From contig JAUIKF010000032.1 in NCBI GenBank assembly GCA_030430575.1, positions 1 through 64,000 on the forward strand: DNA of 64,000 nucleotides, in the 5' to 3' direction. The position numbers were made by a program, and so were the translations under genes. The DNA is from Bacteroidia bacterium. GTDB lineage: Bacteria; Bacteroidota; Bacteroidia; J057. This document shows positions 1 to 64,000 of the stretch, piece by piece (the first letter of the stretch is position 1; each line of letters begins with the position of its first letter). Under the pieces are notes generated by a model. The model worked only from the letters and a program-made list of their open reading frames with translations, did not search any database and was not told the origin of the DNA.

Positions 1-358
1 TTAGTGCTTCCATTTGGGCGTCGCTCAAGTGTAATTGAGTAGGCAAGTTTTTTGTTTTTGATAATCCAAAATTCTGCCTACTCTTTCTCTTTTCCAAAAA
101 GGTTATTCACTAGGTCTGAGGTATAAATGGGGGAAATAGGAAAGGGACCGCTTTTGCTTAGGGGAATGAGTCTGTTGCTTTGGGCACCAAATAGCTAGCG
201 GTTATGCTGAGGCGCGGATTACCCACCAGCCATCGCAGCAACGCCGAAATCCGCGCCAGCTTGCATTTGTCCAAAACTCCTAGGAACTTCATGCAGAAAG
301 TACTAGCCTCCAAAACCTCATATCCCTTTTCTCTGTTCCCTTTTCCCTATTCCATTCT
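1..358. other. Intergenic stretch at left edge, no convincing gene
   Basis: No gene could be supported here. A minus-strand frame is open from about position 106 to the left edge and could hold the first codons of a gene lying outside the window, but it has no good start codon. The right half carries a copy of the structured intergenic repeat (around 195-262). The last 60 bases are a degenerate pyrimidine-rich tract built on TTCCATTCT-like words; this tract runs into the last codons of the M20 gene. Confidence 0.5.
195..262 (+). repeat. Structured intergenic repeat, copy C (single hairpin)
   Basis: A perfect 10-bp stem GGCGCGGATT (211-220) / AATCCGCGCC (248-257) encloses a 27-nt loop beginning ACCCACCAGCC. 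The same loop type and the inner GGATT/AATCC pairs recur at 20134-20183 and 20308-20358, where the outer pairs are different but still complementary. The upstream word TAGCGG and the downstream CAGCTT are also shared. The compensatory changes suggest that the hairpin, as RNA or single-stranded DNA, is what is conserved. Function is unknown. Confidence 0.7.
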
Positions 359-1567
359 TCATTTTCCATTCTCCATTTCCTGAATAGCCATCCAGGCCAT
401 GAGGCCAGTAGACTGGCGGAGGGCTTCTTCGTCGATGTTGAATCGCGGGGTGTGGAGGCCGTGAATGATGCCTTTGGCTTCATTGCGGGTGCCGAGGCGG
501 TAAAAACAGCCAGGCACTTCGTGCGTGTACCACGCGAAGTCCTCCGCAGCCATCCATAGATCGAGATCTATGATGTTTTCCTCTCCGACGAAGTCGGCGA
601 TGTAGCCCCGGCTCCGCTGTGTGAGTTCTTCATCATTGAAGAGGACAGGATAGCCTTTGACTAGCTCAAGATCAGCCTTGCCACCCAAGGCTTCGGTGAC
701 ATGGTGGACAATAGAAGTGATCTTCTTATGAGCGGTAGCACGCCATTCTTCGTTCATCGTGCGGAAGGTCCCTTCGATATAGACTTCATCTGGGATGATG
801 TTGGTAGCCCCTTCTGCCCGTATGGTCCCAAAGGACAATACACTGGGGATGCGCGGATCGCTACGGCTTACCACTTGTTGTAGCGTGGAAATAACTTGGG
901 CTGCGATCACGATAGGATCTATAAAGGTAGCAGGGTGGGCTGCATGACCGCCTTTGCCCTTAATCGTCAGATAGATTTCGTCAGCAGAGGCCATATACAT
1001 GCCTGGTCTTATACCGATTTTGCCTTGGTCAATATAGGGCTGGACATGCTGACCCAGTATCGCTTGTACTTTGGGGGCTTCCAGTACCCCATCTTTAATC
1101 ATGAGTGAGGCACCTCCTGGCGCTTTTTCCTCCGCGGGTTGAAAAATCAATTTGAAGGTGCCGCTAAATTGATCTGTGAGATCGGAAAGGATACGCGCTG
1201 TTCCCAAAAGCGATGAGGTATGGACATCATGACCGCAGGCATGCATGACGCCAGGGTTCTGGGAACGATACGGGACTTCATTGGCTTCCTGGATGGGCAG
1301 GGCGTCCATGTCCGCGCGTAGCGCGATGACGGGCGCTTTCGCATCTTGGGAGGAGGTTTTGGTCCCTTTGATCAGCCCTACTACGCCTGTGTCAGCCACA
1401 CCCGTCTGGCATTCGATGCCGAGAGAACTCAATCGCTGGGCCACGTAGTGGGCCGTCTCATTTTCCTGAAAGGAAAGCTCAGGATGGGCATGTATATGGC
1501 GGCGCGTGGCGACCGTCTCCTCGTAGACCGTCTCCGCCAGGGATTTAATTTTATTCAGTAAGTCCAT
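359..1567 (-). CDS. M20 family amidohydrolase / N-acyl-amino-acid hydrolase
   Basis: A 402-residue cytoplasmic metallopeptidase-like amidohydrolase of the M20D type (N-acyl-L-amino acid amidohydrolase, hippurate hydrolase and IAA-amino acid hydrolase relatives), which would hydrolyse N-acylated amino acids. The N-terminal HAHPELSFQE motif, the metal-binding HACGHDVH (about residues 108-115) and the PAEE stretch carrying the catalytic Glu are present. The length is full and there is no signal peptide. The start is fixed because the next Met lies beyond conserved sequence. A TTG-N19-TACCTTTG promoter ends 4 nt before the ATG, so the mRNA is probably leaderless. The C-terminal codons fall in a low-complexity tract. 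The exact substrate cannot be read from sequence. Confidence 0.9.
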   Translation of the reverse strand: MDLLNKIKSLAETVYEETVATRRHIHAHPELSFQENETAHYVAQRLSSLGIECQTGVADTGVVGLIKGTKTSSQDAKAPVIALRADMDALPIQEANEVPYRSQNPGVMHACGHDVHTSSLLGTARILSDLTDQFSGTFKLIFQPAEEKAPGGASLMIKDGVLEAPKVQAILGQHVQPYIDQGKIGIRPGMYMASADEIYLTIKGKGGHAAHPATFIDPIVIAAQVISTLQQVVSRSDPRIPSVLSFGTIRAEGATNIIPDEVYIEGTFRTMNEEWRATAHKKITSIVHHVTEALGGKADLELVKGYPVLFNDEELTQRSRGYIADFVGEENIIDLDLWMAAEDFAWYTHEVPGCFYRLGTRNEAKGIIHGLHTPRFNIDEEALRQSTGLMAWMAIQEMENGK

Positions 1568-1571
1568 GGCT

Positions 1572-1602
1572 CAAAGGTACGGATGCTATAATTTTCTCCA
1601 AA
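1572..1602 (-). promoter_or_regulatory. Bacteroidota-type promoter of the M20 gene, leaderless geometry
   Basis: On the minus strand a TTG (1601-1599) is followed after 19 nt by TACCTTTG (1579-1572), a full match to the Bacteroidota sigma-A pattern TTG-N19-TAnnTTTG. Only four bases (AGCC) separate the box from the ATG at 1567, which places the expected transcription start at or next to the start codon. A weaker divergent TACATTTG at 1609-1616 on the plus strand could serve the lipoprotein gene at 1646. Confidence 0.65.
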
Positions 1603-1645
1603 TTTTCATACATTTGCTCAAAACCTACAATCGACTACAACTCAC

Positions 1646-2131
1646 ATGAAGCAGTTTACCCTTCTCATTGTCCTTCCCCTTGTGATGTGCGCGTTTCTGG
1701 GCCTCAATAGCTGTACAGGGTTTGAAGATGGACCATCCATCAGTTTCAAAGATTCTGCTAAGCAGATGGCCAGAACCTGGCGCATCAAAGAAGCTGTGCT
1801 CAATAATACAGATATCACCACTCGGTTCAATAGCGACTTTCTAAGCTTTGAAGAAGATGGAGAATTTAGCATCCTAGATGCTGTCCGCACCGTGAATTTC
1901 CCCCCATTTGGCCGTCCTGATACGCTGACTGTTTTGGGTAAAGGAAATTGGGATTTTCTAGACGAGGACTATCGCATCGAGTGGAACTACACTTTTTTCT
2001 ACCAAGATAGCTACGATCAGACGATTTTCTTCCAGGAAGATTTTTACGAGCAGTGGACCATCACACGCTTGACGGAGGAGGAGTTTTGGATGAAAAATGA
2101 CAGTATGTCGATGAAGCTGGAACCGTTTTAG
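1646..2131 (+). CDS. Small lipoprotein, lipocalin-like, paralogue of next gene
   Basis: A 161-residue predicted lipoprotein. The signal peptide ends at LNSC (lipobox), followed by a mature domain with GPSISF and a WRIKEAVLN-type strand. The pattern of a short lipoprotein reporting 'TWRI...NNTDIT...SFEEDGEF...GNWDF' resembles the lipocalin-like small lipoproteins common in Bacteroidota, but no specific function is recognised. The stop is 6 nt before the next gene, whose product shares the GPS/GPGLS-x-W start and layout, so the two probably form an operon that arose by duplication. Confidence 0.75.
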   Translation: MKQFTLLIVLPLVMCAFLGLNSCTGFEDGPSISFKDSAKQMARTWRIKEAVLNNTDITTRFNSDFLSFEEDGEFSILDAVRTVNFPPFGRPDTLTVLGKGNWDFLDEDYRIEWNYTFFYQDSYDQTIFFQEDFYEQWTITRLTEEEFWMKNDSMSMKLEPF

Positions 2132-2137
2132 GAGTTC

Positions 2138-2566
2138 ATGAAATACCTGATTACCAGTTTGATAGCCCTACTTATGTTAGGGCTTTTCAGTTGTTCCGAG
2201 AAGTATCCCGAAGGCCCAGGTCTCAGTATCTGGAGCGCCAAACACCGCGTTGAAGGACAGTGGAAATGGACCATTGCGCGCATGACAGAAAAAGGCGTAG
2301 AGACTAACCTGAGTCTCCTTGTTGCCAACGATACCCTTTCCTTTCTAGACGATGAAACCGTGACCGACAGCCGCTATGGCATTGCGGGCACTTGGGCCCT
2401 TGTCTCCAAAAACAAAGAACTCAACATCGTTTTTGGCTCAACTGCCGATTCTCTCCTTATCCCTCCTGCCATTTCTTTCCAGCTCAAAGAACTGAGAGAA
2501 AAGTCCATGTGGCTGGAATTTGCCGATGACAGTGTCACGATCGAGTGGCAATTGGAGGGGCTTTAA
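2138..2566 (+). CDS. Small lipoprotein, lipocalin-like
   Basis: A 142-residue predicted lipoprotein with a clean lipobox (LFSC, Cys about residue 19) followed by SEKYPEGPGLSIWSAK. The mature part has alternating strands (VEGQWKWTIAR, DTLSFLDDETV, GTWALVSKNKELNIVF) that fit a small beta-barrel of the lipocalin-like type. It is the second gene of a two-gene unit with the paralogue just upstream. The function is unknown; outer-membrane anchoring is inferred from the lipobox. Confidence 0.75.
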   Translation: MKYLITSLIALLMLGLFSCSEKYPEGPGLSIWSAKHRVEGQWKWTIARMTEKGVETNLSLLVANDTLSFLDDETVTDSRYGIAGTWALVSKNKELNIVFGSTADSLLIPPAISFQLKELREKSMWLEFADDSVTIEWQLEGL

Positions 2567-2665
2567 GAAATGTTGAATTTAGAATGTTGAATTTTGAATG
2601 AAGAGCAAAGTCTTTATTCATAATACACTGTAAGTTAAATTACTTACCAAAAACTAAACAGCAAA

Positions 2666-2814
2666 GCTGTCATTTCGACCTCTCCCTGAGCTTGTCGAAG
2701 GGAAGGGAGAAATCTAACAACCTGTTTTGTCCTAGATTCAAATATACCGCTAGACCAGTGTGTTAGATTTCTCACCCCCTTTCGCAGAGCCTCAAGGGGA
2801 TTCGAAATGACAGC
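2666..2814. repeat. Long inverted repeat, MITE-like intergenic element
   Basis: Outer arms GCTGTCATTTCGA (2666-2678) and its exact complement (2802-2814) enclose a second perfect 13-bp pair (2707-2719 with 2761-2773). Between the arms lies the word GAGCTTGTCGAAGGGAAG. A diverged copy with the same order of elements lies at 8759-8886, so this is a dispersed element. It sits just past the lipoprotein pair and could act as a bidirectional terminator. Confidence 0.75.
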
Positions 2815-2872
2815 AGAGCTGTTAAAAGTGTATATAGACTTGGTTTACATTGCAATAATTCATCATTCAAAA

Positions 2873-4597
2873 TTACCTCACCACAACTTTCTCGCTTTTC
2901 ACGATGCCGCCATTTATTAGGAACTGGGCGATGTAAATCCCTTGCGATAACCCTTGAAGGTCAACCCTAAAAGGATGCTCTCCAGGCGTAGCATGTGCTA
3001 GGGAAAGGGACCGTACCCTTTTGCCATCTACTCCCAGCAAATGCACTTCGACGTCAGCGACTTGTTCCAGGGCTACCTCGACTTGGAGGTGATGACGGGC
3101 TGGATTGGGATATAACTTAATGCCTATAGGCTGATCCCAGCTGTCGATGGCCGTATTGTCCAAAAGCGTATCAGGCTCGCGGATGGGGCGATAATTGACT
3201 TGGTGGACGTCTTTCGTCGCCATATCCTGGACAAAGACCAAAACGCCCAGGTTTTCTTGTTTATAGACATTGTTTAATGTCCAGCTCTCCTGCACATTCA
3301 TCGATTGTCCAACGGTCCAGCTACTGGCCATGGCAGTGCCATCAGCCGTAGGCAGCATGGCTTTCAGTACCCAGTCACTGCCCCATTCCCCATTGGGCTG
3401 GGGAGCCCCCAGATCGATGTGTCGTTCAACAATGGCTACATGAACAGCAAGATTGGGGCTAGAAACGGCTGTGAGTGCTGTGAGGTTAGAAGTAGCCGTC
3501 AAAACGCCATTTTGCAGGGAAAGGGTAGGTTTTTCTATGTCAAATTTGGCTGGAATCTGCGCGCTTTTGAGCAAGGATCGCGGCGTCACCACATTGGTAG
3601 ACCCACCAGATCCAGGGAGTCTATGACCATCTACATAGGCCCAAGGATGGGTATTTCCCCCATAAAAATCATAGCGCTTGCCACAGTCAACAGGGTTGTC
3701 CTTATACAAATGATCATTGCCGCTCCATCCTGAACTGTGTGTCACCAGCCCAAAAGCAAAAGACTGGCTGAGTTCTATGCGGTCAGTGAGGACAGGCACT
3801 GCATCTGCACAAGGTCCACAATAGAAATTGGTGATGACATCTACGAGGACATTTCGCGCTGGCGCGATGACATGGGCATTCACCGTCAGGGTATCATTGG
3901 CTTGTACAGCATCTAGTCCGCCTTCTACATCGGAAAACCAAATTTTTACCTGATAATCACCTGGCTGATCCACTTTCCAGCCCAAGGGATGTTCCCATTC
4001 CATCTCTTCTAGCGAACTGATATTCAGCCCACTATAGGCTTGGGTGTGTACAGGACCTTGGTCTACAGCCCAATTGAGGGTAAAGGAGGTAAGGGGGGTA
4101 GTGCCTGTATTCATCAGACGACCTGTGACCCAATGTAGTCCTGTAGCCAGGGTATCACTGATGGATGTCTCCCGCAAACATGCATCTGTTGTAGGGAGCG
4201 GGACCTGGAAGGTGACGGACTCAGATGGGCGAAGAAATGGCCCACCTGTGAGAAAGCGTTGGCTGCCGATATTGAGGTAATGGCTGCCGTCGCCGTATTG
4301 GCAACATAACCCATAGCCTTTGCTATCGCGAATGGTATAAGTGACAACGGTGGGTAAGTCTACACAGACAGAATCTGCAAATGTCTGATTGGAACTATTG
4401 GAGGGGAACCGTGTGACTCCCATGAGCTGCTGACCCGAAGCTGTTTCGACCAGGTCCCAACTAATGGAAGTCCAGGCACCATTGAGGGAGACAGAGACTT
4501 TCACCTCTTCTTGGCCAGTCGTGCACTGGGCGTGGAGATGAGGAGAAAAGAAAGCGGATAGGGTAATGAGGAGGAAGGTGTAGCAAAAATGTTTCAT
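2873..4597 (-). CDS. Secreted Omp28-like protein with T9SS sorting domain
   Basis: A 574-residue exported protein. The signal peptide (MKHFCYTFLLI... to HLHAQ) supports a start at 4597; an in-frame ATG 21 nt upstream would only add residues before the signal. The middle contains an Omp28-related, thioredoxin-fold region with a CGPC motif near residues 259-262 and the typical THPWAYVDG segment. The last 80 residues form a type A T9SS sorting domain (LYPNPARHHLQVEV ... EKVVVR). It is expected to cross the outer membrane through T9SS and be attached or released. A redox or binding role of the CxxC is inference. Confidence 0.85.
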   Translation of the reverse strand: MKHFCYTFLLITLSAFFSPHLHAQCTTGQEEVKVSVSLNGAWTSISWDLVETASGQQLMGVTRFPSNSSNQTFADSVCVDLPTVVTYTIRDSKGYGLCCQYGDGSHYLNIGSQRFLTGGPFLRPSESVTFQVPLPTTDACLRETSISDTLATGLHWVTGRLMNTGTTPLTSFTLNWAVDQGPVHTQAYSGLNISSLEEMEWEHPLGWKVDQPGDYQVKIWFSDVEGGLDAVQANDTLTVNAHVIAPARNVLVDVITNFYCGPCADAVPVLTDRIELSQSFAFGLVTHSSGWSGNDHLYKDNPVDCGKRYDFYGGNTHPWAYVDGHRLPGSGGSTNVVTPRSLLKSAQIPAKFDIEKPTLSLQNGVLTATSNLTALTAVSSPNLAVHVAIVERHIDLGAPQPNGEWGSDWVLKAMLPTADGTAMASSWTVGQSMNVQESWTLNNVYKQENLGVLVFVQDMATKDVHQVNYRPIREPDTLLDNTAIDSWDQPIGIKLYPNPARHHLQVEVALEQVADVEVHLLGVDGKRVRSLSLAHATPGEHPFRVDLQGLSQGIYIAQFLINGGIVKSEKVVVR

Positions 4598-5076
4598 AAG
4601 AATTAATAATTCCATCAATGGTTGGTTTAGGGGAATGAAAGCATGCCGTATGCCTGTTTATTGCCAAAAATGTGATATGAAGTTACCTTTTTTGCCTACG
4701 ACCTCCCAGCCAGCCATCGGGCAATTCTCGCGGGTTAGGTCGCAATAGCGACAGGTCATTATTCCCATTCTTCTTAAACTTCCATATCTTAGTCACTGAT
4801 TTTTGTCATTCCTTCCTTGCACTTCATCATTCCAGCTTTCTATTGGCCTTAGCAGTAACTGACTGAATGTCAGTTGATTTCAGTAAATCGCAATCGCCAC
4901 AGGGTGGATTTTTTCCCAAACAAAAAGTCCTTTATCTGGTATGAATATTGTGTCTTTGAATTAACTACTCACAACTCGACTTTTTAGCATAAAATGGAAA
5001 GATTGCCTTCCCATTCTATCATCTACTCATATTATCATTCTATCATTATCCCCCAATAGCTCCTTTATTTCCGTCT
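4598..5076. other. Divergent intergenic region with hairpin and degenerate repeat
   Basis: This 479-bp region separates two divergent genes for secreted proteins. It contains a perfect 7-bp inverted repeat AACTGAC-N5-GTCAGTT (4857-4875) that could be an operator, and near the right end a degenerate tract of ATCATTCT-like words (about 5010-5052) that reappears in the opposite orientation at 23377-23450. No promoter box could be assigned with confidence. Confidence 0.5.
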
Positions 5077-8000
5077 ATGATCAAGAAATTTTACACGCTC
5101 ACTTTCTCTTTTTTCCTTTGTCTTGTCAGTCTTTCCGCCCATAATTTTGATGTGCTGGTCTATATGAATGCCAGTCCGACAACCCTGGACAATACTGCCC
5201 TTGGGGCGATCAATAACCTGGGCTTTGTTCATAGCTTTGGGGTCACGACCACTGCTAGCGCATCGGATTTCAATACGACCAACCTCAGCAACTACGGAGC
5301 AGTTATTTTCCTGAATATCAACGGAAGTGCCCTCAATGCTACGCAGAAGGGCGATTTTGAGGCATTTGTCCAGGCAGGAAATGGCTGCGTAGCCATTCAC
5401 TCAGCCGCTACGGCTACTGGAGGATGGACCTGGTTCAGTGACCTGATGGGAGAGCAAGTGACGACGCAGCTCAGCTCCCAAGCGGGAACGATCATCGTAG
5501 CAGACCAGGCACACCCTTCGAGTCGTAACTTGCCTCAAGTCTGGAATACCACTGACGCATGGTACAATCTCCTTTCCAGTCCACGCGGCGAAGTTCATAT
5601 CCTGGCTACGCTAGATGAAAACACGATTTCGGGGGGCGTAAACGGAGATGATCATCCCGTCTCTTGGTGTCATGACTATGACGGCGGACGGGTTTGGGTG
5701 ACCACTTTGGGAGGGGTAACGGGCCTGTATTCAGATACCTATTTTTTGGATCATCTGTTAGGTGGAATAGAATGGGCGGCTGGCGCAGAGATCGGTGATG
5801 CGGGCGCTACGATAGAATCGAACTTTGACATCACCATCCTGGATGACAATAATACAGATCCCATCGCCATCGACATTGCGCCAGATGGGCGTGTATTTTA
5901 TATACAAAAAAATGGGGTAGTGAATATCTGGAAACCTACGACCAATACCACCGTGCAAGCAGCTTGGGTCGCTGTCTTTCCAGGAGGAGAAAATGGCATG
6001 ATTGGGATGGCCTTAGACCCTAATTTTCCTACTTCTCCTTATATTTATCTACACTATACCCACCAAGATGGCAACTGGGGTAATACAGGCCCTGGCACCC
6101 AGCGAATCTCGCGCTTTTCCGTCTCTGGAGATGCCATCAACATGGCTTCTGAGGAAATTCTGCTGACCTATGTCGTAGATCGTGCCGCTGAGATACACTC
6201 TGCGGGTTGTATGGACTTTGATGGAGATGGCAACCTGCTCATCTCTACTGGCGACAATACCAGCTATGGTGCGGGCCTCGCCAATCCTTATACCCCCATC
6301 GATGAGCGGTCTGGTCAAGAAATCTATGATGCCCAGCGCACCTCCGGCAATACGGATGACTTCCGAGGCAAAATCCTCCGCATCAAGCCGTCGGCCACCA
6401 TCGGCGGCGGGTATACCATTCCTACAGGAAACTTATTCCCCGCTACAGATTCTACCTTGGCAGAGATCTATCTCATGGGGCTCCGTAACCCTTTCAAATT
6501 CACCGTGGACACGCTCCGCAATTGGGTATCGTGGGGAGACGTAGGCCCTGATGCAGTGACGGCCAGTGCGACACGTGGCCCTATCGGCAAAGATGAGTTC
6601 AACCTCGCCAAAAGCGCAGGGAACTACGGCTGGCCCTATTTCACAGGAGACAATTCAGCCTATATCGACTACAATTTTGCTACGAGCACCAGTGGAGCTG
6701 CTTTTGATCCTTTGGCCCCCTATAATGACTCTCCTAACAGTACTGGTAAAAAGAACCTTCCCCCCGCTCAACCTGCCTTGATCTGGGAGGATAAAAATAC
6801 AACCACCCCAGAATTCCCCATGCTTGGCGGGGGGAATGCAACGGCCATTGGCGGTGCATTTTATCACTACAACCCTGCCCTCGCATCGACCAATAAACTG
6901 CCTGAATATTTTGACAAGACCTTGTTTATTGTGGAGTGGAATCGGAATTGGATCAAAGAGGTGAAATTGGATGCCAATGGAAATTTGTTAAAAATAAACC
7001 CCTTCTTGCCTAGCAGGGCGATGCTACGTCCGATGGACCTGAAAGTAGGGCCAGACGGCTGTCTATACCTGCTTGAATGGGACCTCGGCTGGGGCGGAGG
7101 CGGTAATACCAATTCACGGATCAGCCGCATTGAGTATTCGCCGAATGGACGATCTCCCCTTGCTGTAGCAACAGCAGATGTCACAGATGGACCTGTCTCG
7201 CTGACCGTCAGTTTTGATGGTAGTGGCTCTGTAGACCCTGCGGGAAAAGCGATTACCCATAGTTGGGATTTTGGGGACGCATCTAGTACGAGTTCGGCGA
7301 TCAATCCCACCCATACTTATACGACGGCTGGTGTTTATTCTGCGAAACTTACCGTCACCAATACTGACGGAAAGACAGGCACAGCCGTGATTACGATCAC
7401 GGCGGGCAATTCTTCTCCGACGGTGAACATTGTTCAACCCGTAGACGGTGGCTTCTTTGAGTGGAATGATTTTGTGCAATTTGATGTGGCGGTCACAGAT
7501 CCCGAAGATGGCAGTACCGCTTTGGGACAAATTAATTGCAATACCCTGACCAACCAGACTTTGGTGGGGCATGACAGCCATGCCCACCCCTCGGCACAAT
7601 ACTCAACCTGTTCGGGTTCCTTCCAGACGCCTTCGGCGGGTCACTCGACCACAGAAGATGCGCTCTTCTACCTCTTTGAAGCACGCTATACAGACCAAGG
7701 AGCGACAGGCACAGGCACCTTGACCCATAGCAAAGTGCATTTCCTCAACCCCAAACTTCGCCAGGCAGAGCATTACACCAATAGCAGCGGCGTGACGCTC
7801 ACTGCGACAGCAGATGCCCTCAGTGTATCTGATGTCACCGACATCGATGATGGAGATTATATCTCCTTTGACCCGATGAACCTGCTCAACATCACGGCGA
7901 TCACCTTCCGTGTCGCTGCAGGTGGACCAGGCGGCACCATTGAGGTTCGTAAAGGGGCTACCAGCGGATTGGCCTCCCTGGTAGCTACAGCGGTGATCCC

Positions 8001-8724
8001 TACCACAGGCTCTTACAGCACCTATACCGATGTCACCATCCCCATCACAGATCCAGGAGGCACCGATGAGTATTTCTTTGTGTTCAAAAATTCCACCAAC
8101 CCCAATAACCTCTTCCACCTCAACTGGATGCAGTTTGATGGCGCGGGCATCGGCTCTGCTTTGCCAGTAGAACTAGTGAATTTTGAGGCAAAGGCTATCG
8201 CAAATCGCTATGTGCGCTTGTCCTGGGAGACCCTTTCGGAGCTGAATAGCAGCTATTTTGCTATCCAACGGACGGTGAATCCCAATGGCGAGGTAGACAT
8301 CATCTCTACCCAACCCGCTCAAGGCAGCACAGGTCAACGCAATTCCTATGACTTTCAAGACTTTAGCCCTTATCCAGGACAGTCTTTCTATCGCTTGGTG
8401 GAATACGACCTCGACGGCCAGCAGCACTTCACTGAATGGAAGCGCGTAGAGCTGAGCCAGACTGTGGAGGAGATTGGGTTAGAAGTATACCCAAATCCGA
8501 CAGAAGGAGAAATCCAACTCTATTTCCAAGGCCAAAAAGGACACCTCAGCCTGCAAGTATTCAGCACGAGTGGTACACGGCTATTGACTGAAGAAAGTTA
8601 TCTTCAGGGAGAAGGCATGGAGACGAGAGAACTCGACTTGAGAGACTGGGCTGCAGGGATGTACATCCTTCGGTTAGAAAATGGCGATGCAGTGTATCAT
8701 GAGAAGATTGTGGTGGGACGGTAG
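5077..8724 (+). CDS. Giant secreted ThuA / sugar dehydrogenase / PKD / CBM protein with T9SS domain
   Basis: A 1215-residue exported protein. After a signal peptide (FFLCLVSLSAHN) comes a ThuA-like domain (about residues 22-235, with CVAIHSAA and HPVSW motifs). A glucose/sorbosone dehydrogenase-type beta-propeller follows (about 245-690, with EIHSAGCMDFDGDGNL and RGKILRI). Then come a PKD domain (about 695-785, with HSWDFGD and NPTHTY), a CBM6-like domain (about 880-1030) and a T9SS type A sorting domain ending EKIVVGR. This order is known from Bacteroidota sugar-oxidising secreted proteins and suggests periplasmic or cell-surface carbohydrate oxidation. The cofactor (PQQ) is assumed from the family. 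It is a single gene, not in an operon. Confidence 0.88.
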   Translation: MIKKFYTLTFSFFLCLVSLSAHNFDVLVYMNASPTTLDNTALGAINNLGFVHSFGVTTTASASDFNTTNLSNYGAVIFLNINGSALNATQKGDFEAFVQAGNGCVAIHSAATATGGWTWFSDLMGEQVTTQLSSQAGTIIVADQAHPSSRNLPQVWNTTDAWYNLLSSPRGEVHILATLDENTISGGVNGDDHPVSWCHDYDGGRVWVTTLGGVTGLYSDTYFLDHLLGGIEWAAGAEIGDAGATIESNFDITILDDNNTDPIAIDIAPDGRVFYIQKNGVVNIWKPTTNTTVQAAWVAVFPGGENGMIGMALDPNFPTSPYIYLHYTHQDGNWGNTGPGTQRISRFSVSGDAINMASEEILLTYVVDRAAEIHSAGCMDFDGDGNLLISTGDNTSYGAGLANPYTPIDERSGQEIYDAQRTSGNTDDFRGKILRIKPSATIGGGYTIPTGNLFPATDSTLAEIYLMGLRNPFKFTVDTLRNWVSWGDVGPDAVTASATRGPIGKDEFNLAKSAGNYGWPYFTGDNSAYIDYNFATSTSGAAFDPLAPYNDSPNSTGKKNLPPAQPALIWEDKNTTTPEFPMLGGGNATAIGGAFYHYNPALASTNKLPEYFDKTLFIVEWNRNWIKEVKLDANGNLLKINPFLPSRAMLRPMDLKVGPDGCLYLLEWDLGWGGGGNTNSRISRIEYSPNGRSPLAVATADVTDGPVSLTVSFDGSGSVDPAGKAITHSWDFGDASSTSSAINPTHTYTTAGVYSAKLTVTNTDGKTGTAVITITAGNSSPTVNIVQPVDGGFFEWNDFVQFDVAVTDPEDGSTALGQINCNTLTNQTLVGHDSHAHPSAQYSTCSGSFQTPSAGHSTTEDALFYLFEARYTDQGATGTGTLTHSKVHFLNPKLRQAEHYTNSSGVTLTATADALSVSDVTDIDDGDYISFDPMNLLNITAITFRVAAGGPGGTIEVRKGATSGLASLVATAVIPTTGSYSTYTDVTIPITDPGGTDEYFFVFKNSTNPNNLFHLNWMQFDGAGIGSALPVELVNFEAKAIANRYVRLSWETLSELNSSYFAIQRTVNPNGEVDIISTQPAQGSTGQRNSYDFQDFSPYPGQSFYRLVEYDLDGQQHFTEWKRVELSQTVEEIGLEVYPNPTEGEIQLYFQGQKGHLSLQVFSTSGTRLLTEESYLQGEGMETRELDLRDWAAGMYILRLENGDAVYHEKIVVGR

Positions 8725-8758
8725 GGAAATTCTATATAAAAAAGTATTTCAATAGAAT

Positions 8759-8886
8759 AACAGCTTGGCTGTCATTCTGAACAGCCTGCCCTGAGCTTGC
8801 CGAAGGGAAGTGAAGAATCTTACTATTGCTGGATTGTGAGCCTAGTAAGATCCATCATTTCATTCGGGATGACAGCTTTGCTGTTT
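8759..8886. repeat. Second copy of the MITE-like inverted repeat
   Basis: A left arm beginning AACAGCTTGGCTGTCATTC pairs, with about five differences over 23 bp, with the right arm ending GATGACAGCTTTGCTGTT. An inner pair (ATCTTACTA / TAGTAAGAT) and the word GAGCTTGCCGAAGGGAAG match the layout of the copy at 2666-2814. It follows the stop codon of the large T9SS gene. Confidence 0.7.
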
Positions 8887-9031
8887 TAGGATGTATGAAA
8901 AAACTGTTTGTACACTGAAATAATGAGGAATACCCTAGTTAAATATGGACGTGCTTACATCAGAAAATTTCATAAATTTTTAGGAGATGTTTATTATTTA
9001 TGCCCTTTGTGTGTTAAATTTTAAAAAATAG

Positions 9032-9061
9032 GTGCAAATAAATATGCTTTTGTTAATTTTG
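9032..9061 (+). promoter_or_regulatory. Predicted leaderless promoter of pyc
   Basis: TAATTTTG (9054-9061) matches the -7 pattern TAnnTTTG, and a GTG 19 nt upstream (9032-9034) is one base from the -33 TTG. The box is followed by four bases (CCGA) and then the ATG at 9066, the same geometry as in front of the M20, DUF3467 and ispE genes. Confidence 0.5.
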
Positions 9062-9065
9062 CCGA

Positions 9066-12000
9066 ATGAAAATCAAGAAAGTATTAGTCGCCAATCGTGG
9101 AGAAATTGCTATCCGCATTTTTAGGGCCTGTGTAGAGTTGGGCCTCAAAACCGTTGGGGTTTATACCTATGAAGATCGCTACAGTCAGCACCGCACCAAA
9201 GCTGACGAGAGTTATCAAATCGGCGGGACAAAAGACCCATTAAAGCCTTATCTGAACATCCATGCGATCATCCAATTGGCCTTGGAGAAACAGGTGGATG
9301 CCATCCATCCAGGCTACGGATTCTTGAGTGAAAACGCAGAATTTGCACGAAAATGCCGTGAAAATGACTTGATTTTCATCGGCCCTGATCCAGAGATTAT
9401 GGAGGCCTTGGGCGACAAGGTCAGTGCCAAACGGATCGCGCGTGAATGTGGGGTGCCCCTCATAGAAAGCAGTAAAGAGGCCCTTGCGTCCTTGGACATC
9501 GCCAAGACTGAGGCCAACCGGATCGGCTACCCGATCATGCTCAAGGCTGCCGCGGGGGGCGGCGGGCGTGGCATGCGCGTCTTGCGCAGTGAGGAGGACC
9601 TGGAAAAGGCGTTTGGCGAAGCCAAACGCGAAGCGCTGAATGCCTTTGGCGATGATACCGTTTTTCTGGAAAAATATGTAGAGGACCCCAAGCACATCGA
9701 AGTGCAGATTGCAGGCGACCGCCACGGTAATATCGTTCACCTGTATGAGCGGGATTGCTCGGTTCAGCGACGCTTCCAGAAGGTCGTGGAGATGGCCCCT
9801 TCTTTGGGCCTTTCAGAGGAGACTCGCCAGCAGCTCTTTGACCATGCACTGGCCATTGCCCGCAAAGTCAACTACAACAATGTAGGCACGGTAGAATTTC
9901 TCTTGGACAGCGATCACAATATTTACTTTATCGAAGTGAATCCACGCATCCAAGTGGAGCATACCGTGACGGAAATGGTCACAGGGTTTGACCTGATCAA
10001 GATGCAGATATTCATTGCTGGCGGCTATCGCCTCAGCGATCAGCAGATCAAGCTCGCCAGCCAAGAGGCTGTCACAGTCACTGGCTACGCCATTCAGTGT
10101 CGTATCACGACAGAAGACCCCGAAAACGGGTTCCAGCCAGACTATGGGACGATCACGACCTATCGGAGCGCAGCGGGATTTGGCATACGACTAGATGCGG
10201 GGAGTTTGTACCAAGGCGTGACAGTGAGTCCGTTTTTTGACAGTATGTTGGTGAAAGTGAGTGCCCACGGCCGGACGCTGGACGGCGCCTGCCGCAAGAT
10301 GCAGCGTGCTTTGATGGAGTTTCGGATCAGAGGGGTAAAAACCAATGTTCCATTCCTCTACAATATCCTTACCCACAAGACTTTCCAGGAAGGGAATGCG
10401 ACGGTCAATTTCATCCAGAAAAATCTTGAGCTTTTTAGCATACAACCCCAACTCGACCGCGCCACTAAGATGGTGACATTTCTGGGCAATGTCGTAGTGA
10501 ACGGCAACCCAGACGTAAAGGTCAAAGACCCCGATAAGCGCCTTGAAACGCCTGTCATCCCTGATTTTGACCCGACGGGAGAAATCCCCAAAGGCACCAA
10601 AAACCTGCTTGATGAACTGGGCCCAGAAGCGTTTTGTGAGTGGCTAAAAAAGGAACAGAAAATCCATTTTACTGACACCACGATGCGTGACGGCCACCAG
10701 AGCCTGCTCGCTACGCGGGTCCGCACTTTGGACATGCTGGCAGTGGCTGAAGCCTATGCCCAAAAACATCCCCAGACTTTCAGTATGGAAGTATGGGGCG
10801 GGGCTACCTTCGATGTGTGCATGCGTTTCCTCTACGAAGACCCTTGGGCACGCCTCGCCAAACTCCGCGAAGCCATTCCCAATATCCTCTTACAGATGCT
10901 TTTCCGCGGCAGCAATGCCGTAGGTTACGCCGCCTATCCCGACAACCTGATCGAACGCTTTGTCGAGCAAGCAGCAGAGACCGGCATCGACGTATTTCGC
11001 ATCTTCGATTCACTGAACTGGCTGAAGGCCATGGAGCCCAGCATCAATACCGTCCGCAAGCGTACGCGCGGATTGGCAGAAGTTTCACTGTGCTACACAG
11101 GGGACATCCTCGATCCCAAGCGCACTAAATACACGCTGGATTATTATGTAAAATTAGCCAAGCAAATAGAAGATGCCGGGGCGCATATATTGGCGATCAA
11201 GGACATGGCTGGCTTGCTGAAGCCCTATGCGGCGACTGAGTTGGTTTCGGCGCTCAAGGCAGAAGTGAATTTGCCCATCCACCTTCACACCCACGATACC
11301 TCGTCTTTGCAGACTGCTACCTACCTCAAAGCTATCGAGGCAGGGGTAGACGTCGTAGATGTGGCCTTGGGCGGTATGAGCGGCCTTACCTCCCAACCGA
11401 ATTTCAATTCGGTGGTGGAGATGATGAAATTTCACGAACGCGAAAACCCCTTTGATCAGGACAGCCTCAACCAGTTCAGCAACTACTGGGAGACGGTGCG
11501 TACGCACTATTACCCCTTTGAATCTGGCCTCAAAACAGGTACCGCAGAAGTCTTCCAGCACGAAATTCCAGGCGGCCAATACAGCAACCTCAAGGGGCAA
11601 GCGATTGCATTGGGATTGGGCGATCAGTTCCAAAAAGTTACGAAGCGTTATGAAGAAGTAAATGAATTATTTGGAGACTTGGTCAAAGTGACGCCTAGCT
11701 CGAAAGTCGTGGGGGATATGGCGCAGTTCATGGTGAGCAATGACCTGACGGTGGACGATATTTTGACCAAAGGCGATACCCTTAGCTTCCCTGAGTCTAT
11801 TCAGGCATTTTTTCGAGGGGACCTCGGCCAGCCCGTAGGTGGATTTCCCGAAAAGCTCCAGCAGATCATCCTAAAGGACAAAAAGCCCTATACGGACCGT
11901 CCCAATGCCCATCTGAAGCCCGTAGACTTCGACACGGAGTTTGAAGCGTTTAAGCAGAAGTTTCAAAAGGGCTTTGGCCGCGAAATCGTCTTCACCGATT

Positions 12001-12518
12001 TCCTGAGTTGGAAACTCTATCCAAAGGTCTGGGAAGACGCTTATCATATTCACCTCCAATACGATGATGTCAGCAAAATTCCCACCCGCAATTTCCTTTT
12101 TGGCCTCAATGAACTGGAAGAGACCAGTGTGGAGATCGAACCAGGCAAGACCATTATTGTAAAACTCCTTTCTGTCGGCCCACCTAACACAGATGGGATT
12201 CGGACGGTGTTCTTCAAGGTAAATGGCCAAACCAGGAACGTCGAAATCCCCGATAAGCAGCTCAAGATAGAAAAGGTACAGCACACCAAAGCGGATGCAG
12301 ATGACGAAACACAAATCGGCGCGCCCCTCCAAGGCATGCTGTCCAATGTCTTCGTAGCAGCCAAACAGGCCGTAAAACGCAATGAACCCCTATTTGTCAT
12401 CGAAGCCATGAAGATGGAGACGACCATCACGGCGGCTGCCGATGGCGTCGTCAAGAAGGTCCACTTGCAAAGTGGAACGATGGTGAATACAGAGGATCTG
12501 GTGGTGACGATGGATTAG
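9066..12518 (+). CDS. pyc: Pyruvate carboxylase
   Basis: The 1150-residue product is a complete single-chain pyruvate carboxylase, converting pyruvate, ATP and bicarbonate to oxaloacetate (anaplerosis, gluconeogenesis). It has a biotin carboxylase domain (residues 1 to about 450, with the glycine-rich KAAAGGGGRGM loop near 160-170 and FIEVNPRIQVEHTVTE). A carboxyltransferase domain follows (TTMRDGHQSL near 538, LHTHDTSS further on), then a C-terminal biotinyl domain with EAMKMET, the biotinylated Lys being residue 1116. The length equals that of the family (about 1150). It stands alone; the cytoplasmic protein would form a tetramer. Confidence 0.97.
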   Translation: MKIKKVLVANRGEIAIRIFRACVELGLKTVGVYTYEDRYSQHRTKADESYQIGGTKDPLKPYLNIHAIIQLALEKQVDAIHPGYGFLSENAEFARKCRENDLIFIGPDPEIMEALGDKVSAKRIARECGVPLIESSKEALASLDIAKTEANRIGYPIMLKAAAGGGGRGMRVLRSEEDLEKAFGEAKREALNAFGDDTVFLEKYVEDPKHIEVQIAGDRHGNIVHLYERDCSVQRRFQKVVEMAPSLGLSEETRQQLFDHALAIARKVNYNNVGTVEFLLDSDHNIYFIEVNPRIQVEHTVTEMVTGFDLIKMQIFIAGGYRLSDQQIKLASQEAVTVTGYAIQCRITTEDPENGFQPDYGTITTYRSAAGFGIRLDAGSLYQGVTVSPFFDSMLVKVSAHGRTLDGACRKMQRALMEFRIRGVKTNVPFLYNILTHKTFQEGNATVNFIQKNLELFSIQPQLDRATKMVTFLGNVVVNGNPDVKVKDPDKRLETPVIPDFDPTGEIPKGTKNLLDELGPEAFCEWLKKEQKIHFTDTTMRDGHQSLLATRVRTLDMLAVAEAYAQKHPQTFSMEVWGGATFDVCMRFLYEDPWARLAKLREAIPNILLQMLFRGSNAVGYAAYPDNLIERFVEQAAETGIDVFRIFDSLNWLKAMEPSINTVRKRTRGLAEVSLCYTGDILDPKRTKYTLDYYVKLAKQIEDAGAHILAIKDMAGLLKPYAATELVSALKAEVNLPIHLHTHDTSSLQTATYLKAIEAGVDVVDVALGGMSGLTSQPNFNSVVEMMKFHERENPFDQDSLNQFSNYWETVRTHYYPFESGLKTGTAEVFQHEIPGGQYSNLKGQAIALGLGDQFQKVTKRYEEVNELFGDLVKVTPSSKVVGDMAQFMVSNDLTVDDILTKGDTLSFPESIQAFFRGDLGQPVGGFPEKLQQIILKDKKPYTDRPNAHLKPVDFDTEFEAFKQKFQKGFGREIVFTDFLSWKLYPKVWEDAYHIHLQYDDVSKIPTRNFLFGLNELEETSVEIEPGKTIIVKLLSVGPPNTDGIRTVFFKVNGQTRNVEIPDKQLKIEKVQHTKADADDETQIGAPLQGMLSNVFVAAKQAVKRNEPLFVIEAMKMETTITAAADGVVKKVHLQSGTMVNTEDLVVTMD

Positions 12519-12648
12519 GGGGGGAAAGATTGAAGATTTCCGAATGTCGAACAAGGATTGGAGATGGGAAAAATCTATTCATGCTTAACCATACACCTAT
12601 TGGGATAGCAACACTTGTTTTTTTTGATAATATCCAAACTCATCTTAG

Positions 12649-12831
12649 GCCCGAAAAAAGATTGAGCGAGCAATAGGTTTTTATTTCTCGCTCAAAGTCA
12701 ATCAACCAGTCTACCTCTTCACGAAAAAGCAGTTATTTCTAGTCATGATCACCACCTTTGGACTCACAAATAATATACATAGCGTGGGGCTTGTGGATCA
12801 GACCTTGGTGATGGATGACTTATTTTCTTGA
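12649..12831 (+). pseudogene. C-terminal remnant of a COG1373-type ATPase
   Basis: A 60-codon plus-strand frame follows an in-frame stop and has no start codon of its own. Its translation ends LVMITTFGLTNNIHSVGLVD followed by QTLVMDDLFS, which resembles the extreme C-terminus of Bacteroidota ATP-binding proteins of the archaeal-ATPase-like/COG1373 group. The N-terminal ATPase and most of the protein are missing. An IS5-family insertion lies 38 bp downstream. The family match is by recognition of the ending only, so the assignment is moderate. Confidence 0.5.
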
Positions 12832-12869
12832 GGAGATTTGCAATGCTTATGGTTTCTTGAAATATCTCT

Positions 12870-13806
12870 GAACTGATTTAAAGTTTTCTGTCATGAGTTA
12901 ATATCGAGGTTTTGGTGCCTCAAGAACCAAAAAGTGAAGGCGATGAAATGCCAAGCCCACCAACTTGAAACCGTAGTATCTTGCCTGACAAGTAACGATC
13001 TACAGCTATCGATCCAAGCATTTGTTCTCTCGACCACAAAACGTTCTTTGTACATTTCTTCATCAAGTAAGATATCCGAATCAAGGCGAGATCCATTTCT
13101 GCGATTGAGCGGCGAGTTCAGCATAATCCCTTCTTTATCAAGCACTTGCCTTATCAGTTTTGCATCAAAACCACTATCTGCGTTGAGAAAGAGCCCGTCC
13201 ACTGGTATCTCAGATTCTGCTAATTGAGATAGCATTTCGGTGATTTGTGCCTCAATGTTGTACAAGTCATTATGATTACCAGCAATGGGCTTGCCGCAAG
13301 CTACAACTATCCCTTTTCGATCTGTCAGAAGCAAAATATTGGTCGTCTTACACTTCTTCCGTCCTTGATAGGCTACCGCTTCACCTCCCCGCTTAGCCGG
13401 GCTATGCGTTCCATCGAGTTGAGCGGTAGAAAGATCAAGCAAACGTTTAAATTCTTTCATTAATTCAAGCCATACCTTACGCCAGCTACCGTCTTTACAC
13501 CATTTGCGGAAAATAGTAGTAAACCAGCTCCCAGCTTACAGAATCGCTGAAAATCACCGAATTTACAGGAAGTAAGCTCCATTGATTTCCCGTTTTAAGC
13601 TTATACAAAATGGCATTAACAATTTCCCATAAAGGTATTTTACATTCGGGGCCACGCTTACCAATACTCAAATGTTGGACGATATGGGTTTGGATCATAT
13701 CTTTAGGAATAATTTCAAACATAACTGCGATAACTTGTTGATTAGTAGTATTTTCTACAAGTTCGTCGCAGTTTTTTTGTCCGCCAAAAAAACTTTAAAT
13801 CAGTTC
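12870..13806 (-). mobile_element. IS5-family insertion sequence, complete ends
   Basis: The element is 937 bp. Perfect 18-bp terminal inverted repeats, GAACTGATTTAAAGTTTT (12870-12887) and its complement (13789-13806), are flanked on both sides by TCT, a likely 3-bp target duplication. Inside is one transposase in two frames on the minus strand. Size, repeat length and the DUF4096 plus DDE layout fit the IS5 family (IS427/IS1031-like groups). It landed between an ATPase remnant and the Uma2 gene. The intact ends and target duplication suggest a fairly recent insertion. Confidence 0.85.
12891..13722 (-). pseudogene. IS5-family DDE transposase, split by one frame change
   Basis: The first part (start 13722, ending 13495) gives the DUF4096 N-terminal domain with WEIVNAILYKLKTGNQW. 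The second part (frame ending at 12891) continues with FRKWCKDGSW, the first Asp in LDGTHSPAKRGGEA, the second in NADSGFDA and the Glu in ERFVVERTNAW. The two join at TATTTTCCGC on the minus strand, where skipping one T (or a +1 shift) restores a single protein. Some IS5 subgroups use programmed frameshifting, so this may be natural rather than a lesion. All three catalytic residues are present. Confidence 0.8.
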
Positions 13807-13898
13807 TCTAAGAAAGCTCCTCACTCACAACACTTCCTCCCCATAGAAAATTGGTAAATTCTTTTCTTTATCTTTAGGATCAAATAACCCTAAAGACG

Positions 13899-14492
13899 AT
13901 GGCTGAAAAAGCATTAGGAAATAATACATACGAGGACTATTTGGCATTGGAAGCCGAGTCGGATGTGAAATACGAATTTCACGATGGATTTATCTTAGCA
14001 ATGGCGGGTGGGACGCCTGAGCATGCAGAGATAGCTGTAAATTTCACCTGGGCACTAAAAAATGCCTTAAAGCAAGCAAATAAACCCTGTCGTGTCTTGT
14101 CAAGCGATGCGAAAGTTTATGTTGAGGCTGTAAATAGATCTTATTATCCAGATGCCACGGTTGTTTGTGGGAAAAAGGAAATAAGTGAGAAAGACCCCCG
14201 CGCCATCATCAATCCTACTTTGGTCCTCGAAGTCCTTTCCGAATCTACGGCGGCTTTTGATCGAGGTGAAAAATTTGCCCATTACCGGCAATTACCCACC
14301 CTCCGAGAGTATGTCATTATTAATCCGCAAAAACCGCGCGTTGAAACGTATTATCGAAATGAGGTGGGGTTGTGGGATATTCAAGAATTCACACAATTAG
14401 CCGATATGATACTGCTCAAGTCCCTTGCCTGTCAAGTTTCTGTGGGAGACATTTATGACATGATGTTTGAAGAGGATGATAGCATAGGGTAA
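13899..14492 (+). CDS. Uma2 family (DUF820) restriction-endonuclease-fold protein
   Basis: A 197-residue protein of the Uma2/DUF820 family, a PD-(D/E)XK nuclease-fold group. YYPDATVVCG (near residue 83) and LVLEVLSEST (near 109-117) supply the acidic core, preceded by the usual YEFHDG and MAGGTPEHAEI segments. The length is typical. No partner gene or toxin-like neighbour is visible; the family is abundant in cyanobacteria and Bacteroidota and its biological role is unsettled. A short hairpin TTTGCC-AAAAA-GGCAAA (14548-14564) downstream may end the transcript. Confidence 0.85.
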   Translation: MAEKALGNNTYEDYLALEAESDVKYEFHDGFILAMAGGTPEHAEIAVNFTWALKNALKQANKPCRVLSSDAKVYVEAVNRSYYPDATVVCGKKEISEKDPRAIINPTLVLEVLSESTAAFDRGEKFAHYRQLPTLREYVIINPQKPRVETYYRNEVGLWDIQEFTQLADMILLKSLACQVSVGDIYDMMFEEDDSIG

Positions 14493-14575
14493 GGAGGGCA
14501 ACAGTTTGATTAAGGAACAGGCCATTAATAACTGTCCGATTTCATTATTTGCCAAAAAGGCAAAGTAGCTCGATG

Positions 14576-14670
14576 GATTGCAGAACAAGGAGTGATGAAC
14601 AAGGATTGAAGAAGGATAAAAGGCATTAACACTTCATCAATCTTCAATCCTTGTTCGATATTCTGCAATC
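14576..14670. repeat. Inverted repeat between Uma2 and DUF3857 genes
   Basis: Outer arms GATTGCAGAA / TTCTGCAATC (14576-14585, 14661-14670) and inner arms GAACAAGGATTGAAGA / its complement (14597-14612, 14641-14656) form a long perfect-stem hairpin between two convergent genes. A related unpaired fragment with GAACAAGGATTGGAGA lies at about 12551-12566. The likely role is a bidirectional terminator or a dispersed repeat. Confidence 0.7.
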
Positions 14671-14672
14671 TC

Positions 14673-16694
14673 TCACTCCTTCTTCCGCAGCACCACCTGC
14701 TCGATCTGCTTGGCGACCATGTGGTCATATAGCTCTTTCAGGGCATAGTACTCCCCAGTCGAGAAAGTGGCCTTCGATGTCTGGAAAATGCTGAGAACCT
14801 GGATCTGGTTAAGGTTCTGCGCAATACTGTATTGAAAGACCATGGACTTTTCGGGCAAAATAACCCGGGCAGGTTCGGGAAGGCTTTCGACTTCATACCC
14901 TTCGGGAATCTCTATGATGCTTGTGACTTTTCGCCTATGCAGGCAGCCCATCTCTACATCGTATTTCCGTTCGGGATTGATAAAAGGATTGGCTTCCTGT
15001 GCAAAATCCATCAACGGTTTTAAATAGATATAATCTCCTGCCACATTGGAAAAGTCAGAAGTGGTCACTTCATAAGATAGCTTTAAGGGTTTCTCTGGGT
15101 TGTCCATTTCAGCGATCTCCTCGTTTTCCTGCGTGGTGGTGGCCAGGGATTCGTCTATGCGATCTTCCCAGAAAGTTTCTTCCCCATCGCCCTCTATCAA
15201 CTCTGTCCGATACGCCAAGGCATAATAGCCCGTGTAAGTCTCAGTTACCTTCCCCGTGAGTTCTCCATCGGGAGAGAGCGTCATGCGCGCAAGTACCTTC
15301 TGTTGGGAGAGGTAATTATTGGTGATGGGAAACCAGCCCGAACCCTGCCCATTGAGCAAGAACCCCGACTGGGCGAGGTCGTTCATGGCTGGGTAGTTAA
15401 AGGGGCGAAGCGAGTCGATGGCGTTGAGCAAAAACGTCTTTCCCCCTGTTTGGGCGACGGTAATCACCTCATTGAATTGTCGTGATACGGGAAAATTGTA
15501 AATCGGCAAGCCGTGATCGATGGTACCGACAAGCAGAGGCGCACTTGGGATGCCCGCATAGCCCAGTACCTGGTGGAGGGCCATATTGATCTGGGCACTG
15601 TTGCCTGTTCCTTCCTCGAAATACTCATGAGCAACGTAAGGGGACGCTTTGACGGCCATTTCTCCATCCCATTTGATAGAGTCCCTTACAAAGTTGTACA
15701 GGATCTGAATCTGTTCGATAGTATCTGTTGTTCCTTGGGTAAGCGATAGGACAGTCGCTTTGAGCAGGCTATCACTTGCATTCCTTTTTTTTATGTCTCT
15801 TTTACCCAGGGTAATGACTGTCGGCGGATAAGAAGTCATCCCGTACCGCAGGTCATCCCATGTCTTATAAATATCTGATTTATAGGTGACTGAGCCATAT
15901 TGTGAATAGTAGGATTTTTTATAATCCTTCAGGTCAAAAGTGAGCCGTGCGCGATAGTTTTCCATATTATTGACAAATGGTTCCTCCTCCAGGGCAGGAA
16001 TATTTTCCATCACCCATCGGTTCTCCATGGTAGAATCATCGGTCAGGTGATAGAGAATCACCGAATGGTCAAGGTTCTTAAGCGAAATGAGGCGTACCTC
16101 ACTGCGCATGGTGGGAATATCATTCTGGAAATCCCACGGCTCCATCGTGTAGATATTCGCCGTCGTCAGGGTGTATTTGTATTCCAAAATAGAACCTACC
16201 TGTACGCGGGGAAAAGCAAATTTGAATTCTGTAAATGCCCCATCAACATCCTCTTCACCTTTGCCGTCTTTTTCGATGGGGTAGTAGACAACCTTGCCAC
16301 CTTCGTCATTGATGGTATGGGCTTCGAAATTGGAGAGCTTTTCGAGTTTCTCTAGGCTAATGTATGAAATCGAACCATTGGCATGCTCAAAGCCGCCTTC
16401 TGCGAGAATCTTGATGCGGACATGGCGATTCAGAATGGCTTTGTATCCCAAATTTTTTCCCGAAGACTTCAGCTTCCATTCCCCAAAATCACTCAAAACC
16501 ACTGCTGTCGCACTCGAGTCAAATGGGCAATGCGTCATCTGGTATTCGTGTGGTTTGAGGATGCCCCAGGTCCTAGGTGCGGGCAGGTCTTTTAGGGATT
16601 TTTTTTGGGAAAATGTTTTGGTAGGGAGAAAAAGGAAAATGAGGAGACCTAGGCAAAAAAGCCTGAAAGGGAGCTTGGAAAAAGATGATTTCAT
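14673..16694 (-). CDS. DUF3857 / transglutaminase-like secreted protein
   Basis: A 673-residue exported protein. A signal peptide (LFCLGLLIFLFLPTKTFSQ) is followed by a DUF3857 domain (about residues 60-240: GEWKLKSS, NRHVRIKIL, FAFPRVQVGSILEYKY) and a transglutaminase-like domain (about 300-400). In the latter the usual Cys is not seen: the segment reads GTGNSAQINMALHQVLGYAG where homologues typically have G-x-C-x-D/E. The C-terminal part resembles DUF3858. The family is widespread in Bacteroidota, mostly uncharacterised and periplasmic. With the Cys absent, enzymatic activity is doubtful. Confidence 0.85.
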   Translation of the reverse strand: MKSSFSKLPFRLFCLGLLIFLFLPTKTFSQKKSLKDLPAPRTWGILKPHEYQMTHCPFDSSATAVVLSDFGEWKLKSSGKNLGYKAILNRHVRIKILAEGGFEHANGSISYISLEKLEKLSNFEAHTINDEGGKVVYYPIEKDGKGEEDVDGAFTEFKFAFPRVQVGSILEYKYTLTTANIYTMEPWDFQNDIPTMRSEVRLISLKNLDHSVILYHLTDDSTMENRWVMENIPALEEEPFVNNMENYRARLTFDLKDYKKSYYSQYGSVTYKSDIYKTWDDLRYGMTSYPPTVITLGKRDIKKRNASDSLLKATVLSLTQGTTDTIEQIQILYNFVRDSIKWDGEMAVKASPYVAHEYFEEGTGNSAQINMALHQVLGYAGIPSAPLLVGTIDHGLPIYNFPVSRQFNEVITVAQTGGKTFLLNAIDSLRPFNYPAMNDLAQSGFLLNGQGSGWFPITNNYLSQQKVLARMTLSPDGELTGKVTETYTGYYALAYRTELIEGDGEETFWEDRIDESLATTTQENEEIAEMDNPEKPLKLSYEVTTSDFSNVAGDYIYLKPLMDFAQEANPFINPERKYDVEMGCLHRRKVTSIIEIPEGYEVESLPEPARVILPEKSMVFQYSIAQNLNQIQVLSIFQTSKATFSTGEYYALKELYDHMVAKQIEQVVLRKKE

Positions 16695-16717
16695 GATAGG
16701 GAAGGTATTAGGATTGA

Positions 16718-16763
16718 GGAAATTATTAATTAATAATCACTCAATTTAATAATTAATAATTCC
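16718..16763. repeat. AT-rich inverted repeat
   Basis: GGAAATTATTAATTA (16718-16732) pairs with TAATTAATAATTCC (16750-16763). Similar AT-rich ATTATTAATTGAT words occur around 36315-36345, 56005-56038 and 60220-60252 at other gene boundaries. It lies upstream of the DUF3857 gene, which is transcribed leftward. Confidence 0.5.
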
Positions 16764-16776
16764 TTATGTTAAGAAG

Positions 16777-16827
16777 AATCCTCTTTCCTTCCAAATTTGA
16801 TCGTTTCTGATTTGGATTGAATTATCC
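16777..16827 (+). repeat. 51-bp direct repeat, left copy
   Basis: This 51-bp segment (begins AATCCTCTTTCC, ends GGATTGAATTATCC) matches 17987-18037 at 48 of 51 positions in the same orientation. The two copies bracket the ATPase pseudogene. The left copy ends 8 bp beyond the pseudogene stop codon; the right copy lies next to the promoter of the regulator gene at 18083. Confidence 0.85.
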
Positions 16828-16834
16828 GATAAAT

Positions 16835-17878
16835 CTATTCCTCCAGCAAAAATGTCCACAGTGGCTTTGTGTGAATCTTTTTTCCGTTAATCTCAAGCGT
16901 TTCTCTTTTGTCCCAATTAATCAGAAACGACTCCTTTAATCCTAAAAAATCCATTGCTTCCAATAACCCATTAACTTCACGTTTTCGTGTACTGGCATCA
17001 CTATAGTCATAACAGGCATTGATAAGCACGCCATTTTCCCAATAAAAATCGACTTCCTGTTTTTGCAAAAAATAAGATGGGTGAATCTCCTTGCGACGTA
17101 ATGCTAAAAATACTGCGTTTTCAAAAACGCGACCCATATCTTCTCCTATACTCATTGCATATTTAAATGCGGGGTCTATTGCATAGACCTTACTTGGATT
17201 GACAGCTTGCTGTCGGATAGAACGACTCCATATTTCTGAGCGAAAGATAATAAAGGCTTCCTCTAGGTAGGAGACATAATCGTAAATGGTAGTTTTTCCA
17301 ACTTTATACCCTTGAGATTTAATGTCATTAAAGACTTTATTGACACTGAATGGTTGGGCCAAATTATGCAGCATATACTTCAACAGATACTTGACAAGTT
17401 GAGGATGTTTTACAGAAAAACGCTCTATCAAGTCGCGATACAACATCAGGTCTATGTATTCATTGATGATACGGTTATGCTGCTCATGAGGCAAGAAAAC
17501 TAACTCGGGGAATCCTCCCTGTTTTAGGTATTTGCGCAAATGATGTAACAATAATGCTTTTCCCTTGGAGGTGGAAGGATTCGCCTCTATATGGCTAAAT
17601 CGCAAGAATTCACTGAAACTCAGTGGAAAAACTTCAAAGGGAATAGCCGATCATCTTCAAAATTCACATATACAAGTCGTTCTGTAGGTACTGACGCCCT
17701 TAATTGGTGGATAATATCAAATAAGATGTAGGTTTTCCCTGCACGACGAGGGCCAAGTAAGGAGATGATTTTAGGGATGTCTACAGGGATTTCTATATCC
17801 CTTGGAACTACTTCTTTTAAAGGATTTTCAAAAAAATCAGCAATTATTTCTTGAAAGATATTTTTTTTTCGAACTCAT
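16835..17878 (-). pseudogene. COG1373/DUF4143 ATPase, disabled by frameshift and internal deletion
   Basis: The reading frame starts at 17878 with MSSKK and breaks inside a run of nine A. Removing one A gives an N-terminal ATPase half with Walker A GPRRAGKT and VNFEDDRLFP. That frame then stops; the following frame resumes at EVFPLSFSEFLRFSHIEA and runs as a DUF4143 domain to 16835 (PLWTFLLEE). The stretch that should carry Walker B and the sensor region, about 65 codons in homologues, is absent at the junction. Two independent lesions mean a decayed gene. The family is of uncertain function and often found in mobile or variable regions. Confidence 0.85.
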
Positions 17879-17879
17879 A

Positions 17880-17966
17880 TTGTCTCTTTATAAAAGATAA
17901 TATATGTAATAATTGTCCTTATATAAAGGACAAGTTAATAATTTATTGTCCTTTGTGCAAGGATAA
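17880..17966. promoter_or_regulatory. Three operator-like palindromes at 33-bp spacing
   Basis: Palindromes with 8-bp arms and 5-nt spacers occur at 17880-17900 (TTGTCTCT-N5-AAAGATAA), 17913-17933 (TTGTCCTT-N5-AAGGACAA, perfect) and 17946-17966 (TTGTCCTT-N5-AAGGATAA). Their centres are exactly 33 bp apart, three helical turns, and the first begins 2 bp before the ATPase start codon. This looks like a cooperative repressor site or iteron array controlling the ATPase gene. The binding protein is unknown. Confidence 0.7.
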
Positions 17967-17986
17967 TATATTTGAAATTGCCACAA

Positions 17987-18037
17987 AATCCTCTTTTCTT
18001 CCAAATATGATCGTTTCCGATTTGGATTGAATTATCC
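17987..18037 (+). repeat. 51-bp direct repeat, right copy
   Basis: This is the partner of 16777-16827 with three mismatches. It contains the TTG that could be the -33 element of the downstream regulator gene (TTG 18027-18029, 20 nt, TACCTTGG 18050-18057). Only this copy retains the -7-like box, so it may be the ancestral position and the left copy a duplicate created when the ATPase cassette arrived. Confidence 0.8.
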
Positions 18038-18057
18038 TGCAAATATTGATACCTTGG
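18027..18057 (+). promoter_or_regulatory. Possible promoter of the AraC-TPR regulator
   Basis: TTG (18027-18029) and TACCTTGG (18050-18057, one mismatch to TAnnTTTG) are 20 nt apart and lie 25 nt before the ATG at 18083. Spacing is at the long end of the Bacteroidota range. Confidence 0.4.
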
Positions 18058-18082
18058 TCATACAAACACTTATCTACCCACG

Positions 18083-19984
18083 ATGAAACCCTCCCAAGGA
18101 CTCTCCCAACATGATGCATTGCTAAAAAAGCTCAAGGAGGTGGTATTGAGCAATCTGGATAATGAGCAGTTTGGGGTGGAGGACCTTGCGTCAGAGGTGG
18201 GTATGAGTCGTTCTCATTTGCACCGCACCCTCAAACGGATTAAGGGGCAATCGATCAGTCAATTTATCCGAGAAATAAGGCTAAACGAGGCCATGAAGCT
18301 GATCCAGGACGATGCGGCTACCATTGCCGAGATTGCTTACCAAGTAGGGTTCAATAGCTCTTCCTATTTCCATAAATGCTTCTTAGAACAATATGGCTAT
18401 CCGCCAGGAGAAGTGAAAAAAGGCACGCCAATTCCTGTACACGATCCTGCTCCTATCGCGGAGTCTGATGATGAAGAAAGTGTACAGAAAGAGAAAAAGG
18501 GGTTCCCAAAATGGGCTATCCCAATTGCCTTAGGATTGGTTTTGGTGCTTGCAGGCGTTTTTGTGGTAAAGGAAATAGCTACAAACGAAGAATCCATTAG
18601 TCCAAAATCGATTGCCGTACTTCCGCTCAAACATATCTCAGGAAATCCTGAGCAAGAATACCTGGCCGTAGGCATGCACGACGCCATCATTGGGGCACTG
18701 GGACAGCTCTCTGCCATCCGCGTGATCTCGCGGACCTCTACGCTCCGCTACCGACAGACGCAGATGCCTTTGCCCGAGATCGCCCAAGAATTGGGCGTTG
18801 AGGCGATTGTAGAGGGTTCCATCTATGGAAGGGGAGACAGCGTGCGTATACAGCTACAGCTGATCGGAACGGCTCCGAGGGAGCGACAGCTCTGGGCGAA
18901 GGAATACCATCAGAACCTGCGCCATATACTGGCGCAGCAGAGTGATATGGTGCGCAATATCGCCCAGGAAATCCATGTCACCATCACCCCCGCGGAAGAA
19001 AGCCAATTGGCCAATACCCCCCAAGTACATCCTGATGCATACAAAGCCTATATGAAAGGTATGTTTTATTGGGACAAATTGACAGAAGAGGATTTGAATA
19101 AAGCCATGCACTATTTTGAACTGGCATTGGAGATTGATCCCAATTATGCCTTGGCCTATTCGGGCATCTCCTTGGTGTGGGTAGGCAGGATGCAACAAGG
19201 GCTTACTTCCTATTTTGAGGGAGGGTCAAATATCAAAATTGCGGATATCAAAACGCGCCTGGAGGCCCTGGATAGGGACATCCCTGAGATTCACTATGTA
19301 GTAGGGACTAAAAGCTGTTGGGTGGATTGGGATTATGAGACTGCTGAAAGGGAACTGAAGCGAGCCATTGCCCTCAATCCCAATCACTCCTCTGCGCGGG
19401 CCTATTTATCTCACGTCCTTAATATCCGCCACAAGCCAGACGAAGCGATGGAGCATATCGAAATGGCGCTGGATCTAGATCCTTTTAATCCCTTGTTCCA
19501 GGCACTCTATGGCATGGACATGCTTTATGCGCGGCAATTTGACAAGGCGATTGAGACCCTCAGCAAAACGCTGGAGACTGCACCTACAGATCCCGTGGCT
19601 CTCTCCACCTTGCGGACTGCTTATCACATGAAGCAGATGTACCCCGAAGCCTTGGAGATATGGGAGACTTCCTATGCTGCCAAGGGAGACCAGGAAGCGG
19701 TCGAAGCCCTGATGCGCGGCAACCGCGAAGGCGGATATTCGGGTGCCCTGAAAGCAGTCGCTGAATTGCTCATCGAGCGGTCAAAGACAAAGTACGTCAC
19801 CCCCTGGCAGATCGGCACCCTTTACACCCGTGCCGGGATGAAAGAGGAAGCCATCACCTGGCTGGAAAAAGCCTATGAGGCCCACGACTCCAATATGCCT
19901 TATATCGGCATCGATCCGATATTTGATATCCTGCGGGATGACCCGCGTTTTCAGGAGTTGTTGAAGCGGATGAAGTTGGCTTGA
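18083..19984 (+). CDS. Membrane-anchored AraC-type regulator with TolB-like and TPR domains
   Basis: A 633-residue one-piece regulator. Residues 10-110 are an AraC/XylS HTH pair (FGVEDLASEVGMSRSHLHR, then IAEIAYQVGFNSSSYFHKCF). Residues 144-163 form one transmembrane helix. Residues 175-305 resemble the TolB-N/FlgO-like module found in adenylate cyclase-type TPR proteins (SIAVLPLKHIS, EAIVEGSIYGRGDSVRIQLQLI). The rest is a TPR array (AYKAYMKGMFYWDK to the end). DNA binding would be cytoplasmic and the TPR part periplasmic, so it could transmit an envelope signal directly to DNA. Similar multi-domain regulators are common in Saprospiria; targets are unknown. Confidence 0.85.
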   Translation: MKPSQGLSQHDALLKKLKEVVLSNLDNEQFGVEDLASEVGMSRSHLHRTLKRIKGQSISQFIREIRLNEAMKLIQDDAATIAEIAYQVGFNSSSYFHKCFLEQYGYPPGEVKKGTPIPVHDPAPIAESDDEESVQKEKKGFPKWAIPIALGLVLVLAGVFVVKEIATNEESISPKSIAVLPLKHISGNPEQEYLAVGMHDAIIGALGQLSAIRVISRTSTLRYRQTQMPLPEIAQELGVEAIVEGSIYGRGDSVRIQLQLIGTAPRERQLWAKEYHQNLRHILAQQSDMVRNIAQEIHVTITPAEESQLANTPQVHPDAYKAYMKGMFYWDKLTEEDLNKAMHYFELALEIDPNYALAYSGISLVWVGRMQQGLTSYFEGGSNIKIADIKTRLEALDRDIPEIHYVVGTKSCWVDWDYETAERELKRAIALNPNHSSARAYLSHVLNIRHKPDEAMEHIEMALDLDPFNPLFQALYGMDMLYARQFDKAIETLSKTLETAPTDPVALSTLRTAYHMKQMYPEALEIWETSYAAKGDQEAVEALMRGNREGGYSGALKAVAELLIERSKTKYVTPWQIGTLYTRAGMKEEAITWLEKAYEAHDSNMPYIGIDPIFDILRDDPRFQELLKRMKLA

Positions 19985-20043
19985 AAAGAGGTTTTATGTT
20001 TTGGGTTTTATGTTCTGGGTTAAGGCATAGACACGTAGCGTTC

Positions 20044-20188
20044 TTGGCTTTGCGGGCAATCCCCCTTTGAGCTTGTCGAAGGGGCCTGTGTGTTGGGGTC
20101 AGTCACCCACCAAAGAAGCTCCGCTTCTGACTCCTGTCGAGGATTACGCGAAGAGCCGCCCACCATCCGGAAATCCTCGACAGCTTGA
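20044..20188 (+). repeat. Structured intergenic repeat, copy A
   Basis: The unit begins TTGGCTTTGCGGGCAATCCC, contains a CCCCTTTGAGC...GAAGGGG hairpin and a small AGAAGC-TC-CGCTTCT hairpin, and ends in a perfect 12-bp stem CTGTCGAGGATT (20134-20145) / AATCCTCGACAG (20172-20183) with a 26-nt loop. It is repeated directly downstream as copy B. Confidence 0.75.
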
Positions 20189-20197
20189 ATAAAGATT

Positions 20198-20363
20198 TTG
20201 GCCTTGCGGGCAATCCCCCTTGTGCGGTGGATAGGTGTGGCAGGAGAAGGGGGCGGCCTGTGTGATGGGGGATGTGTGGCTTGCCTTAGAAGCTTCGCTT
20301 CTAGCGGCTATCGAGGATTACCCACAAGCCAGCGCACAAATCCGGAAATCCTCGACAGCTTGG
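20198..20363 (+). repeat. Structured intergenic repeat, copy B
   Basis: This is a tandem diverged copy of the preceding unit, beginning TTGGCCTTGCGGGCAATCCC, with a longer middle, the AGAAGC-TTC-GCTTCT hairpin, and a terminal stem TCGAGGATT (20311-20319) / AATCCTCGA (20347-20355) extended by two more pairs after one mismatch. The 27-nt loop reads ACCCACAAGCC at its start, as in copy C near position 221. Confidence 0.75.
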
Positions 20364-20568
20364 TTAAGTAAGAATACAAAACAAGAAACAAGAAAGTAAA
20401 AAGTATTTCTCTGTTATGGATCACTAGTTGTCTCTTCCCTTTTCCATTTTTTATTTCTTGTTAATTATTTATACTTATTAATGGCTGAAGGTGGTAAACG
20501 ACTTCCCACTCTCCCTCTCAACCTCACACTTCTTCCCAACCTCACTCTTCTCCCCAAAATCGCCCTTT

Positions 20569-20630
20569 TTGGCAACATAGCAGCACTTTGCAACATAAGT
20601 TGTCAATTTTTTTAAGCTTTTGGCAACATA
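20569..20630 (+). promoter_or_regulatory. Three TTGGCAACATA direct repeats upstream of acyl-transferase-like gene
   Basis: TTGGCAACATA occurs at 20569-20579 and 20620-20630, and TTTGCAACATA at 20587-20597. The middle copy is followed by AGTTG, giving a CAAC-ATAA-GTTG palindrome. They lie 110-170 bp before the ATG of the next gene and look like binding sites of a regulator. No -7 box with full match was found; CACCTTTG at 20660-20667 is the nearest candidate. Confidence 0.5.
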
Positions 20631-20739
20631 ATTAATACACGTTCCCTCCCTGTTTGTCCCACCTTTGTATCAAGCAATCGACGCTACTGTCTGCTTGATA
20701 TGAATCTTTCTTTTACCTGAAAAAATAACGCGTATTATT

Positions 20740-21465
20740 ATGAAAAAGCTACTGACTCTTTCCCTCGCACAGGCCCCTGCACTTGCACAGACGCTTGGAA
20801 CTTTCAAAGGATTTACCCTTGAAGTATGTAGAAATGAGGCCAGCCTCAATCGGGCTTTTGCCCTTCGCTATCGCGCCTATTTGGAAGTAGGTTCTATAGA
20901 AGAAAATGAGCAAAAGCTGCTATATGATGAGTACGATTTTCTGCCAAATGCACGCGTCTTTTTGGTGTGGTATGAAGGCAAGGCTGTGGCTACTGTGCGG
21001 AGCTGTGTCTACTCAGATGCGTACCGCTGGTTGCCCACGGAAGCCCTCACCTATTTCCCAACAGATATCACAAGCGAATTAGGCGCAAAGACGCGTTACC
21101 TGGAATCCAATCGCTTTGCGGTAGACCCTGATTTTCAAGGAAGACAGTCCCTTTATGCACGCTTCTTGTTATTCCGGGCCCACGGCCTGAATGCTGGAGC
21201 CCATGACTGTGGCTATATCATGACTTCCGTCCGATCCAATCACGTAGCCTTCTATCAGCGGTTTCTAGGGTTAAATCCTATTTCTTCTGGCGAGGCGCGC
21301 GTGGAATGGGCCCATGCCGATGTCGCCCTGCTTGCCAATGAGACAGAAGAATGTTTTCAGGCGATCCTCAAAAAAGGCATGCCTGCCTATGATCAAACTG
21401 ACATCGCCAATTATGCCGTAACAGCAGGTATTCCGCAAGTCCTGTCTCAGCGACTTGCGGCTTAA
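20740..21465 (+). CDS. FeeM/LuxI-like N-acyl amino acid synthase-type acyltransferase
   Basis: A 241-residue GNAT-fold protein. Features of the autoinducer synthase/FeeM group are visible: FALRYRAYLEVG near the N-terminus, the acidic DEYDFLPNARVF segment, ATVRSC, and YLESNRFAVDP, which corresponds to the E-x-x-R-F signature of acyl-homoserine-lactone and N-acyl amino acid synthases. This suggests transfer of an acyl group, possibly from acyl-ACP, to an amino acid or similar amine, in the cytoplasm. It is followed 167 bp later by a methyltransferase gene in the same direction, across a microsatellite. The product molecule cannot be predicted. Confidence 0.7.
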   Translation: MKKLLTLSLAQAPALAQTLGTFKGFTLEVCRNEASLNRAFALRYRAYLEVGSIEENEQKLLYDEYDFLPNARVFLVWYEGKAVATVRSCVYSDAYRWLPTEALTYFPTDITSELGAKTRYLESNRFAVDPDFQGRQSLYARFLLFRAHGLNAGAHDCGYIMTSVRSNHVAFYQRFLGLNPISSGEARVEWAHADVALLANETEECFQAILKKGMPAYDQTDIANYAVTAGIPQVLSQRLAA

Positions 21466-21468
21466 GAA

Positions 21469-21592
21469 AAACTCAAACTCAAGCGCAAACTCAAAATCAA
21501 GTACAAACTCAAACTCAAACTCAAACTCAAACTCAAAGTAATTTCTTGAACTTGAACTTGAACTTGAACTTGAACTTAAACTTGAACTTCCT
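21469..21592. repeat. Two opposed hexamer microsatellites
   Basis: The first half is a tract of AACTCA/ACTCAA hexamers (about 9 copies, some altered), the second a tract of TTGAAC hexamers (about 7 copies). They occupy the whole gap between the acyltransferase and methyltransferase genes. The halves are only partly complementary. Confidence 0.8.
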
Positions 21593-21631
21593 CTTCTCTT
21601 CCTCCTTTTTTCACTCTTAACATCATTTATC

Positions 21632-22360
21632 ATGCAATCTACTACCACAGTAAGCTGGAACACCTATGCCCAGAAATACGATATGCTCCTCGCTTTTAAC
21701 CCCTTTTACCAGCAGCTTCAGCAAGAAGTCATGGATCAGGTCAAACAATGGAAAATACGCCCTGGCGACACGTTAGCAGACATTGGTGCAGGTACGGGCA
21801 ACTATTCTCTCGCTATGGCGCACCACTTTCCGATGGCTTCTGTCTTACACATCGACCAAGATGCGGGCATGAATGCGGTCACCGCGCAAAAGAAAATGGT
21901 CGATCCACTTCCCAATCACAAAATTCTGTCATTAGGTGTCGATAAAATTCAGTTGGAATCGGCTTCGCTGCGCGCCCTGATTAGCATCCATGCTTTGTAC
22001 ACTTTTCCAGATCCGTCACAGGTGCTGCGCGACATGTACGATTGGCTGGAGCCAGGCGGAAAAGCGGTCTTGGTAGATGCTGGGCGAATGGTCAAAGTAT
22101 TTGACTGGCAGCGCGCCCTGGGCTGGCACCTCCTCCGCCAGTATGGCCTTCGCAAGACCCTTGAGATCTTCAAGGAGGGGAAAGAAGTCAGTCGCCAAAA
22201 CGCTTATATCCGCGATATGCAGGAAAAAGGGATATTCTGGACCCACAGTCATGAAGAATTTTGCCAAGCCGTGAGGGACACAGGATTTGAAATCGAACTG
22301 AGCAAGACGTGCTTTCGCGGAATCAGCGACTTTGTTGTGGCGCGGAAACCCGCCTCGTAG
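21632..22360 (+). CDS. Class I SAM-dependent methyltransferase
   Basis: A 242-residue cytoplasmic protein with the SAM-binding motif I LADIGAGTGNYS near residue 46, a motif II-like acidic end of strand 2 (LHIDQDAGM) and a post-I ALYTFPDPSQVLRDMYDWLEPGGKAVL-type region corresponding to the UbiE/methyltransferase-11 group. The substrate is unknown. It is co-directional with the acyltransferase-like gene; a shared pathway is possible but the 166-bp gap weakens the argument. The stop codon lies inside a palindrome shared with the convergent downstream gene. Confidence 0.85.
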   Translation: MQSTTTVSWNTYAQKYDMLLAFNPFYQQLQQEVMDQVKQWKIRPGDTLADIGAGTGNYSLAMAHHFPMASVLHIDQDAGMNAVTAQKKMVDPLPNHKILSLGVDKIQLESASLRALISIHALYTFPDPSQVLRDMYDWLEPGGKAVLVDAGRMVKVFDWQRALGWHLLRQYGLRKTLEIFKEGKEVSRQNAYIRDMQEKGIFWTHSHEEFCQAVRDTGFEIELSKTCFRGISDFVVARKPAS

Positions 22361-22384
22361 AGACGTGATTTATCACGTCTCTAC
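22357..22384. terminator. 13-bp palindrome between convergent genes
   Basis: GTAGAGACGTGAT (22357-22369) is followed by two T and its exact complement (22372-22384). It overlaps the stop codon of the methyltransferase gene and ends 4 bp from the stop of the reductase gene, so it may terminate both. No T tract is present. It is similar in sequence, with compensated changes, to the larger palindrome at 45552-45603. Confidence 0.6.
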
Positions 22385-22387
22385 TGA

Positions 22388-22915
22388 TCACCCATACCGC
22401 AACTCGACCACCCCTGACGAATAGGTCTCCGTATGGACGAGGTTAAGCGGAATGGATTCTTCCCCTTTGGCAAACATCGGAATGCCATCTCCTAGCAGAA
22501 TCGGCATCACATAGACCTGCATCTCATCGATCAATCTATGACGCAGCAGTAAAGCGTTCAATTGCCCACCGCCGATGAGCCAGATGTCCTTGCCTTCGCC
22601 TTTTTTCAGCTCTTTCAGGAAATTGATGTGGTCTTTGGAGATATACTTCGCATGGCCGTCGTCTTTCAGTTCGGTATTCTGGGTAAAGACGTAGTTCGTT
22701 TTATCCGCATAGGGAAAGTCCATATCAAAGCCCAACACCTGCTGATAGGTCTTATTGCCCATCAGGGTCGTGTCTACGGAGTCGTAGAAGGCAAAATAGC
22801 CATAATCCAGCTTGTCTGGATTGGGGAGTTCGTGGAGCCAGTCCACACTACCATCAGCCTTGGCGATATAGCCATCCAAGCTGATAGCGATGTAGAGTTT
22901 GATTTTTTTCATCAA
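22388..22915 (-). CDS. Dihydrofolate reductase family protein (RibD C-terminal type)
   Basis: A 175-residue protein with the YIAISLDGYIA start and an IWLIGGGQLNALLL nucleotide-binding segment typical of the RibD C-terminal/DfrA-like reductase family. These are NADPH-dependent reductases of uncertain substrate, frequent as stand-alone genes in Bacteroidota. It follows the DUF2007 gene at a distance of 26 bp, so the two may be co-transcribed. Confidence 0.85.
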   Translation of the reverse strand: MMKKIKLYIAISLDGYIAKADGSVDWLHELPNPDKLDYGYFAFYDSVDTTLMGNKTYQQVLGFDMDFPYADKTNYVFTQNTELKDDGHAKYISKDHINFLKELKKGEGKDIWLIGGGQLNALLLRHRLIDEMQVYVMPILLGDGIPMFAKGEESIPLNLVHTETYSSGVVELRYG

Positions 22916-22941
22916 TAATCTCAGCTTATGTTATCATGTAA

Positions 22942-23364
22942 TCATTTCTCGCCCCGCCACATCTGTAACGCACCTTTGAGTAAATATCCCAACCCTACCA
23001 AAATCGCTCCATAAGTGACGATCCCGTAGTCCCAGCGAGACATAAATGAATAATAAGTGATGCCACAGCCGACTATAACTAAGCCTGATCCGATTAGCAA
23101 GTTTTTGACCCCTGCCTTTTGGCCTGCCTTTGCCTCTTCTGGCGTATCAAATACCATATTGTCAAAGGTCTTTTCCTCATGCAATAGCTTTTCCGCTGCT
23201 TCTTTGTCAGCTTCATTGATATTTAACAAAAACCAACTGACATCGCGGGAGAAGGGGCTATCTACTTCGCGTTCTTCGACTTCGTAGGGGATTCCCGCTT
23301 CGGTCAGCTTGGCCATGAGGTCTTCTATTTGGAGGGGGTCGGCAGTTGAGATTAAGGTGAACAT
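22942..23364 (-). CDS. DUF2007-domain protein with two membrane helices
   Basis: A 140-residue protein. The N-terminal 70 residues resemble DUF2007 (putative signal-transducing ACT-like domain: LISTADPLQIEDLMAKLTEAG, then SWFLLNINEADKEAAEKLL). Two hydrophobic helices follow (about 85-105 and 112-130). Function is not known. The upstream region is a degenerate ATGATAGA repeat. Confidence 0.7.
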   Translation of the reverse strand: MFTLISTADPLQIEDLMAKLTEAGIPYEVEEREVDSPFSRDVSWFLLNINEADKEAAEKLLHEEKTFDNMVFDTPEEAKAGQKAGVKNLLIGSGLVIVGCGITYYSFMSRWDYGIVTYGAILVGLGYLLKGALQMWRGEK

Positions 23365-23376
23365 GGGGGGAAGGTT

Positions 23377-23450
23377 AATGATAGAATGATAGGATGAGAG
23401 AATGATGGAATGGAATGATAAGATGAGTAAATGATTAAATGAGAAAATTG
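23377..23450. repeat. Degenerate tandem repeat of GAATGATA-like words
   Basis: About eight irregular copies of ATGATAGA/ATGAGTAA words lie immediately upstream of the DUF2007 gene. The reverse complement of the same word set occurs at 5010-5052 before another gene. Confidence 0.6.
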
Positions 23451-23463
23451 GGGGTGCTTCTCT

Positions 23464-24492
23464 TTAGACTAATTGATTCATCAATTCTTGCTTTCTGGCT
23501 TCCGTCATGCCATAAATAGGGGCATCCCAGCCGCGATTATTATAGTAGATAATGGTTTGCTGAATGCTTTCTTGAAAGTCTATGGGCGTGAACCCAAAGT
23601 CTGCTTTCAATCGCTCATTGCTATAGGTGAAGTAATCATTGTCGATCCATAAGGGCATGTCTGTCCATTGGGTTACGTGCTGGGCGTGAAGGAAAGCTGG
23701 AGGGGCATTTATGCTATTGGGAGATCGGTGAAGAAGTTCGCTGGCGGTTGTTACGAGCTGCCTGATGGAGGTCTGAGGGCTTGAGGTCATGGTGTAAATG
23801 GATTGATGATGTTCGATAGAAATGGCATCAATAATGGCTTTCACCAAATCCGCTACATAGGTCACCGAAAATGTTTTTTTGCCTTCATCAGGCAATAAGA
23901 TAGGGTCGTTTTTTTTCGCCTGATACAACCAGTAATACAGTCGATCGGTAGGGTCATAAGGTCCATAGACAAGGGCTGGGCGGAAAATGACAAAGTCCAA
24001 TCCACTCTGTTGTAGGATGCGTTCGCATTCGGCCTTGCGCTGGCCGTAGGTGCTGGGGGAAGGATCGTTACGCTGGTCAGGCGTGCAGGGAAGGATGGGC
24101 GCAGTCTCGTCTCGTAAGACGCTTTTTTCAGCCTCACTGTCGTAGACAGAGCAGGTGGATACAAAAATATAGCGCTTACATCTCCCATCGAGCGCTGCTA
24201 AGACCTTTTCCAGCGAGTCGGGATAGTAGCAGGACAGGTCTATCACGTAGTCCCAACGCCCCTCGGCGACTTTCGTCAACGGATCCGTATTGCGATCACC
24301 GTAGAGTTTCGAGAGTGCTGGGAACAAATGCGCATTGGTGACGCCTCGATTATAGAGGGTGATGTCAAATTGATTGAGGGTAATCAATTGGTTGATCAGG
24401 TTGCGCCCGATGAAGTTGGTGCCGCCGAGGATGAGGAGTTTGATGAGGGTGAATTTGATTTTGAACTTTTCCTTATTGGTTGACCTGGTCAA
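23464..24492 (-). CDS. NAD-dependent epimerase/dehydratase (extended SDR)
   Basis: An extended short-chain dehydrogenase with the Rossmann motif LILGGTNFIGRNL at its N-terminus and the catalytic YGQRK (Y-x3-K), related to nucleoside-sugar epimerases and mRNA-binding-like SDRs. No ATG, GTG or other canonical start lies close to the Rossmann strand. A TTG at 24492, overlapping the preceding gene by 20 nt, is the most reasonable start (342 residues); an ATG at 24582 would add 30 residues read from the other gene in a second frame. Overlap indicates translational coupling with the anti-sigma-like gene. The substrate is unknown. Confidence 0.8.
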   Translation of the reverse strand: MTRSTNKEKFKIKFTLIKLLILGGTNFIGRNLINQLITLNQFDITLYNRGVTNAHLFPALSKLYGDRNTDPLTKVAEGRWDYVIDLSCYYPDSLEKVLAALDGRCKRYIFVSTCSVYDSEAEKSVLRDETAPILPCTPDQRNDPSPSTYGQRKAECERILQQSGLDFVIFRPALVYGPYDPTDRLYYWLYQAKKNDPILLPDEGKKTFSVTYVADLVKAIIDAISIEHHQSIYTMTSSPQTSIRQLVTTASELLHRSPNSINAPPAFLHAQHVTQWTDMPLWIDNDYFTYSNERLKADFGFTPIDFQESIQQTIIYYNNRGWDAPIYGMTEARKQELMNQLV

Positions 24493-25228
24493 GCAAGTCT
24501 TGCGCTTTTTGTTTCCACTTTCCCGAATTGGGGTATGCGGCGATGATTTCCAATTCCTGCTTAGCTTTCTCGACTTCCCCATTCAGGCCATACAGCATGG
24601 CGAGGTTCCACTTTGCCTCTACGCCGTAGCTACTGCTAAATGGGACACGAGAAAGGGATAAAATTCCCTCCCCAACATTGACACGTCCCTCTTGTGTTTC
24701 ACAAGCAGCGAGCATCACCAAGGCACGGTTTGCCACTTCGCTCTCAGGCGAGGCGTTGGTTAGAATATCCACATATATTTTCTGGGCATTGGCATAATCT
24801 TTTGCTTCAAATCTTTCCGCTCCTGCTTCAAAAACAGCCGCCAGGCTGTCTGCGACCTCGTTGGGGCCACGCCTCAACGTCTCTGATGGGGTTGCATAGG
24901 CAAATAGGACTGGGGCTGGTTTCAGCCATTGATTGAGGCCGATGACCACCAACACCAATACCACCGCTGCCACAGCGAGCGTCCAATAACGGCGAAAGGG
25001 AACCACCTTTTCCTCCGACCCTTCTTCAGCATCCCACTCGCGAAATTTGGCTGATAACCGTTCCTGTGCGGTTTCCCACAAAGCACCTCTGAGCAGCAGA
25101 TGTTTGTTTAAAGCTGCTTGAAGCGCAGGATTTTCCGTGACTTCTTTTTCAAAAGAAGCCCGTTCCTCGTCGGAAAGCTGCCCGTCCAAGTAGGTTTCAA
25201 TCAATATATCTTCTGGCTCACTGTGCAT
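24473..25228 (-). CDS. Anti-sigma-like membrane protein with TPR domain
   Basis: A 251-residue protein. The N-terminal 75 residues are a soluble helical segment (LIETYLDGQLSDEERASFEKE), typical of anti-sigma factors without a zinc motif. One transmembrane helix (about 84-102) is followed by a periplasmic TPR-like region (FEAKDYANAQKIYVDIL, KWNLAMLYGLNGEVEKAKQEL). It lies 12 bp downstream of an ECF-type sigma factor gene, so it probably binds that factor at the membrane. The assignment is by context and layout. Confidence 0.75.
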   Translation of the reverse strand: MHSEPEDILIETYLDGQLSDEERASFEKEVTENPALQAALNKHLLLRGALWETAQERLSAKFREWDAEEGSEEKVVPFRRYWTLAVAAVVLVLVVIGLNQWLKPAPVLFAYATPSETLRRGPNEVADSLAAVFEAGAERFEAKDYANAQKIYVDILTNASPESEVANRALVMLAACETQEGRVNVGEGILSLSRVPFSSSYGVEAKWNLAMLYGLNGEVEKAKQELEIIAAYPNSGKWKQKAQDLLDQVNQ

Positions 25229-25240
25229 CTAATCGCCCTA

Positions 25241-25819
25241 TTACATTAAATCTTTTAATTTTTTTCGACACGTATATCGCCGAGAATTGACCACACTAGG
25301 CCCCGAATATCCCAGCAGTTCTGCAATTTCAATATCGCTATACCCTTCCCATTTCATGACCAAAATCTCTTTACATTTCTCCCCAATTTTCTCCAATAAC
25401 TTTTTCACATGGTCCAATTTGTCCCTTGTGATGAAATCCTTGAGGAAATGTTGGGAGGTCTGTGGTAGTCCTGGCGCAATGGCTTCTATCGGCACGGTAT
25501 CTAGGTTAGTCCGCTTTTTATCTAATATATCAATGCACCGGCGTAAGAAAATGGTCATTAGCATAGTCGACAGCAAAGAATCTCTTCTGAAACGATCGTC
25601 TAAGATCTCCTTCATCAATTGCCCCAAGGCCAGATCGTAGGCAAACCGCGCATCTTCTTCACTTAGGCCATACTTCTTTCGGCCTTTGTGGATATAGCCC
25701 TTGTGACTCTTGAACAAGGTTTTTATGGCTCTGTTCTGCTGGGCCATATTCCCTCGTATCCCTTGGATGATGTCATCATCTTCGTAGGGATTTCTTCGGA
25801 AGTTGAAAAATTGAGCCAT
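25241..25819 (-). CDS. ECF-type RNA polymerase sigma factor
   Basis: A 192-residue sigma-70 family protein of the extracytoplasmic-function kind. A region-2-like part (LFKSHKGYIHKGRKKYGLSEEDA... RRCIDILDKKR) is followed by a C-terminal region 4 helix-turn-helix (YSDIEIAELLGYSGPSVVNS). It is the first gene of the sigma / anti-sigma-like pair. The stretch upstream has a weak TACCTTAC box 21 nt before the ATG, which could be its promoter. Confidence 0.85.
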   Translation of the reverse strand: MAQFFNFRRNPYEDDDIIQGIRGNMAQQNRAIKTLFKSHKGYIHKGRKKYGLSEEDARFAYDLALGQLMKEILDDRFRRDSLLSTMLMTIFLRRCIDILDKKRTNLDTVPIEAIAPGLPQTSQHFLKDFITRDKLDHVKKLLEKIGEKCKEILVMKWEGYSDIEIAELLGYSGPSVVNSRRYTCRKKLKDLM

Positions 25820-25973
25820 GGAGTAAGGGAGCAGTTTTAGGTAAGGTAAAAAAAAAGAAGATTTTTTTCAGAAATGAGTTGAGGTTTTTTCAAAGCAGGA
25901 GATTAACGAAAGTAAATCCTTTCTGATGAGAGAGGACGCTTTCATTTTTTTAAAGCTAAAAAACCTTGTCATT

Positions 25974-26456
25974 ATGAAAACTTCATCATTCTCTATCGTC
26001 CTCCTGATAGCTGCTGTCATGCTCCTGAGCAGCTTTACCCTTGGCCACAAACGCCCCAAAATCAAAGGGTACCGTATTTCTCAAATTGTGTTGGTTGATT
26101 TCCAAGGAGGGATCACTTATCGAGGAAAGAAAGAGCGGATCAACCTCCCCGATATTTATGTCGAATTGACGCGCAATTATGGTTCGACGGTGCGGACTGA
26201 GACTGTCAGAGACTGCATGCCGAGTAGCCGTACTTCCTTTTTTCGACGGGGATTGCCTTATAAGGTAAATGACCTCCGCACGCCTGTGAGCCTCACCTTC
26301 CGCAACAAAGATGCGAATGGGGCCGCTATCGGTCACGAAGTCTTTTTCAGTGGCGTGGAGCTGTTGAAACAGTGCTCCGCGCAAAAGAAAAGTAGGTCCA
26401 CCATTGTCTATAATGCAGGCAGCGTTCATTACGAATTGACAGTAGAATGGCTCTAG
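25974..26456 (+). CDS. Hypothetical secreted protein
   Basis: A 160-residue protein with a signal peptide (IVLLIAAVMLLSSFTLG); the start at 25974 places it properly, whereas an earlier in-frame ATG at 25926 would add 16 residues before it. The mature part is basic and strand-rich, with two Cys (VRDCMPS, LLKQCSAQ) that could form a disulfide. No family was recognised. It stands alone, divergent from the sigma factor gene. Confidence 0.65.
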   Translation: MKTSSFSIVLLIAAVMLLSSFTLGHKRPKIKGYRISQIVLVDFQGGITYRGKKERINLPDIYVELTRNYGSTVRTETVRDCMPSSRTSFFRRGLPYKVNDLRTPVSLTFRNKDANGAAIGHEVFFSGVELLKQCSAQKKSRSTIVYNAGSVHYELTVEWL

Positions 26457-26488
26457 TGCCTTCGGTATTAACGCTGGGCAAGCCTTCA

Positions 26489-26538
26489 AACACCTGTTAG
26501 GTCTCCCCACCACAATGCTGATAGACCTAACAGGTGTT
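26489..26538. terminator. Strong hairpin repeat (ACACCTGTTAGGTCT arms)
   Basis: ACACCTGTTAGGTCT (26490-26504) and its exact complement (26523-26537) extend to a 16-bp stem with an 18-nt loop. It separates the small secreted protein gene from the next T9SS gene and could terminate the former. The sequence type (GACCTAACAGGTGTTCAAG) is a repeat found scattered in Bacteroidota. Confidence 0.6.
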
Positions 26539-26580
26539 CAAGGGAATTCCCCTTTATTTCACCTCTAATTTACCCCAATC

Positions 26581-28626
26581 ATGAAACGAATTTGGATCCT
26601 ATTCCTTACCCTAACCTTATGCCTGCCCTCCCTTCAAAGTCAGCAAGCTGACTTTGGTGATGCACCCGAAACGGGCAGTTTCCTGGGAAAAACCTTCCAG
26701 TTTAACACCACAGCGAGCAACCAAGGCCCTAGACATACAGCCGCCGCTTCATCGACCTTTTGGCTAGGACGCCCCGATGAACCGATCCCTATGCCTCCTT
26801 CTGTCGAAGCAGATGCGCTCCTCCCAGATGCCGATGCCGACGATGGTCGCCCGTTCATCTTTGTCCTGGCGCTGGGCGTGCCTGCGCCTGCCAGTGTATT
26901 TGTCCCAATCACCACCAGTGCCTCTCACAATCCGGCCACGCCCATCTATATCAATGTGGCCATCGACGTAGACCATGACTTGGATTTTGATGACGCAAGA
27001 GATGTCAACTGGGTGGTCCGCAATATGATCGTGTATATGGATGCAGATACTTCCCTCTGGAATATCTCCGACTATTTTGGGTTTGGTAGCGACCTGCTGC
27101 TGTTTCCTGTCTGGGCACGGATCTCCGTGACGGACCAGCCTGTCAAATATGGCTGGGCCACAGGAGACGTGGCCAATGTCTATACCGTGGGAGAAACAGA
27201 GGATTGGTGTTATGGACCATCCCCTGTTCCCATCCTGTCATGCGCTCCGCCTAGCGACTCACAGCCTCAGAAGCCCAATGTGAGAGATATATTTTTTGAC
27301 GGGCGCATCTTCCATATTCCTTGTGGTAAAAAACGCCCCATCATGTTTCCTGTGACCAATCGCTCCAAAGTGCCTGTCAAAGACCTTCAATTTGACTTTA
27401 CTTTCCTGGGAGGCGATCGATTACCCATTCCCCCGACAGTGATTCCCCGGCCTGTCAACCTCGCGCCAGGGGAAACGAAAATCCTGACCTTCTGTGTGCA
27501 GGGATGGCCATGTCCAGGCCCTGATGATCCCCATCACCGAAAAGCAGTCTATTATGTGCGATGGACCTATGATCCCAAGGAGGAGTATTATCAGTTTTCT
27601 GAAAAAGTGACTTTCAGCGATGCAGAAGACCCAGACTATGTCGATGGCAACTTCAAGGGGTATCTACCCATAGAGCCAACAGGTGTTTCTCCACATATTC
27701 CTTGGCGGCCTACTGTAGGGCCTGCTTTTGTGGGGGAATTGATGACGTGGACAGGATACTATCCAGGGCCTGTACGCTGGATCGAAGGCGATCCCACGGC
27801 CAGTGTCATTCGGATGCCAAGCTGGATGCAAATGACTCAAGTCCCGAGCAGTACGGGAGACACCACCCTGCTTCGATTTACGGGCACCCCGGGACCTACA
27901 GATGCGGGGATAGATTCGCTTATCCTGGCTGTCTATGCAGACAGCAGTGCTGATGTCATCACGATGGACACATTGCGCTATGCCGTGCCATTGTATGTGA
28001 CCTATCAAGGCAATCCGCCCACCTTTACCGATACCTTGGCGCCCTGGAAACAGATTCAGGTTTTCAACACCCTTAGTCATACCTATCGGGCCTATGATAT
28101 GGACCTTGCTATACCAGGCATCGATACGCTCTTATTTGCCTACCAACTACAGGATGTTCAAGGGCGAGCCTATAGCCCGATTAATCCCCCGAAATTTGAG
28201 GTTTATGGCAATGATTCTGTTCGATTTGAGTGGAAGCCTGACAGCAGTGAGACGGGGCAATACCAGTTAAGGGTATTTGTGGGAGATTATTATCAATTTC
28301 TGGATACGAGCACCACCCAAATAGCGGTGACACACTTTGGCGTTGGTCTATCAGAACCGCTTGCGGATGAGCTGTATTTCAGGCTATTTCCCAACCCCTT
28401 TGAAGATAAAGTGACAGTCGAAATTTCCCTTCCCCATCCCACAGATGTGGTGATCTCGATTGTGGATATGCAGGGAAGAAAGGTAAATGAAATGCAGCAA
28501 CGTCGTCAAGCCTTAGGCCTCCATCGATATGTCCTGAAACTCGATGAGTTGCCAGATGGAGTCTACTTGGTGGAGGTAATTGCCGATGGTCATTCCTATT
28601 ATCAGAAGGGGATTAAACTGCCATAA
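26581..28626 (+). CDS. Secreted GEVED-type protein with T9SS sorting domain
   Basis: A 681-residue exported protein. A signal peptide (ILFLTLTLCLPSLQS) is followed by QADFGDAPETG and GPRHTA, then ADALLPDADADDGRPF and VGETEDWCYG, the hallmarks of GEVED-type surface modules with an Asp-rich probable Ca-binding loop. The middle part (about 230-590) is built of beta-sandwich-like segments, and the last 80 residues form a type A T9SS sorting domain (LFPNPFEDKVTVEI ... GVYLVEV). It is expected at the cell surface. The neighbouring CHAT gene follows 138 bp downstream in the same direction. Confidence 0.83.
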   Translation: MKRIWILFLTLTLCLPSLQSQQADFGDAPETGSFLGKTFQFNTTASNQGPRHTAAASSTFWLGRPDEPIPMPPSVEADALLPDADADDGRPFIFVLALGVPAPASVFVPITTSASHNPATPIYINVAIDVDHDLDFDDARDVNWVVRNMIVYMDADTSLWNISDYFGFGSDLLLFPVWARISVTDQPVKYGWATGDVANVYTVGETEDWCYGPSPVPILSCAPPSDSQPQKPNVRDIFFDGRIFHIPCGKKRPIMFPVTNRSKVPVKDLQFDFTFLGGDRLPIPPTVIPRPVNLAPGETKILTFCVQGWPCPGPDDPHHRKAVYYVRWTYDPKEEYYQFSEKVTFSDAEDPDYVDGNFKGYLPIEPTGVSPHIPWRPTVGPAFVGELMTWTGYYPGPVRWIEGDPTASVIRMPSWMQMTQVPSSTGDTTLLRFTGTPGPTDAGIDSLILAVYADSSADVITMDTLRYAVPLYVTYQGNPPTFTDTLAPWKQIQVFNTLSHTYRAYDMDLAIPGIDTLLFAYQLQDVQGRAYSPINPPKFEVYGNDSVRFEWKPDSSETGQYQLRVFVGDYYQFLDTSTTQIAVTHFGVGLSEPLADELYFRLFPNPFEDKVTVEISLPHPTDVVISIVDMQGRKVNEMQQRRQALGLHRYVLKLDELPDGVYLVEVIADGHSYYQKGIKLP

Positions 28627-28764
28627 TACCGGCTACTGAAGCCATGATTTTGCCTGCTTTCTTTTATGAGAAGGCGGGTAAATTTATTTATCAAAAATCC
28701 ATATATCGAATATCTTTTAGGAAAGATGCCTATCTTTAAAAAGTACAAATAACCCTACCTTAAG

Positions 28765-31700
28765 ATGAAAAATATTGTAAAGAACTTCGTTCTCTGGTGG
28801 TGTGGGGTCATGTGTTTACCCTTGCAAGTAGCTTTTTGCCAGAATAATCCCCTCTCCCTCGCCGACACCACGCTCGCGATCAACTGGTTCGATGAAGGGC
28901 TTTGCTATGCCAAAGCTTATGAATTTAAGCAGGCAGTATATGCTTATGAAGAAGCCGCCCAGCTTTACCAAGCGCTTGCGCCTCAAGTGAATGATTCCGT
29001 ATGGTGGGACCAAACCGTACATGCTTGGAATGCTTGGGGAGACATGTTGTTTGTGGTCTTATACACAAGTCCTGGTATGAGTCAGGAGAAGTATACCACC
29101 CAAAAAGCCAAAGCAACTTGGGCGATTCGTCAAGCACAGGCGATGGCGAAGTTGCATTTGGGAGATCACCATGAGTTACTGGCAGAGGGGTATGCTATTT
29201 TGGGAAAAATGGATGCTGCGAGAACCATGAAAGAAAACCTCGCTTTCCTTGACTCTGCCATGGTGATCCATGAATTGAACGGTCACCCCATGCATAAAGA
29301 ACTTGCTCAAATATGTAGCTATTATGGAATGACCCTCCGCGATAGCGGTCATTTTCAGATGGCAATCCCCTATTTTGAGCGAGCGCTTGATGTCGCCAAG
29401 CATACTTCAGGCGAAAACAGCCTTGAAGTAGCTCATATATACAACTCATCAGGGATCAATTATGACCTGCTTGGTTGGCATGAAAAAGCGATTGAAACGA
29501 TAGCAAAAAGCTTAGACATAAAGCGGTTGTATGGGCAGGAAAATAATCCTAGATTCATCAATGGGCTAAATAATCTGGGAGGGATGCTGATCAATCAAGG
29601 GGATTATGCACAAGGGGAAGCCTACTTAAATGAAGCTGCTGGGTTAGTAGAAACACATGATTTATCCGCTCGATTTCCCTACCTCCTGAACCTTATCTAT
29701 CAGAATCTTGGAAACAGTGTGCTTTTTCAAGGAAAATGGCTGGAAGCATTAAAGAGATTTCGTCAGCATGTTGCCTACGTTTCGAGGCATTATGAGCGCC
29801 CGGAGCAAGAAGAACCCTACCTCCTGAGCATTGCCCAAATAGGAGAAATGCATACGATGTTGGGCGCTATGGATTCTGCCCGAAAATACCTCCACTGGTC
29901 CAAAGAGCTGATGGATAATCTCTCTTCTTTAAGTAAGCGAAATCGTTCAGTGATGCTAGGCACTATAGGCATCTGCTACGTTGAATTTCAGGAGTTTGGG
30001 GAAGGTTTGGACTATTTGAATCAGGCACTGGCCTTGGGGCAAGAGATATATGCACATGATCACCTAGAGATGTTGCGCATACAGCTAGCTAAGGTTGATG
30101 CCTTGTACCAAATGGGTGCATATGATGAGGGGCTAGCCACCTTGGATCAATTGATTCGAGATATACCAGCAGGTGGTTCCGTCACAGATTCATCGATTTG
30201 GGCAAATCCAGTATTGGTGAAAGCCTGGCGGCTCAAAGGGGAAATCTATTTAGGAAAAGCGAAATCGAGCCGTTCCATCTCCGAAGGCCAGCGCGCGATG
30301 GCAGCGTTTGAGAATGCCCTTGCCCTGCACGATACCTTGTTTCGCATATTTACCTATGAAGCTTCTCAAAGAACCCTTCTCAAGGAGGCTGAGCGTCTGT
30401 ATAAAGGAGGAATAGCGTGTGCTTTTTTATTAGATGAATTGACAAAAAACACTACCTATCAAGAGCTCGCTTTCTCCCTAGCTGAAAGAAGCAAGGCTGC
30501 TATCTTAAAACAAGCCGTGGGAAAAGCGCACGCGCTTTCCTATTCGGGAATCCCTGATGCGGTATTGGTACAGGAAAAACGGCTCAAACGCTTGGTATTT
30601 CAGTATCAGCAGGAAGTCTTAGCAGAAAAGGCCAATGGCCCTTCCAGTGACCTAATGCGTCTTCACGCTTTACGACAGCGAGGCTTTGCCTATCATCAAC
30701 AGCTGGATTCCTTGCAGCATGCCCTCCAGCAAGACTACCCCCAGTTCTACCAATTGCAATATGTTGATCTCTCAACAGACAGGCATTCCATTCAATCCCA
30801 ACTTGACGACCATACGGGCCTGCTCCAGTATTTCTGGGGAGAGGGTATGCTCTATAGGTTTTGGATGAGGAAAAATGACTTTCAATGTGAGCTAATTCCC
30901 ATTTCACAGCGCTTTACAGATTCGCTCCATACATTTATCGCATGGCTAAAGGCATATAACGAGGTACATGATAGCAAAAGCGCCGCGCACATGATGGACA
31001 TGTCTCATCAAATATACCGCCGATTGATTGGCCCATCCCTGCCAAAAGACATATCAAAGCTTGTCATCATTCCTGACGGCCCATTGTATCAATTGCCCTT
31101 CGAAGCCTTGCTCATTTTGCCACCATCATTTAACAATGGACACCTCAACTGGGAATCACTCACTTATCTACAGGCCAATGTTGCCTTACGGTATAGCTAC
31201 TCAGCTGCTTTGATGGAAGCTCCCCCTTCACTTGAAGTAGGCACAAAAGGCATAGGTGCCTTTGCGCCTAGTTATCCAAAAGAGCTAGCGGAGGTTACTG
31301 TAGGTGACGAATTCTATCCCGTTAGGGAAGGGCTCTCTTCCCTGAACTACAATGTGGAAGAAGTCACTTCCATCATGAAATTCGCCACAGGGGATACTTT
31401 TGTAGGAAAGGCAGCGACAGAAGCAGCTTTTAAAGCACAAGCAGGCCGCTTCCGCCTGCTTCACCTTGCCATGCATGCGGATATGAATGATAGCCTTCCA
31501 GAGCTATCTGGAATGGCCTTTTATCCAGAATTTACTGATAGCCTAAATAATGGATACCTGACAACGGGTGAGGTCTATGGGCTATCACTCCCAGCCCAAT
31601 TGGCGATCCTCAGCGCCTGCAATACTGGCAATGGACAGTACCAGCCAGGAGAAGGCGTGATCAGCATCGCACGGGCGTTTCGCTATGCAGGTGTTCCCAA

Positions 31701-32025
31701 TTTGGTGTATAGCCTATGGCAAGTAGATGACGAAGCAACGGCCCTGTTTATGGCATCCTTTTATGAATTTCTCGCTAAGGGCCTCCCCAAAGACCAAGCC
31801 CTACAAAAAGCCAAACAGACGCTGATGCAAGATGGCTATGCTCATCCCTATTACTGGGCGCCTTTCTTATTGCTTGGCGACGATCAGCCGGTAGAGCTTG
31901 GTGCTTCATTTTGGGGTGGTCAGATGAATATTTGGGGGGTGATTTTGGCCATAGGGCTGTTGTTGGGGATAGTCTATATGCTAATTGCTCGACGTCGATG
32001 GTTTCGCTGGCAAACTCCGAAATAG
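28765..32025 (+). CDS. Periplasmic TPR-CHAT domain protein (caspase-like protease fold)
   Basis: A 1086-residue protein. A signal peptide (about residues 1-26) is followed by a long TPR array (about 35-560: ALAPQVNDSVWWDQ, HKELAQICSYYG, NNLGGMLINQG), a coiled-coil linker, and a CHAT domain (about 745-1040). The catalytic dyad is visible as His904 in LHLAMHA and Cys952 in LSACNTG, with FRYAGVPNLVYSLWQVDD after it. A single transmembrane helix near residues 1055-1073 followed by RRRWFRW anchors the C-terminus, which places the TPR and CHAT parts in the periplasm. CHAT proteins are caspase-like proteases in death or defence systems. The 3' end overlaps the convergent TPR gene by 45 bp. Confidence 0.88.
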   Translation: MKNIVKNFVLWWCGVMCLPLQVAFCQNNPLSLADTTLAINWFDEGLCYAKAYEFKQAVYAYEEAAQLYQALAPQVNDSVWWDQTVHAWNAWGDMLFVVLYTSPGMSQEKYTTQKAKATWAIRQAQAMAKLHLGDHHELLAEGYAILGKMDAARTMKENLAFLDSAMVIHELNGHPMHKELAQICSYYGMTLRDSGHFQMAIPYFERALDVAKHTSGENSLEVAHIYNSSGINYDLLGWHEKAIETIAKSLDIKRLYGQENNPRFINGLNNLGGMLINQGDYAQGEAYLNEAAGLVETHDLSARFPYLLNLIYQNLGNSVLFQGKWLEALKRFRQHVAYVSRHYERPEQEEPYLLSIAQIGEMHTMLGAMDSARKYLHWSKELMDNLSSLSKRNRSVMLGTIGICYVEFQEFGEGLDYLNQALALGQEIYAHDHLEMLRIQLAKVDALYQMGAYDEGLATLDQLIRDIPAGGSVTDSSIWANPVLVKAWRLKGEIYLGKAKSSRSISEGQRAMAAFENALALHDTLFRIFTYEASQRTLLKEAERLYKGGIACAFLLDELTKNTTYQELAFSLAERSKAAILKQAVGKAHALSYSGIPDAVLVQEKRLKRLVFQYQQEVLAEKANGPSSDLMRLHALRQRGFAYHQQLDSLQHALQQDYPQFYQLQYVDLSTDRHSIQSQLDDHTGLLQYFWGEGMLYRFWMRKNDFQCELIPISQRFTDSLHTFIAWLKAYNEVHDSKSAAHMMDMSHQIYRRLIGPSLPKDISKLVIIPDGPLYQLPFEALLILPPSFNNGHLNWESLTYLQANVALRYSYSAALMEAPPSLEVGTKGIGAFAPSYPKELAEVTVGDEFYPVREGLSSLNYNVEEVTSIMKFATGDTFVGKAATEAAFKAQAGRFRLLHLAMHADMNDSLPELSGMAFYPEFTDSLNNGYLTTGEVYGLSLPAQLAILSACNTGNGQYQPGEGVISIARAFRYAGVPNLVYSLWQVDDEATALFMASFYEFLAKGLPKDQALQKAKQTLMQDGYAHPYYWAPFLLLGDDQPVELGASFWGGQMNIWGVILAIGLLLGIVYMLIARRRWFRWQTPK

Positions 32026-33237
32026 CGTCATTTTTGCAAGCAAAACATGCCCTTCAACGCTTTCAGTCTGTTTGCGATGATTGGTCACATACTTTGCCTG
32101 AACACCCGGAAATCCCTGTAACCCAGCTTCTTGTAGGTCCTTTGGGATTTTGATGAAATCTAGTGCCAAATTGGATTCCCATTCTAGCTGATAATTGTGG
32201 TTCTTGATATTGTAAGTGCCCTTGAGGGTTAAGCCCATTTCGAGCGGGCCTATATTGAGACCAGAGGACTCTAGAGAGAAGGCCAGTTTCTCCCCTGATT
32301 TTTTGTAAATGCTAAAATTTCCCCAAGGAGTTCTGATCCCAAACCCTTCATAAAAGCCTGGAATGATAATCCCAAAACTGGGAGCTTCGATCTCACAATC
32401 ATAATAGCGTGGATAGGGTCTCCCTTTCATGCAATCCAGTTGAGCACTGGACTGTTCTATTTCACAGCTTACCACTCTCATCCTTCCTATAAGCCCGCCT
32501 GGGCAGACTTCCATGCAATGAAAATTGATGTCATCACAGGGGGCTCGTTGTAGGTTGAAATAATCATGCGTAGCAGGTATATGGGGGAAAGTAGTCACAA
32601 ACGTCATATCAGACGGATCCATTTGCCTGGCTAACTCCAGGGCTTCTGCGGCTTCTTGGTCCTTCCCTTGCTCAAGCAACATCTGTCCCAGTTGGCTATG
32701 GTGCCCGGCTTGATTGGGGGCCAAAGTCACAGCCTGACGGATCATGTCTATTCCCCTGTTTATTTGCCCCTCATCCTCCTGTTGAATGCCTTCCTCATAC
32801 GTCATGACGCCATGATTGTGATAGGTTTCTGCTATTTCTGGTGCCAATTTTTTGGCCGCTTCAAAGGCTAGGTTAGCCATCTGGCTAAGGTGGGCATCAG
32901 GTTCCTGCTGGTGCCATTCCCAGAGCATGGCGCCTAGGTTTTGATAGGCAACAGCGTCATTCGGTTGTTGAGCAGCATACTTGGCTGTAAGCCAAAGTGC
33001 CCATCCCAGTTCATCATTGATGGTAGCCCAGGAGGCATAAAATGCGGCCATTTGGCCAGAGGGATCTTGATTGATCAGCTTCTCCCACTGTGCCCTTTCT
33101 GGCAACTCAAACTGCTTTTCAATGTTGGCAGTCACTGCTGGGAGAGAAAATGTGGCAGGTGCTTGTCCTAGACAAGCCGGAAGCAAAAAGCTCCCCAAAG
33201 ACAATAGGAGTCCTATATATAGATTCTTGGTTTTCAT
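31981..33237 (-). CDS. TPR-containing exported protein with Cys-rich middle
   Basis: A 418-residue exported protein. The signal region ends LLPACLGQ, which may be a lipobox (LPAC) or an ordinary cleavage site. Residues 80-210 are TPR-like (AYQNLGAMLWEWHQQ, TYHNHGVMTYEEGIQ, HHSQLGQMLLEQGKD). They are followed by a segment with six Cys (APCDDINFHCMEVCPGG, VSCEIE, DCMKGRPYPRYYDCEIE) and a beta-rich C-terminus. It is the second gene of an operon with the caspase-like gene (32 bp apart) and converges on the CHAT gene, overlapping it by 45 bp. An ATG 6 nt upstream is an equal start. The C-terminal family was not recognised. Confidence 0.7.
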   Translation of the reverse strand: MKTKNLYIGLLLSLGSFLLPACLGQAPATFSLPAVTANIEKQFELPERAQWEKLINQDPSGQMAAFYASWATINDELGWALWLTAKYAAQQPNDAVAYQNLGAMLWEWHQQEPDAHLSQMANLAFEAAKKLAPEIAETYHNHGVMTYEEGIQQEDEGQINRGIDMIRQAVTLAPNQAGHHSQLGQMLLEQGKDQEAAEALELARQMDPSDMTFVTTFPHIPATHDYFNLQRAPCDDINFHCMEVCPGGLIGRMRVVSCEIEQSSAQLDCMKGRPYPRYYDCEIEAPSFGIIIPGFYEGFGIRTPWGNFSIYKKSGEKLAFSLESSGLNIGPLEMGLTLKGTYNIKNHNYQLEWESNLALDFIKIPKDLQEAGLQGFPGVQAKYVTNHRKQTESVEGHVLLAKMTLFRSLPAKPSTSSN

Positions 33238-33269
33238 AATCATGTTTCTTTTTTAGTTCTCAATTTGCC

Positions 33270-34808
33270 TTAATATCCTCTGCGGTTGGCAGTCACTTGG
33301 TGGATGCCCTGGTCTTCATAGGAACTATTTCCAATGAAGGGGAGATTTCGTTTGAGCAACATAGCAAGTTGGTCGAGAGAAGGAGTCGCTTTGATCGTCA
33401 TAACCCAATTATCTCTTAATCTATCTGCTTCAAAAAAAGTGGCTGTCAATTTGGGCTCAGCAGCCCCCATAGCCAAGGTCATATCATGAGCTGGTCTAAA
33501 AGCTGTCTGGTTGGCCAGGTTTCTGGTACAGGTAGCAAAGCCGGTATTATTGAGTTCATCTACGCCCATAGGCGTGAGCCCGCTATAGCACGAATAATCT
33601 GCCACTATGTGGTTACATACTTTCTGATCGATTGCCTTGTACATAATGCGATGGAACTTTTCCCTAGGATAACCAGCATCATAAAATGAAGAGGCGAAGG
33701 CGCCACAGGGGAAGCCGTTTTTGGTATCTCTCTCTGACCCATGTGACCATATAATTTCAATGGAGGTCTCTCGCCCTTGGCTCACGCGTTTGGCATAGGA
33801 TGCTATCCCATTTACCAGTTTGGTGGCTTCTGCTTTGTTATGGGCGGCTATTTCCTTTTCCAATGCTTCATTTCCAGAGAAGCAGGATTTAATACTTCCG
33901 AAGAAACCGACGTCCACCTCTCTTGTGATAGAGCGAAAGTGGGGAGCAAGGTAGGTGGCAGAAACGCCAGCATTTTCTAAGGCTACTTTTATTCTATGGG
34001 CTGAAGGTTCAAAAGTGCTTACCCGCATATCCACAATGAGTGCTTCGGTCCCTTTGCCACGGTTGGGGCAGTCTGCTACCGTATCTGGGGGCAGTTCTTC
34101 AAAAGTGGGGGGTTCAGCCCATTCACTCATGTCATGGATATTTTCGATGATGCGCACGCGATAGATAAAACTGCCCTTTCCAGGTACATCCAGATGAATC
34201 CGAAACGTATCGGTAGGGTCAGCCTCATTTGACAAGAAAATGTCCCATCCGCGATTTCCTTCCACAGGGCGGATCTCGTCCACAGGCCCCTCAGCCCATA
34301 GTTCTATGAAGGAAAAGGGTAATGTGTCTGTCAACAGGCGCAAAGAGGCACTGTCTCCTGGCAACACATAAGTGGGGCCTGCGAGGAAGGCGTGGTTATA
34401 ATCACAGCCTAGCTCTAAATGGGTAGAAAGGCTAGGGCGAGTCACCGCCCCAAAACCCAGAATTTCATCCATCAAGTCCAGGTCTTCTTGAGAGATGTCT
34501 CCGTCTTGGTTGAGGTCAGCAGCAGCGGGGCATGCGCCTGGAACTGGGATGACACCCCCTGAATTTGTTGTCCACTCATACAGATATTCTCGGTCTGTTT
34601 CGTCGACCTTCAGGTCCCAATTGAGGTCTCCATAGACCAGTAGTGGGGCTAATCCTAATTCTAGGTTTTGTAGATTTTCATAATAAACCTCCTCTTCGAG
34701 GGGATCAGGGTTAAAAATGACAGGGTCATCATCCTTGCAGCTCGCAAAACATGCGAGCAGGACAAACAGGCTAATAAGCGGTAAAATACGTTCAATTCGA
34801 ATCGCCAT
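33270..34808 (-). CDS. Caspase-like surface lipoprotein with dockerin repeats
   Basis: A 512-residue predicted lipoprotein. The hydrophobic signal ends LLACFASC; Cys24 is followed by KDDD, which resembles the Bacteroidota lipoprotein export signal for surface exposure. Residues 60-115 hold two dockerin/EF-hand-type loops (DLNWDLKVDETD and DLNQDGDISQED). The C-terminal half has the order of a caspase/clan CD fold: EALIVDMRVS strand, IEIIWSHGSE with His356, and VADYSCYSGL with Cys407. The His-Cys spacing of 51 residues fits that fold. It is first in the operon with the TPR gene. Protease activity is inferred from the dyad only. Confidence 0.65.
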   Translation of the reverse strand: MAIRIERILPLISLFVLLACFASCKDDDPVIFNPDPLEEEVYYENLQNLELGLAPLLVYGDLNWDLKVDETDREYLYEWTTNSGGVIPVPGACPAAADLNQDGDISQEDLDLMDEILGFGAVTRPSLSTHLELGCDYNHAFLAGPTYVLPGDSASLRLLTDTLPFSFIELWAEGPVDEIRPVEGNRGWDIFLSNEADPTDTFRIHLDVPGKGSFIYRVRIIENIHDMSEWAEPPTFEELPPDTVADCPNRGKGTEALIVDMRVSTFEPSAHRIKVALENAGVSATYLAPHFRSITREVDVGFFGSIKSCFSGNEALEKEIAAHNKAEATKLVNGIASYAKRVSQGRETSIEIIWSHGSERDTKNGFPCGAFASSFYDAGYPREKFHRIMYKAIDQKVCNHIVADYSCYSGLTPMGVDELNNTGFATCTRNLANQTAFRPAHDMTLAMGAAEPKLTATFFEADRLRDNWVMTIKATPSLDQLAMLLKRNLPFIGNSSYEDQGIHQVTANRRGY

Positions 34809-34828
34809 AATGGTATGCGTTAAAGGTT

Positions 34829-34865
34829 AAAAAAGTCTTCTGACTTCGTAAGTCAGCTACTTTTT
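34829..34865 (-). terminator. Terminator after the DUF5685 gene
   Basis: Read on the minus strand, AAAAAGT, then CTGACTT-ACG-AAGTCAG, then ACTTTTTT form an extended hairpin with a T tract. It lies 32 bp beyond the stop codon of the DUF5685 gene and 21 bp before the start of the caspase-like gene, which therefore needs its own promoter. Confidence 0.8.
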
Positions 34866-34896
34866 CAAAACCTCAACTTGCATGACCATTTTTTTT

Positions 34897-36312
34897 CTAG
34901 CAATTACAATTAGGGTCACACCCACAATCTCCACAACAGTCTCCGCAGTCCCCACAACCACCACCACCCCCACAACTACCACCTCCGCCGCCACCAGAAG
35001 ATATGGCTATTAACGTTGCGAGGGTAAGGACGCCAACCACGCCGATCAGTGCCCATGCCCACCACTTGAGGCCACCGTCTTTCTTGCGGGCCTTGCGCTC
35101 GGCGCGCTGAAGGCGCCGCTTCATCCGCCTTTGCTGGCGGTCCAGCTTTCTGAGCAGACGCTCACGGTTTTTGGAAATACCCTTGGCGAGGAGGTACATG
35201 CCGATCGGCGCACCGATGAGTGCCCCTATCATGGCATAGTCAAGCGTAAAGCCACTACCCGCGCCATATTCTGCGGCAGCAAATAGTTGCTGGTGAAATA
35301 TCACGAACAGTAGGGCGATATAGCTAGCGGCAAATCGGGCAGGCCTGAGCGGGTCGGTCCATGCCCCGATATGTTGTTGAATGCGGCCTACGGTTCGAGC
35401 GATGGTCGGCACGGTGGCCTTTTCGATGCCGCTTTGTGGCGTGCAGACATGGGGTGATTCTCCTAAGGTAGCAGCCAGATTGAGCATGAGTCGAGAGATC
35501 AAAGAAGCTTTGATATCTGCCGCTACAGGTGCTTGCTGAATCATGCCTTCGATAGCTTTCGCTTTCTCCCATAGCCAGTCGCTGGCGGCTTGTTTTTGGG
35601 TTTCTAGGGGAATGGATGGATGGATTAGCAATGGGTTAAATGCCGCTTCCAGCTCGTCTTTTTCTATATCTTTCCAAGCGTCTAAACCATAGATCAATTC
35701 CCCGAAGGCATAGCCCAACTCGTAGACCGTGTCCCGCCAGGCGGGCCTTTCGATAGCTTCTACGCCTTTGGCGAAGAGGTAGCCTGTGATCGCGGCAGAT
35801 GGCTCAGCATGCCAATCCAGTAAGGCTTGAGGATTGTCTGTGGTAGGCGCAAGGGTCTCGCGGTGAGCGTCTGCGGCTTGGTGCTCTAGGAGCACCTGGG
35901 GGTCTATATTCCAGACCGCCATGCGGTCTTGGACGCGGGCCAGCGGCTTTTTGAGAAATCGCTGCGCCATTTTCCATACGAATTGTACGTCGTCCTGCGC
36001 ATTGTCCCGCACCTTTAATTCCACCAAAATTAGGTTCATATCAGCCGCGTATTGCAGACTGAGGGGCAAGGCATCTGCCGCTGGCATGGAAAAGCAATTG
36101 TGCGCATATAATTTCTCGTCCCATTGCTCCGTATCCGCTTCCTGAATCACACTGAGAATTTCTGCCAAAAATACGCTGTCAAAATTGAGTAGCATGCGAC
36201 TTCGCTGGCCGTAGAGTCTGCCGATAGATTTGCATGTTCCACAATAATGGAGGCGGTACCAGTCTGGCTGTCCTGCCTTCAGGCAACCTGTATTTTTCAT
36301 CAATCCAAACAT
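34897..36312 (-). CDS. DUF5685 family membrane protein with Gly/Cys-rich tail
   Basis: A 471-residue protein. The N-terminal MFGLMKNTG and RLHYCGTCKSIGRLYG carry the paired Cys typical of DUF5685 proteins, followed by an all-helical body (about 40-300). Two hydrophobic segments follow (about 315-365), then a basic coiled stretch (RKLDRQQRRMKRRLQRAE), a third membrane helix (WAWALIGVVGVLTLATLI), and a C-terminal tail of Gly runs and CGDCGDCCGDCGCDPNCNC. The tail carries ten Cys in about 30 residues, consistent with metal binding or a precursor-like segment. The function is not established for this family. Confidence 0.75.
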   Translation of the reverse strand: MFGLMKNTGCLKAGQPDWYRLHYCGTCKSIGRLYGQRSRMLLNFDSVFLAEILSVIQEADTEQWDEKLYAHNCFSMPAADALPLSLQYAADMNLILVELKVRDNAQDDVQFVWKMAQRFLKKPLARVQDRMAVWNIDPQVLLEHQAADAHRETLAPTTDNPQALLDWHAEPSAAITGYLFAKGVEAIERPAWRDTVYELGYAFGELIYGLDAWKDIEKDELEAAFNPLLIHPSIPLETQKQAASDWLWEKAKAIEGMIQQAPVAADIKASLISRLMLNLAATLGESPHVCTPQSGIEKATVPTIARTVGRIQQHIGAWTDPLRPARFAASYIALLFVIFHQQLFAAAEYGAGSGFTLDYAMIGALIGAPIGMYLLAKGISKNRERLLRKLDRQQRRMKRRLQRAERKARKKDGGLKWWAWALIGVVGVLTLATLIAISSGGGGGGSCGGGGGCGDCGDCCGDCGCDPNCNC

Positions 36313-36428
36313 GGGAATTATTGATTATTGGTTGAGTAATTATTGATCGATTAACTCTTTGAAGGGTAATCCTTCTTCAATTTATCAATTTCCTTCGCTA
36401 TTCCTATCATTTTGCTGTATCTTAAAAC

Positions 36429-36914
36429 ATGAATCCATCCCTTCTATTCCTCCTAATAATCGCCTGCATAGCTCCTTCTGAAAATGCCCAAAGACCTTCG
36501 GTCCATGCGCCAATCCCTGAATCAGAATTCCTACAGGTCAAAATAAAATTCGGTACGAAAGGAGTTTATAAACGGGCAAAAATCACCGTGTCAAGAAGAG
36601 AAGGGGTGAAGGAAGTGATATATTTTCATCCGATACAAAAGGCCGAATTAATTTCAAATTCACATTTTTCTTGGCAAAATGATCACTTCTTGTTTCACTG
36701 TGAACCCAAGAAGGTGACGTATTATATTGGTTGTAGATTCCCTCGGAAGTATTTGAAACGAAAACACACTTTTGTTTTTCTCTTCCAGCCTGAGGACGAT
36801 TGCCAGTATCAGGCGTATTATTATGTAGGGGAAAAGGTCTATCAATTATCGGTTCCGTTGACAGCGGAAAATAGGCAAAAGGCGGAGCCTGATTATGTGG
36901 TGGAGGTGATTTAG
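36429..36914 (+). CDS. Hypothetical secreted protein
   Basis: A 161-residue protein with a short signal peptide (LLFLLIIACIAPSENAQ). The mature part is basic and beta-rich (YKRAKITVSRREGVKEVIYFHPI, YYIGCRFPRKYLKRKHTFVFLF) and contains three Cys. No family was recognised. It is divergent from the DUF5685 gene with 116 bp between starts. Confidence 0.6.
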   Translation: MNPSLLFLLIIACIAPSENAQRPSVHAPIPESEFLQVKIKFGTKGVYKRAKITVSRREGVKEVIYFHPIQKAELISNSHFSWQNDHFLFHCEPKKVTYYIGCRFPRKYLKRKHTFVFLFQPEDDCQYQAYYYVGEKVYQLSVPLTAENRQKAEPDYVVEVI

Positions 36915-36969
36915 CTGTATATATGAGTCATCCCGAATTCCCAGGAATTTTTGTAATCCATTAAACGCC

Positions 36970-38256
36970 TTATCCCTTATATTTCTCCCCCCACAATTGA
37001 TCCAAAAACTGTTTAAGCTTCGCTTCTGACCCTATCGCCTTCGGCTGATAGAAGGTGGTGCCAGAGAGACCCTCAGGCAGGTATTCTTGGTTGCCTTCGG
37101 CCCCTTCATAGTTGTGGGAGTATTTATAATTTTTGCCATAGCCCATGCCTTTCATGAGGCGGGTAGGCGCATTGCGCAGGTGCAGGGGTACGGGACGCGG
37201 GACGTCGTCCGAGACGAGCTTCATGGCTTTATTGATAGCTGCGTAGGCAGCATTGCTCTTGGGGGAGCTGGCGAGGTAGGTAGTTGCCTGAGCGAGGATG
37301 ATTCGGGCTTCGGGCATGCCGATGACATTGATGGCTTGGAAGCAATTATTAGCCATGAGGAGGGCATTCGGATTGGCATTGCCAATGTCCTCGGAGGCGA
37401 GGATGATGAGGCGTCGCGCAATGAATTTGATGTCTTCGCCGCCATCCAGCATGCGCGCTAGCCAGTAGATGGCAGCATTGGCGTCGCTGCCTCGCACCGA
37501 TTTGATGAAAGCACTGATGATGTCATAGTGCTGTTCGCCAGTCTTGTCGTAGAGGGCGACATGCTCTTGGGCGGAAGCCATGATGGCTTCGTCTGTCACG
37601 ACGATCTTTTCCGATTGTTCGCTAGCCGCTACAAAAATTTCTATCAAACTCAAGCTTTTGCGCGCATCCCCTCCTGCAATGCGGTAGATCGCTCCTGTTT
37701 CCTTGAGTTCTATGTCCAGTTCTTTCAGGACTTTGTCTTCCTTGATGGCATATTCAAGCAATTCTTGGACTTCTTCTGGCCCCAATGCCTCCAGCTTGTA
37801 CACTTGACTCCTCGACAGCAAGGCTGCGTTCACTTCAAAAGACGGATTCTCCGTCGTGGCACCGATCAAGGTCACTAGGCCGCGCTCGACAGCGCCTAGG
37901 AGAGAGTCTTGCTGAGACTTGTTGAAGCGATGGATCTCATCGATAAAGAGGATGGTGCCTGGGAAGCGCTTGGCGTGTTCCAAGACTTGGCGGACGTCCT
38001 TGACGCCGGCGGCGACAGCGCTGAGCTGCTTGAAGGGCCGATCGGCATGCTGCGCCAGAATCTGGGCAAGTGTCGTTTTGCCAATGCCTGGCGGGCCCCA
38101 GAAGATTAAGGAAGGGATGCGTTGACTCCGCACCATCTGCATGAAAGGGCTGCCTTCGTGAAGCAAGTGCTTTTGGCCTATGACCTGATCGATGGTTTTG
38201 GGCCGGATGCGCTCCGCCAAGGGAGGCAGGTGGGCATGTTGGTGAAATAGATCCAT
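36970..38256 (-). CDS. rarA: Replication-associated recombination protein RarA (MgsA)
   Basis: A 428-residue AAA+ ATPase of the RarA/MgsA/WRNIP1 family, which acts at stalled replication forks with SSB. Walker A GPPGIGKT is at residues 54-61, Walker B FIDEIHRF near 103-110, and sensor [12 protein letters not shown] follows. The C-terminal oligomerisation and tetramerisation region is complete ([29 protein letters not shown]). Length is normal. It is a single gene convergent with a small secreted protein gene. Confidence 0.95.
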
Positions 38257-38344
38257 GAATGATTACTTGAAGCCTTTTCCTTCAACAGGCATTCAAAATT
38301 GGTTCATTGAGATATTTAGTGGAATGATCACTTTATCCTTAACA

Positions 38345-38417
38345 TCCACCACGGATTACACAGATTTACACGGATTAAAGAAGAAAATCTGTGGGAATCT
38401 GGGTAATCTGTGGTTTT
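38345..38417. repeat. Intergenic repeat with CACGGATTACACAGATT-type arms
   Basis: ACCACGGATTACACAGATT on the left pairs with the right-hand AATCTGGGTAATCTGTGGT, with an inner CAGATTT / AAATCTG pair. The CGGATTACACAGATT/ACACGGATT words belong to a repeat type widely scattered in bacterial genomes. It lies between rarA and the beta-barrel gene (both minus strand). Confidence 0.6.
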
Positions 38418-38424
38418 TCTCCTC

Positions 38425-39309
38425 TTATTCCTCTCCTCCAAAGAAATACGCCAACACCAGAGAGCCACTGAGATGGGCATCTAGGGTCTCGGATAAGGCT
38501 AGGGTCTCTGGCAAAGTATTGTCATTCTTCCATTCTTGACCATCAAGGAGATCGTCTCGGGTATACGTGTATCGTCCTTCCAGGCCCACCGCCCAGTGGT
38601 CGGAAAGCTTTATGCGAAAGCCAGTACCCACCATGAAAGTAGAGATAATGGCATAGTCGCCGATGCCTGTTTTATTGATTACATCTTGATCGATATAAGT
38701 TTCATAAGTATCGTCGCGCATGTCTATCAGGGCAGCTCGAATCGCATCTGAGCCAGTAACCTCTATATTGGCATAATCATAAATTTGATTGTTCTCATCA
38801 AGAGCGTTGATCCATGAAGCATATAGCATGGTACCCAAGCCGCCAAAGACATACAGGTCCCATGTGTCATTTCCTGAAGGGGAGAACAGGCGGTTCAGGT
38901 TGACTTTTAACTGGATGGAAGCGTCAAAATACTCCATGCTATAGTTGTGATAGACGGCTGGATTCAGCGTGTCATACGCCACCAAAAATTCACTGCGATC
39001 GGGCGTACCATTCAAGGCTTTATTGTACTTTATCCCCGTAGAGACTTCTGTATCCAGGCCTTGACTCTTGCCATTGTGGAGCTGTAGGCGAAAGTCAATC
39101 ACCCGAGAGACCTGTTTCTGAAGAGAAAGGCCCACTTGGTAGCTGTTTGATATATCAGGGGCGACATCGCCACGCACGGCACTCGTACCTAGTTTTAGGC
39201 CCAAAGACCATCGCAGGGGAGTCGTTTTTTCCACTCCATAATACCCTACTTGGGCAGAAAGGGAAAGGGTACCAACGAGACATAATGATAAAAGAAGAGC
39301 GCGCATCAT
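38425..39309 (-). CDS. Outer-membrane beta-barrel protein
   Basis: A 294-residue exported protein with a signal peptide (MMRALLLSLCLVGTLSLSAQ) and a mature part of amphipathic strands (WSLGLKLGTSAVRGD, YQVGLSLQKQVSRVIDFRLQL, HWAVGLEGRYTYT) ending in GSLVLAYFFGGEE. The layout resembles Bacteroidota outer-membrane beta-barrel proteins of the porin/OmpA-barrel type. The ligand is unknown. The murI stop is 30 bp from its start, so it is likely the last gene in a murI unit. Confidence 0.75.
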   Translation of the reverse strand: MMRALLLSLCLVGTLSLSAQVGYYGVEKTTPLRWSLGLKLGTSAVRGDVAPDISNSYQVGLSLQKQVSRVIDFRLQLHNGKSQGLDTEVSTGIKYNKALNGTPDRSEFLVAYDTLNPAVYHNYSMEYFDASIQLKVNLNRLFSPSGNDTWDLYVFGGLGTMLYASWINALDENNQIYDYANIEVTGSDAIRAALIDMRDDTYETYIDQDVINKTGIGDYAIISTFMVGTGFRIKLSDHWAVGLEGRYTYTRDDLLDGQEWKNDNTLPETLALSETLDAHLSGSLVLAYFFGGEE

Positions 39310-39339
39310 AGGGGGATTAGGAGTAAATGAAAATGAACA

Positions 39340-40161
39340 TCAAAATACCTCTTTTTTCTCAAATACCACTTCTCTTTCTAAAAACAGCTTAGCGGCTGCC
39401 TGAAAATGGATGGTATAATCAGATAAGAAATACTGATAGTGAGCTTTGGACCTTTGGGTTCTCAATAGGTCATTTTGGGTCAAACCAGCTTTTACCGCAT
39501 TTGCAACTGCTAAAGAGGAGTCAATAACAGTGATGGGATTCGGATAATTTGCCTCAAAATAAGCTGCTATTTGATTCTTTATCAAGGGATAATGGGTACA
39601 GCCCAATATCAGCGTATCTATGTCAAAAAAGCCTGTGTCAGACATATAGGCGTCTATGACATCTTGACTCACTGCATTATGCAGCCAGCCTTCTTCGATC
39701 ATAGGTACCAGGAGGGGAGTTGCCTTCTCGACGATGTGTGCCCCCGACAAGGCAAACGACAATTGGGTCCGATAGACATGGGAGTGAACGGTGGTTTTGG
39801 TCCCAATAATGCCGATCCGGTTGTTACGAGAATGGCGTGCCGCTTCTGACACTGCGGGACTGATGACATCGAAGACAGGGACCTCGCCAGCGACGGCGGC
39901 GACGGCTTGTGCTGCAGCAGCAGAAGCGGTATTACAAGCAATCACAATGGCCTTGACGGGCTGTGACAGGAGAAAGCGGGTAATGGCCAGGGCAAAGCTC
40001 TGAACGAGTTCTGGCGACTTGTCGCCATAGGGGAGGTGGGCCGTATCGCCAAAGTAAATCAGGTCCTCCTCAGGCAGCAGGGCTTGCATTGCCTTCACGA
40101 TGGTCAAGCCACCAAGGCCTGAATCGAAGATGCCGATAGGGAGGTCTTTGGAGAGCGCCAT
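39340..40161 (-). CDS. murI: Glutamate racemase
   Basis: A 273-residue cytoplasmic glutamate racemase, which supplies D-glutamate for peptidoglycan. Motifs are GIFDSGLGGLT (residues 10-20), YFGDTAHLPYG, the first catalytic Cys76 in IACNTASA, and the second Cys in LILGCTHYPLI near residue 188. Length is usual. It follows the ompH/bamA/uppS cluster, an arrangement common in Bacteroidota, though a long inverted repeat and about 130 bp separate it. Confidence 0.95.
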   Translation of the reverse strand: MALSKDLPIGIFDSGLGGLTIVKAMQALLPEEDLIYFGDTAHLPYGDKSPELVQSFALAITRFLLSQPVKAIVIACNTASAAAAQAVAAVAGEVPVFDVISPAVSEAARHSRNNRIGIIGTKTTVHSHVYRTQLSFALSGAHIVEKATPLLVPMIEEGWLHNAVSQDVIDAYMSDTGFFDIDTLILGCTHYPLIKNQIAAYFEANYPNPITVIDSSLAVANAVKAGLTQNDLLRTQRSKAHYQYFLSDYTIHFQAAAKLFLEREVVFEKKEVF

Positions 40162-40190
40162 GTATTAGCGAAAAAAATAAGAGAAAGAAA

Positions 40191-40266
40191 AAACCATATA
40201 AGGCATTTAAGGGCATATAAGGTAAAATAGACTTCCTTATATGTACTTATATTCCTTATATGGTTT
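40191..40266. terminator. Inverted repeat between ompH3 and murI
   Basis: Outer arms AAACCATATAAGG (40191-40203) and CCTTATATGGTTT (40254-40266) are perfectly complementary, and an inner pair GGGCATATAAGG / CCTTATATGTAC is nearly so. It lies past the stop codon of the third ompH gene on the same strand as murI, so it may reduce read-through. It is AT-rich and may equally be a dispersed repeat. Confidence 0.5.
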
Positions 40267-40291
40267 AATAGAAAAAGAAAAACGACCCGTT

Positions 40292-40876
40292 TTACTTCCC
40301 TGCTTCTTCAGGAACTTTGATGCCCAATTTGACCATGATCTCCTTGGTGACATTGCGCTCATCTGGCCCATATAGGACGATAGATACGCCTGCTCCGTCT
40401 ACCATGTTCAGGATATAGTCATAGCCTTTTTCTGTAGCAACTTCTTTGATTTTTGCTTCTAGCTTTTCTGTGATGGGAGCCATCAGATCGGCTTGCTTTT
40501 TGGCGAGCTTCTGCTCTGCTTTGGCCGTCTCTTGTTTGATTTCCTCATCGAGTTTTCTGAGTTCTGTTTCCATCGCTTTCAACTCATCTTCCATCGCCTT
40601 CAGTTCCGCTTCCGTTTTGGAGGCCTGAGCCGCTTCATATGCTTCTACTTTCGCTACATATGTCTTGTATTTCTCTTGCGCATAGAGCTGCTTCGATTCC
40701 AATTGCTTAGCCAATTGTTTTTGGTACGTCTGAAGCGACTGCTGCATAGACTTAGTCTCTGGCATATTGGCCAAAACCATTTCAATATTGGCGTGTCCAA
40801 GCTTGCTTTGCGCAAAGGCCGAGAAAACACAGGCCAAAGTGAAGATGCTTATTAGTATGATGTTCTTTAATTTCAT
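40292..40876 (-). CDS. OmpH/Skp-family periplasmic chaperone, third copy
   Basis: A 194-residue Skp-like protein. The start at 40876 (MKLKNIILISIF) gives a normal signal peptide and matches the start of the neighbouring paralogue MKLKTLVLAG; an ATG 30 nt upstream adds an implausible prefix. The mature part begins KLGHANIEMVLANMPETKSM and has a long charged coiled-coil (EAAQASKTEAELKAMEDELK), then a conserved C-terminal YDYILNMVDGAGVSIVLYG. Skp proteins hold unfolded outer-membrane proteins for BamA, whose gene lies in the same cluster. Confidence 0.88.
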   Translation of the reverse strand: MKLKNIILISIFTLACVFSAFAQSKLGHANIEMVLANMPETKSMQQSLQTYQKQLAKQLESKQLYAQEKYKTYVAKVEAYEAAQASKTEAELKAMEDELKAMETELRKLDEEIKQETAKAEQKLAKKQADLMAPITEKLEAKIKEVATEKGYDYILNMVDGAGVSIVLYGPDERNVTKEIMVKLGIKVPEEAGK

Positions 40877-40924
40877 TGTGCTATTTATTATCAATAATTT
40901 AGTCAATATAGTATACTTCCGTTA

Positions 40925-41482
40925 TTAATTTCCTCCAGTGTTATCTCCTTCTGATGACATATCTACGCCTAACTCTTTCAGTACCAATTCTGTGACATTA
41001 TTGCCTTCTGGTCCGTGGAGGATGATGGACATAGAGGTAGCGTCTACCATGTTGAGAATATAGGTATAACCACCATCTTTGGCGACTTTGTCGATCGCAG
41101 CTCTGACTTTGTCCAGTACAGGCTGGAGCATCTCTTGGCGACGAATCGCTATGGCACGCTCTGCATCTGCCGCACCTTTTTTGATCTCTTGATCCAGGTC
41201 TTGTAGGTTTTTGATCAAATCTCCCAATTGCTCATCAGTCTCTCCAGCTCCACGTCTCTCTTCGTATTCTGCTACTTTCGTCTCCGCATAATTTTGGGTC
41301 ACTTGGAGCTTGTCTCCTAGTTGTTTTTGGAGGGCAGCGAGATCTGTTCCGATCTTAGCGGTTTCTGGCATATAGCTCAGAATCAGTTCGAAATTGGCGA
41401 AGCCAACTTTGTCTTGAGCGGTGGCGCTAGCCACAATTCCTAGACAGAGTATGCCAGCCAGTACGAGTGTTTTTAGTTTCAT
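40925..41482 (-). CDS. OmpH/Skp-family periplasmic chaperone, second copy
   Basis: A 185-residue Skp-like protein with signal peptide VLAGILCLGIVASATAQ, mature start KVGFANFELILSYMPETAKI, charged coiled-coil and C-terminal YTYILNMVDATSMSIILHG. It closely resembles the third copy, 48 bp downstream, and appears to be a duplicate. The lengths and spacing suggest co-transcription with bamA. Confidence 0.9.
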   Translation of the reverse strand: MKLKTLVLAGILCLGIVASATAQDKVGFANFELILSYMPETAKIGTDLAALQKQLGDKLQVTQNYAETKVAEYEERRGAGETDEQLGDLIKNLQDLDQEIKKGAADAERAIAIRRQEMLQPVLDKVRAAIDKVAKDGGYTYILNMVDATSMSIILHGPEGNNVTELVLKELGVDMSSEGDNTGGN

Positions 41483-41614
41483 ATTGTCCTTAATTTGTTA
41501 TGGGTGCAAGCTACTAATTTTTCACAGCAAACGGGATGAATCCCTGTTTATTGCCATCGTGCCATTCATGTGGGCTTTCGGCAGGAAGTAACTGTTCCCG
41601 GCCTTTTTTCTCTA

Positions 41615-42184
41615 TCAACCTCCTGTACGGCCACTTGTCCCAGGTCGGCCAGGCGTTGAATTATTGTTTTTTTCATCTTCTATGCCCAATTCTTTCCGAA
41701 CCTCATCACTGAGGTCATAAGCAGGGTCTGTATAGAGCCATGTCACATCGCCAGCTTTGTCGTAGACCATGGCAAATTTTTTCTTCTGAGCCACGACCTT
41801 GACTGCGCGCATGATGCGGTCCTGGATCGGCTTGATCTTATTGGTCTGTAGTTGGAACAGGTCACCATTGTAGCCAAACTTGCTTTCGCGGTATTCTTTG
41901 GCATCGCGCTCTGCGTCGAAGATTTCTTGCTGCTTATCTTTCTTGGTATCTTCTGGAAGCAATACTTCCGAAGCGGTGTACTCTTTATACAAACGCTCTA
42001 TTTCGGCGTATTTCTTTTCGAGTTCATCTTGCCACTGCTGAGAAAATCGGTCGATTTCGGCTTGGGCTTCAGTATACTCTGGAAGTTTCTCCATGATCTC
42101 CTCGGAATCAATGTATCCGATCTTCTGTGCAAAGCTGGCAGTCGCCAGCATAGAAACGATAAGAATTGCCAGTAGCTTTTTCAT
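41615..42184 (-). CDS. OmpH/Skp-family periplasmic chaperone, first copy
   Basis: A 189-residue Skp-like protein with signal peptide LLAILIVSMLATASFAQ and mature start KIGYIDSEEIMEKLPEYTEA, the standard opening of Bacteroidota OmpH. The coiled-coil part ends with KKKFAMVYDKAGDVTWLYTD, followed by an acidic to Gly/Pro-rich tail (STPGRPGTSGRTGG). It lies 33 bp downstream of bamA and is more distant from the other two copies than they are from each other. Confidence 0.92.
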   Translation of the reverse strand: MKKLLAILIVSMLATASFAQKIGYIDSEEIMEKLPEYTEAQAEIDRFSQQWQDELEKKYAEIERLYKEYTASEVLLPEDTKKDKQQEIFDAERDAKEYRESKFGYNGDLFQLQTNKIKPIQDRIMRAVKVVAQKKKFAMVYDKAGDVTWLYTDPAYDLSDEVRKELGIEDEKNNNSTPGRPGTSGRTGG

Positions 42185-42217
42185 TCAATAATCTGTTAAT
42201 GTATCTATCAATAAGGC

Positions 42218-44719
42218 TTAAAATTGTTGCCCGATAATAAAGTGGAATTGACGTCCACCGATTGTTTCTCTGTTATCAAACCCATAGGCAAAGTCCAATC
42301 CAAGCAGGCCTACCATAGGTAGCATGACGCGTACCCCTGCTCCTAAGGAACGATTCACTTTGAAGGGGTTGTATTCGCGGAAGCTTGTATACCCATTTCC
42401 TGCTTCTGCAAATGCTTGTACCCATATTGGGGCACTTTGGTTTAGCGTGAGCGGGACACGGAGTTCCATTAGGTAGCGATTGTAGATGATATGTCCTTGC
42501 TGATTGTTGTTGATGGAGTTGTCATCATAGCCTCTCAATGGGATGATGTCTCGCCCATCTAAGCCCCAGGTGCCTACCAGACCTGCTCCTCCAATGAAGA
42601 AGCGCTCAAAGGGCGATACGCCAATGTCGTTATTGTATTTGCCCACAAATCCCGCTTCTACCTTTGTGTGCAAGACCACATTGCCAAAGAGCTTCCAGAA
42701 CCAGGCACTATTGAAACGCCACTTGTGGTATTCTAGCAAATTGAATTTCTTGGCAGGGTTTAGCTCGGAATAATCTTTTTTGGAAAAGAGAGAGTAGGGA
42801 GGTGTCGCTTCTACGGAGAGAGACATGATCGACCCACTTTTGGGGTAGATCGGTGCATCTACACTCGTTCTATCAAATGACTGTCTCAGGGTAATTACAT
42901 TAACAAAGGCCTGTGCCTCTGGCGTACCGTCTGCCCGAATAAAGCTATTGGAGAAAACAGTAGCAGGATTGGTCACATCAAAGTACTTGTAAGTAAGAGA
43001 CGTATTGGAACGGAAAAAGTCATCGGGAAATTTCATCCGGCGACCATAATCGAGGGATGCAGAGAAAATTCCGTTACGATAGTTACTGGCGGTATTTTGG
43101 AAAATGACATAAGAGGTGCTTACGCCCAGTGAGTTGGGCTTCTTGCCGCCGAGCCAAGGCTCTAGGAAAGAAAAGGAGAAATTTCGGTAGCCCACGCCAT
43201 TCATCTGCATGGCGATGCTGAGCTTCTGCCCGTCTCCTGAAGGAATAGGGCCAGCCCATTCACTCCTAGGCTTCAAGATCTTGCGCGCAGAGAAGTTGTT
43301 GAAGGCCAACTGGACAGTCCCTACAAATCCCCCTCCGACAACATTTCCTCTTGAATCGCGAATACGACCGCCCCAACCCCCTTGCAATTGCAACTGGTCT
43401 GACGGGCGCTCCTCGACTATATATTTGATGTCAACCGTTCCCGTCTGCATATTCGGAATCGGGAGGACATTGAGCGTTTCCTGGTTGAAATAGCCCAAAC
43501 TGAGAATCTCACGCTGGCTACGGATGATATCTGAACGGCTGAATTTCTTGCCAGGATAGGTGCGGAGCATACGCAGGATGACGTAGTCACTGGTCTTGGT
43601 ATTGCCCTCCACGATAATCTTGCGGATCGTGGCCTGAGGCCCTTCTATGATGCGAATCTCAAGGTCTATCGAATCATCTTGAACCGCGACTTCGACGGGG
43701 TCTACCTGGAAAAAGAGGTAGCCGTCATCCATATAAAGCGAACTCACATCTCCGCCGTTGGGGTCGCCAGAGAGTCGCGCATTCAATTTTGTGGCGCTAT
43801 ACGTATCCCCTTTTCCAAGGCCAAGGATTCTCGCCAGTGTTTCCGAATTGTATTTGTAATTACCTACCCAGTCGATGTTACGGTAGTAGTATTTTTGTCC
43901 TTCATACACGGTCATCTCCAGATTGACCGTCTTCTCATCATGAAGGTATACTGTGTCGGATTCAATGGTGGCGTCGCGATAGCCTGCATCATTATATGAC
44001 TGGACGAGGAGGCCTTTGGCTTCCTTGAATTTTTTAGGAACATATTTGGACCTGTTCCAAAAACGCCATTTTTTCTTTTCCTTGACGCCTTTGAGTTTGC
44101 GCTTGATCTTATTGGAGGCAAAGGCAGCATTGCCTTTGATGCCGATCTTATTGATCTTGATACGTTTGCCTTTATTGACCCTAATCTCAACTGTTACCCC
44201 ATTTTTGAGGACGGCATCGGGTAGAGAGGTAATTTCTACTGAGGTGCTAAAAAAGCCTTTTTCCACATAATAATTGCGGATAACACGCTTGGCAGCTGTG
44301 ACCTTAGCTTCTGTCAGGATAGAACCCCTAATAAAGTTGATTTTTTCGCGTAGATCATCTGCCTGAGTTTTGGAGATTCCCAAGAAAGAGAATTTGGAAA
44401 TTCGAGGACGCTCCGTGACGATAATGGTCAGGAAAATTTTATCACCGATGATATTATCCTGTCGGATGCGCACATCAGAAAAGATACTTTCCTTCCATAG
44501 GCGCTTGATCGCATTGGAGAGGTTGGATCCGGGAATCCGCACTTGTTCGCCCACCATAAGCCCACTCAGGTTGATGACAGCATTCTTGTCACTGTATTTG
44601 GCGCCTTCCACTTCAAGGCCCGAAAGAATATAGACTTTCGGCTCCGAGACAGGGTTTTGTGCTTGCTGAAGAAGAGGGAGGCATGTTACAGCCAATAAAA
44701 GAATCAGAAGCTTTTTCAT
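42218..44719 (-). CDS. bamA: Outer membrane protein assembly factor BamA
   Basis: An 833-residue Omp85 protein. A signal peptide is followed by POTRA domains (about residues 25-450; YILSGLEVEGAKYSDKNAV, GNAAFASNKIKRKLKG, RKIIVEGNTKTSDYVILRML) and a beta-barrel of about 370 residues ending in FHFIIGQQF with a C-terminal Phe. It inserts outer-membrane proteins; in this phylum it serves with Skp-like chaperones encoded directly downstream. The start overlaps the uppS stop by 4 nt (ATGA), so the two are translationally coupled. Confidence 0.96.
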   Translation of the reverse strand: MKKLLILLLAVTCLPLLQQAQNPVSEPKVYILSGLEVEGAKYSDKNAVINLSGLMVGEQVRIPGSNLSNAIKRLWKESIFSDVRIRQDNIIGDKIFLTIIVTERPRISKFSFLGISKTQADDLREKINFIRGSILTEAKVTAAKRVIRNYYVEKGFFSTSVEITSLPDAVLKNGVTVEIRVNKGKRIKINKIGIKGNAAFASNKIKRKLKGVKEKKKWRFWNRSKYVPKKFKEAKGLLVQSYNDAGYRDATIESDTVYLHDEKTVNLEMTVYEGQKYYYRNIDWVGNYKYNSETLARILGLGKGDTYSATKLNARLSGDPNGGDVSSLYMDDGYLFFQVDPVEVAVQDDSIDLEIRIIEGPQATIRKIIVEGNTKTSDYVILRMLRTYPGKKFSRSDIIRSQREILSLGYFNQETLNVLPIPNMQTGTVDIKYIVEERPSDQLQLQGGWGGRIRDSRGNVVGGGFVGTVQLAFNNFSARKILKPRSEWAGPIPSGDGQKLSIAMQMNGVGYRNFSFSFLEPWLGGKKPNSLGVSTSYVIFQNTASNYRNGIFSASLDYGRRMKFPDDFFRSNTSLTYKYFDVTNPATVFSNSFIRADGTPEAQAFVNVITLRQSFDRTSVDAPIYPKSGSIMSLSVEATPPYSLFSKKDYSELNPAKKFNLLEYHKWRFNSAWFWKLFGNVVLHTKVEAGFVGKYNNDIGVSPFERFFIGGAGLVGTWGLDGRDIIPLRGYDDNSINNNQQGHIIYNRYLMELRVPLTLNQSAPIWVQAFAEAGNGYTSFREYNPFKVNRSLGAGVRVMLPMVGLLGLDFAYGFDNRETIGGRQFHFIIGQQF

Positions 44720-45465
44720 GAATTATTGTGAATTTGTTCGCTTATTTTTCCAAATCTCCGTTCGCGTTGCTGGAAATTTTTGATGGCTTCATAAAGATCT
44801 TCTCGTCGGAAGTCAGGCCACAGGGTTGGGGTAATATAAAGTTCTGCGTAAGCAATCTCCCAGAGCAAGAAGTTACTGATTCTGTACTCGCCCGATGTTC
44901 TGATGAGCAATTCAGGGTCGGGCATGTCTGCCGTGCTCAGGTGACGACTGATCATCTTGTCGTCAATTTCTTCAGGGGAAATATCGCCTTCTTTGGCTAG
45001 CTGAGCTAGCTTTCGGGTAGCTGAGACCAGGTCATTTCTCGCGCCATAGCTCAGCGCCAGGGTCAGGGTCATTCGTTTATTGTCCCGCGTCTGCTCAATG
45101 GCTTCTTGCAGCCTGCGTCGCGTCCTTGCAGGGAGATCATCGATATTACCGATCGATGCAAGGCGGATATCATTGTCCATCAAGGTAGACATCTCAGACT
45201 TAATGGTGTCGACAAGCAATTCCATCAACGCATTGACTTCTAACTTGGGCCTTCCCCAGTTTTCTGTTGAAAACGCATATAAGGTCAGGAAGCCTATGCC
45301 CAACTCGGCAGCCCCTTCAGTGGTATCTCTCACGGCCTTAATCGCCGATCGATGACCAAAAACCCGCATGTTTCCCCGCTTCTTGGCCCATCGGCCATTG
45401 CCATCCATGATGATGGCAATATGGCTTGGCAGTCGGTCGGAATCTATTTGAGTATGTAAACTCAT
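44716..45465 (-). CDS. uppS: Isoprenyl transferase (undecaprenyl diphosphate synthase)
   Basis: A 249-residue cis-prenyltransferase making the C55 carrier lipid for peptidoglycan and glycan export. Motifs are HIAIIMDGNGRWAKKRG at the N-terminus, AFSTENWGRP, and the C-terminal DPELLIRTSGEYRISNFLLW. Length is normal. It is the first gene of the uppS-bamA-ompH unit, with a TAATTTTG promoter box about 36 nt upstream. Confidence 0.96.
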   Translation of the reverse strand: MSLHTQIDSDRLPSHIAIIMDGNGRWAKKRGNMRVFGHRSAIKAVRDTTEGAAELGIGFLTLYAFSTENWGRPKLEVNALMELLVDTIKSEMSTLMDNDIRLASIGNIDDLPARTRRRLQEAIEQTRDNKRMTLTLALSYGARNDLVSATRKLAQLAKEGDISPEEIDDKMISRHLSTADMPDPELLIRTSGEYRISNFLLWEIAYAELYITPTLWPDFRREDLYEAIKNFQQRERRFGKISEQIHNNS

Positions 45466-45500
45466 CGGCCTTATTCAAAGATTAATCAGTAATCAGACGG

Positions 45501-45508
45501 CAAAATTA
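45501..45508 (-). promoter_or_regulatory. -7 box of the uppS-bamA operon
   Basis: On the minus strand TAATTTTG (45508-45501) matches TAnnTTTG, with a TTT about 20 nt further upstream. It lies 36 nt before the uppS start, giving a short leader of about 29 nt. Confidence 0.5.
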
Positions 45509-45551
45509 CTAAAATGCTGCATGAGGAGAAAGGGAAAATTTTGTGGGGCGT

Positions 45552-45603
45552 TTTTTTTGAGCCGTAGATGCGCGATTAATCGCGCATCTACGGCTCAAAA
45601 AAA
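45552..45603. terminator. 52-bp perfect palindrome between divergent genes
   Basis: Each arm is 26 bp with no mismatch: seven T, then GAGCCGTAGATGCGCGATT, mirrored exactly on the other side and ending in seven A. It looks like a bidirectional terminator hairpin, but it lies between the divergent uppS and tolC starts, upstream of both promoters, where no transcript needs ending. Its core GTAGATGCGCGATTAATCGC parallels the palindrome at 22357-22384. Confidence 0.8.
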
Positions 45604-45624
45604 TGCTTGTAATAAATTATGTCC

Positions 45625-45653
45625 TTGAGATACAAATGAAAAAGCTATTTTTG
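45625..45653 (+). promoter_or_regulatory. Promoter of the tolC-like gene
   Basis: TTG (45625-45627), 18 nt, then TATTTTTG (45646-45653) match the Bacteroidota promoter pattern. The start codon is 33 nt beyond the box. Confidence 0.65.
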
Positions 45654-45686
45654 CGTGGCTATTTTCACGTTTAACCCTGTTATGCT

Positions 45687-47117
45687 ATGATTAGACTAAG
45701 TTTACTCTCTCTCCTCTTTATAGGGCTTTCAGTAGGCCTTTTTGCCCAAGAACAAAATTTATGGGACCTCAAGCGGTGTATTGATCATGCGCTTGAAAAT
45801 AATATCCAGATCAAGCAGGCCGTGTTGAATGTGGATAATAACTTATACAACCTCAAGCAGTCCCAAAGCAACCGACTTCCCGACCTTTCTTTAAATAACA
45901 ATGCTAGGTACAATTTGGGATTTGTGAATGACCCTTCCAGTAATGAGATCAAAAACCAAAGTATCATTACCAATAGCCTATCTTTAGGGGGAAATGTTAC
46001 CTTATATGCTGGGAACCGGATCAATGATGGGGTGTCTCAAAGCAAGGCCTTGCTCATGGCCAGTGAGATGGACCTCAAGGATCAGCAAAATACGACGATC
46101 CTCTCTGTGGTTCAGGCTTACCTGGCCATCTTGTTCAATCAAGAGTTGGTGGAAAGTGCTGAATACCAGCTAGCCACCACCAAGGAACGCCGCAATCGCA
46201 CGGACAAACTGGTCCGCGCAGGGACCTTGGCCCGTGCAGACCTGCTGGACTTGGAGTCTCAGATGGCTACAGATGAGCTGGCACTCGTCAATGCCAATAA
46301 CCAGCTTGAATTGGCTTACCTCAATTTACAGCAGCTCTTGACACTAGACCCTAGTGATAATTTTGGGATCGTAAAGCCTAATATTGAAACGCCAGAATAT
46401 TCCATCACTTCTACCCGTGCGGCAGATATCTACCGCACAGCCCTCAGCACCCAGCCCAATATCCGCGCTGCGGAATTACGCATCACAGGGGCCGAATATG
46501 GGTTGAAAGTTGCCAAAGGCTTACGGCTTCCTACCTTATCTGCTAGCTATAATGTAAATACCTTGTTTGTGGATACACGGAGGCGCCTGACAGGGACTTC
46601 CTCGGTAGATTCTTTCACGCAAACAGTGATCTTCAATAATGCGCCGGTGGACATTACTTTTCTATCAGAAGTGCCAGGCTCGGAACCGAACCCTTATTTT
46701 TCTCAGCTATGGGACCAGCGAAATTTCTCCTTTGGCGTGAACCTCAATGTCCCCATCTTTAACCGCGGACAGACCAATATCCAGATTCAGCAAGCTGAAA
46801 TCCAAATGCAGAATGCACGCCTCGGTTCTGAACTCCAGAAGCAAAATTTGAAGCAGATTATCCAACAGGCCTACCTCGATGTACGGTCTTCATATTCCAC
46901 CTTCCAGGCAACCGAAAAGCAGATCAATGCCTTGGAAACCACCTTTCAAAATGCTGAAAAGCAATTTACCCTCGGCGTAATCAACTCTGTAGACTACCTA
47001 TTAACTCAAAATAATCTCAATCGCGCCCGCAATGACATGGTCCGAATGAAGTATGATTACATCTTCAAAACGAAGATTCTGGATTTCTATGAAGGCAAGC
47101 CGATTGTCTTGGAATAG
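45687..47117 (+). CDS. TolC family outer-membrane efflux protein
   Basis: A 476-residue TolC/OEP family protein. A signal peptide (LLFIGLSVGLFAQ) is followed by two repeated helical/strand halves (CIDHALENNIQIKQAVLNV; AADIYRTALSTQPNIRAAELR) and FEGKP-like C-terminus (KTKILDFYEGKPI). It forms the outer-membrane channel of a tripartite exporter. The next gene encodes the membrane-fusion partner, but no inner-membrane transporter gene follows; the ABC genes at 56170-58185 are far away. Confidence 0.93.
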   Translation: MIRLSLLSLLFIGLSVGLFAQEQNLWDLKRCIDHALENNIQIKQAVLNVDNNLYNLKQSQSNRLPDLSLNNNARYNLGFVNDPSSNEIKNQSIITNSLSLGGNVTLYAGNRINDGVSQSKALLMASEMDLKDQQNTTILSVVQAYLAILFNQELVESAEYQLATTKERRNRTDKLVRAGTLARADLLDLESQMATDELALVNANNQLELAYLNLQQLLTLDPSDNFGIVKPNIETPEYSITSTRAADIYRTALSTQPNIRAAELRITGAEYGLKVAKGLRLPTLSASYNVNTLFVDTRRRLTGTSSVDSFTQTVIFNNAPVDITFLSEVPGSEPNPYFSQLWDQRNFSFGVNLNVPIFNRGQTNIQIQQAEIQMQNARLGSELQKQNLKQIIQQAYLDVRSSYSTFQATEKQINALETTFQNAEKQFTLGVINSVDYLLTQNNLNRARNDMVRMKYDYIFKTKILDFYEGKPIVLE

Positions 47118-47119
47118 TT

Positions 47120-47215
47120 TGTTGTCTGTAGTTTGTGGTTTGTAGTTATGTTTAAGCTCCCAAACCACAAACCACAAACCACAAACCACAAACCACAAAC
47201 TCAAAACTTTAACCC
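47120..47215. repeat. AAACCAC heptamer tandem repeat with inverted counterpart
   Basis: Five tandem AAACCAC units (47162-47199) are preceded by the complementary words GTTTGTGGTTTGTAG (47130-47145), so the tract can fold back on itself. It fills the gap between the TolC and membrane-fusion genes. It is a simple-sequence tract without spacers. Confidence 0.8.
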
Positions 47216-47228
47216 TAAACCTATCTAA

Positions 47229-48611
47229 ATGGCTACTCAATCTAAGCGTAGAAAGAAAAAGAATAAGACCACTCTTTGGATCATAGGGGGGCTGGCAGTT
47301 GTTTTGGTTGCCCTTGTTGTGGCAGGAAATTTCAATAAAAAAGATCTCTTAGAAGTAGAAGTTGAGAAAGCAGAAGTACGCACAGTCTATTCGAGGGTAT
47401 CCGAATCAGGCATGATTCAGCCCACAATAGAGGTGCCAGTGGCCTCTGACGTTTCGGGTGAGGTGGTGGACTTGTATGTCAAAGAAGGGATGAAAGTGAA
47501 AAAAGGGGACCTTTTGGTCACTATTCGCCCAGATAATTATAAAGCTGCCCTGGAGCAGTCACAAGCAGCCCTCAATCAGGCAAAAGCAGGCGAACTCCAG
47601 GCAAAAGCATCGGCGAAGCAGGCCCGTGCCACCATGCTACAAGACTCTGTAGCGGTAGCCAGGGCCAAAGGGCTGTTTGCTGAAAATGTGATTTCCAAAG
47701 TAGAATTGGAGAATGCAGAGCTTAAATACAAGGTTTCTCGCTCCCAATTTGAAGCTGCCAGCTTCAGCACCCGTGCCGCTTATTATCAAGTACAGAGTGC
47801 TACAGCTTCCGTCACGCAGGCGCGTCAGAGCCTTGATCGCACAAATATCTACGCTTCCATGGATGGCACCCTGACCAAACTGAATGTAGAGCTAGGTCAG
47901 CGCGTCGTGGGAACCATGCAGATGGCAGGAACAGAAGTTCTGAGGGTGGCAGATCTCTCTTCTATGGAAGTAGTAGTGGAAATCAGTGAAAATGACATTG
48001 TTAACGTCAACCTGGGAGATTCGACACGCATCGAAGTAGATGCCTTCCCGGACCAGGTATTCTTTGGGAAGGTCTCAGAGATTGCCTATTCAGCCAATGT
48101 TGCAGGCCTTGGGTCCACAGATCAAGTGACCAATTTTGAAGTAAAGGTTAATATCTCCCCTTCTTCGTATGGATCAGGCGGCGCCATGAACCTTGGAAAC
48201 GAACTGGCATCCAATGAAAGTCCTTTCCGACCAGGGATGACCGCCTTGATAGAGATATTCACCGAATGGGAAAAAGACGCTATTACAGTGCCTATACAAG
48301 CGGTAACGCTGACCAAGAAGGAAAAAGAAGAGGATGAGAAAACAAGCACGAAGGTGGTTGATAAAGCGAAAAAGAAAGAAAAACCTCAGGAAGTGGTGTA
48401 TGTCGTCAATAATGGGCTTGCCCGTGAAATTCCCGTGGCGACTAGTATCAGTGATGATAGCCATATTGTGATCAAAAATGGGGTTAAAGAAGGGGATGAA
48501 GTTGTAATCGGTAGCTACACGGTCTTGACCAAACAACTGGAAGATAGCACTGAAGTAGAGATCAAAAAAGACTTTGGAAGCAAAGGAAAAAGGGGTTGGA
48601 GAAAAAAATAA
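47229..48611 (+). CDS. HlyD/MacA-type membrane fusion protein
   Basis: A 460-residue periplasmic adaptor. One N-terminal transmembrane helix (TLWIIGGLAVVLVALVVAG, about residues 15-33) is followed by the lipoyl/barrel-sandwich start (IQPTIEVPVASDVSGEVVDL), a long alpha-hairpin (about 100-200), and the beta-barrel (MEVVVEISENDIVNVNLGD). A Lys/Glu-rich insert (KKEKEEDEKTSTKVVDKAKK) precedes the last strand. It joins an inner-membrane pump to TolC. No pump gene follows. Confidence 0.93.
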   Translation: MATQSKRRKKKNKTTLWIIGGLAVVLVALVVAGNFNKKDLLEVEVEKAEVRTVYSRVSESGMIQPTIEVPVASDVSGEVVDLYVKEGMKVKKGDLLVTIRPDNYKAALEQSQAALNQAKAGELQAKASAKQARATMLQDSVAVARAKGLFAENVISKVELENAELKYKVSRSQFEAASFSTRAAYYQVQSATASVTQARQSLDRTNIYASMDGTLTKLNVELGQRVVGTMQMAGTEVLRVADLSSMEVVVEISENDIVNVNLGDSTRIEVDAFPDQVFFGKVSEIAYSANVAGLGSTDQVTNFEVKVNISPSSYGSGGAMNLGNELASNESPFRPGMTALIEIFTEWEKDAITVPIQAVTLTKKEKEEDEKTSTKVVDKAKKKEKPQEVVYVVNNGLAREIPVATSISDDSHIVIKNGVKEGDEVVIGSYTVLTKQLEDSTEVEIKKDFGSKGKRGWRKK

Positions 48612-48623
48612 TGGATTAACTGT

Positions 48624-48652
48624 TTGCAAAGGAAAAATATTTTTTAAATTTG
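48624..48652 (+). promoter_or_regulatory. Promoter of the tRNA-Gln / prs unit
   Basis: TTG (48624-48626), 18 nt, then TAAATTTG (48645-48652) match TTG-N18-TAnnTTTG exactly. The predicted start, about 7 nt further, lies some 30 nt before the mature tRNA, so tRNA and prs may share one transcript. Confidence 0.7.
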
Positions 48653-48688
48653 CATCCCGTTACGCAAATGGCAGGCAAATTTAATTAA

Positions 48689-48760
48689 TGACCTATGGTG
48701 TAATTGGCAACACAGCTGATTTTGGTTCAGTCGTTCTAGGTTCGAGTCCTAGTAGGTCAA
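48689..48760 (+). tRNA. tRNA-Gln (anticodon TTG)
   Basis: A 72-nt cloverleaf: acceptor TGACCTA / TAGGTCA (7 bp), anticodon stem GCTGA / TCAGT with loop TTTTGGT and anticodon TTG, T arm CTAGG-TTCGAGT-CCTAG, and discriminator A. CCA is not encoded (ACA follows). It lies 11 nt before the prs start codon. A reading frame runs through it into prs but is not the real start. Confidence 0.95.
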
Positions 48761-48771
48761 CAAAGACAGTG

Positions 48772-49704
48772 ATGTCCTCTAGAATAAAAATATTCGCAGG
48801 TTCTGCCTCAAAGCAATTGGGAGAAAAAATCGCAGATTTTTTTGGCTCAGCACTTGGGGAAATTGAATTGCAGCGTTTTAGTGACGGGGAAATGCAGGTG
48901 TTCTATGAGGAATCCATTCGGGGATCTAATTTATTCTTGATTCAGTCTTCTTTTTCTCCCGCAGACAACTTAATGGAACTTATGCTGATGATAGATGCCG
49001 CCAAGCGTGCATCTGCGGCACAAGTAATTGTAGTTTTGCCTTATTATGGCTATGCACGTCAGGATCGCAAATCCAAGTCAAGGGTGTCTATAGGAGCTAA
49101 GCTGATTGCCAATGTGCTCACAGCGGCAGGAGCAGATCGGATCATGACTATGGATCTCCATGCGGGGCAGATTCAGGGATTTTTTGATATTCCGCTTGAC
49201 CACTTAGATGCTTCAGCTATATTCCTTCCTTACCTGGAAGAATTGCAGCTAGAGAATCTATGTATCGCTTCTCCTGACATGGGAGGATCAGGCCGAGCAA
49301 AAAAATATGCGAAACGCCTTGGAGCCTCCTTAGCTGTGATCAATAAGCACCGTGAAAGGGCCAATGAAGTAGAATCCATGCAGGTGATTGGCTCTGTAGA
49401 AGGAATGAATGTAGTATTGGTCGATGATATGGTCGATACAGCAGGGACATTGTGCAAAGCTGCTGAGGTGTTGCTAGAAAAAGGAGCCGTATCGGTTAGA
49501 GCCATTGCTACCCACCCTGTCTTGTCAGGACCAGCTTACGGCCGCATAGAAGGATCGAAATTAGAAGAACTTGTTGTGACAGATACCATTCCCCTGAAAC
49601 AGCAAGCGAGTAATATAAAAGTGCTAACTATCGCGCCACTTTTTGCCAAAGCATTTAGAAAAATTCACAATTACGAATCTATCAGTTCACTTTTTATAGA
49701 TTAA
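48772..49704 (+). CDS. prs: Ribose-phosphate pyrophosphokinase
   Basis: A 310-residue PRPP synthase, making phosphoribosyl pyrophosphate from ribose 5-phosphate and ATP for nucleotides, His and Trp. The start at 48772 (MSSRIKIFAG) gives the usual length; a longer frame reads through the tRNA gene. Motifs are YYGYARQDRKS (ATP loop), MTMDLHAGQIQGFF, and the PRPP loop VDDMVDTAGT near residues 219-228. It is followed 4 bp later by rplY. Confidence 0.96.
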   Translation: MSSRIKIFAGSASKQLGEKIADFFGSALGEIELQRFSDGEMQVFYEESIRGSNLFLIQSSFSPADNLMELMLMIDAAKRASAAQVIVVLPYYGYARQDRKSKSRVSIGAKLIANVLTAAGADRIMTMDLHAGQIQGFFDIPLDHLDASAIFLPYLEELQLENLCIASPDMGGSGRAKKYAKRLGASLAVINKHRERANEVESMQVIGSVEGMNVVLVDDMVDTAGTLCKAAEVLLEKGAVSVRAIATHPVLSGPAYGRIEGSKLEELVVTDTIPLKQQASNIKVLTIAPLFAKAFRKIHNYESISSLFID

Positions 49705-49708
49705 CGAA

Positions 49709-50335
49709 ATGAAGACACTGTCAGTAAAGGCAACCACCAGAACCGACTTGAGTAAGATCGCCAATAAACAACTTCGCAGAAGTCAGAAAGTCCCTGCAGT
49801 TTTGTATGGCAATGGCCCTGCTGCCAATATTGTTATTGACTATCCCGATGCAAAGTCGATTCTCTTTACTCCTGATACCTATATTGTCCAGTTGGAAATA
49901 GATGGGAAGGTAGAGAATGCTATTATTCGTGAGACACAATATCACCCAGTTACAGACAAGATTCTCCACATTGACTTTTTGCGTGTCAATGAAGAAAAGG
50001 AAGTAGAACTCGTTCTTCCTATCCGGATGGTGGGTACGCCCAAAGGGGTGATCAAAGGGGGAAAAGTAATGCCATTGCTTCGTCGGATTAAAGTAAAAGG
50101 TATTCCTGTAAATCTTCCTAGTGATGTGGAAATAGATATTTCTGACCTCGATCTGGGAATGAGTATCAAGGTAGAAAGTGTAAAGGCTGTTGATGGCATG
50201 ACTATCACCTCTAGTCTTTCCGCAGCGATTGCCTCAGTAGAAATTCCGCGTGCCCTTCGTGGTGGTGATGGAGTTGAAGGTGAAGAGGGCGAAGAAGGCG
50301 CAACTGAGGGCGAAGAGGGAGATGCAGCAGAATAA
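49709..50335 (+). CDS. rplY: 50S ribosomal protein L25 (Ctc type)
   Basis: A 208-residue bL25 of the long Ctc form: the N-terminal 5S-rRNA-binding domain (about 1-90: LRRSQKVPAVLYGNG; QYHPVTDKILHIDFLRV), the C-terminal TL5/Ctc domain, and an acidic Glu/Gly tail (EGEEGEEGATEGEEGD). It is co-transcribed with prs upstream (4-bp gap), and pth follows after a terminator, the conserved prs-rplY-pth order. Confidence 0.95.
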   Translation: MKTLSVKATTRTDLSKIANKQLRRSQKVPAVLYGNGPAANIVIDYPDAKSILFTPDTYIVQLEIDGKVENAIIRETQYHPVTDKILHIDFLRVNEEKEVELVLPIRMVGTPKGVIKGGKVMPLLRRIKVKGIPVNLPSDVEIDISDLDLGMSIKVESVKAVDGMTITSSLSAAIASVEIPRALRGGDGVEGEEGEEGATEGEEGDAAE

Positions 50336-50386
50336 GGTATTCCTGCTCTCCATTCATTAGACTTCTTCTTATTCCAATTATATCGG

Positions 50387-50416
50387 ACCAACCCCTCTTG
50401 AGGGGTTGGTTTTTTT
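50387..50416 (+). terminator. Rho-independent terminator after rplY
   Basis: ACCAACCCCT-CTTG-AGGGGTTGGT (10-bp perfect stem) is followed by six more T. It ends 8 bp before the pth start, so pth is either expressed by read-through or from a promoter inside this gap. Confidence 0.9.
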
Positions 50417-50423
50417 GCTACTT

Positions 50424-51011
50424 ATGAAATACCTGATCGCAGGCCTGGGAAATGTCGGGGCCGAATATGTAGATACCCGTCACAATGTCGGATTTATGGT
50501 CCTCAATCGATTGATGGAGGATTTTGGGGCGACCCCTGAACTTGGGCGAAATGCCTACACCGCCAAGGTGAAGCACAAGGGTCGCCAGCTCCATTTGGTG
50601 CTTCCTACCACCTATATGAACCTTAGCGGAAAGGCGGTTCGCTATCACCTCAATGACAATAAAATTCCCTTAGAGAACCTCTTGGTAGTCACTGATGATT
50701 TAGCCTTGCCATTTGGAACTTGTCGCATGCGGGCCAAAGGCTCTGATGGAGGTCATAATGGCCTCAAAGATATCAACCAGATGTTGGGAACGACGAAATA
50801 CGCTAGATTGCGTTTTGGGGTGGGGAATGACTTTCACAAAGGGGGACAGGTGGACTATGTCCTTTCTCCATTTACAGACGAGGAGTTTGAAGCCCTCCCA
50901 GCCATGTTAGACTATTGTGTAAAGGGGATTCTTTCCTTTACCTCAATAGGAATAAACCGTACCATGACGAGCTTCAACAAAAAGAAGAAAGAAGAAAATC
51001 CGGAGAAGTAA
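50424..51011 (+). CDS. pth: Peptidyl-tRNA hydrolase
   Basis: A 195-residue Pth. The start at 50424 places LIAGLGNVGAEY normally at the N-terminus; an ATG 18 nt upstream lies inside the terminator tail. The catalytic His is in TRHNVGF, and the YMNLSGKAV and DDLALPFGTCRMRAKGSDGGHNGL-type segments (glycine-rich loop) are present. The usual Pro in GLGNPG is Val here. The C-terminus is Lys-rich. It releases tRNA from stalled peptidyl-tRNA. Confidence 0.95.
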   Translation: MKYLIAGLGNVGAEYVDTRHNVGFMVLNRLMEDFGATPELGRNAYTAKVKHKGRQLHLVLPTTYMNLSGKAVRYHLNDNKIPLENLLVVTDDLALPFGTCRMRAKGSDGGHNGLKDINQMLGTTKYARLRFGVGNDFHKGGQVDYVLSPFTDEEFEALPAMLDYCVKGILSFTSIGINRTMTSFNKKKKEENPEK

Positions 51012-51119
51012 GGAGTGGGTTGGATTTGCGCGTAATCCGGCCCCAAGGCTCAAACCACAAATTATTAAGTGCCCAATGCACCAGTGCCCTGTAAATTAAA
51101 TTTCTTGTCGGAGGAAGCC

Positions 51120-51821
51120 CTATCCTTGCTCCTTTTTCAAAATACTTTCTGCTACAAACAAGTCTTCGGGGGTGGTAAGCTTTATATTGTCATAGCTGCC
51201 CTTACAAATCTCTACCTTTCCCCCAGCTGCCTCATAAAGACTGGCATCGTCCGTAAAACTGTCATGTGGACGTGTTTGGTAAGCTTGATAGAGGGAGTTA
51301 AGAACAAAGGTCTGAGGAGTTTGTACATGGAAAAAGCGAGAGCGATCCACTGCTTGGCTTCCCGTTTCAGTTTGTTCTCTAATCGAGGACTTGACAGGCA
51401 CGCAGCAGACTGCCGCTCCATGGGAAGAAGCCAGGGAATAGGCGTCGTCGAGCATGGCGAAAGACACGAATGGCCTAACGGCATCGTGGATAGCCACTAA
51501 AGAATCCTCCCTTTCAGTTATAGCCTGACGCAACCTGGACAAGCCATTGGCTACAGATTCTGTCCGTGAGCTACCCCCCACACAAGCAAAAACACGCTGC
51601 TGGTCAGTTGGAGAGAGAAATTCCTCCTTGGCTGTTTGCCAAAAAGCTTGCGTACTGGCATGCAAAACCACCACCATGACAAGCTGTGCATCATACCGTA
51701 GAAATTTCTCTACGGTATGAATGATGATTGGCTTATCTGCTAGGTGGATGAATTGCTTAGGCAGTTCATGCCCCATTCGGGTGCCTGTACCGCCTGCAAC
51801 AATAATAGCAGTTCGTTTCAA
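51120..51821 (-). CDS. ispD: 2-C-methyl-D-erythritol 4-phosphate cytidylyltransferase
   Basis: A 233-residue IspD (MEP pathway, third step). The nucleotide-binding start IIVAGGTGTRMG and ELPKQF are clear, with the conserved IHDAVRPFVS and DDASLYEAAG segments. It lies 14 bp downstream of queA on the same strand. The companion ispE lies about 9 kb away. Confidence 0.95.
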   Translation of the reverse strand: MKRTAIIVAGGTGTRMGHELPKQFIHLADKPIIIHTVEKFLRYDAQLVMVVVLHASTQAFWQTAKEEFLSPTDQQRVFACVGGSSRTESVANGLSRLRQAITEREDSLVAIHDAVRPFVSFAMLDDAYSLASSHGAAVCCVPVKSSIREQTETGSQAVDRSRFFHVQTPQTFVLNSLYQAYQTRPHDSFTDDASLYEAAGGKVEICKGSYDNIKLTTPEDLFVAESILKKEQG

Positions 51822-51835
51822 TTAATAATCAGATA

Positions 51836-52888
51836 TTATAAGATCAGCATCGCATCGCCATAGCTGTGAAAGCGATATTTCTCCTTAATGGCTTCCTCAT
51901 AACATTGCATCGCAAAATCATATCCCGCAAAGGCAGCTACCATCATCAGGAGGGTAGATTTGGGGCGATGAAAATTGGTGAGGAAAGTATTGGCAATGTG
52001 AAATTCAAATGGCGGATAGATAAAGCGGTCTGTCCAGCCATCGGCAGGATTGAGCATCCGACTTGCAGAGACAGAAGACTCCAAGGCCCGCATGGTAGAG
52101 GTGCCTACGGCAATGATGCGGCGCTTATTGCGCTTGGCATTGTTGACCAACTCGACAGTTTTGTCGGGAATGGTGTAGTTCTCAGAAGCCATTCTATGCT
52201 TGGAAAGGTCCTCGACTTCCACAGGGTTGAAGGCACCTATCCCTACATGAAGGGTGAGAAATGCTTCCTCAATACCTTTTAATTCCAACCTTTTGAGGAG
52301 TTCTCTGGTGAAGTGAAGTCCTGCGGTCGGGGCAGCGACGGCCCCTACTTCAGAGGCATAAACCGTCTGGTAGTTGTCTCTGTCTTCCGGTTCTACTTCC
52401 CTTTTGGCCTGGATATAAGGAGGAATAGGAGTCTTGCCTAGTTTGTCAATCAACTGGTGCAATTCTTCGTTTTCCCCATCAAATAAGAAGCGGATGGTTC
52501 TGCCCCTAGAGGTGGTGTTGTCAACCACTTCGGCAACTAAATCGTTGTCACCAAAGAACAGCTTGTTGCCCACTCGGATTTTCCGGGCAGGTTCGACCAA
52601 GACATCCCACAGGCGTTGTTTGATGCTGAGCTCTCGCAAAAGGAAAACTTCGATGCGTGCACCTGTTTTTTCTTTTTGTCCAATAAGTCGAGCGGGAAAC
52701 ACCTTGGTATTGTTGAGGACCATTACATCGTGCTCATCAAAATATCCAAGGACGTCCTTGAAAGTCTTGTGTTCGATGGTTTGGGTGTCACGGTGGGCGA
52801 CCAACAGCCGGCAGTCATCACGAGGATCTGAGGGATGTAGGGCAACCAGTTCTTCGGGAATTTCTAAATTAAACTGGGATAATTTCAT
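51836..52888 (-). CDS. queA: S-adenosylmethionine:tRNA ribosyltransferase-isomerase
   Basis: A 350-residue QueA, making epoxyqueuosine in the tRNA wobble base. The start at 52888 ([19 protein letters not shown]) is the family start; a longer in-frame ATG at 52939 lies upstream of a good promoter and would add residues before a conserved N-terminus. Motifs are [23 protein letters not shown], and [18 protein letters not shown]. It forms an operon with ispD. Confidence 0.96.
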
Positions 52889-52908
52889 AGTATTCGAATA
52901 CTGAGTCG

Positions 52909-52939
52909 CAAAAATAGGTTGACAACCCATGCAAGTCAA
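52909..52939 (-). promoter_or_regulatory. Promoter of queA-ispD
   Basis: On the minus strand TTG (52939-52937), 20 nt, then TATTTTTG (52916-52909) match the Bacteroidota pattern. It lies 20 nt before the queA start chosen, supporting that start over the longer frame. Confidence 0.6.
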
Positions 52940-52987
52940 ATTATTATGATGACAATATTCTTTTTATCAATTCTCTCAGCTTATCCG

Positions 52988-52995
52988 TAACTTGG
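52988..52995 (+). promoter_or_regulatory. -7-like box directly before the DUF3467 gene
   Basis: TAACTTGG (one mismatch to TAnnTTTG) is followed by CGCC and then the ATG at 53000, the same 4-nt geometry as before pyc, ispE and the M20 gene. No clear -33 element lies at the usual distance. Confidence 0.4.
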
Positions 52996-52999
52996 CGCC

Positions 53000-53320
53000 A
53001 TGGACGAAAAAAAGAATAACCCCAACCAGCTCAACGTTGAACTACCAGCAGAAATCGCACGAGGTGTCTACACCAATCTCGCTGTAATCTCTCACTCTAA
53101 CTCAGAATTTGTCATGGATTTCATACAGGCATTGCCAGGCACGCCCAAGGCCGAAGTGCGCTCACGCATCATAATGACGCCATTTCATGCCAAGCGCCTC
53201 TTGATGGCGCTCAAAGACAACATTGAGAAATTTGAACGCAATTTTGGAGAAGTCCCCGTTCAGGGGGGCAATGACCTCAAACTCCCTCCGAACTTTGGTG
53301 GCCCTACAGGAATTGCGTAG
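53000..53320 (+). CDS. DUF3467 family protein
   Basis: A 106-residue protein matching DUF3467: ELPAEIARGVYTNLAVISHS, FVMDFIQALPG, and RIIMTPFHAKRLLMALKDNI. The family is small, cytoplasmic, widespread in Bacteroidota and uncharacterised. It is divergent from queA. Confidence 0.9.
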   Translation: MDEKKNNPNQLNVELPAEIARGVYTNLAVISHSNSEFVMDFIQALPGTPKAEVRSRIIMTPFHAKRLLMALKDNIEKFERNFGEVPVQGGNDLKLPPNFGGPTGIA

Positions 53321-53370
53321 ATTTCGGACTATTTTATGTTAAGCTAAATTATTTACACTATTTTTTCTCT

Positions 53371-56001
53371 ATGAAACACTCTACCATTTACACAACTACA
53401 AGAGTGCTTGCCTTTCTGGCACTCATCCTAACAATCGGAATGGGTTCACTTACAGCCCAAATCATTTCAGAAGACTTTCAAGGAGGTTCTATTCCTACGA
53501 ACTGGACCGTACTTGACGTAGATGCCAGTACGGTACAATCAGGTTACCAAACCATCTGGCCACCAGCAGGCGGAAGTCCATGGACAGTCCTTGGCGAAAC
53601 TGCCACCAACGATGCCGCTGCCAGTACTTCTTGGTTTGCTACCGCAGGGGCTGCTGATGACTGGTTGATCACCCCACAATTTGCCGTTACGGCCAATACC
53701 GTGTTGGAATGGCGCGCCATGGCACAGCAAGCTGCTCCGTTCAACGACGGCTATGAAGTGAGAATCTCTACAGGTACCCCAACGGTTGCCAATTTCACTG
53801 CCAATGCTGCATTGTTCTCAACTGCTGGAGAGACTTCAGGGAGTTGGGTGACACGTACAGTCAACCTGGCTTCTTATGCCAACAGCAATGTCTACATTGC
53901 CTTCCGCAATAACTCCAATGACAAGAACATCCTCTGGATTGACGATGTAGAGGTATTTAATGCGGTAGCTTTTGACGCTTCTATCGGTTCGCCTGCAAAT
54001 ATGGGGGGAGAATACAATTTCATCCCAGAAGGTCAAACACGTCCATTTACCCTGGAAGCTGAGATTACCAACCGCGGTAGCAGCACGATTGACAGTGTGA
54101 CGATGAAAGTCAATGTATATGACTTTCCTACTTTCGCTGCTGGTGGTGCCCCACTTTACACCGCAACCAGTATGCCTGTTGCTACTATCACTGCAGGTAA
54201 TGCAGCAACCCTGAATGTTCCTGGTTACACCGCAACAGATACAGGCTTCTTTGTGGCAGAATACATTGCTGGTATCAAGTCCACTCAAATGGATGGGTCT
54301 CCAGCTAATGACACTGTCTATGAATCATTTACGATCACTGATTCTACTTTTGTAAGAGACAATAATGTCTTTATCAATGGAGTAGGAATCGGTCCTGGTG
54401 TCTCTTACGGCCTCTTAGGGAATATGTACGACCTCGTCAATCCTGATGCCTTGACGTCTATGTCATTCTTCTTGCCAAGTCCTTCTCCTGGCCAGACGGT
54501 ACAGGGAACTGTGCTGGCATTTGATGCGATGGGTGTGCCAGATACCACCAAACTCGGTGTCACTGTCCCATATATCCTTCAGCCTGGTGATACAAACAAC
54601 GTATTCCTTACCCTTGAAATGCAAGGTGGGCCTCTACCGTTGAATGCTGCTCAGTATGTATTTGCGATTATTGAGCGTGATAGCCTTGTCTCTATTGGCC
54701 GTTCGCCAGAAATCTATACCCCTGGTACTTCTTGGATTTATTGGGATGCTAATGGATGGGCTACGATGAACTCCTTTGGTCCTAACTTTGAAGGAACCCT
54801 CATCATCCGTCCAAACTTCGGCCCTGCATGTGCGCCATTTGGCCTTTCTGCTACGACAAATTCTGCTAATTGTGGTGCAAGCGATGGCTCTGCAACGGTT
54901 TCTGCCGCAACGGCTGGCAATTATTCTTACAGCTGGTCTAATGGAGCAACTACTGCTACTGCAACGGGCTTGGCTGCAGGATCTTATACAGTGACTGTCA
55001 CTGATATGACTTCTATGTGTACAGACATGATCACTGTAGTGATTGGCAATGTCAATGCACCTACGATCACTAGTACACCTGTCACGAATGTATCTTGCCC
55101 AGGTGGCATGAATGGTACAGCTGGAGCTGTTGCTTCTGGTGGTACAGGAACACTATCCTATATGTGGAGTACAGGAGGTACTACAGCGAATATCACTGGC
55201 CTAGCAGCAGGTACCTATACAGTGACTGTTACTGACATGAATAACTGTCAAACTTCTTCTACCGTGACTGTCACACAGCCTGACTCTGTCAATGCAAACC
55301 CAACGGTGACCGATGTGCTTTGTAATGGTGACATGAATGGTAGCATTGCATTAAATCCAAGTGGTGGTACACCTGGCTATAACTATGCTTGGAGCACAGG
55401 CGGTATGGGAAGCGCCATCCTCAACGTAGGAGCTGGCTCTTACTCTGTCACTATTGCTGATGGCAATAACTGTGTATCTATGTTCAACATTGATGTAAAT
55501 GAGCCAGCAGTTCTCACGGGTGCAGTTTCTATGACTCCCGATGATGGTACAGGTAGTGGTACAGCTACAGTCCTTCCCGCAGGTGGTACTGCGCCTTATA
55601 ACGTCCTTTGGAGCACAGGTTCTACTTCTAATTTCTTGACAGGACTCTCTGGCGGTACCTATACCGTGACTGTCACAGATGCGAATAACTGTACGGTCAC
55701 TGAGATGATTACCGTAACTACTACCAGCATCGAAGATGAGCTTGCTATTGGCCTCAATACTTTTGAATTATTCCCTAACCCATCTCAGGGACAATTCACC
55801 ATGAAGCTCGAAATGGCTGAAAGAACTGATCTTACAGTTCAGCTATTTGACCAGAAAGGTCGTGCGATTCTTCAGCAAGGCTACCGTGCGGTAGAAGTGA
55901 TGAATCGCGAATTTGATATTCGTCACCTGCCAGCTGGCGTTTACTTGCTACAAGTAAGCACTGAAAAAGGCGCTGCTAGCAAGCGGATTATCCTTGAATA
56001 A
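53371..56001 (+). CDS. Secreted choice-of-anchor J / SprB-repeat protein with T9SS domain
   Basis: An 876-residue exported protein. A signal peptide is followed by a choice-of-anchor/cleaved-adhesin-like domain (about residues 30-190: ISEDFQGGSIPTNWTVLDVD, ADDWLITPQFAV, VYIAFRNNSNDKNILWIDDV). A second beta-rich region follows (about 200-490), then four SprB-type repeats of about 75 residues (each with the form YSWSNG, AGSYTVTVTD, C at the end of each unit) and a type A T9SS sorting domain (LFPNPSQGQFTMKLEM ... ASKRIILE). It is probably surface-exposed and adhesive; a motility role as in SprB is possible. It stands alone and is followed by a terminator. Confidence 0.88.
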   Translation: MKHSTIYTTTRVLAFLALILTIGMGSLTAQIISEDFQGGSIPTNWTVLDVDASTVQSGYQTIWPPAGGSPWTVLGETATNDAAASTSWFATAGAADDWLITPQFAVTANTVLEWRAMAQQAAPFNDGYEVRISTGTPTVANFTANAALFSTAGETSGSWVTRTVNLASYANSNVYIAFRNNSNDKNILWIDDVEVFNAVAFDASIGSPANMGGEYNFIPEGQTRPFTLEAEITNRGSSTIDSVTMKVNVYDFPTFAAGGAPLYTATSMPVATITAGNAATLNVPGYTATDTGFFVAEYIAGIKSTQMDGSPANDTVYESFTITDSTFVRDNNVFINGVGIGPGVSYGLLGNMYDLVNPDALTSMSFFLPSPSPGQTVQGTVLAFDAMGVPDTTKLGVTVPYILQPGDTNNVFLTLEMQGGPLPLNAAQYVFAIIERDSLVSIGRSPEIYTPGTSWIYWDANGWATMNSFGPNFEGTLIIRPNFGPACAPFGLSATTNSANCGASDGSATVSAATAGNYSYSWSNGATTATATGLAAGSYTVTVTDMTSMCTDMITVVIGNVNAPTITSTPVTNVSCPGGMNGTAGAVASGGTGTLSYMWSTGGTTANITGLAAGTYTVTVTDMNNCQTSSTVTVTQPDSVNANPTVTDVLCNGDMNGSIALNPSGGTPGYNYAWSTGGMGSAILNVGAGSYSVTIADGNNCVSMFNIDVNEPAVLTGAVSMTPDDGTGSGTATVLPAGGTAPYNVLWSTGSTSNFLTGLSGGTYTVTVTDANNCTVTEMITVTTTSIEDELAIGLNTFELFPNPSQGQFTMKLEMAERTDLTVQLFDQKGRAILQQGYRAVEVMNREFDIRHLPAGVYLLQVSTEKGAASKRIILE

Positions 56002-56063
56002 GGAAATTATTAATTGATAGATTATTGATTAATAATCCTTAAATATTTGCCAACAGAAATGTT

Positions 56064-56092
56064 AAAAAGCGCTCCTTCGGGGGCGCTTTTTT
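56064..56092 (+). terminator. Rho-independent terminator after the SprB-repeat gene
   Basis: AAAAAGCGCTCC and GGGGCGCTTTTTT form a stem (one G-T wobble) with a TTCG tetraloop and T tract. It is 63 bp past the stop codon. Confidence 0.85.
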
Positions 56093-56169
56093 GGTATTGT
56101 GTAATTCCGTGCTTTTCTTCACGACTAAGAAGTGATTAGGAATTATTCTGTATTGAATCCTTGTATCCT

Positions 56170-57069
56170 ATGGCAGAAACTGTACTCTCCATCAAACATC
56201 TCAACAAAAGCTATGGCCGCATCCACGCTGTCAACGATCTCAGCATCGATGTGCCCCGTGGAAGTGTATTTGGAATATTGGGACCCAATGGAAGTGGAAA
56301 GACCACTACGTTAGGCATGTTATTGAATGTCATCTCTTCTGACAGTGGCAGCTTTTCGTGGTTTGGTGAGGCGCCCTCCAAACAAACGCGGAGGCGCATC
56401 GGGGCGATTTTGGAGACTCCCAACTTTTACCCCTATCTCACGGCTGTTCGCAACCTCAAAATCACTGCAGATATTAAGGGTTGCGCTTATGATCAGATCG
56501 GGGGTGTACTGAAGCGGGTTGGGCTTTATGAGCGTAGAAATGATAATTTCAAGACCTACTCTCTCGGAATGAAGCAGCGACTAGCGATAGGCGCAGCTTT
56601 ACTTAATAACCCTGAGATTCTGGTCTTGGATGAGCCTACCAACGGCCTGGACCCACAAGGGATTGCCGAAATTCGTGAACTCATCGTGCGAATCGCCCAA
56701 GAGGGGGTTACTATACTGCTAGCTAGCCACTTATTGGATGAAGTAGAAAAGGTCTGCACAGACGTCGCCGTCCTCAAAAAGGGGCAATTGCTCTTTACAG
56801 GAAAGGTAGACCAGGTCTTGGGGGAAAGTGAAACGACTTTGCTAGAAATCGCTGCACATGACCTCACTGAACTCAAGGAGGCTTTCAGCCTTCATCCAGA
56901 TATAAAATCGATTGATTTTCAAGGAAATAAATTGCTCCTCAGTTTTCAAGGAGCAATGCCTGGGGAAGCAATTAACGGGTTTGCCTTTGAAAGAGGCATT
57001 ACCTTATCTCATCTTTCCGTACGGAAGATGAGCCTTGAAAAACAGTTCCTTGAGCTTACCGCTGAGTAG
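56170..57069 (+). CDS. ABC transporter ATP-binding protein
   Basis: A 299-residue ABC-2 type ATPase. The start at 56170 (MAETVLSIKHL) is preferred to an in-frame TTG 9 nt earlier. Walker A GPNGSGKT (residues 38-45), the signature YSLGMKQRLAIG, Walker B ILVLDEPTNGLDP and the H-loop LLASHLLDEVEKV are present, with a C-terminal regulatory domain. It drives export with the permease gene downstream. The two genes are separated by 303 bp of hairpin array, so coupling is loose. Confidence 0.93.
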   Translation: MAETVLSIKHLNKSYGRIHAVNDLSIDVPRGSVFGILGPNGSGKTTTLGMLLNVISSDSGSFSWFGEAPSKQTRRRIGAILETPNFYPYLTAVRNLKITADIKGCAYDQIGGVLKRVGLYERRNDNFKTYSLGMKQRLAIGAALLNNPEILVLDEPTNGLDPQGIAEIRELIVRIAQEGVTILLASHLLDEVEKVCTDVAVLKKGQLLFTGKVDQVLGESETTLLEIAAHDLTELKEAFSLHPDIKSIDFQGNKLLLSFQGAMPGEAINGFAFERGITLSHLSVRKMSLEKQFLELTAE

Positions 57070-57352
57070 AGACCGTTCGTCGCGAAGCTCCTCACTGCGA
57101 GACCGCTCGCCCTTCGGGCTCGCTGCGAGATCGTTCGGCTCTTTGAGCCTCACTACGAGATCGCTCGGCTCGAAGACTCGCCTCGCTACGAGACAAGAAA
57201 AGAAGTCCTGCCTTTAGTCTCGTAGCGAGCCTGAAAGGCGAGCGGTCTCGCAGTGAAGGGCTTAAGCCCTGAACGGTCCCGCAGTGAGGAGCTTGCGACG
57301 AACGATCTCGCAGCGAGGGTTGAGTCTTCGAAGCCCGAGCGGTCTCTCTTCA
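57070..57352. repeat. Inverted array of eight hairpin-bearing units inside an ABC operon
   Basis: Four left units of the form GAGAYCGYTCG-[variable]-CRCTRC (from about 57070, 57100, 57128, 57158) are followed by a 26-bp centre (57196-57221) and then four units in inverted orientation (GYAGYGAG-[variable]-CGARCGRTCTC). The variable middles are mostly small hairpins of different sequence (GCCCTTCGGGC, GGCTCTTTGAGCC, GCCTGAAAGGC, GGGCTTAAGCCC). Units are 28-37 bp. It lies between the ATPase stop and the permease start. Confidence 0.85.
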
Positions 57353-57372
57353 TTCTTAATTCTCTTCCAAAT

Positions 57373-58185
57373 ATGTTTACTCTTCTCCGCATACAACTCC
57401 GTAAAATTCTCCCCTATAAGGTTTTTTGGGCGATGGTAGCCCTCCTGGTCGGGATGCTCGCTACGGCAAGCTATATTATCTTCAAAATAGTCGATGATAA
57501 TCTGGAAATGGCGCAGACTGTCGGGACCGTCATGGGGGCAAAGATCTCCGTCTTTGATTTCCCGGCCGTATGGCCCAATATGGCCTGGCTAGCAGGATAT
57601 GCACAGATGGTGCTGGCATTCTTTATCATCATAGACATTTCCAATGAGTATCGCTACCGTACCCTCCGGCAAAATGTGATTGACGGCCTTAGCAAGGCCG
57701 ATTTCCTGATCTCCAAGATCTGGCTCATCCTTGTGATCAGTTTTGCCATGACTTTGGTGCTGGCAGGCTATTCTCTCTTTATGGGCTTGAACTATTCAGA
57801 AATACCAGAAGGGACCAATATCTGGAAAGGGGTAGACTTCGAATTAGCCTTTTTTGTGCAGTGTTTTGGGTATTTGAGCTTGGCGATGCTGCTCATCTTA
57901 TTGGTGAAGCGTACGATGCTTGCGATGATTATACTTGTGGCCTATTCCATCGCCGAATTTACCCTCTATATGCGATTTAGAGAGGAGGCATGGGTAGACT
58001 TTTTGCCATTAAAAATGCTCAATAACCCTATCCCTCCCTCCTTTATGCGATATAAAGGATTGGGCAATGGGGAAGCATTTGAAATTGCGGAGAAAGTAGT
58101 CTGGTCGGAACTCGCCCTGGGGGTGGGACTATGTGTGGTCCTGTTGGGACTATGTTATTGGCTTCTTCGCCGAAGAGATATTTAA
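57373..58185 (+). CDS. ABC-2 type transporter permease
   Basis: A 270-residue integral membrane protein with about six hydrophobic helices (WAMVALLVGMLATASYIIF; AGYAQMVLAFFIIIDI; ILVISFAMTLVLAGYSLFM; YLSLAMLLILLV; and the C-terminal VVLLGLCYWLL). It is the export partner of the ATPase upstream. The start at 57373 (MFTLLRIQLRKILPYK) is right; a frame opening at 57253 would translate the hairpin array. It is followed by a strong terminator. Confidence 0.88.
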   Translation: MFTLLRIQLRKILPYKVFWAMVALLVGMLATASYIIFKIVDDNLEMAQTVGTVMGAKISVFDFPAVWPNMAWLAGYAQMVLAFFIIIDISNEYRYRTLRQNVIDGLSKADFLISKIWLILVISFAMTLVLAGYSLFMGLNYSEIPEGTNIWKGVDFELAFFVQCFGYLSLAMLLILLVKRTMLAMIILVAYSIAEFTLYMRFREEAWVDFLPLKMLNNPIPPSFMRYKGLGNGEAFEIAEKVVWSELALGVGLCVVLLGLCYWLLRRRDI

Positions 58186-58187
58186 GC

Positions 58188-58222
58188 AAAAAATCCAGCC
58201 CTAAGAGGAGCTGGATTTTTTT
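58188..58222 (+). terminator. Terminator after the ABC permease
   Basis: AAAAAATCCAGC (58188-58199) and GCTGGATTTTTT (58210-58221) form a strong stem with a T tract, 2 bp beyond the stop codon. Confidence 0.9.
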
Positions 58223-58258
58223 AATCAATATTTGGGTAACGTTGGAGACTTTTGGAGC

Positions 58259-58277
58259 AACCCGCTATTAGCGGGTT
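58259..58277. terminator. Hairpin at the end of the small membrane protein region
   Basis: AACCCGC-TATTA-GCGGGTT forms a 7-bp stem followed by TTGTTCTTTT on the plus strand. The stop codon of the extended reading frame of the neighbouring gene (58268-58270, minus) lies in its loop, which fits this being its transcript end. Confidence 0.6.
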
Positions 58278-58389
58278 TTGTTCTTTTCATCCCAGCTGTC
58301 CATCATCTCATCAAAAGATTCGAGCTTAAAAGCATCTAGCTCATCGACGGAATCAGTGGTAGTAGAAGTGGCAGCAGAATCCGTACTAC
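58268..58389 (-). other. Possible -1 frameshift extension of the small membrane protein
   Basis: After the KKK of the short gene there is a run of nine A (minus strand). Re-reading one A gives an acidic tail of 42 codons (RLGSTDSAATSTTTDSVDEL, ending WDEKNKTR) that stops at 58268 inside a terminator hairpin. The whole protein would be 108 residues. This can be programmed slippage, an indel, or a fortuitous open frame. Confidence 0.55.
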
Positions 58390-58593
58390 CTAATCTTTTT
58401 TTTTCACTTTAGCGACAAGGCTCATGATAGCGAGTACAATCACAGCGACGACTCCTATCTTGAAGATTAAGGTGGCCGTGTTGATCAAAGATACAATGAC
58501 GACAAAAAGCCCCAGAGGCACCACGATTTTGGCCCAAAGTGGAAGCTTTTTATAGGTTTTCACCAACGAACTGGTCAAAAAATTCTTTATCAT
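58390..58593 (-). CDS. Small membrane protein
   Basis: A 67-residue protein with a basic N-terminus (VKTYKKLPLWAK) and one or two closely spaced hydrophobic helices (VVPLGLFVVIVSL; KIGVVAVIVLAIMSLVA), ending KVKKKD. No family is recognised. In frame 0 it stops just after a run of nine A; a -1 shift there would add 42 residues. It is convergent with the ABC permease gene. Confidence 0.6.
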   Translation of the reverse strand: MIKNFLTSSLVKTYKKLPLWAKIVVPLGLFVVIVSLINTATLIFKIGVVAVIVLAIMSLVAKVKKKD

Positions 58594-58712
58594 AATGGTC
58601 TTTTTTGTACTTATCGAAAATTAGCTTCTGAAAGTTACAAATATTTAGGCACTTGGTGGTACATTTTTTGATCTTATTCTACCAAATCCCTCGACTTATA
58701 TTTCCAATTTAG

Positions 58713-58745
58713 TCCCTTGAGAATGAATCATTGATTTTCAAGGGA
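58713..58745. promoter_or_regulatory. Inverted repeat upstream of the LRR gene
   Basis: TCCCTTGA (58713-58720) and TCAAGGGA (58738-58745) are perfectly complementary, and three more pairs (one G-T) lie inside. It lies 70 bp before the LRR start and could be an operator; no promoter box was found. Confidence 0.4.
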
Positions 58746-58814
58746 TATTCAACTTCTATTAACCACACCAGCACCATTTAACCCCTAACCACTTACCCTT
58801 CATAATTTCCCCAT

Positions 58815-60170
58815 ATGCGAGTCGTGTCAAGTGAGAAGATTGCCCTTGCCAGAATAGAGACCGTCCGCCACCATCGCCACTCACACCTAGACCTTAGCGG
58901 TCTTGGGTTGCAGGAATTGCCATCCGAAATGACAGAATTGTCTTGGATAGAATCCTTGGACTTGAGCCATAACCGTCTTGGAACCTTAAATGAATCGCTT
59001 TTTGCATCATTCTATCGCCTCAAAAGGCTAGATTTGAGCTTTAACCGCTTGGAAGTATTCCCTTTAGGAATGGCGCGCCTGCGCATGCTAGAGCACCTCA
59101 TCCTTCATGCCAATCGGCTCAATAGCTGGGAGTTGAAGCCTATCGGCTATTATCCTCGCCTCCAAGTGCTAGATTTGAGTCGGAACCTATTGACCTTCTT
59201 GCCATTAGGGATCTGTAAACTATTAAACCTACACACCCTACAACTGAGCGATAATAGGCTCACCAAAGTCACCAATTGCATCGCAAGGCTCAAACAACTC
59301 AAATTTTGTGACCTTAGTCGCAATCAACTGGAAGAACTACCCCCCTTGATGGGGCATATGCGGTCTTTGGAGCAGTTGTTTTTGGGGAAAAATGCCTTGA
59401 AGCGGCTGCCAGTAGGCATCGGGAAACTCAAAAACCTGAGAACCTTGAGTTTACCCAAAAATAAACTGTCACGACTTCCCGCAGATTTTCAGGAACTGAA
59501 AAAGCTGGAAGTGCTAGACTTAGGGGATAATGCCTTCAGCCGCATGCCTGGAACCCTGGAGAAAACCACTTCCCTTCGTTTTTTGGACCTCAATCACAAT
59601 CAGTTGACGCGTGTGCCAGCATTTATTCAACAGTGGCCCAATCTCACTTACCTTGACCTCAGCGCCAATAAACTGAAATATCTACCAGCCAGCCTTAGTT
59701 CACTTACAGCACTTAATTCTTTATTCCTCCAACAAAATCAGCTAAGCACCTTGCCCAAAGTCCTCTCAGGCCTTCGTGAACTCAGGGTATTGGACCTTTC
59801 ATGGAATCGGATGCCTACATTGCCTGCCTCAGTGATACACCTACGACGGCTGACCACCCTTAGGCTTACCGGCTTGGGACTATCGGAGCTACCAAGGGAC
59901 CTACATATGCTAGCGCACCTGGAAGAATTGGGTTTATACCATAATCGGCTTACGACGATCCCAGAATGCATTTGTGCATTGCCAGCGTTGAGGCAACTCA
60001 CAATGGGAAGAAACTTTATCGCGGAGCTGCCAGAATCAATGAAATGTCTCACCCGGCTTACCCATCTCGATTTACGTTGGAATCAACTCAGTCAGCTCTC
60101 TGTAAATGATTATCCGCAAAGTAGGTTGATAATAAGCGAAAAAAAGGGAGACCTGATGGCCTCCCTGTAA
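58815..60170 (+). CDS. Leucine-rich repeat protein
   Basis: A 451-residue protein built almost only of LRRs of 23 residues (L-x-x-L-x-L-x-x-N-x-L-x-x-LP). About 17 units are countable, of the bacterial LRR-ROC-like/SDS22-type class. No signal peptide or transmembrane segment is visible, so it is probably cytoplasmic. It has no Ras/COR or kinase domain. The likely role is protein-protein binding. It stands alone. Confidence 0.9.
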   Translation: MRVVSSEKIALARIETVRHHRHSHLDLSGLGLQELPSEMTELSWIESLDLSHNRLGTLNESLFASFYRLKRLDLSFNRLEVFPLGMARLRMLEHLILHANRLNSWELKPIGYYPRLQVLDLSRNLLTFLPLGICKLLNLHTLQLSDNRLTKVTNCIARLKQLKFCDLSRNQLEELPPLMGHMRSLEQLFLGKNALKRLPVGIGKLKNLRTLSLPKNKLSRLPADFQELKKLEVLDLGDNAFSRMPGTLEKTTSLRFLDLNHNQLTRVPAFIQQWPNLTYLDLSANKLKYLPASLSSLTALNSLFLQQNQLSTLPKVLSGLRELRVLDLSWNRMPTLPASVIHLRRLTTLRLTGLGLSELPRDLHMLAHLEELGLYHNRLTTIPECICALPALRQLTMGRNFIAELPESMKCLTRLTHLDLRWNQLSQLSVNDYPQSRLIISEKKGDLMASL

Positions 60171-60253
60171 AAATTACTGATTACTGATTGATTCGATATG
60201 AATGGGTGAGGTTCTCAGCCTCAATAATCAATCAATTTATAATCAATAATTCC

Positions 60254-60691
60254 CTACGATACCTCAATTACGCGATTTGCCGCTACTTTTGCTTCTTCTT
60301 TTTTAGGAATCAAGATATGAAGGATTCCATCTTCATATTTGGCTTCGATGCCTTCGATGTTGACGGTATCGGGGAGCCTGAAGGAGCGAGAGAAATTGCT
60401 GTAGCTAAATTCCCTGCGGCTGTATTTCCCCGCTTTATCATTCTCCTCCACTTTCTTCTCTTGGGTAGATGAAATGGTCAATAAGTCCTTGTCCAACTTT
60501 ATGCTAAAGTCTTCCCGCTTGCGGCCTGGAGCTACGACTTCCAGGGCAAATCCGTCATCGGATTCCTTGATATTGGTCGCAGGCACGTGGGTGTTGCGCA
60601 AAACTGGGTGATTGGCATGGTCGCCAAAAAAGTTATCAAGGATACTTGCAAAGCCAGGATGATGTCTGTGGTTTCTTCTGATTGAATGCAT
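60254..60691 (-). CDS. hsp20: Hsp20/alpha-crystallin small heat shock protein
   Basis: A 145-residue small heat-shock protein. The alpha-crystallin domain begins NIKESDDGFALEVVAPGRKR and contains FSIKLDKDLLTISS and FSRSFRLPDTVNIEG, ending with the AKYEDGILHILIPKKEE motif (G-x-L-x-I). It binds unfolding proteins in the cytoplasm. It has a sigma-54-like promoter with upstream palindromes. Confidence 0.93.
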   Translation of the reverse strand: MHSIRRNHRHHPGFASILDNFFGDHANHPVLRNTHVPATNIKESDDGFALEVVAPGRKREDFSIKLDKDLLTISSTQEKKVEENDKAGKYSRREFSYSNFSRSFRLPDTVNIEGIEAKYEDGILHILIPKKEEAKVAANRVIEVS

Positions 60692-60746
60692 ATTCTTGTT
60701 TGTTTAAGGGTTAGTTTTTTAGGTTAATCAATTACGCAATGGGTAA

Positions 60747-60763
60747 GGCAAGGGCTGTACCAA
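60747..60763 (-). promoter_or_regulatory. Sigma-54-like promoter of hsp20
   Basis: On the minus strand TTGGTACAGCCCTTGCC (60763-60747) has the GG-N10-GC spacing and close match to the TTGGCAC-N5-TTGC consensus (one mismatch in the -24 half). The predicted start is about 12 nt further, near 60736, giving a leader of some 45 nt to the ATG at 60691. Confidence 0.6.
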
Positions 60764-60774
60764 TTGAATTTTCG

Positions 60775-60850
60775 TGTCATTATGGCATATTTTGCTAAAT
60801 TTCTACAAAAAATTACTGCCAAGATGGCGTGATTCTGCGTTATTTTGGCA
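60775..60850. promoter_or_regulatory. Three phased 13-bp palindromes upstream of hsp20
   Basis: TGTCATTATGGCA (60775-60787), TGCCAAGATGGCG (60817-60829) and CGTTATTTTGGCA (60838-60850) share the form TGYCA-N3-TGGCA. They start 42 and 21 bp apart, that is, at multiples of two helical turns. They are about 39-114 bp upstream of the presumed hsp20 transcription start, as expected for enhancer-binding-protein sites. Confidence 0.55.
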
Positions 60851-60982
60851 AAAACCGTCCGTGAAATATAGAAAGTCACTCGAAAAGCCGAGTGAATCCT
60901 TGTGGTAAGCAGCCGACTTATGCCTTCCGACTTTCTCTCCAACGGCCACATTAATTCCTCATTTTTAATTCTCCATTCTCCC
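60851..60982. other. Intergenic stretch with small hairpin between hsp20 and ispE
   Basis: The stretch holds one perfect 7-bp hairpin TCACTCG-N6-CGAGTGA (60876-60895) and pyrimidine-rich sequence before ispE. Nothing else was recognised. Confidence 0.4.
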
Positions 60983-60990
60983 TATATTTG
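60983..60990 (+). promoter_or_regulatory. -7 box directly before ispE, leaderless geometry
   Basis: TATATTTG fits TAnnTTTG exactly and is followed by CCCC and the ATG at 60995. A TTT lies 18 nt upstream (60962-60964). Confidence 0.5.
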
Positions 60991-60994
60991 CCCC

Positions 60995-61795
60995 ATGATC
61001 GTCTCTACTGCGGCCAACGATGGACTTGTCCTCTATCCCAATGCCAAAATCAACTTGGGCCTTATCATCAAAGGCAAGCGGCCTGACGGCTATCATTTAT
61101 TGGAAACCTTGATGTATCCAGTACATGACCTGCGCGACAAGCTTTCGCTCATGCCCAGTGAGGCCCCTGGCTGCCAACTACAGATGCAGGGTATTCCGAT
61201 AGATGGGAGTATGCAAGACAACCTGTGTGTCAAAGCTTATGAGCGACTGAAGGCAGAAGTGCCCAATCTGCCGGGAGTGCAAGCCACCCTAGAGAAGCGA
61301 ATCCCTGCGGGCGCAGGGTTGGGAGGGGGGTCTGCGGATGCCGCAGCCATGTTTCAGGGACTGAATGAGTTATTTGAATTGGGGATTTCGCAGGAAAGCC
61401 TCGCTGCGATGGCAGGAGAACTTGGCGCTGATGTGCCATTCTTCTTATACAACAGGCCCTTGCTTGCCAAGGGCATAGGGACAGAATTTGAAGCGATTCC
61501 CTTTGAGCTAAAGGCGCGGATAGAGCTGATAATCCCCGAAATTCACTCCTCTACGGTAGCTGCCTATCGTTCACTTGATGCCTCGGCATGTGACCCTTCA
61601 AGGAATCTCAAAAACCTTTTGGCCCTGCCTATTAACCATTGGCGCAAAAACCTTGTCAATGACCTCGAAAAGCCCGTATTTTCGCGCTACCCAGAACTAA
61701 AACGTATCAAGAAAGTTTTGTACCAAAAAGGGGCTGTATATGCTGCCATGTCTGGAAGCGGAAGCGCCGTTTTTGGTTTATTTGAAGAAAATTGA
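60995..61795 (+). CDS. ispE: 4-diphosphocytidyl-2-C-methyl-D-erythritol kinase
   Basis: A 266-residue IspE (GHMP kinase, MEP isoprenoid pathway). The start at 60995 (MIVSTAANDGLVLYPNAKIN) gives the usual N-terminus; in-frame ATGs further upstream would translate the intergenic region. Motifs are NAKINLGL, PAGAGLGGGSADAAAM (near residue 105), GADVPFFLY and GAVYAAMSGSGSAVFGLF. It is followed 11 bp later by the thioredoxin-like lipoprotein gene. Confidence 0.95.
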   Translation: MIVSTAANDGLVLYPNAKINLGLIIKGKRPDGYHLLETLMYPVHDLRDKLSLMPSEAPGCQLQMQGIPIDGSMQDNLCVKAYERLKAEVPNLPGVQATLEKRIPAGAGLGGGSADAAAMFQGLNELFELGISQESLAAMAGELGADVPFFLYNRPLLAKGIGTEFEAIPFELKARIELIIPEIHSSTVAAYRSLDASACDPSRNLKNLLALPINHWRKNLVNDLEKPVFSRYPELKRIKKVLYQKGAVYAAMSGSGSAVFGLFEEN

Positions 61796-61806
61796 TCCTG
61801 TTATTT

Positions 61807-63327
61807 ATGAAAAAAGCAATTTATCTAATTGTTCTCCTCGCATTGACTAGCCTTATCGCTTGCAATTCTTCAAGCACAAGTGAAGGCACTACCTCTAGTA
61901 CTACCACTGCTGAAGGTGAAACAAAGCCCAAACCTCGTAAACCATTGCCTCCACGGGAAAAAGGTTATGAAATTGTGGTCGAATCCGATGGGTTTGCAGA
62001 TAATAAATTGGTGCTGGCTCACCATTATGGAAACCAGAAATTTGTAGATGATACGGTAGCAGTAGTTGGGAATAAAGCGGTATTCAAAGGAGATGAATGG
62101 CTGCCAGGCGGCATTTATATGCTCGTTTTTCCTCCAAACAATACCTTCCTCGAAATCATCATCGATCGCGATCAACACTTCACTGTGGAGATAGATACGG
62201 CTGAATTGGTGACGGGAACCAAATTTGAAGGGTCAGAGGAGAATACCATTTTTTATGAAAACCTGAAATTCATTGACAAAATAGGCACCCAAATCAATGC
62301 AGAGCAAGAGAAGCTCAAGGCATTAACAGCCGCCAGGGATTCTACTGCCCCGCTAACGGAGGCGGATAAAGCCAAAGCAAAACCCATCCAAGACAGGATT
62401 CAGGAATTGACCAAAGAACTCAATGGCTTTCGCATCAAAACCGCAGAAGAACACCCTGAAATCTTCTATGCCGATGTCATCCGTGCCATGCAAGACCCTG
62501 TGGTGCCAGAAGACATCAAGGCCAATGATACCCTCAATTTCCTCTACTATCGCGACCATTGGTTCGATCAGATAGACTTCTCCGACGCCCGACTGGTGCG
62601 GACCCCAGTCCTCTATGGCAAGCTCATGCAATACATGAACCAACTCACCTTCCAGCATCCTGACTCCCTCTCAAGAACTGCCCTGGACCTGATCAGCCGC
62701 GCCCGTGCCAACGATACGGTCTTCCAGTTTGTGGCGATCACCTTGCTCAATAAGTATGCAAAGTCCAAGATCATGGGCCAGGATGGGGTATATGTGGCCA
62801 TTGTAGAGGACGTCTACATGAAGGGCGAAGCCTTCTGGTCGGATGAAGAGCAGACCAAAAACATCGTCGAACGCGCACGAGCGCTATCGCCTTCGCTGCT
62901 GGGAGGCGTTGCCCCTCCATTTACAATGGCTGACGTCAACGGCAAGCCTACGGCCATGCATGACATGCCGGGTAAGTACATGATCTTGTATTTCTGGGAT
63001 TACGACTGTGGGCATTGCAAAAAAGTGACCCCCGCTTTGGCCAAGCTTTACCCTAAATACCGCAACAAAGACGTTTCTATGATGACCGTCAGTATCAATG
63101 GAGATATAGAGATTTGGAAAAAGAAGCTGAAAGAATACGGGCTCACGAAAGCAGGTGGCGTACATGTGCAAGACCACCGCCGCGAAACAGGATTTGATTC
63201 CTATTATGACCTTCGTTCTACCCCTCGCCTCTTTATCCTCGATAAGGACAAAAAGATTCTCGCCAAGCAGATTTCCGTAGAGCAGGCAGAAGATTTATTG
63301 GACAAATTTTTAGAAGACGACGTGTAA
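61807..63327 (+). CDS. DUF4369/thioredoxin-like lipoprotein
   Basis: A 506-residue lipoprotein. The signal peptide ends with a lipobox (LIAC, Cys about residue 19) followed by SSSTSEGTTSS and a Pro/Lys linker. A DUF4369-like N-terminal domain (YEIVVESDGFADNKLVLAHH) leads into a DUF5106-like helical region and a C-terminal TlpA/thioredoxin domain with CGHC near residues 401-404. It is likely a periplasmic or surface disulfide reductase or oxidase. The start at 61807 fits the signal peptide. It is followed by a paralogue without the linker. Confidence 0.9.
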   Translation: MKKAIYLIVLLALTSLIACNSSSTSEGTTSSTTTAEGETKPKPRKPLPPREKGYEIVVESDGFADNKLVLAHHYGNQKFVDDTVAVVGNKAVFKGDEWLPGGIYMLVFPPNNTFLEIIIDRDQHFTVEIDTAELVTGTKFEGSEENTIFYENLKFIDKIGTQINAEQEKLKALTAARDSTAPLTEADKAKAKPIQDRIQELTKELNGFRIKTAEEHPEIFYADVIRAMQDPVVPEDIKANDTLNFLYYRDHWFDQIDFSDARLVRTPVLYGKLMQYMNQLTFQHPDSLSRTALDLISRARANDTVFQFVAITLLNKYAKSKIMGQDGVYVAIVEDVYMKGEAFWSDEEQTKNIVERARALSPSLLGGVAPPFTMADVNGKPTAMHDMPGKYMILYFWDYDCGHCKKVTPALAKLYPKYRNKDVSMMTVSINGDIEIWKKKLKEYGLTKAGGVHVQDHRRETGFDSYYDLRSTPRLFILDKDKKILAKQISVEQAEDLLDKFLEDDV

Positions 63328-63330
63328 GTC

Positions 63331-63431
63331 AATTAAAATCAAAATAGAAATGAAAATTAAAATAGTTATCGATCACCTCTGTGTGACGAAACGCTTATTT
63401 TCATTTTAACTTTAATTTTCATTTTAATTTT
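63331..63431. repeat. AT-rich inverted repeat between thioredoxin-like paralogues
   Basis: The left words AATTAAAAT and GAAATGAAAATTAAAAT and the right words ATTTTCATTTTAAC and AATTTTCATTTTAATT are complementary over most of their length, with a loop around 63367-63395. It separates two paralogous genes in tandem and may be a terminator. Confidence 0.5.
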
Positions 63432-63442
63432 TTATTCCTCCC

Positions 63443-64000
63443 ATGAAACATATCCTTAGCTATCTATTCCTCAGTACAGCCCTCTTCCTGATGCAAGGGC
63501 TACATGCCCACAGCCAAGAAACCAGTGGCCATCAAATCGAAGTGAAAGTAAAAAACTTCACGGGTGCACAAGCATATTTAGCCTATCATTTAGGTTCCAA
63601 ACAGTATATCCAAGACACGGTTGATGTCCAGAACGGCAAGATCCTGTTTGAAGGCCCAGAACCTTTAGAAAAAGGGATTTATATGGTGGTCCTCCCCCCA
63701 GAAAACCGCTATTTCGAGGTCATGGTAGGTGAAGATCAGCATTTCACCATGCAGACGGATTCGGAAGACCTTATCAATAAAATGAAAGTTGCTGGCTCAG
63801 AAGACAATGAAGTCTTCTATGAGCATCAACGTTTGATGACAGCAATTGGCCAACAGGCGAATGAGCTGCAGAATGCACTCAAGGAGATGGAGAAAGGGTC
63901 GGAGGCCTATAAGGCTAAAAAAGCAGAAGTAGACAAGGTCTATCAAGAGATGAATGCCAGCCGAAAGGAGGTTGCAGACCTGCATCCAAATCTGCTGTAC
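63443..64000 (+). CDS. DUF4369/thioredoxin-like protein, 5' part (runs off window)
   Basis: The first 186 codons of a gene cut by the window end. After a signal peptide (LFLSTALFLMQGLHAHSQ) come HQIEVKVKNFTGAQAYLAYH, PLEKGIYMVVLPPENRYFEV and AGSEDNEVFYEHQRLM, closely parallel to the DUF4369 part of the preceding gene. No Cys lipobox is obvious. The thioredoxin domain is expected beyond the edge. It is in tandem with its paralogue. Confidence 0.85.
   Translation, partial: MKHILSYLFLSTALFLMQGLHAHSQETSGHQIEVKVKNFTGAQAYLAYHLGSKQYIQDTVDVQNGKILFEGPEPLEKGIYMVVLPPENRYFEVMVGEDQHFTMQTDSEDLINKMKVAGSEDNEVFYEHQRLMTAIGQQANELQNALKEMEKGSEAYKAKKAEVDKVYQEMNASRKEVADLHPNLLY

Follow-up and report, generated by a model that had tools for sequence, protein, structure and literature searches.

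Work on CHAT proteases has dealt mainly with their cytoplasmic roles in CRISPR signalling and in cell death. In Craspase, the type III-E CRISPR system, the TPR-CHAT protein Csx29 cleaves Csx30, the inhibitor of a sigma factor, CASP-sigma (PMC10028731). Craspase was the only relevant system returned by a literature search of partial coverage for CHAT together with sigma/anti-sigma factors, T9SS, Saprospiria and Bacteroidetes; a catalogue of ECF sigma factors may already note this context. HetF and other TPR-CHAT proteins (PF12770) share the same architecture of TPR repeats plus a CHAT domain, and we know of no description of HetF that includes an exported topology with a C-terminal anchor or a linkage to a sigma/anti-sigma pair.

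The stretch of DNA analysed here (the window, 64,000 nucleotides of a Bacteroidia genome) carries a TPR-CHAT gene together with genes for an ECF sigma factor and for the putative inhibitor of this factor, an arrangement analogous to that of Craspase. Unlike in Craspase, the CHAT protein is predicted to be exported and membrane-anchored, and the anti-sigma factor to sit in the membrane with its TPR domain in the periplasm. No Cas protein was seen among those genes of the window that were scanned with Pfam, nor any association with Cas7-11 or type III-E. As in DegS/RseA and RsiW, there is a single-pass anti-sigma factor with a periplasmic domain that a membrane-anchored protease of the periplasm could cut, yet here the protease has a CHAT cysteine-protease fold, not a DegS-type serine one, and is encoded in the same module. 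In comparison with HetF, the CHAT protein of the module presents a conserved exported topology, a C-terminal anchor and linkage to a sigma/anti-sigma pair. The T9SS offers a further parallel, given the exported partner of the CHAT protein carries a T9SS type-A sorting domain and the sortase PorU also belongs to clan CD; unlike PorU, however, the CHAT protein is not a C25 peptidase and has a C-terminal inner-membrane anchor.

The sigma and anti-sigma genes of the window form one operon on the reverse strand. The ECF-type sigma factor (25241..25819; family A1) matches TIGR02937 (sigma70-ECF) with E=4e-11 and a score of 42.8, which is at, not above, the cut-off of 42.9. A 12-bp gap separates it from the co-operonic anti-sigma gene (24473..25228), whose product is predicted to comprise a cytoplasmic N-terminal domain, one transmembrane helix (approximately residues 85-102) and a periplasmic TPR-like domain. 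The transmembrane helix is conserved in the alignment of the anti-sigma family (A2), being present in 62 of 63 members; TPR matches were obtained for most of 30 members, and zf-HC2 matches for two.

The intergenic region 25820..25925 lies between the sigma gene and the divergent CHAT operon on the forward strand. The first gene of this operon encodes a small exported protein with an N-terminal hydrophobic segment (25926..26456), the second a secreted protein of 681 residues with a T9SS type-A C-terminal sorting domain (26581..28626), and the final one the TPR-CHAT protein (28765..32025), a predicted periplasmic, inner-membrane-anchored protease. The sorting domain of the second protein is matched by PF18962 (E=2e-10) and TIGR04183, its Por_Secre_tail score is 41.3 bits against a cut-off of 27, and its N-terminus is signal-peptide-like, as is required of T9SS cargo. 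Elsewhere in the window, 53371-56001 encodes SprB repeats, a cleaved-adhesin domain and a T9SS sorting domain, i.e., a gliding/adhesion-type surface protein.

The CHAT protein has 1086 residues, with TPR repeats and the Pfam CHAT domain PF12770 at residues 747-1039 (E=6.9e-54; 183.7 bits against a curated cut-off of 24). His904, in LLHLAMHAD, and Cys952, in AILSACNTG, are both visible, and thus the CHAT domain and dyad named in the original prediction are borne out. Also supported is its claim of a signal peptide and a C-terminal anchor, which would leave the CHAT domain facing the periplasm: the N-terminus is signal-peptide-like, a hydrophobic helix spans residues 1056-1074, the basic tail after it ends in RRRWFRWQTPK, and the same topology is predicted across the family. 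The catalytic His and Cys are present in 71 of 71 full-length homologues and, according to a simple hydropathy rule, 69 of the 71 have a C-terminal transmembrane segment and 58 of the 71 an N-terminal hydrophobic segment. Given these counts, the exported, inner-membrane-anchored topology is predicted to be a property of the whole CHAT family. When the CHAT alignment was used as a profile against PDB, the matches listed were all TPR proteins, none of them Csx29.

CHAT domains were found in 13 of 13 genomes of the window's family, with 4 to 39 copies each. The source genome presents 39 matches, approximately 30 of which are full-length; this is an extreme expansion of TPR-CHAT genes, and the nearest paralogue of the window copy is only ~29% identical to it. 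At L051:6240-13817, two TPR-CHAT genes lie in tandem, with a gene for a small exported protein ahead of each (196 and 169 residues; the two are related), which suggests a duplication unit of partner and CHAT gene.

The CHAT gene does have recurring partners, which the original prediction missed: these lie upstream of it, and are the ECF sigma/anti-sigma pair and the T9SS-sorted protein. Linkage between sigma and CHAT genes is found approximately 20 times in the source genome, where a CHAT domain lies no more than 10 kb from 19 of the 25 sigma genes of this subgroup, in comparison with 2.2 expected (p ~1e-15). The other ECF genes listed for this genome are not enriched near CHAT domains (3/17, against 1.5 expected). 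According to the operon maps, the sigma/anti-sigma pair is most often directly divergent from the CHAT operon, and sometimes the order is sigma, anti-sigma, CHAT; 10 of 29 CHAT genes of the source genome have no sigma gene in the stretch read. Same-family sigma/anti-sigma pairs with no CHAT gene nearby were also observed (L121-L126), at least one of which adjoins a 2133-residue secreted protein with a T9SS-like tail.

When the anti-sigma profile was searched over 395 Bacteroidota genomes, 46 presented strong matches, and the gene context was read at 20 anti-sigma loci, each in a different genome and none in the family of the window. A CHAT gene lies alongside the pair in 13 of these 20 loci (seven have none), and the distant CHAT proteins found there also have a C-terminal hydrophobic helix. 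These 20 genomes together have 44 CHAT domains, 35 of them within 10 kb of a member of the same anti-sigma family, against 0.54 expected. CHAT domains occur in 19/20 genomes with the anti-sigma factor versus 3/20 comparison genomes without it (p=4e-7); this comparison and the linkage counts above were obtained with sigma and anti-sigma profiles seeded from CHAT-linked members, and on genomes that share ancestry. Several of the genomes counted carry a single CHAT domain. The module, in terms of its composition, predicted topology, conserved dyad and genomic linkage, is widespread in the bacterial class.

The CHAT gene is thus one part of a recurring module of four, and we tentatively propose, by analogy, that within it the periplasmic CHAT protein would cleave the anti-sigma factor and free the sigma factor. 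The parts are the ECF sigma factor, the single-pass anti-sigma factor with periplasmic TPR repeats, at least one exported protein (often T9SS-sorted), and the anchored periplasmic TPR-CHAT protease. Because transmembrane segments are found in 69/71 CHAT proteins and 62/63 anti-sigma factors, both are predicted to present their TPR repeats to the periplasm. Cleavage of the anti-sigma factor is suggested because Csx29, also a TPR-CHAT protein, cleaves Csx30. The trigger would be a signal at the envelope or surface, which the exported partner might relay; the CHAT protease would then dock by its TPR repeats and cut the periplasmic part of the anti-sigma factor. Regulated proteolysis would next free the sigma factor, which would activate the divergent operon along with further surface genes. 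The activity of the CHAT domain, the anti-sigma factor as its substrate, the identity of the signal and the targets of the sigma factor are what we infer from these comparisons. As to the targets, GGTAAC-type words occur in 13 of 44 sigma-divergent regions versus 4 of 97 others, being the leading enriched hexamer, weak after multiple testing, which weakly suggests sigma autoregulation; the exact word is absent from the window's own divergent region, 25820..25925.

The exported partner itself bears on what the CHAT protease acts upon. In 23 of 55 cases, the same-strand gene just upstream of CHAT encodes a T9SS C-terminal domain, as against approximately 7% of other local ORFs, and a Pfam analysis of 50 upstream partners found 23 T9SS sorting domains, six subtilases and seven DUF7619 proteins. 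PKD/DUF7619/DUF7849 proteins and subtilases are also seen as partners in other families. At some loci (e.g., L108:11502-13838 and L147:8995-10377), a subtilase (Peptidase_S8) gene immediately precedes CHAT within one operon, so that two proteases are paired. The CHAT protease might process or quality-control its exported partner, be it T9SS-sorted, a subtilase or PKD/DUF7619, with the sigma/anti-sigma pair merely regulating the operon. The frequency of T9SS domains (23/55) and S8 subtilases (6/50) immediately upstream is in its favour, and so is the fact that both proteins are exported and share the periplasm; besides, the T9SS removes sorting domains with PorU, an enzyme of clan-CD fold. However, the partners are diverse and sometimes absent, with nothing between sigma, anti-sigma and CHAT genes, and across families the sigma/anti-sigma pair is the more constant partner of CHAT. 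We regard partner processing as somewhat less likely than anti-sigma cleavage, to which it is the main rival. The mirror-tree comparison does not decide between the two: CHAT and anti-sigma trees show no correlation within the source genome (r=0.06, p=0.38) and a weak one across the family (r=0.22, p=0.05), and sigma and anti-sigma trees present a good correlation.

CHAT domains are also known effectors in bacterial conflict systems (PMC10907252), and the CHAT family is expanded and divergent, as the ~29% identity of the nearest paralogue indicates. This would agree with a role in envelope conflict or cell death, in which a sigma-regulated CHAT protease attacks the cell's own envelope proteins upon phage or competitor attack. 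Such a role is nevertheless unlikely, given a PADLOC search of the CHAT protein returned no defence family except a generic TPR match, and both the periplasmic topology and the anti-sigma linkage are unlike the described cytoplasmic systems.

The original prediction had instead grouped the CHAT gene with its two downstream neighbours, a caspase-like lipoprotein and a Cys-rich TPR protein, in a proteolytic relay of the envelope. All three ORFs are present at the coordinates that it gave. Both neighbours are encoded on the reverse strand: an exported TPR protein with a Cys cluster (31981..33243), a lineage-specific neighbour, and an orphan (33270..34808), putatively a surface lipoprotein, which bears dockerin-like loops as well as clan-CD-like motifs. 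The first has a weak TPR_17 match (E=1.2e-5) and seven Cys residues, and a search of the family genomes gave repeat-level matches only.

The lipoprotein has 512 residues, with Cys24 after a hydrophobic segment and then KDDD, which we take to fit the export signal of Bacteroidota surface lipoproteins. It had been described as having His356 and Cys407 in clan-CD-like order plus dockerin-type loops. The former stands, given His356 is in IIWSHGSE and Cys407 in VADYSCYSG, with both the His-Gly and the Cys motif following hydrophobic strands; the loops (residues 59-114) are only borderline, with E=3.8e-4 and 21.0 bits, below the PF00404 gathering score of 22.9. No match to a caspase-like domain was found in Pfam, NCBIfam, PADLOC or PDB, and AlphaFold2 run on the single sequence yielded a pLDDT of 36 both for the full length and for the C-terminal 264 residues. 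A His-Gly...Cys-x-Ser-Gly pattern was found in three of 901 local ORFs, namely the lipoprotein, a Peptidase_C14 protein (E=1.4e-15) and a CHAT protein (E=7.5e-58), and in six of 20,000 shuffles; these counts are supportive only, since the pattern was written post hoc with the lipoprotein sequence already seen. Judging from its sequence, membership of clan CD is plausible. The gene for the Peptidase_C14 caspase-domain protein (L045:653-2767) has a CHAT gene of the same genome a few genes away.

No credible relative of the lipoprotein was found in the same-genus genome, 12 family genomes, approximately 395 genomes of the phylum and approximately 295 of the class, nor in a genome-contig collection (two scans), viral contigs or plasmids. 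Weak class-level matches (E from 0.008 to 0.09) were dismissed as short and, in many cases, in broken frames. Next to the lipoprotein gene, 34897-36312 encodes a DUF5685 protein with a Cys/Gly-rich C-terminus and 64% identity to its counterpart in the same-genus genome; the neighbours of that counterpart show no synteny with the window, and the site is therefore uninformative on the trio.

A relay has in its favour that the three genes are physically adjacent, that all three proteins appear exported, and that the lipoprotein carries clan-CD motifs, a motif-level support. These points are outweighed by the remaining evidence. The CHAT and TPR genes are convergent, with 3' ends overlapping by 45 bp, and the lipoprotein and TPR genes, which both converge on the CHAT gene, are not co-transcribed with it. 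The two proteins lack convincing homologues in the genomes searched, and neither is found alongside CHAT at approximately 70 other CHAT loci. The trio was not found together in any other genome searched, which is an outcome that the original prediction itself named as refuting the system idea, and the three-gene system is thus unsupported. A relay is very improbable, and the lipoprotein and the Cys/TPR protein most likely lie next to the CHAT module by chance.

With more reserve than for the cleavage itself, it is possible that the module represents an envelope signalling system of Bacteroidota that is found throughout the class and has been duplicated repeatedly. The CHAT protein would then be a dedicated site-1 protease for the co-encoded TPR anti-sigma factor, and surface proteins, often T9SS-sorted, would be coupled to the output of the ECF sigma factor. 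If true, Bacteroidota would gain a caspase-like route for signalling from envelope to gene, and the module would be an extracytoplasmic counterpart of Craspase signalling, which would suggest that TPR-CHAT proteins serve the logic of protease, sigma factor and inhibitor more generally. For the uncharacterised genes concerned, tens of them per genome, it would also supply a hypothetical substrate.
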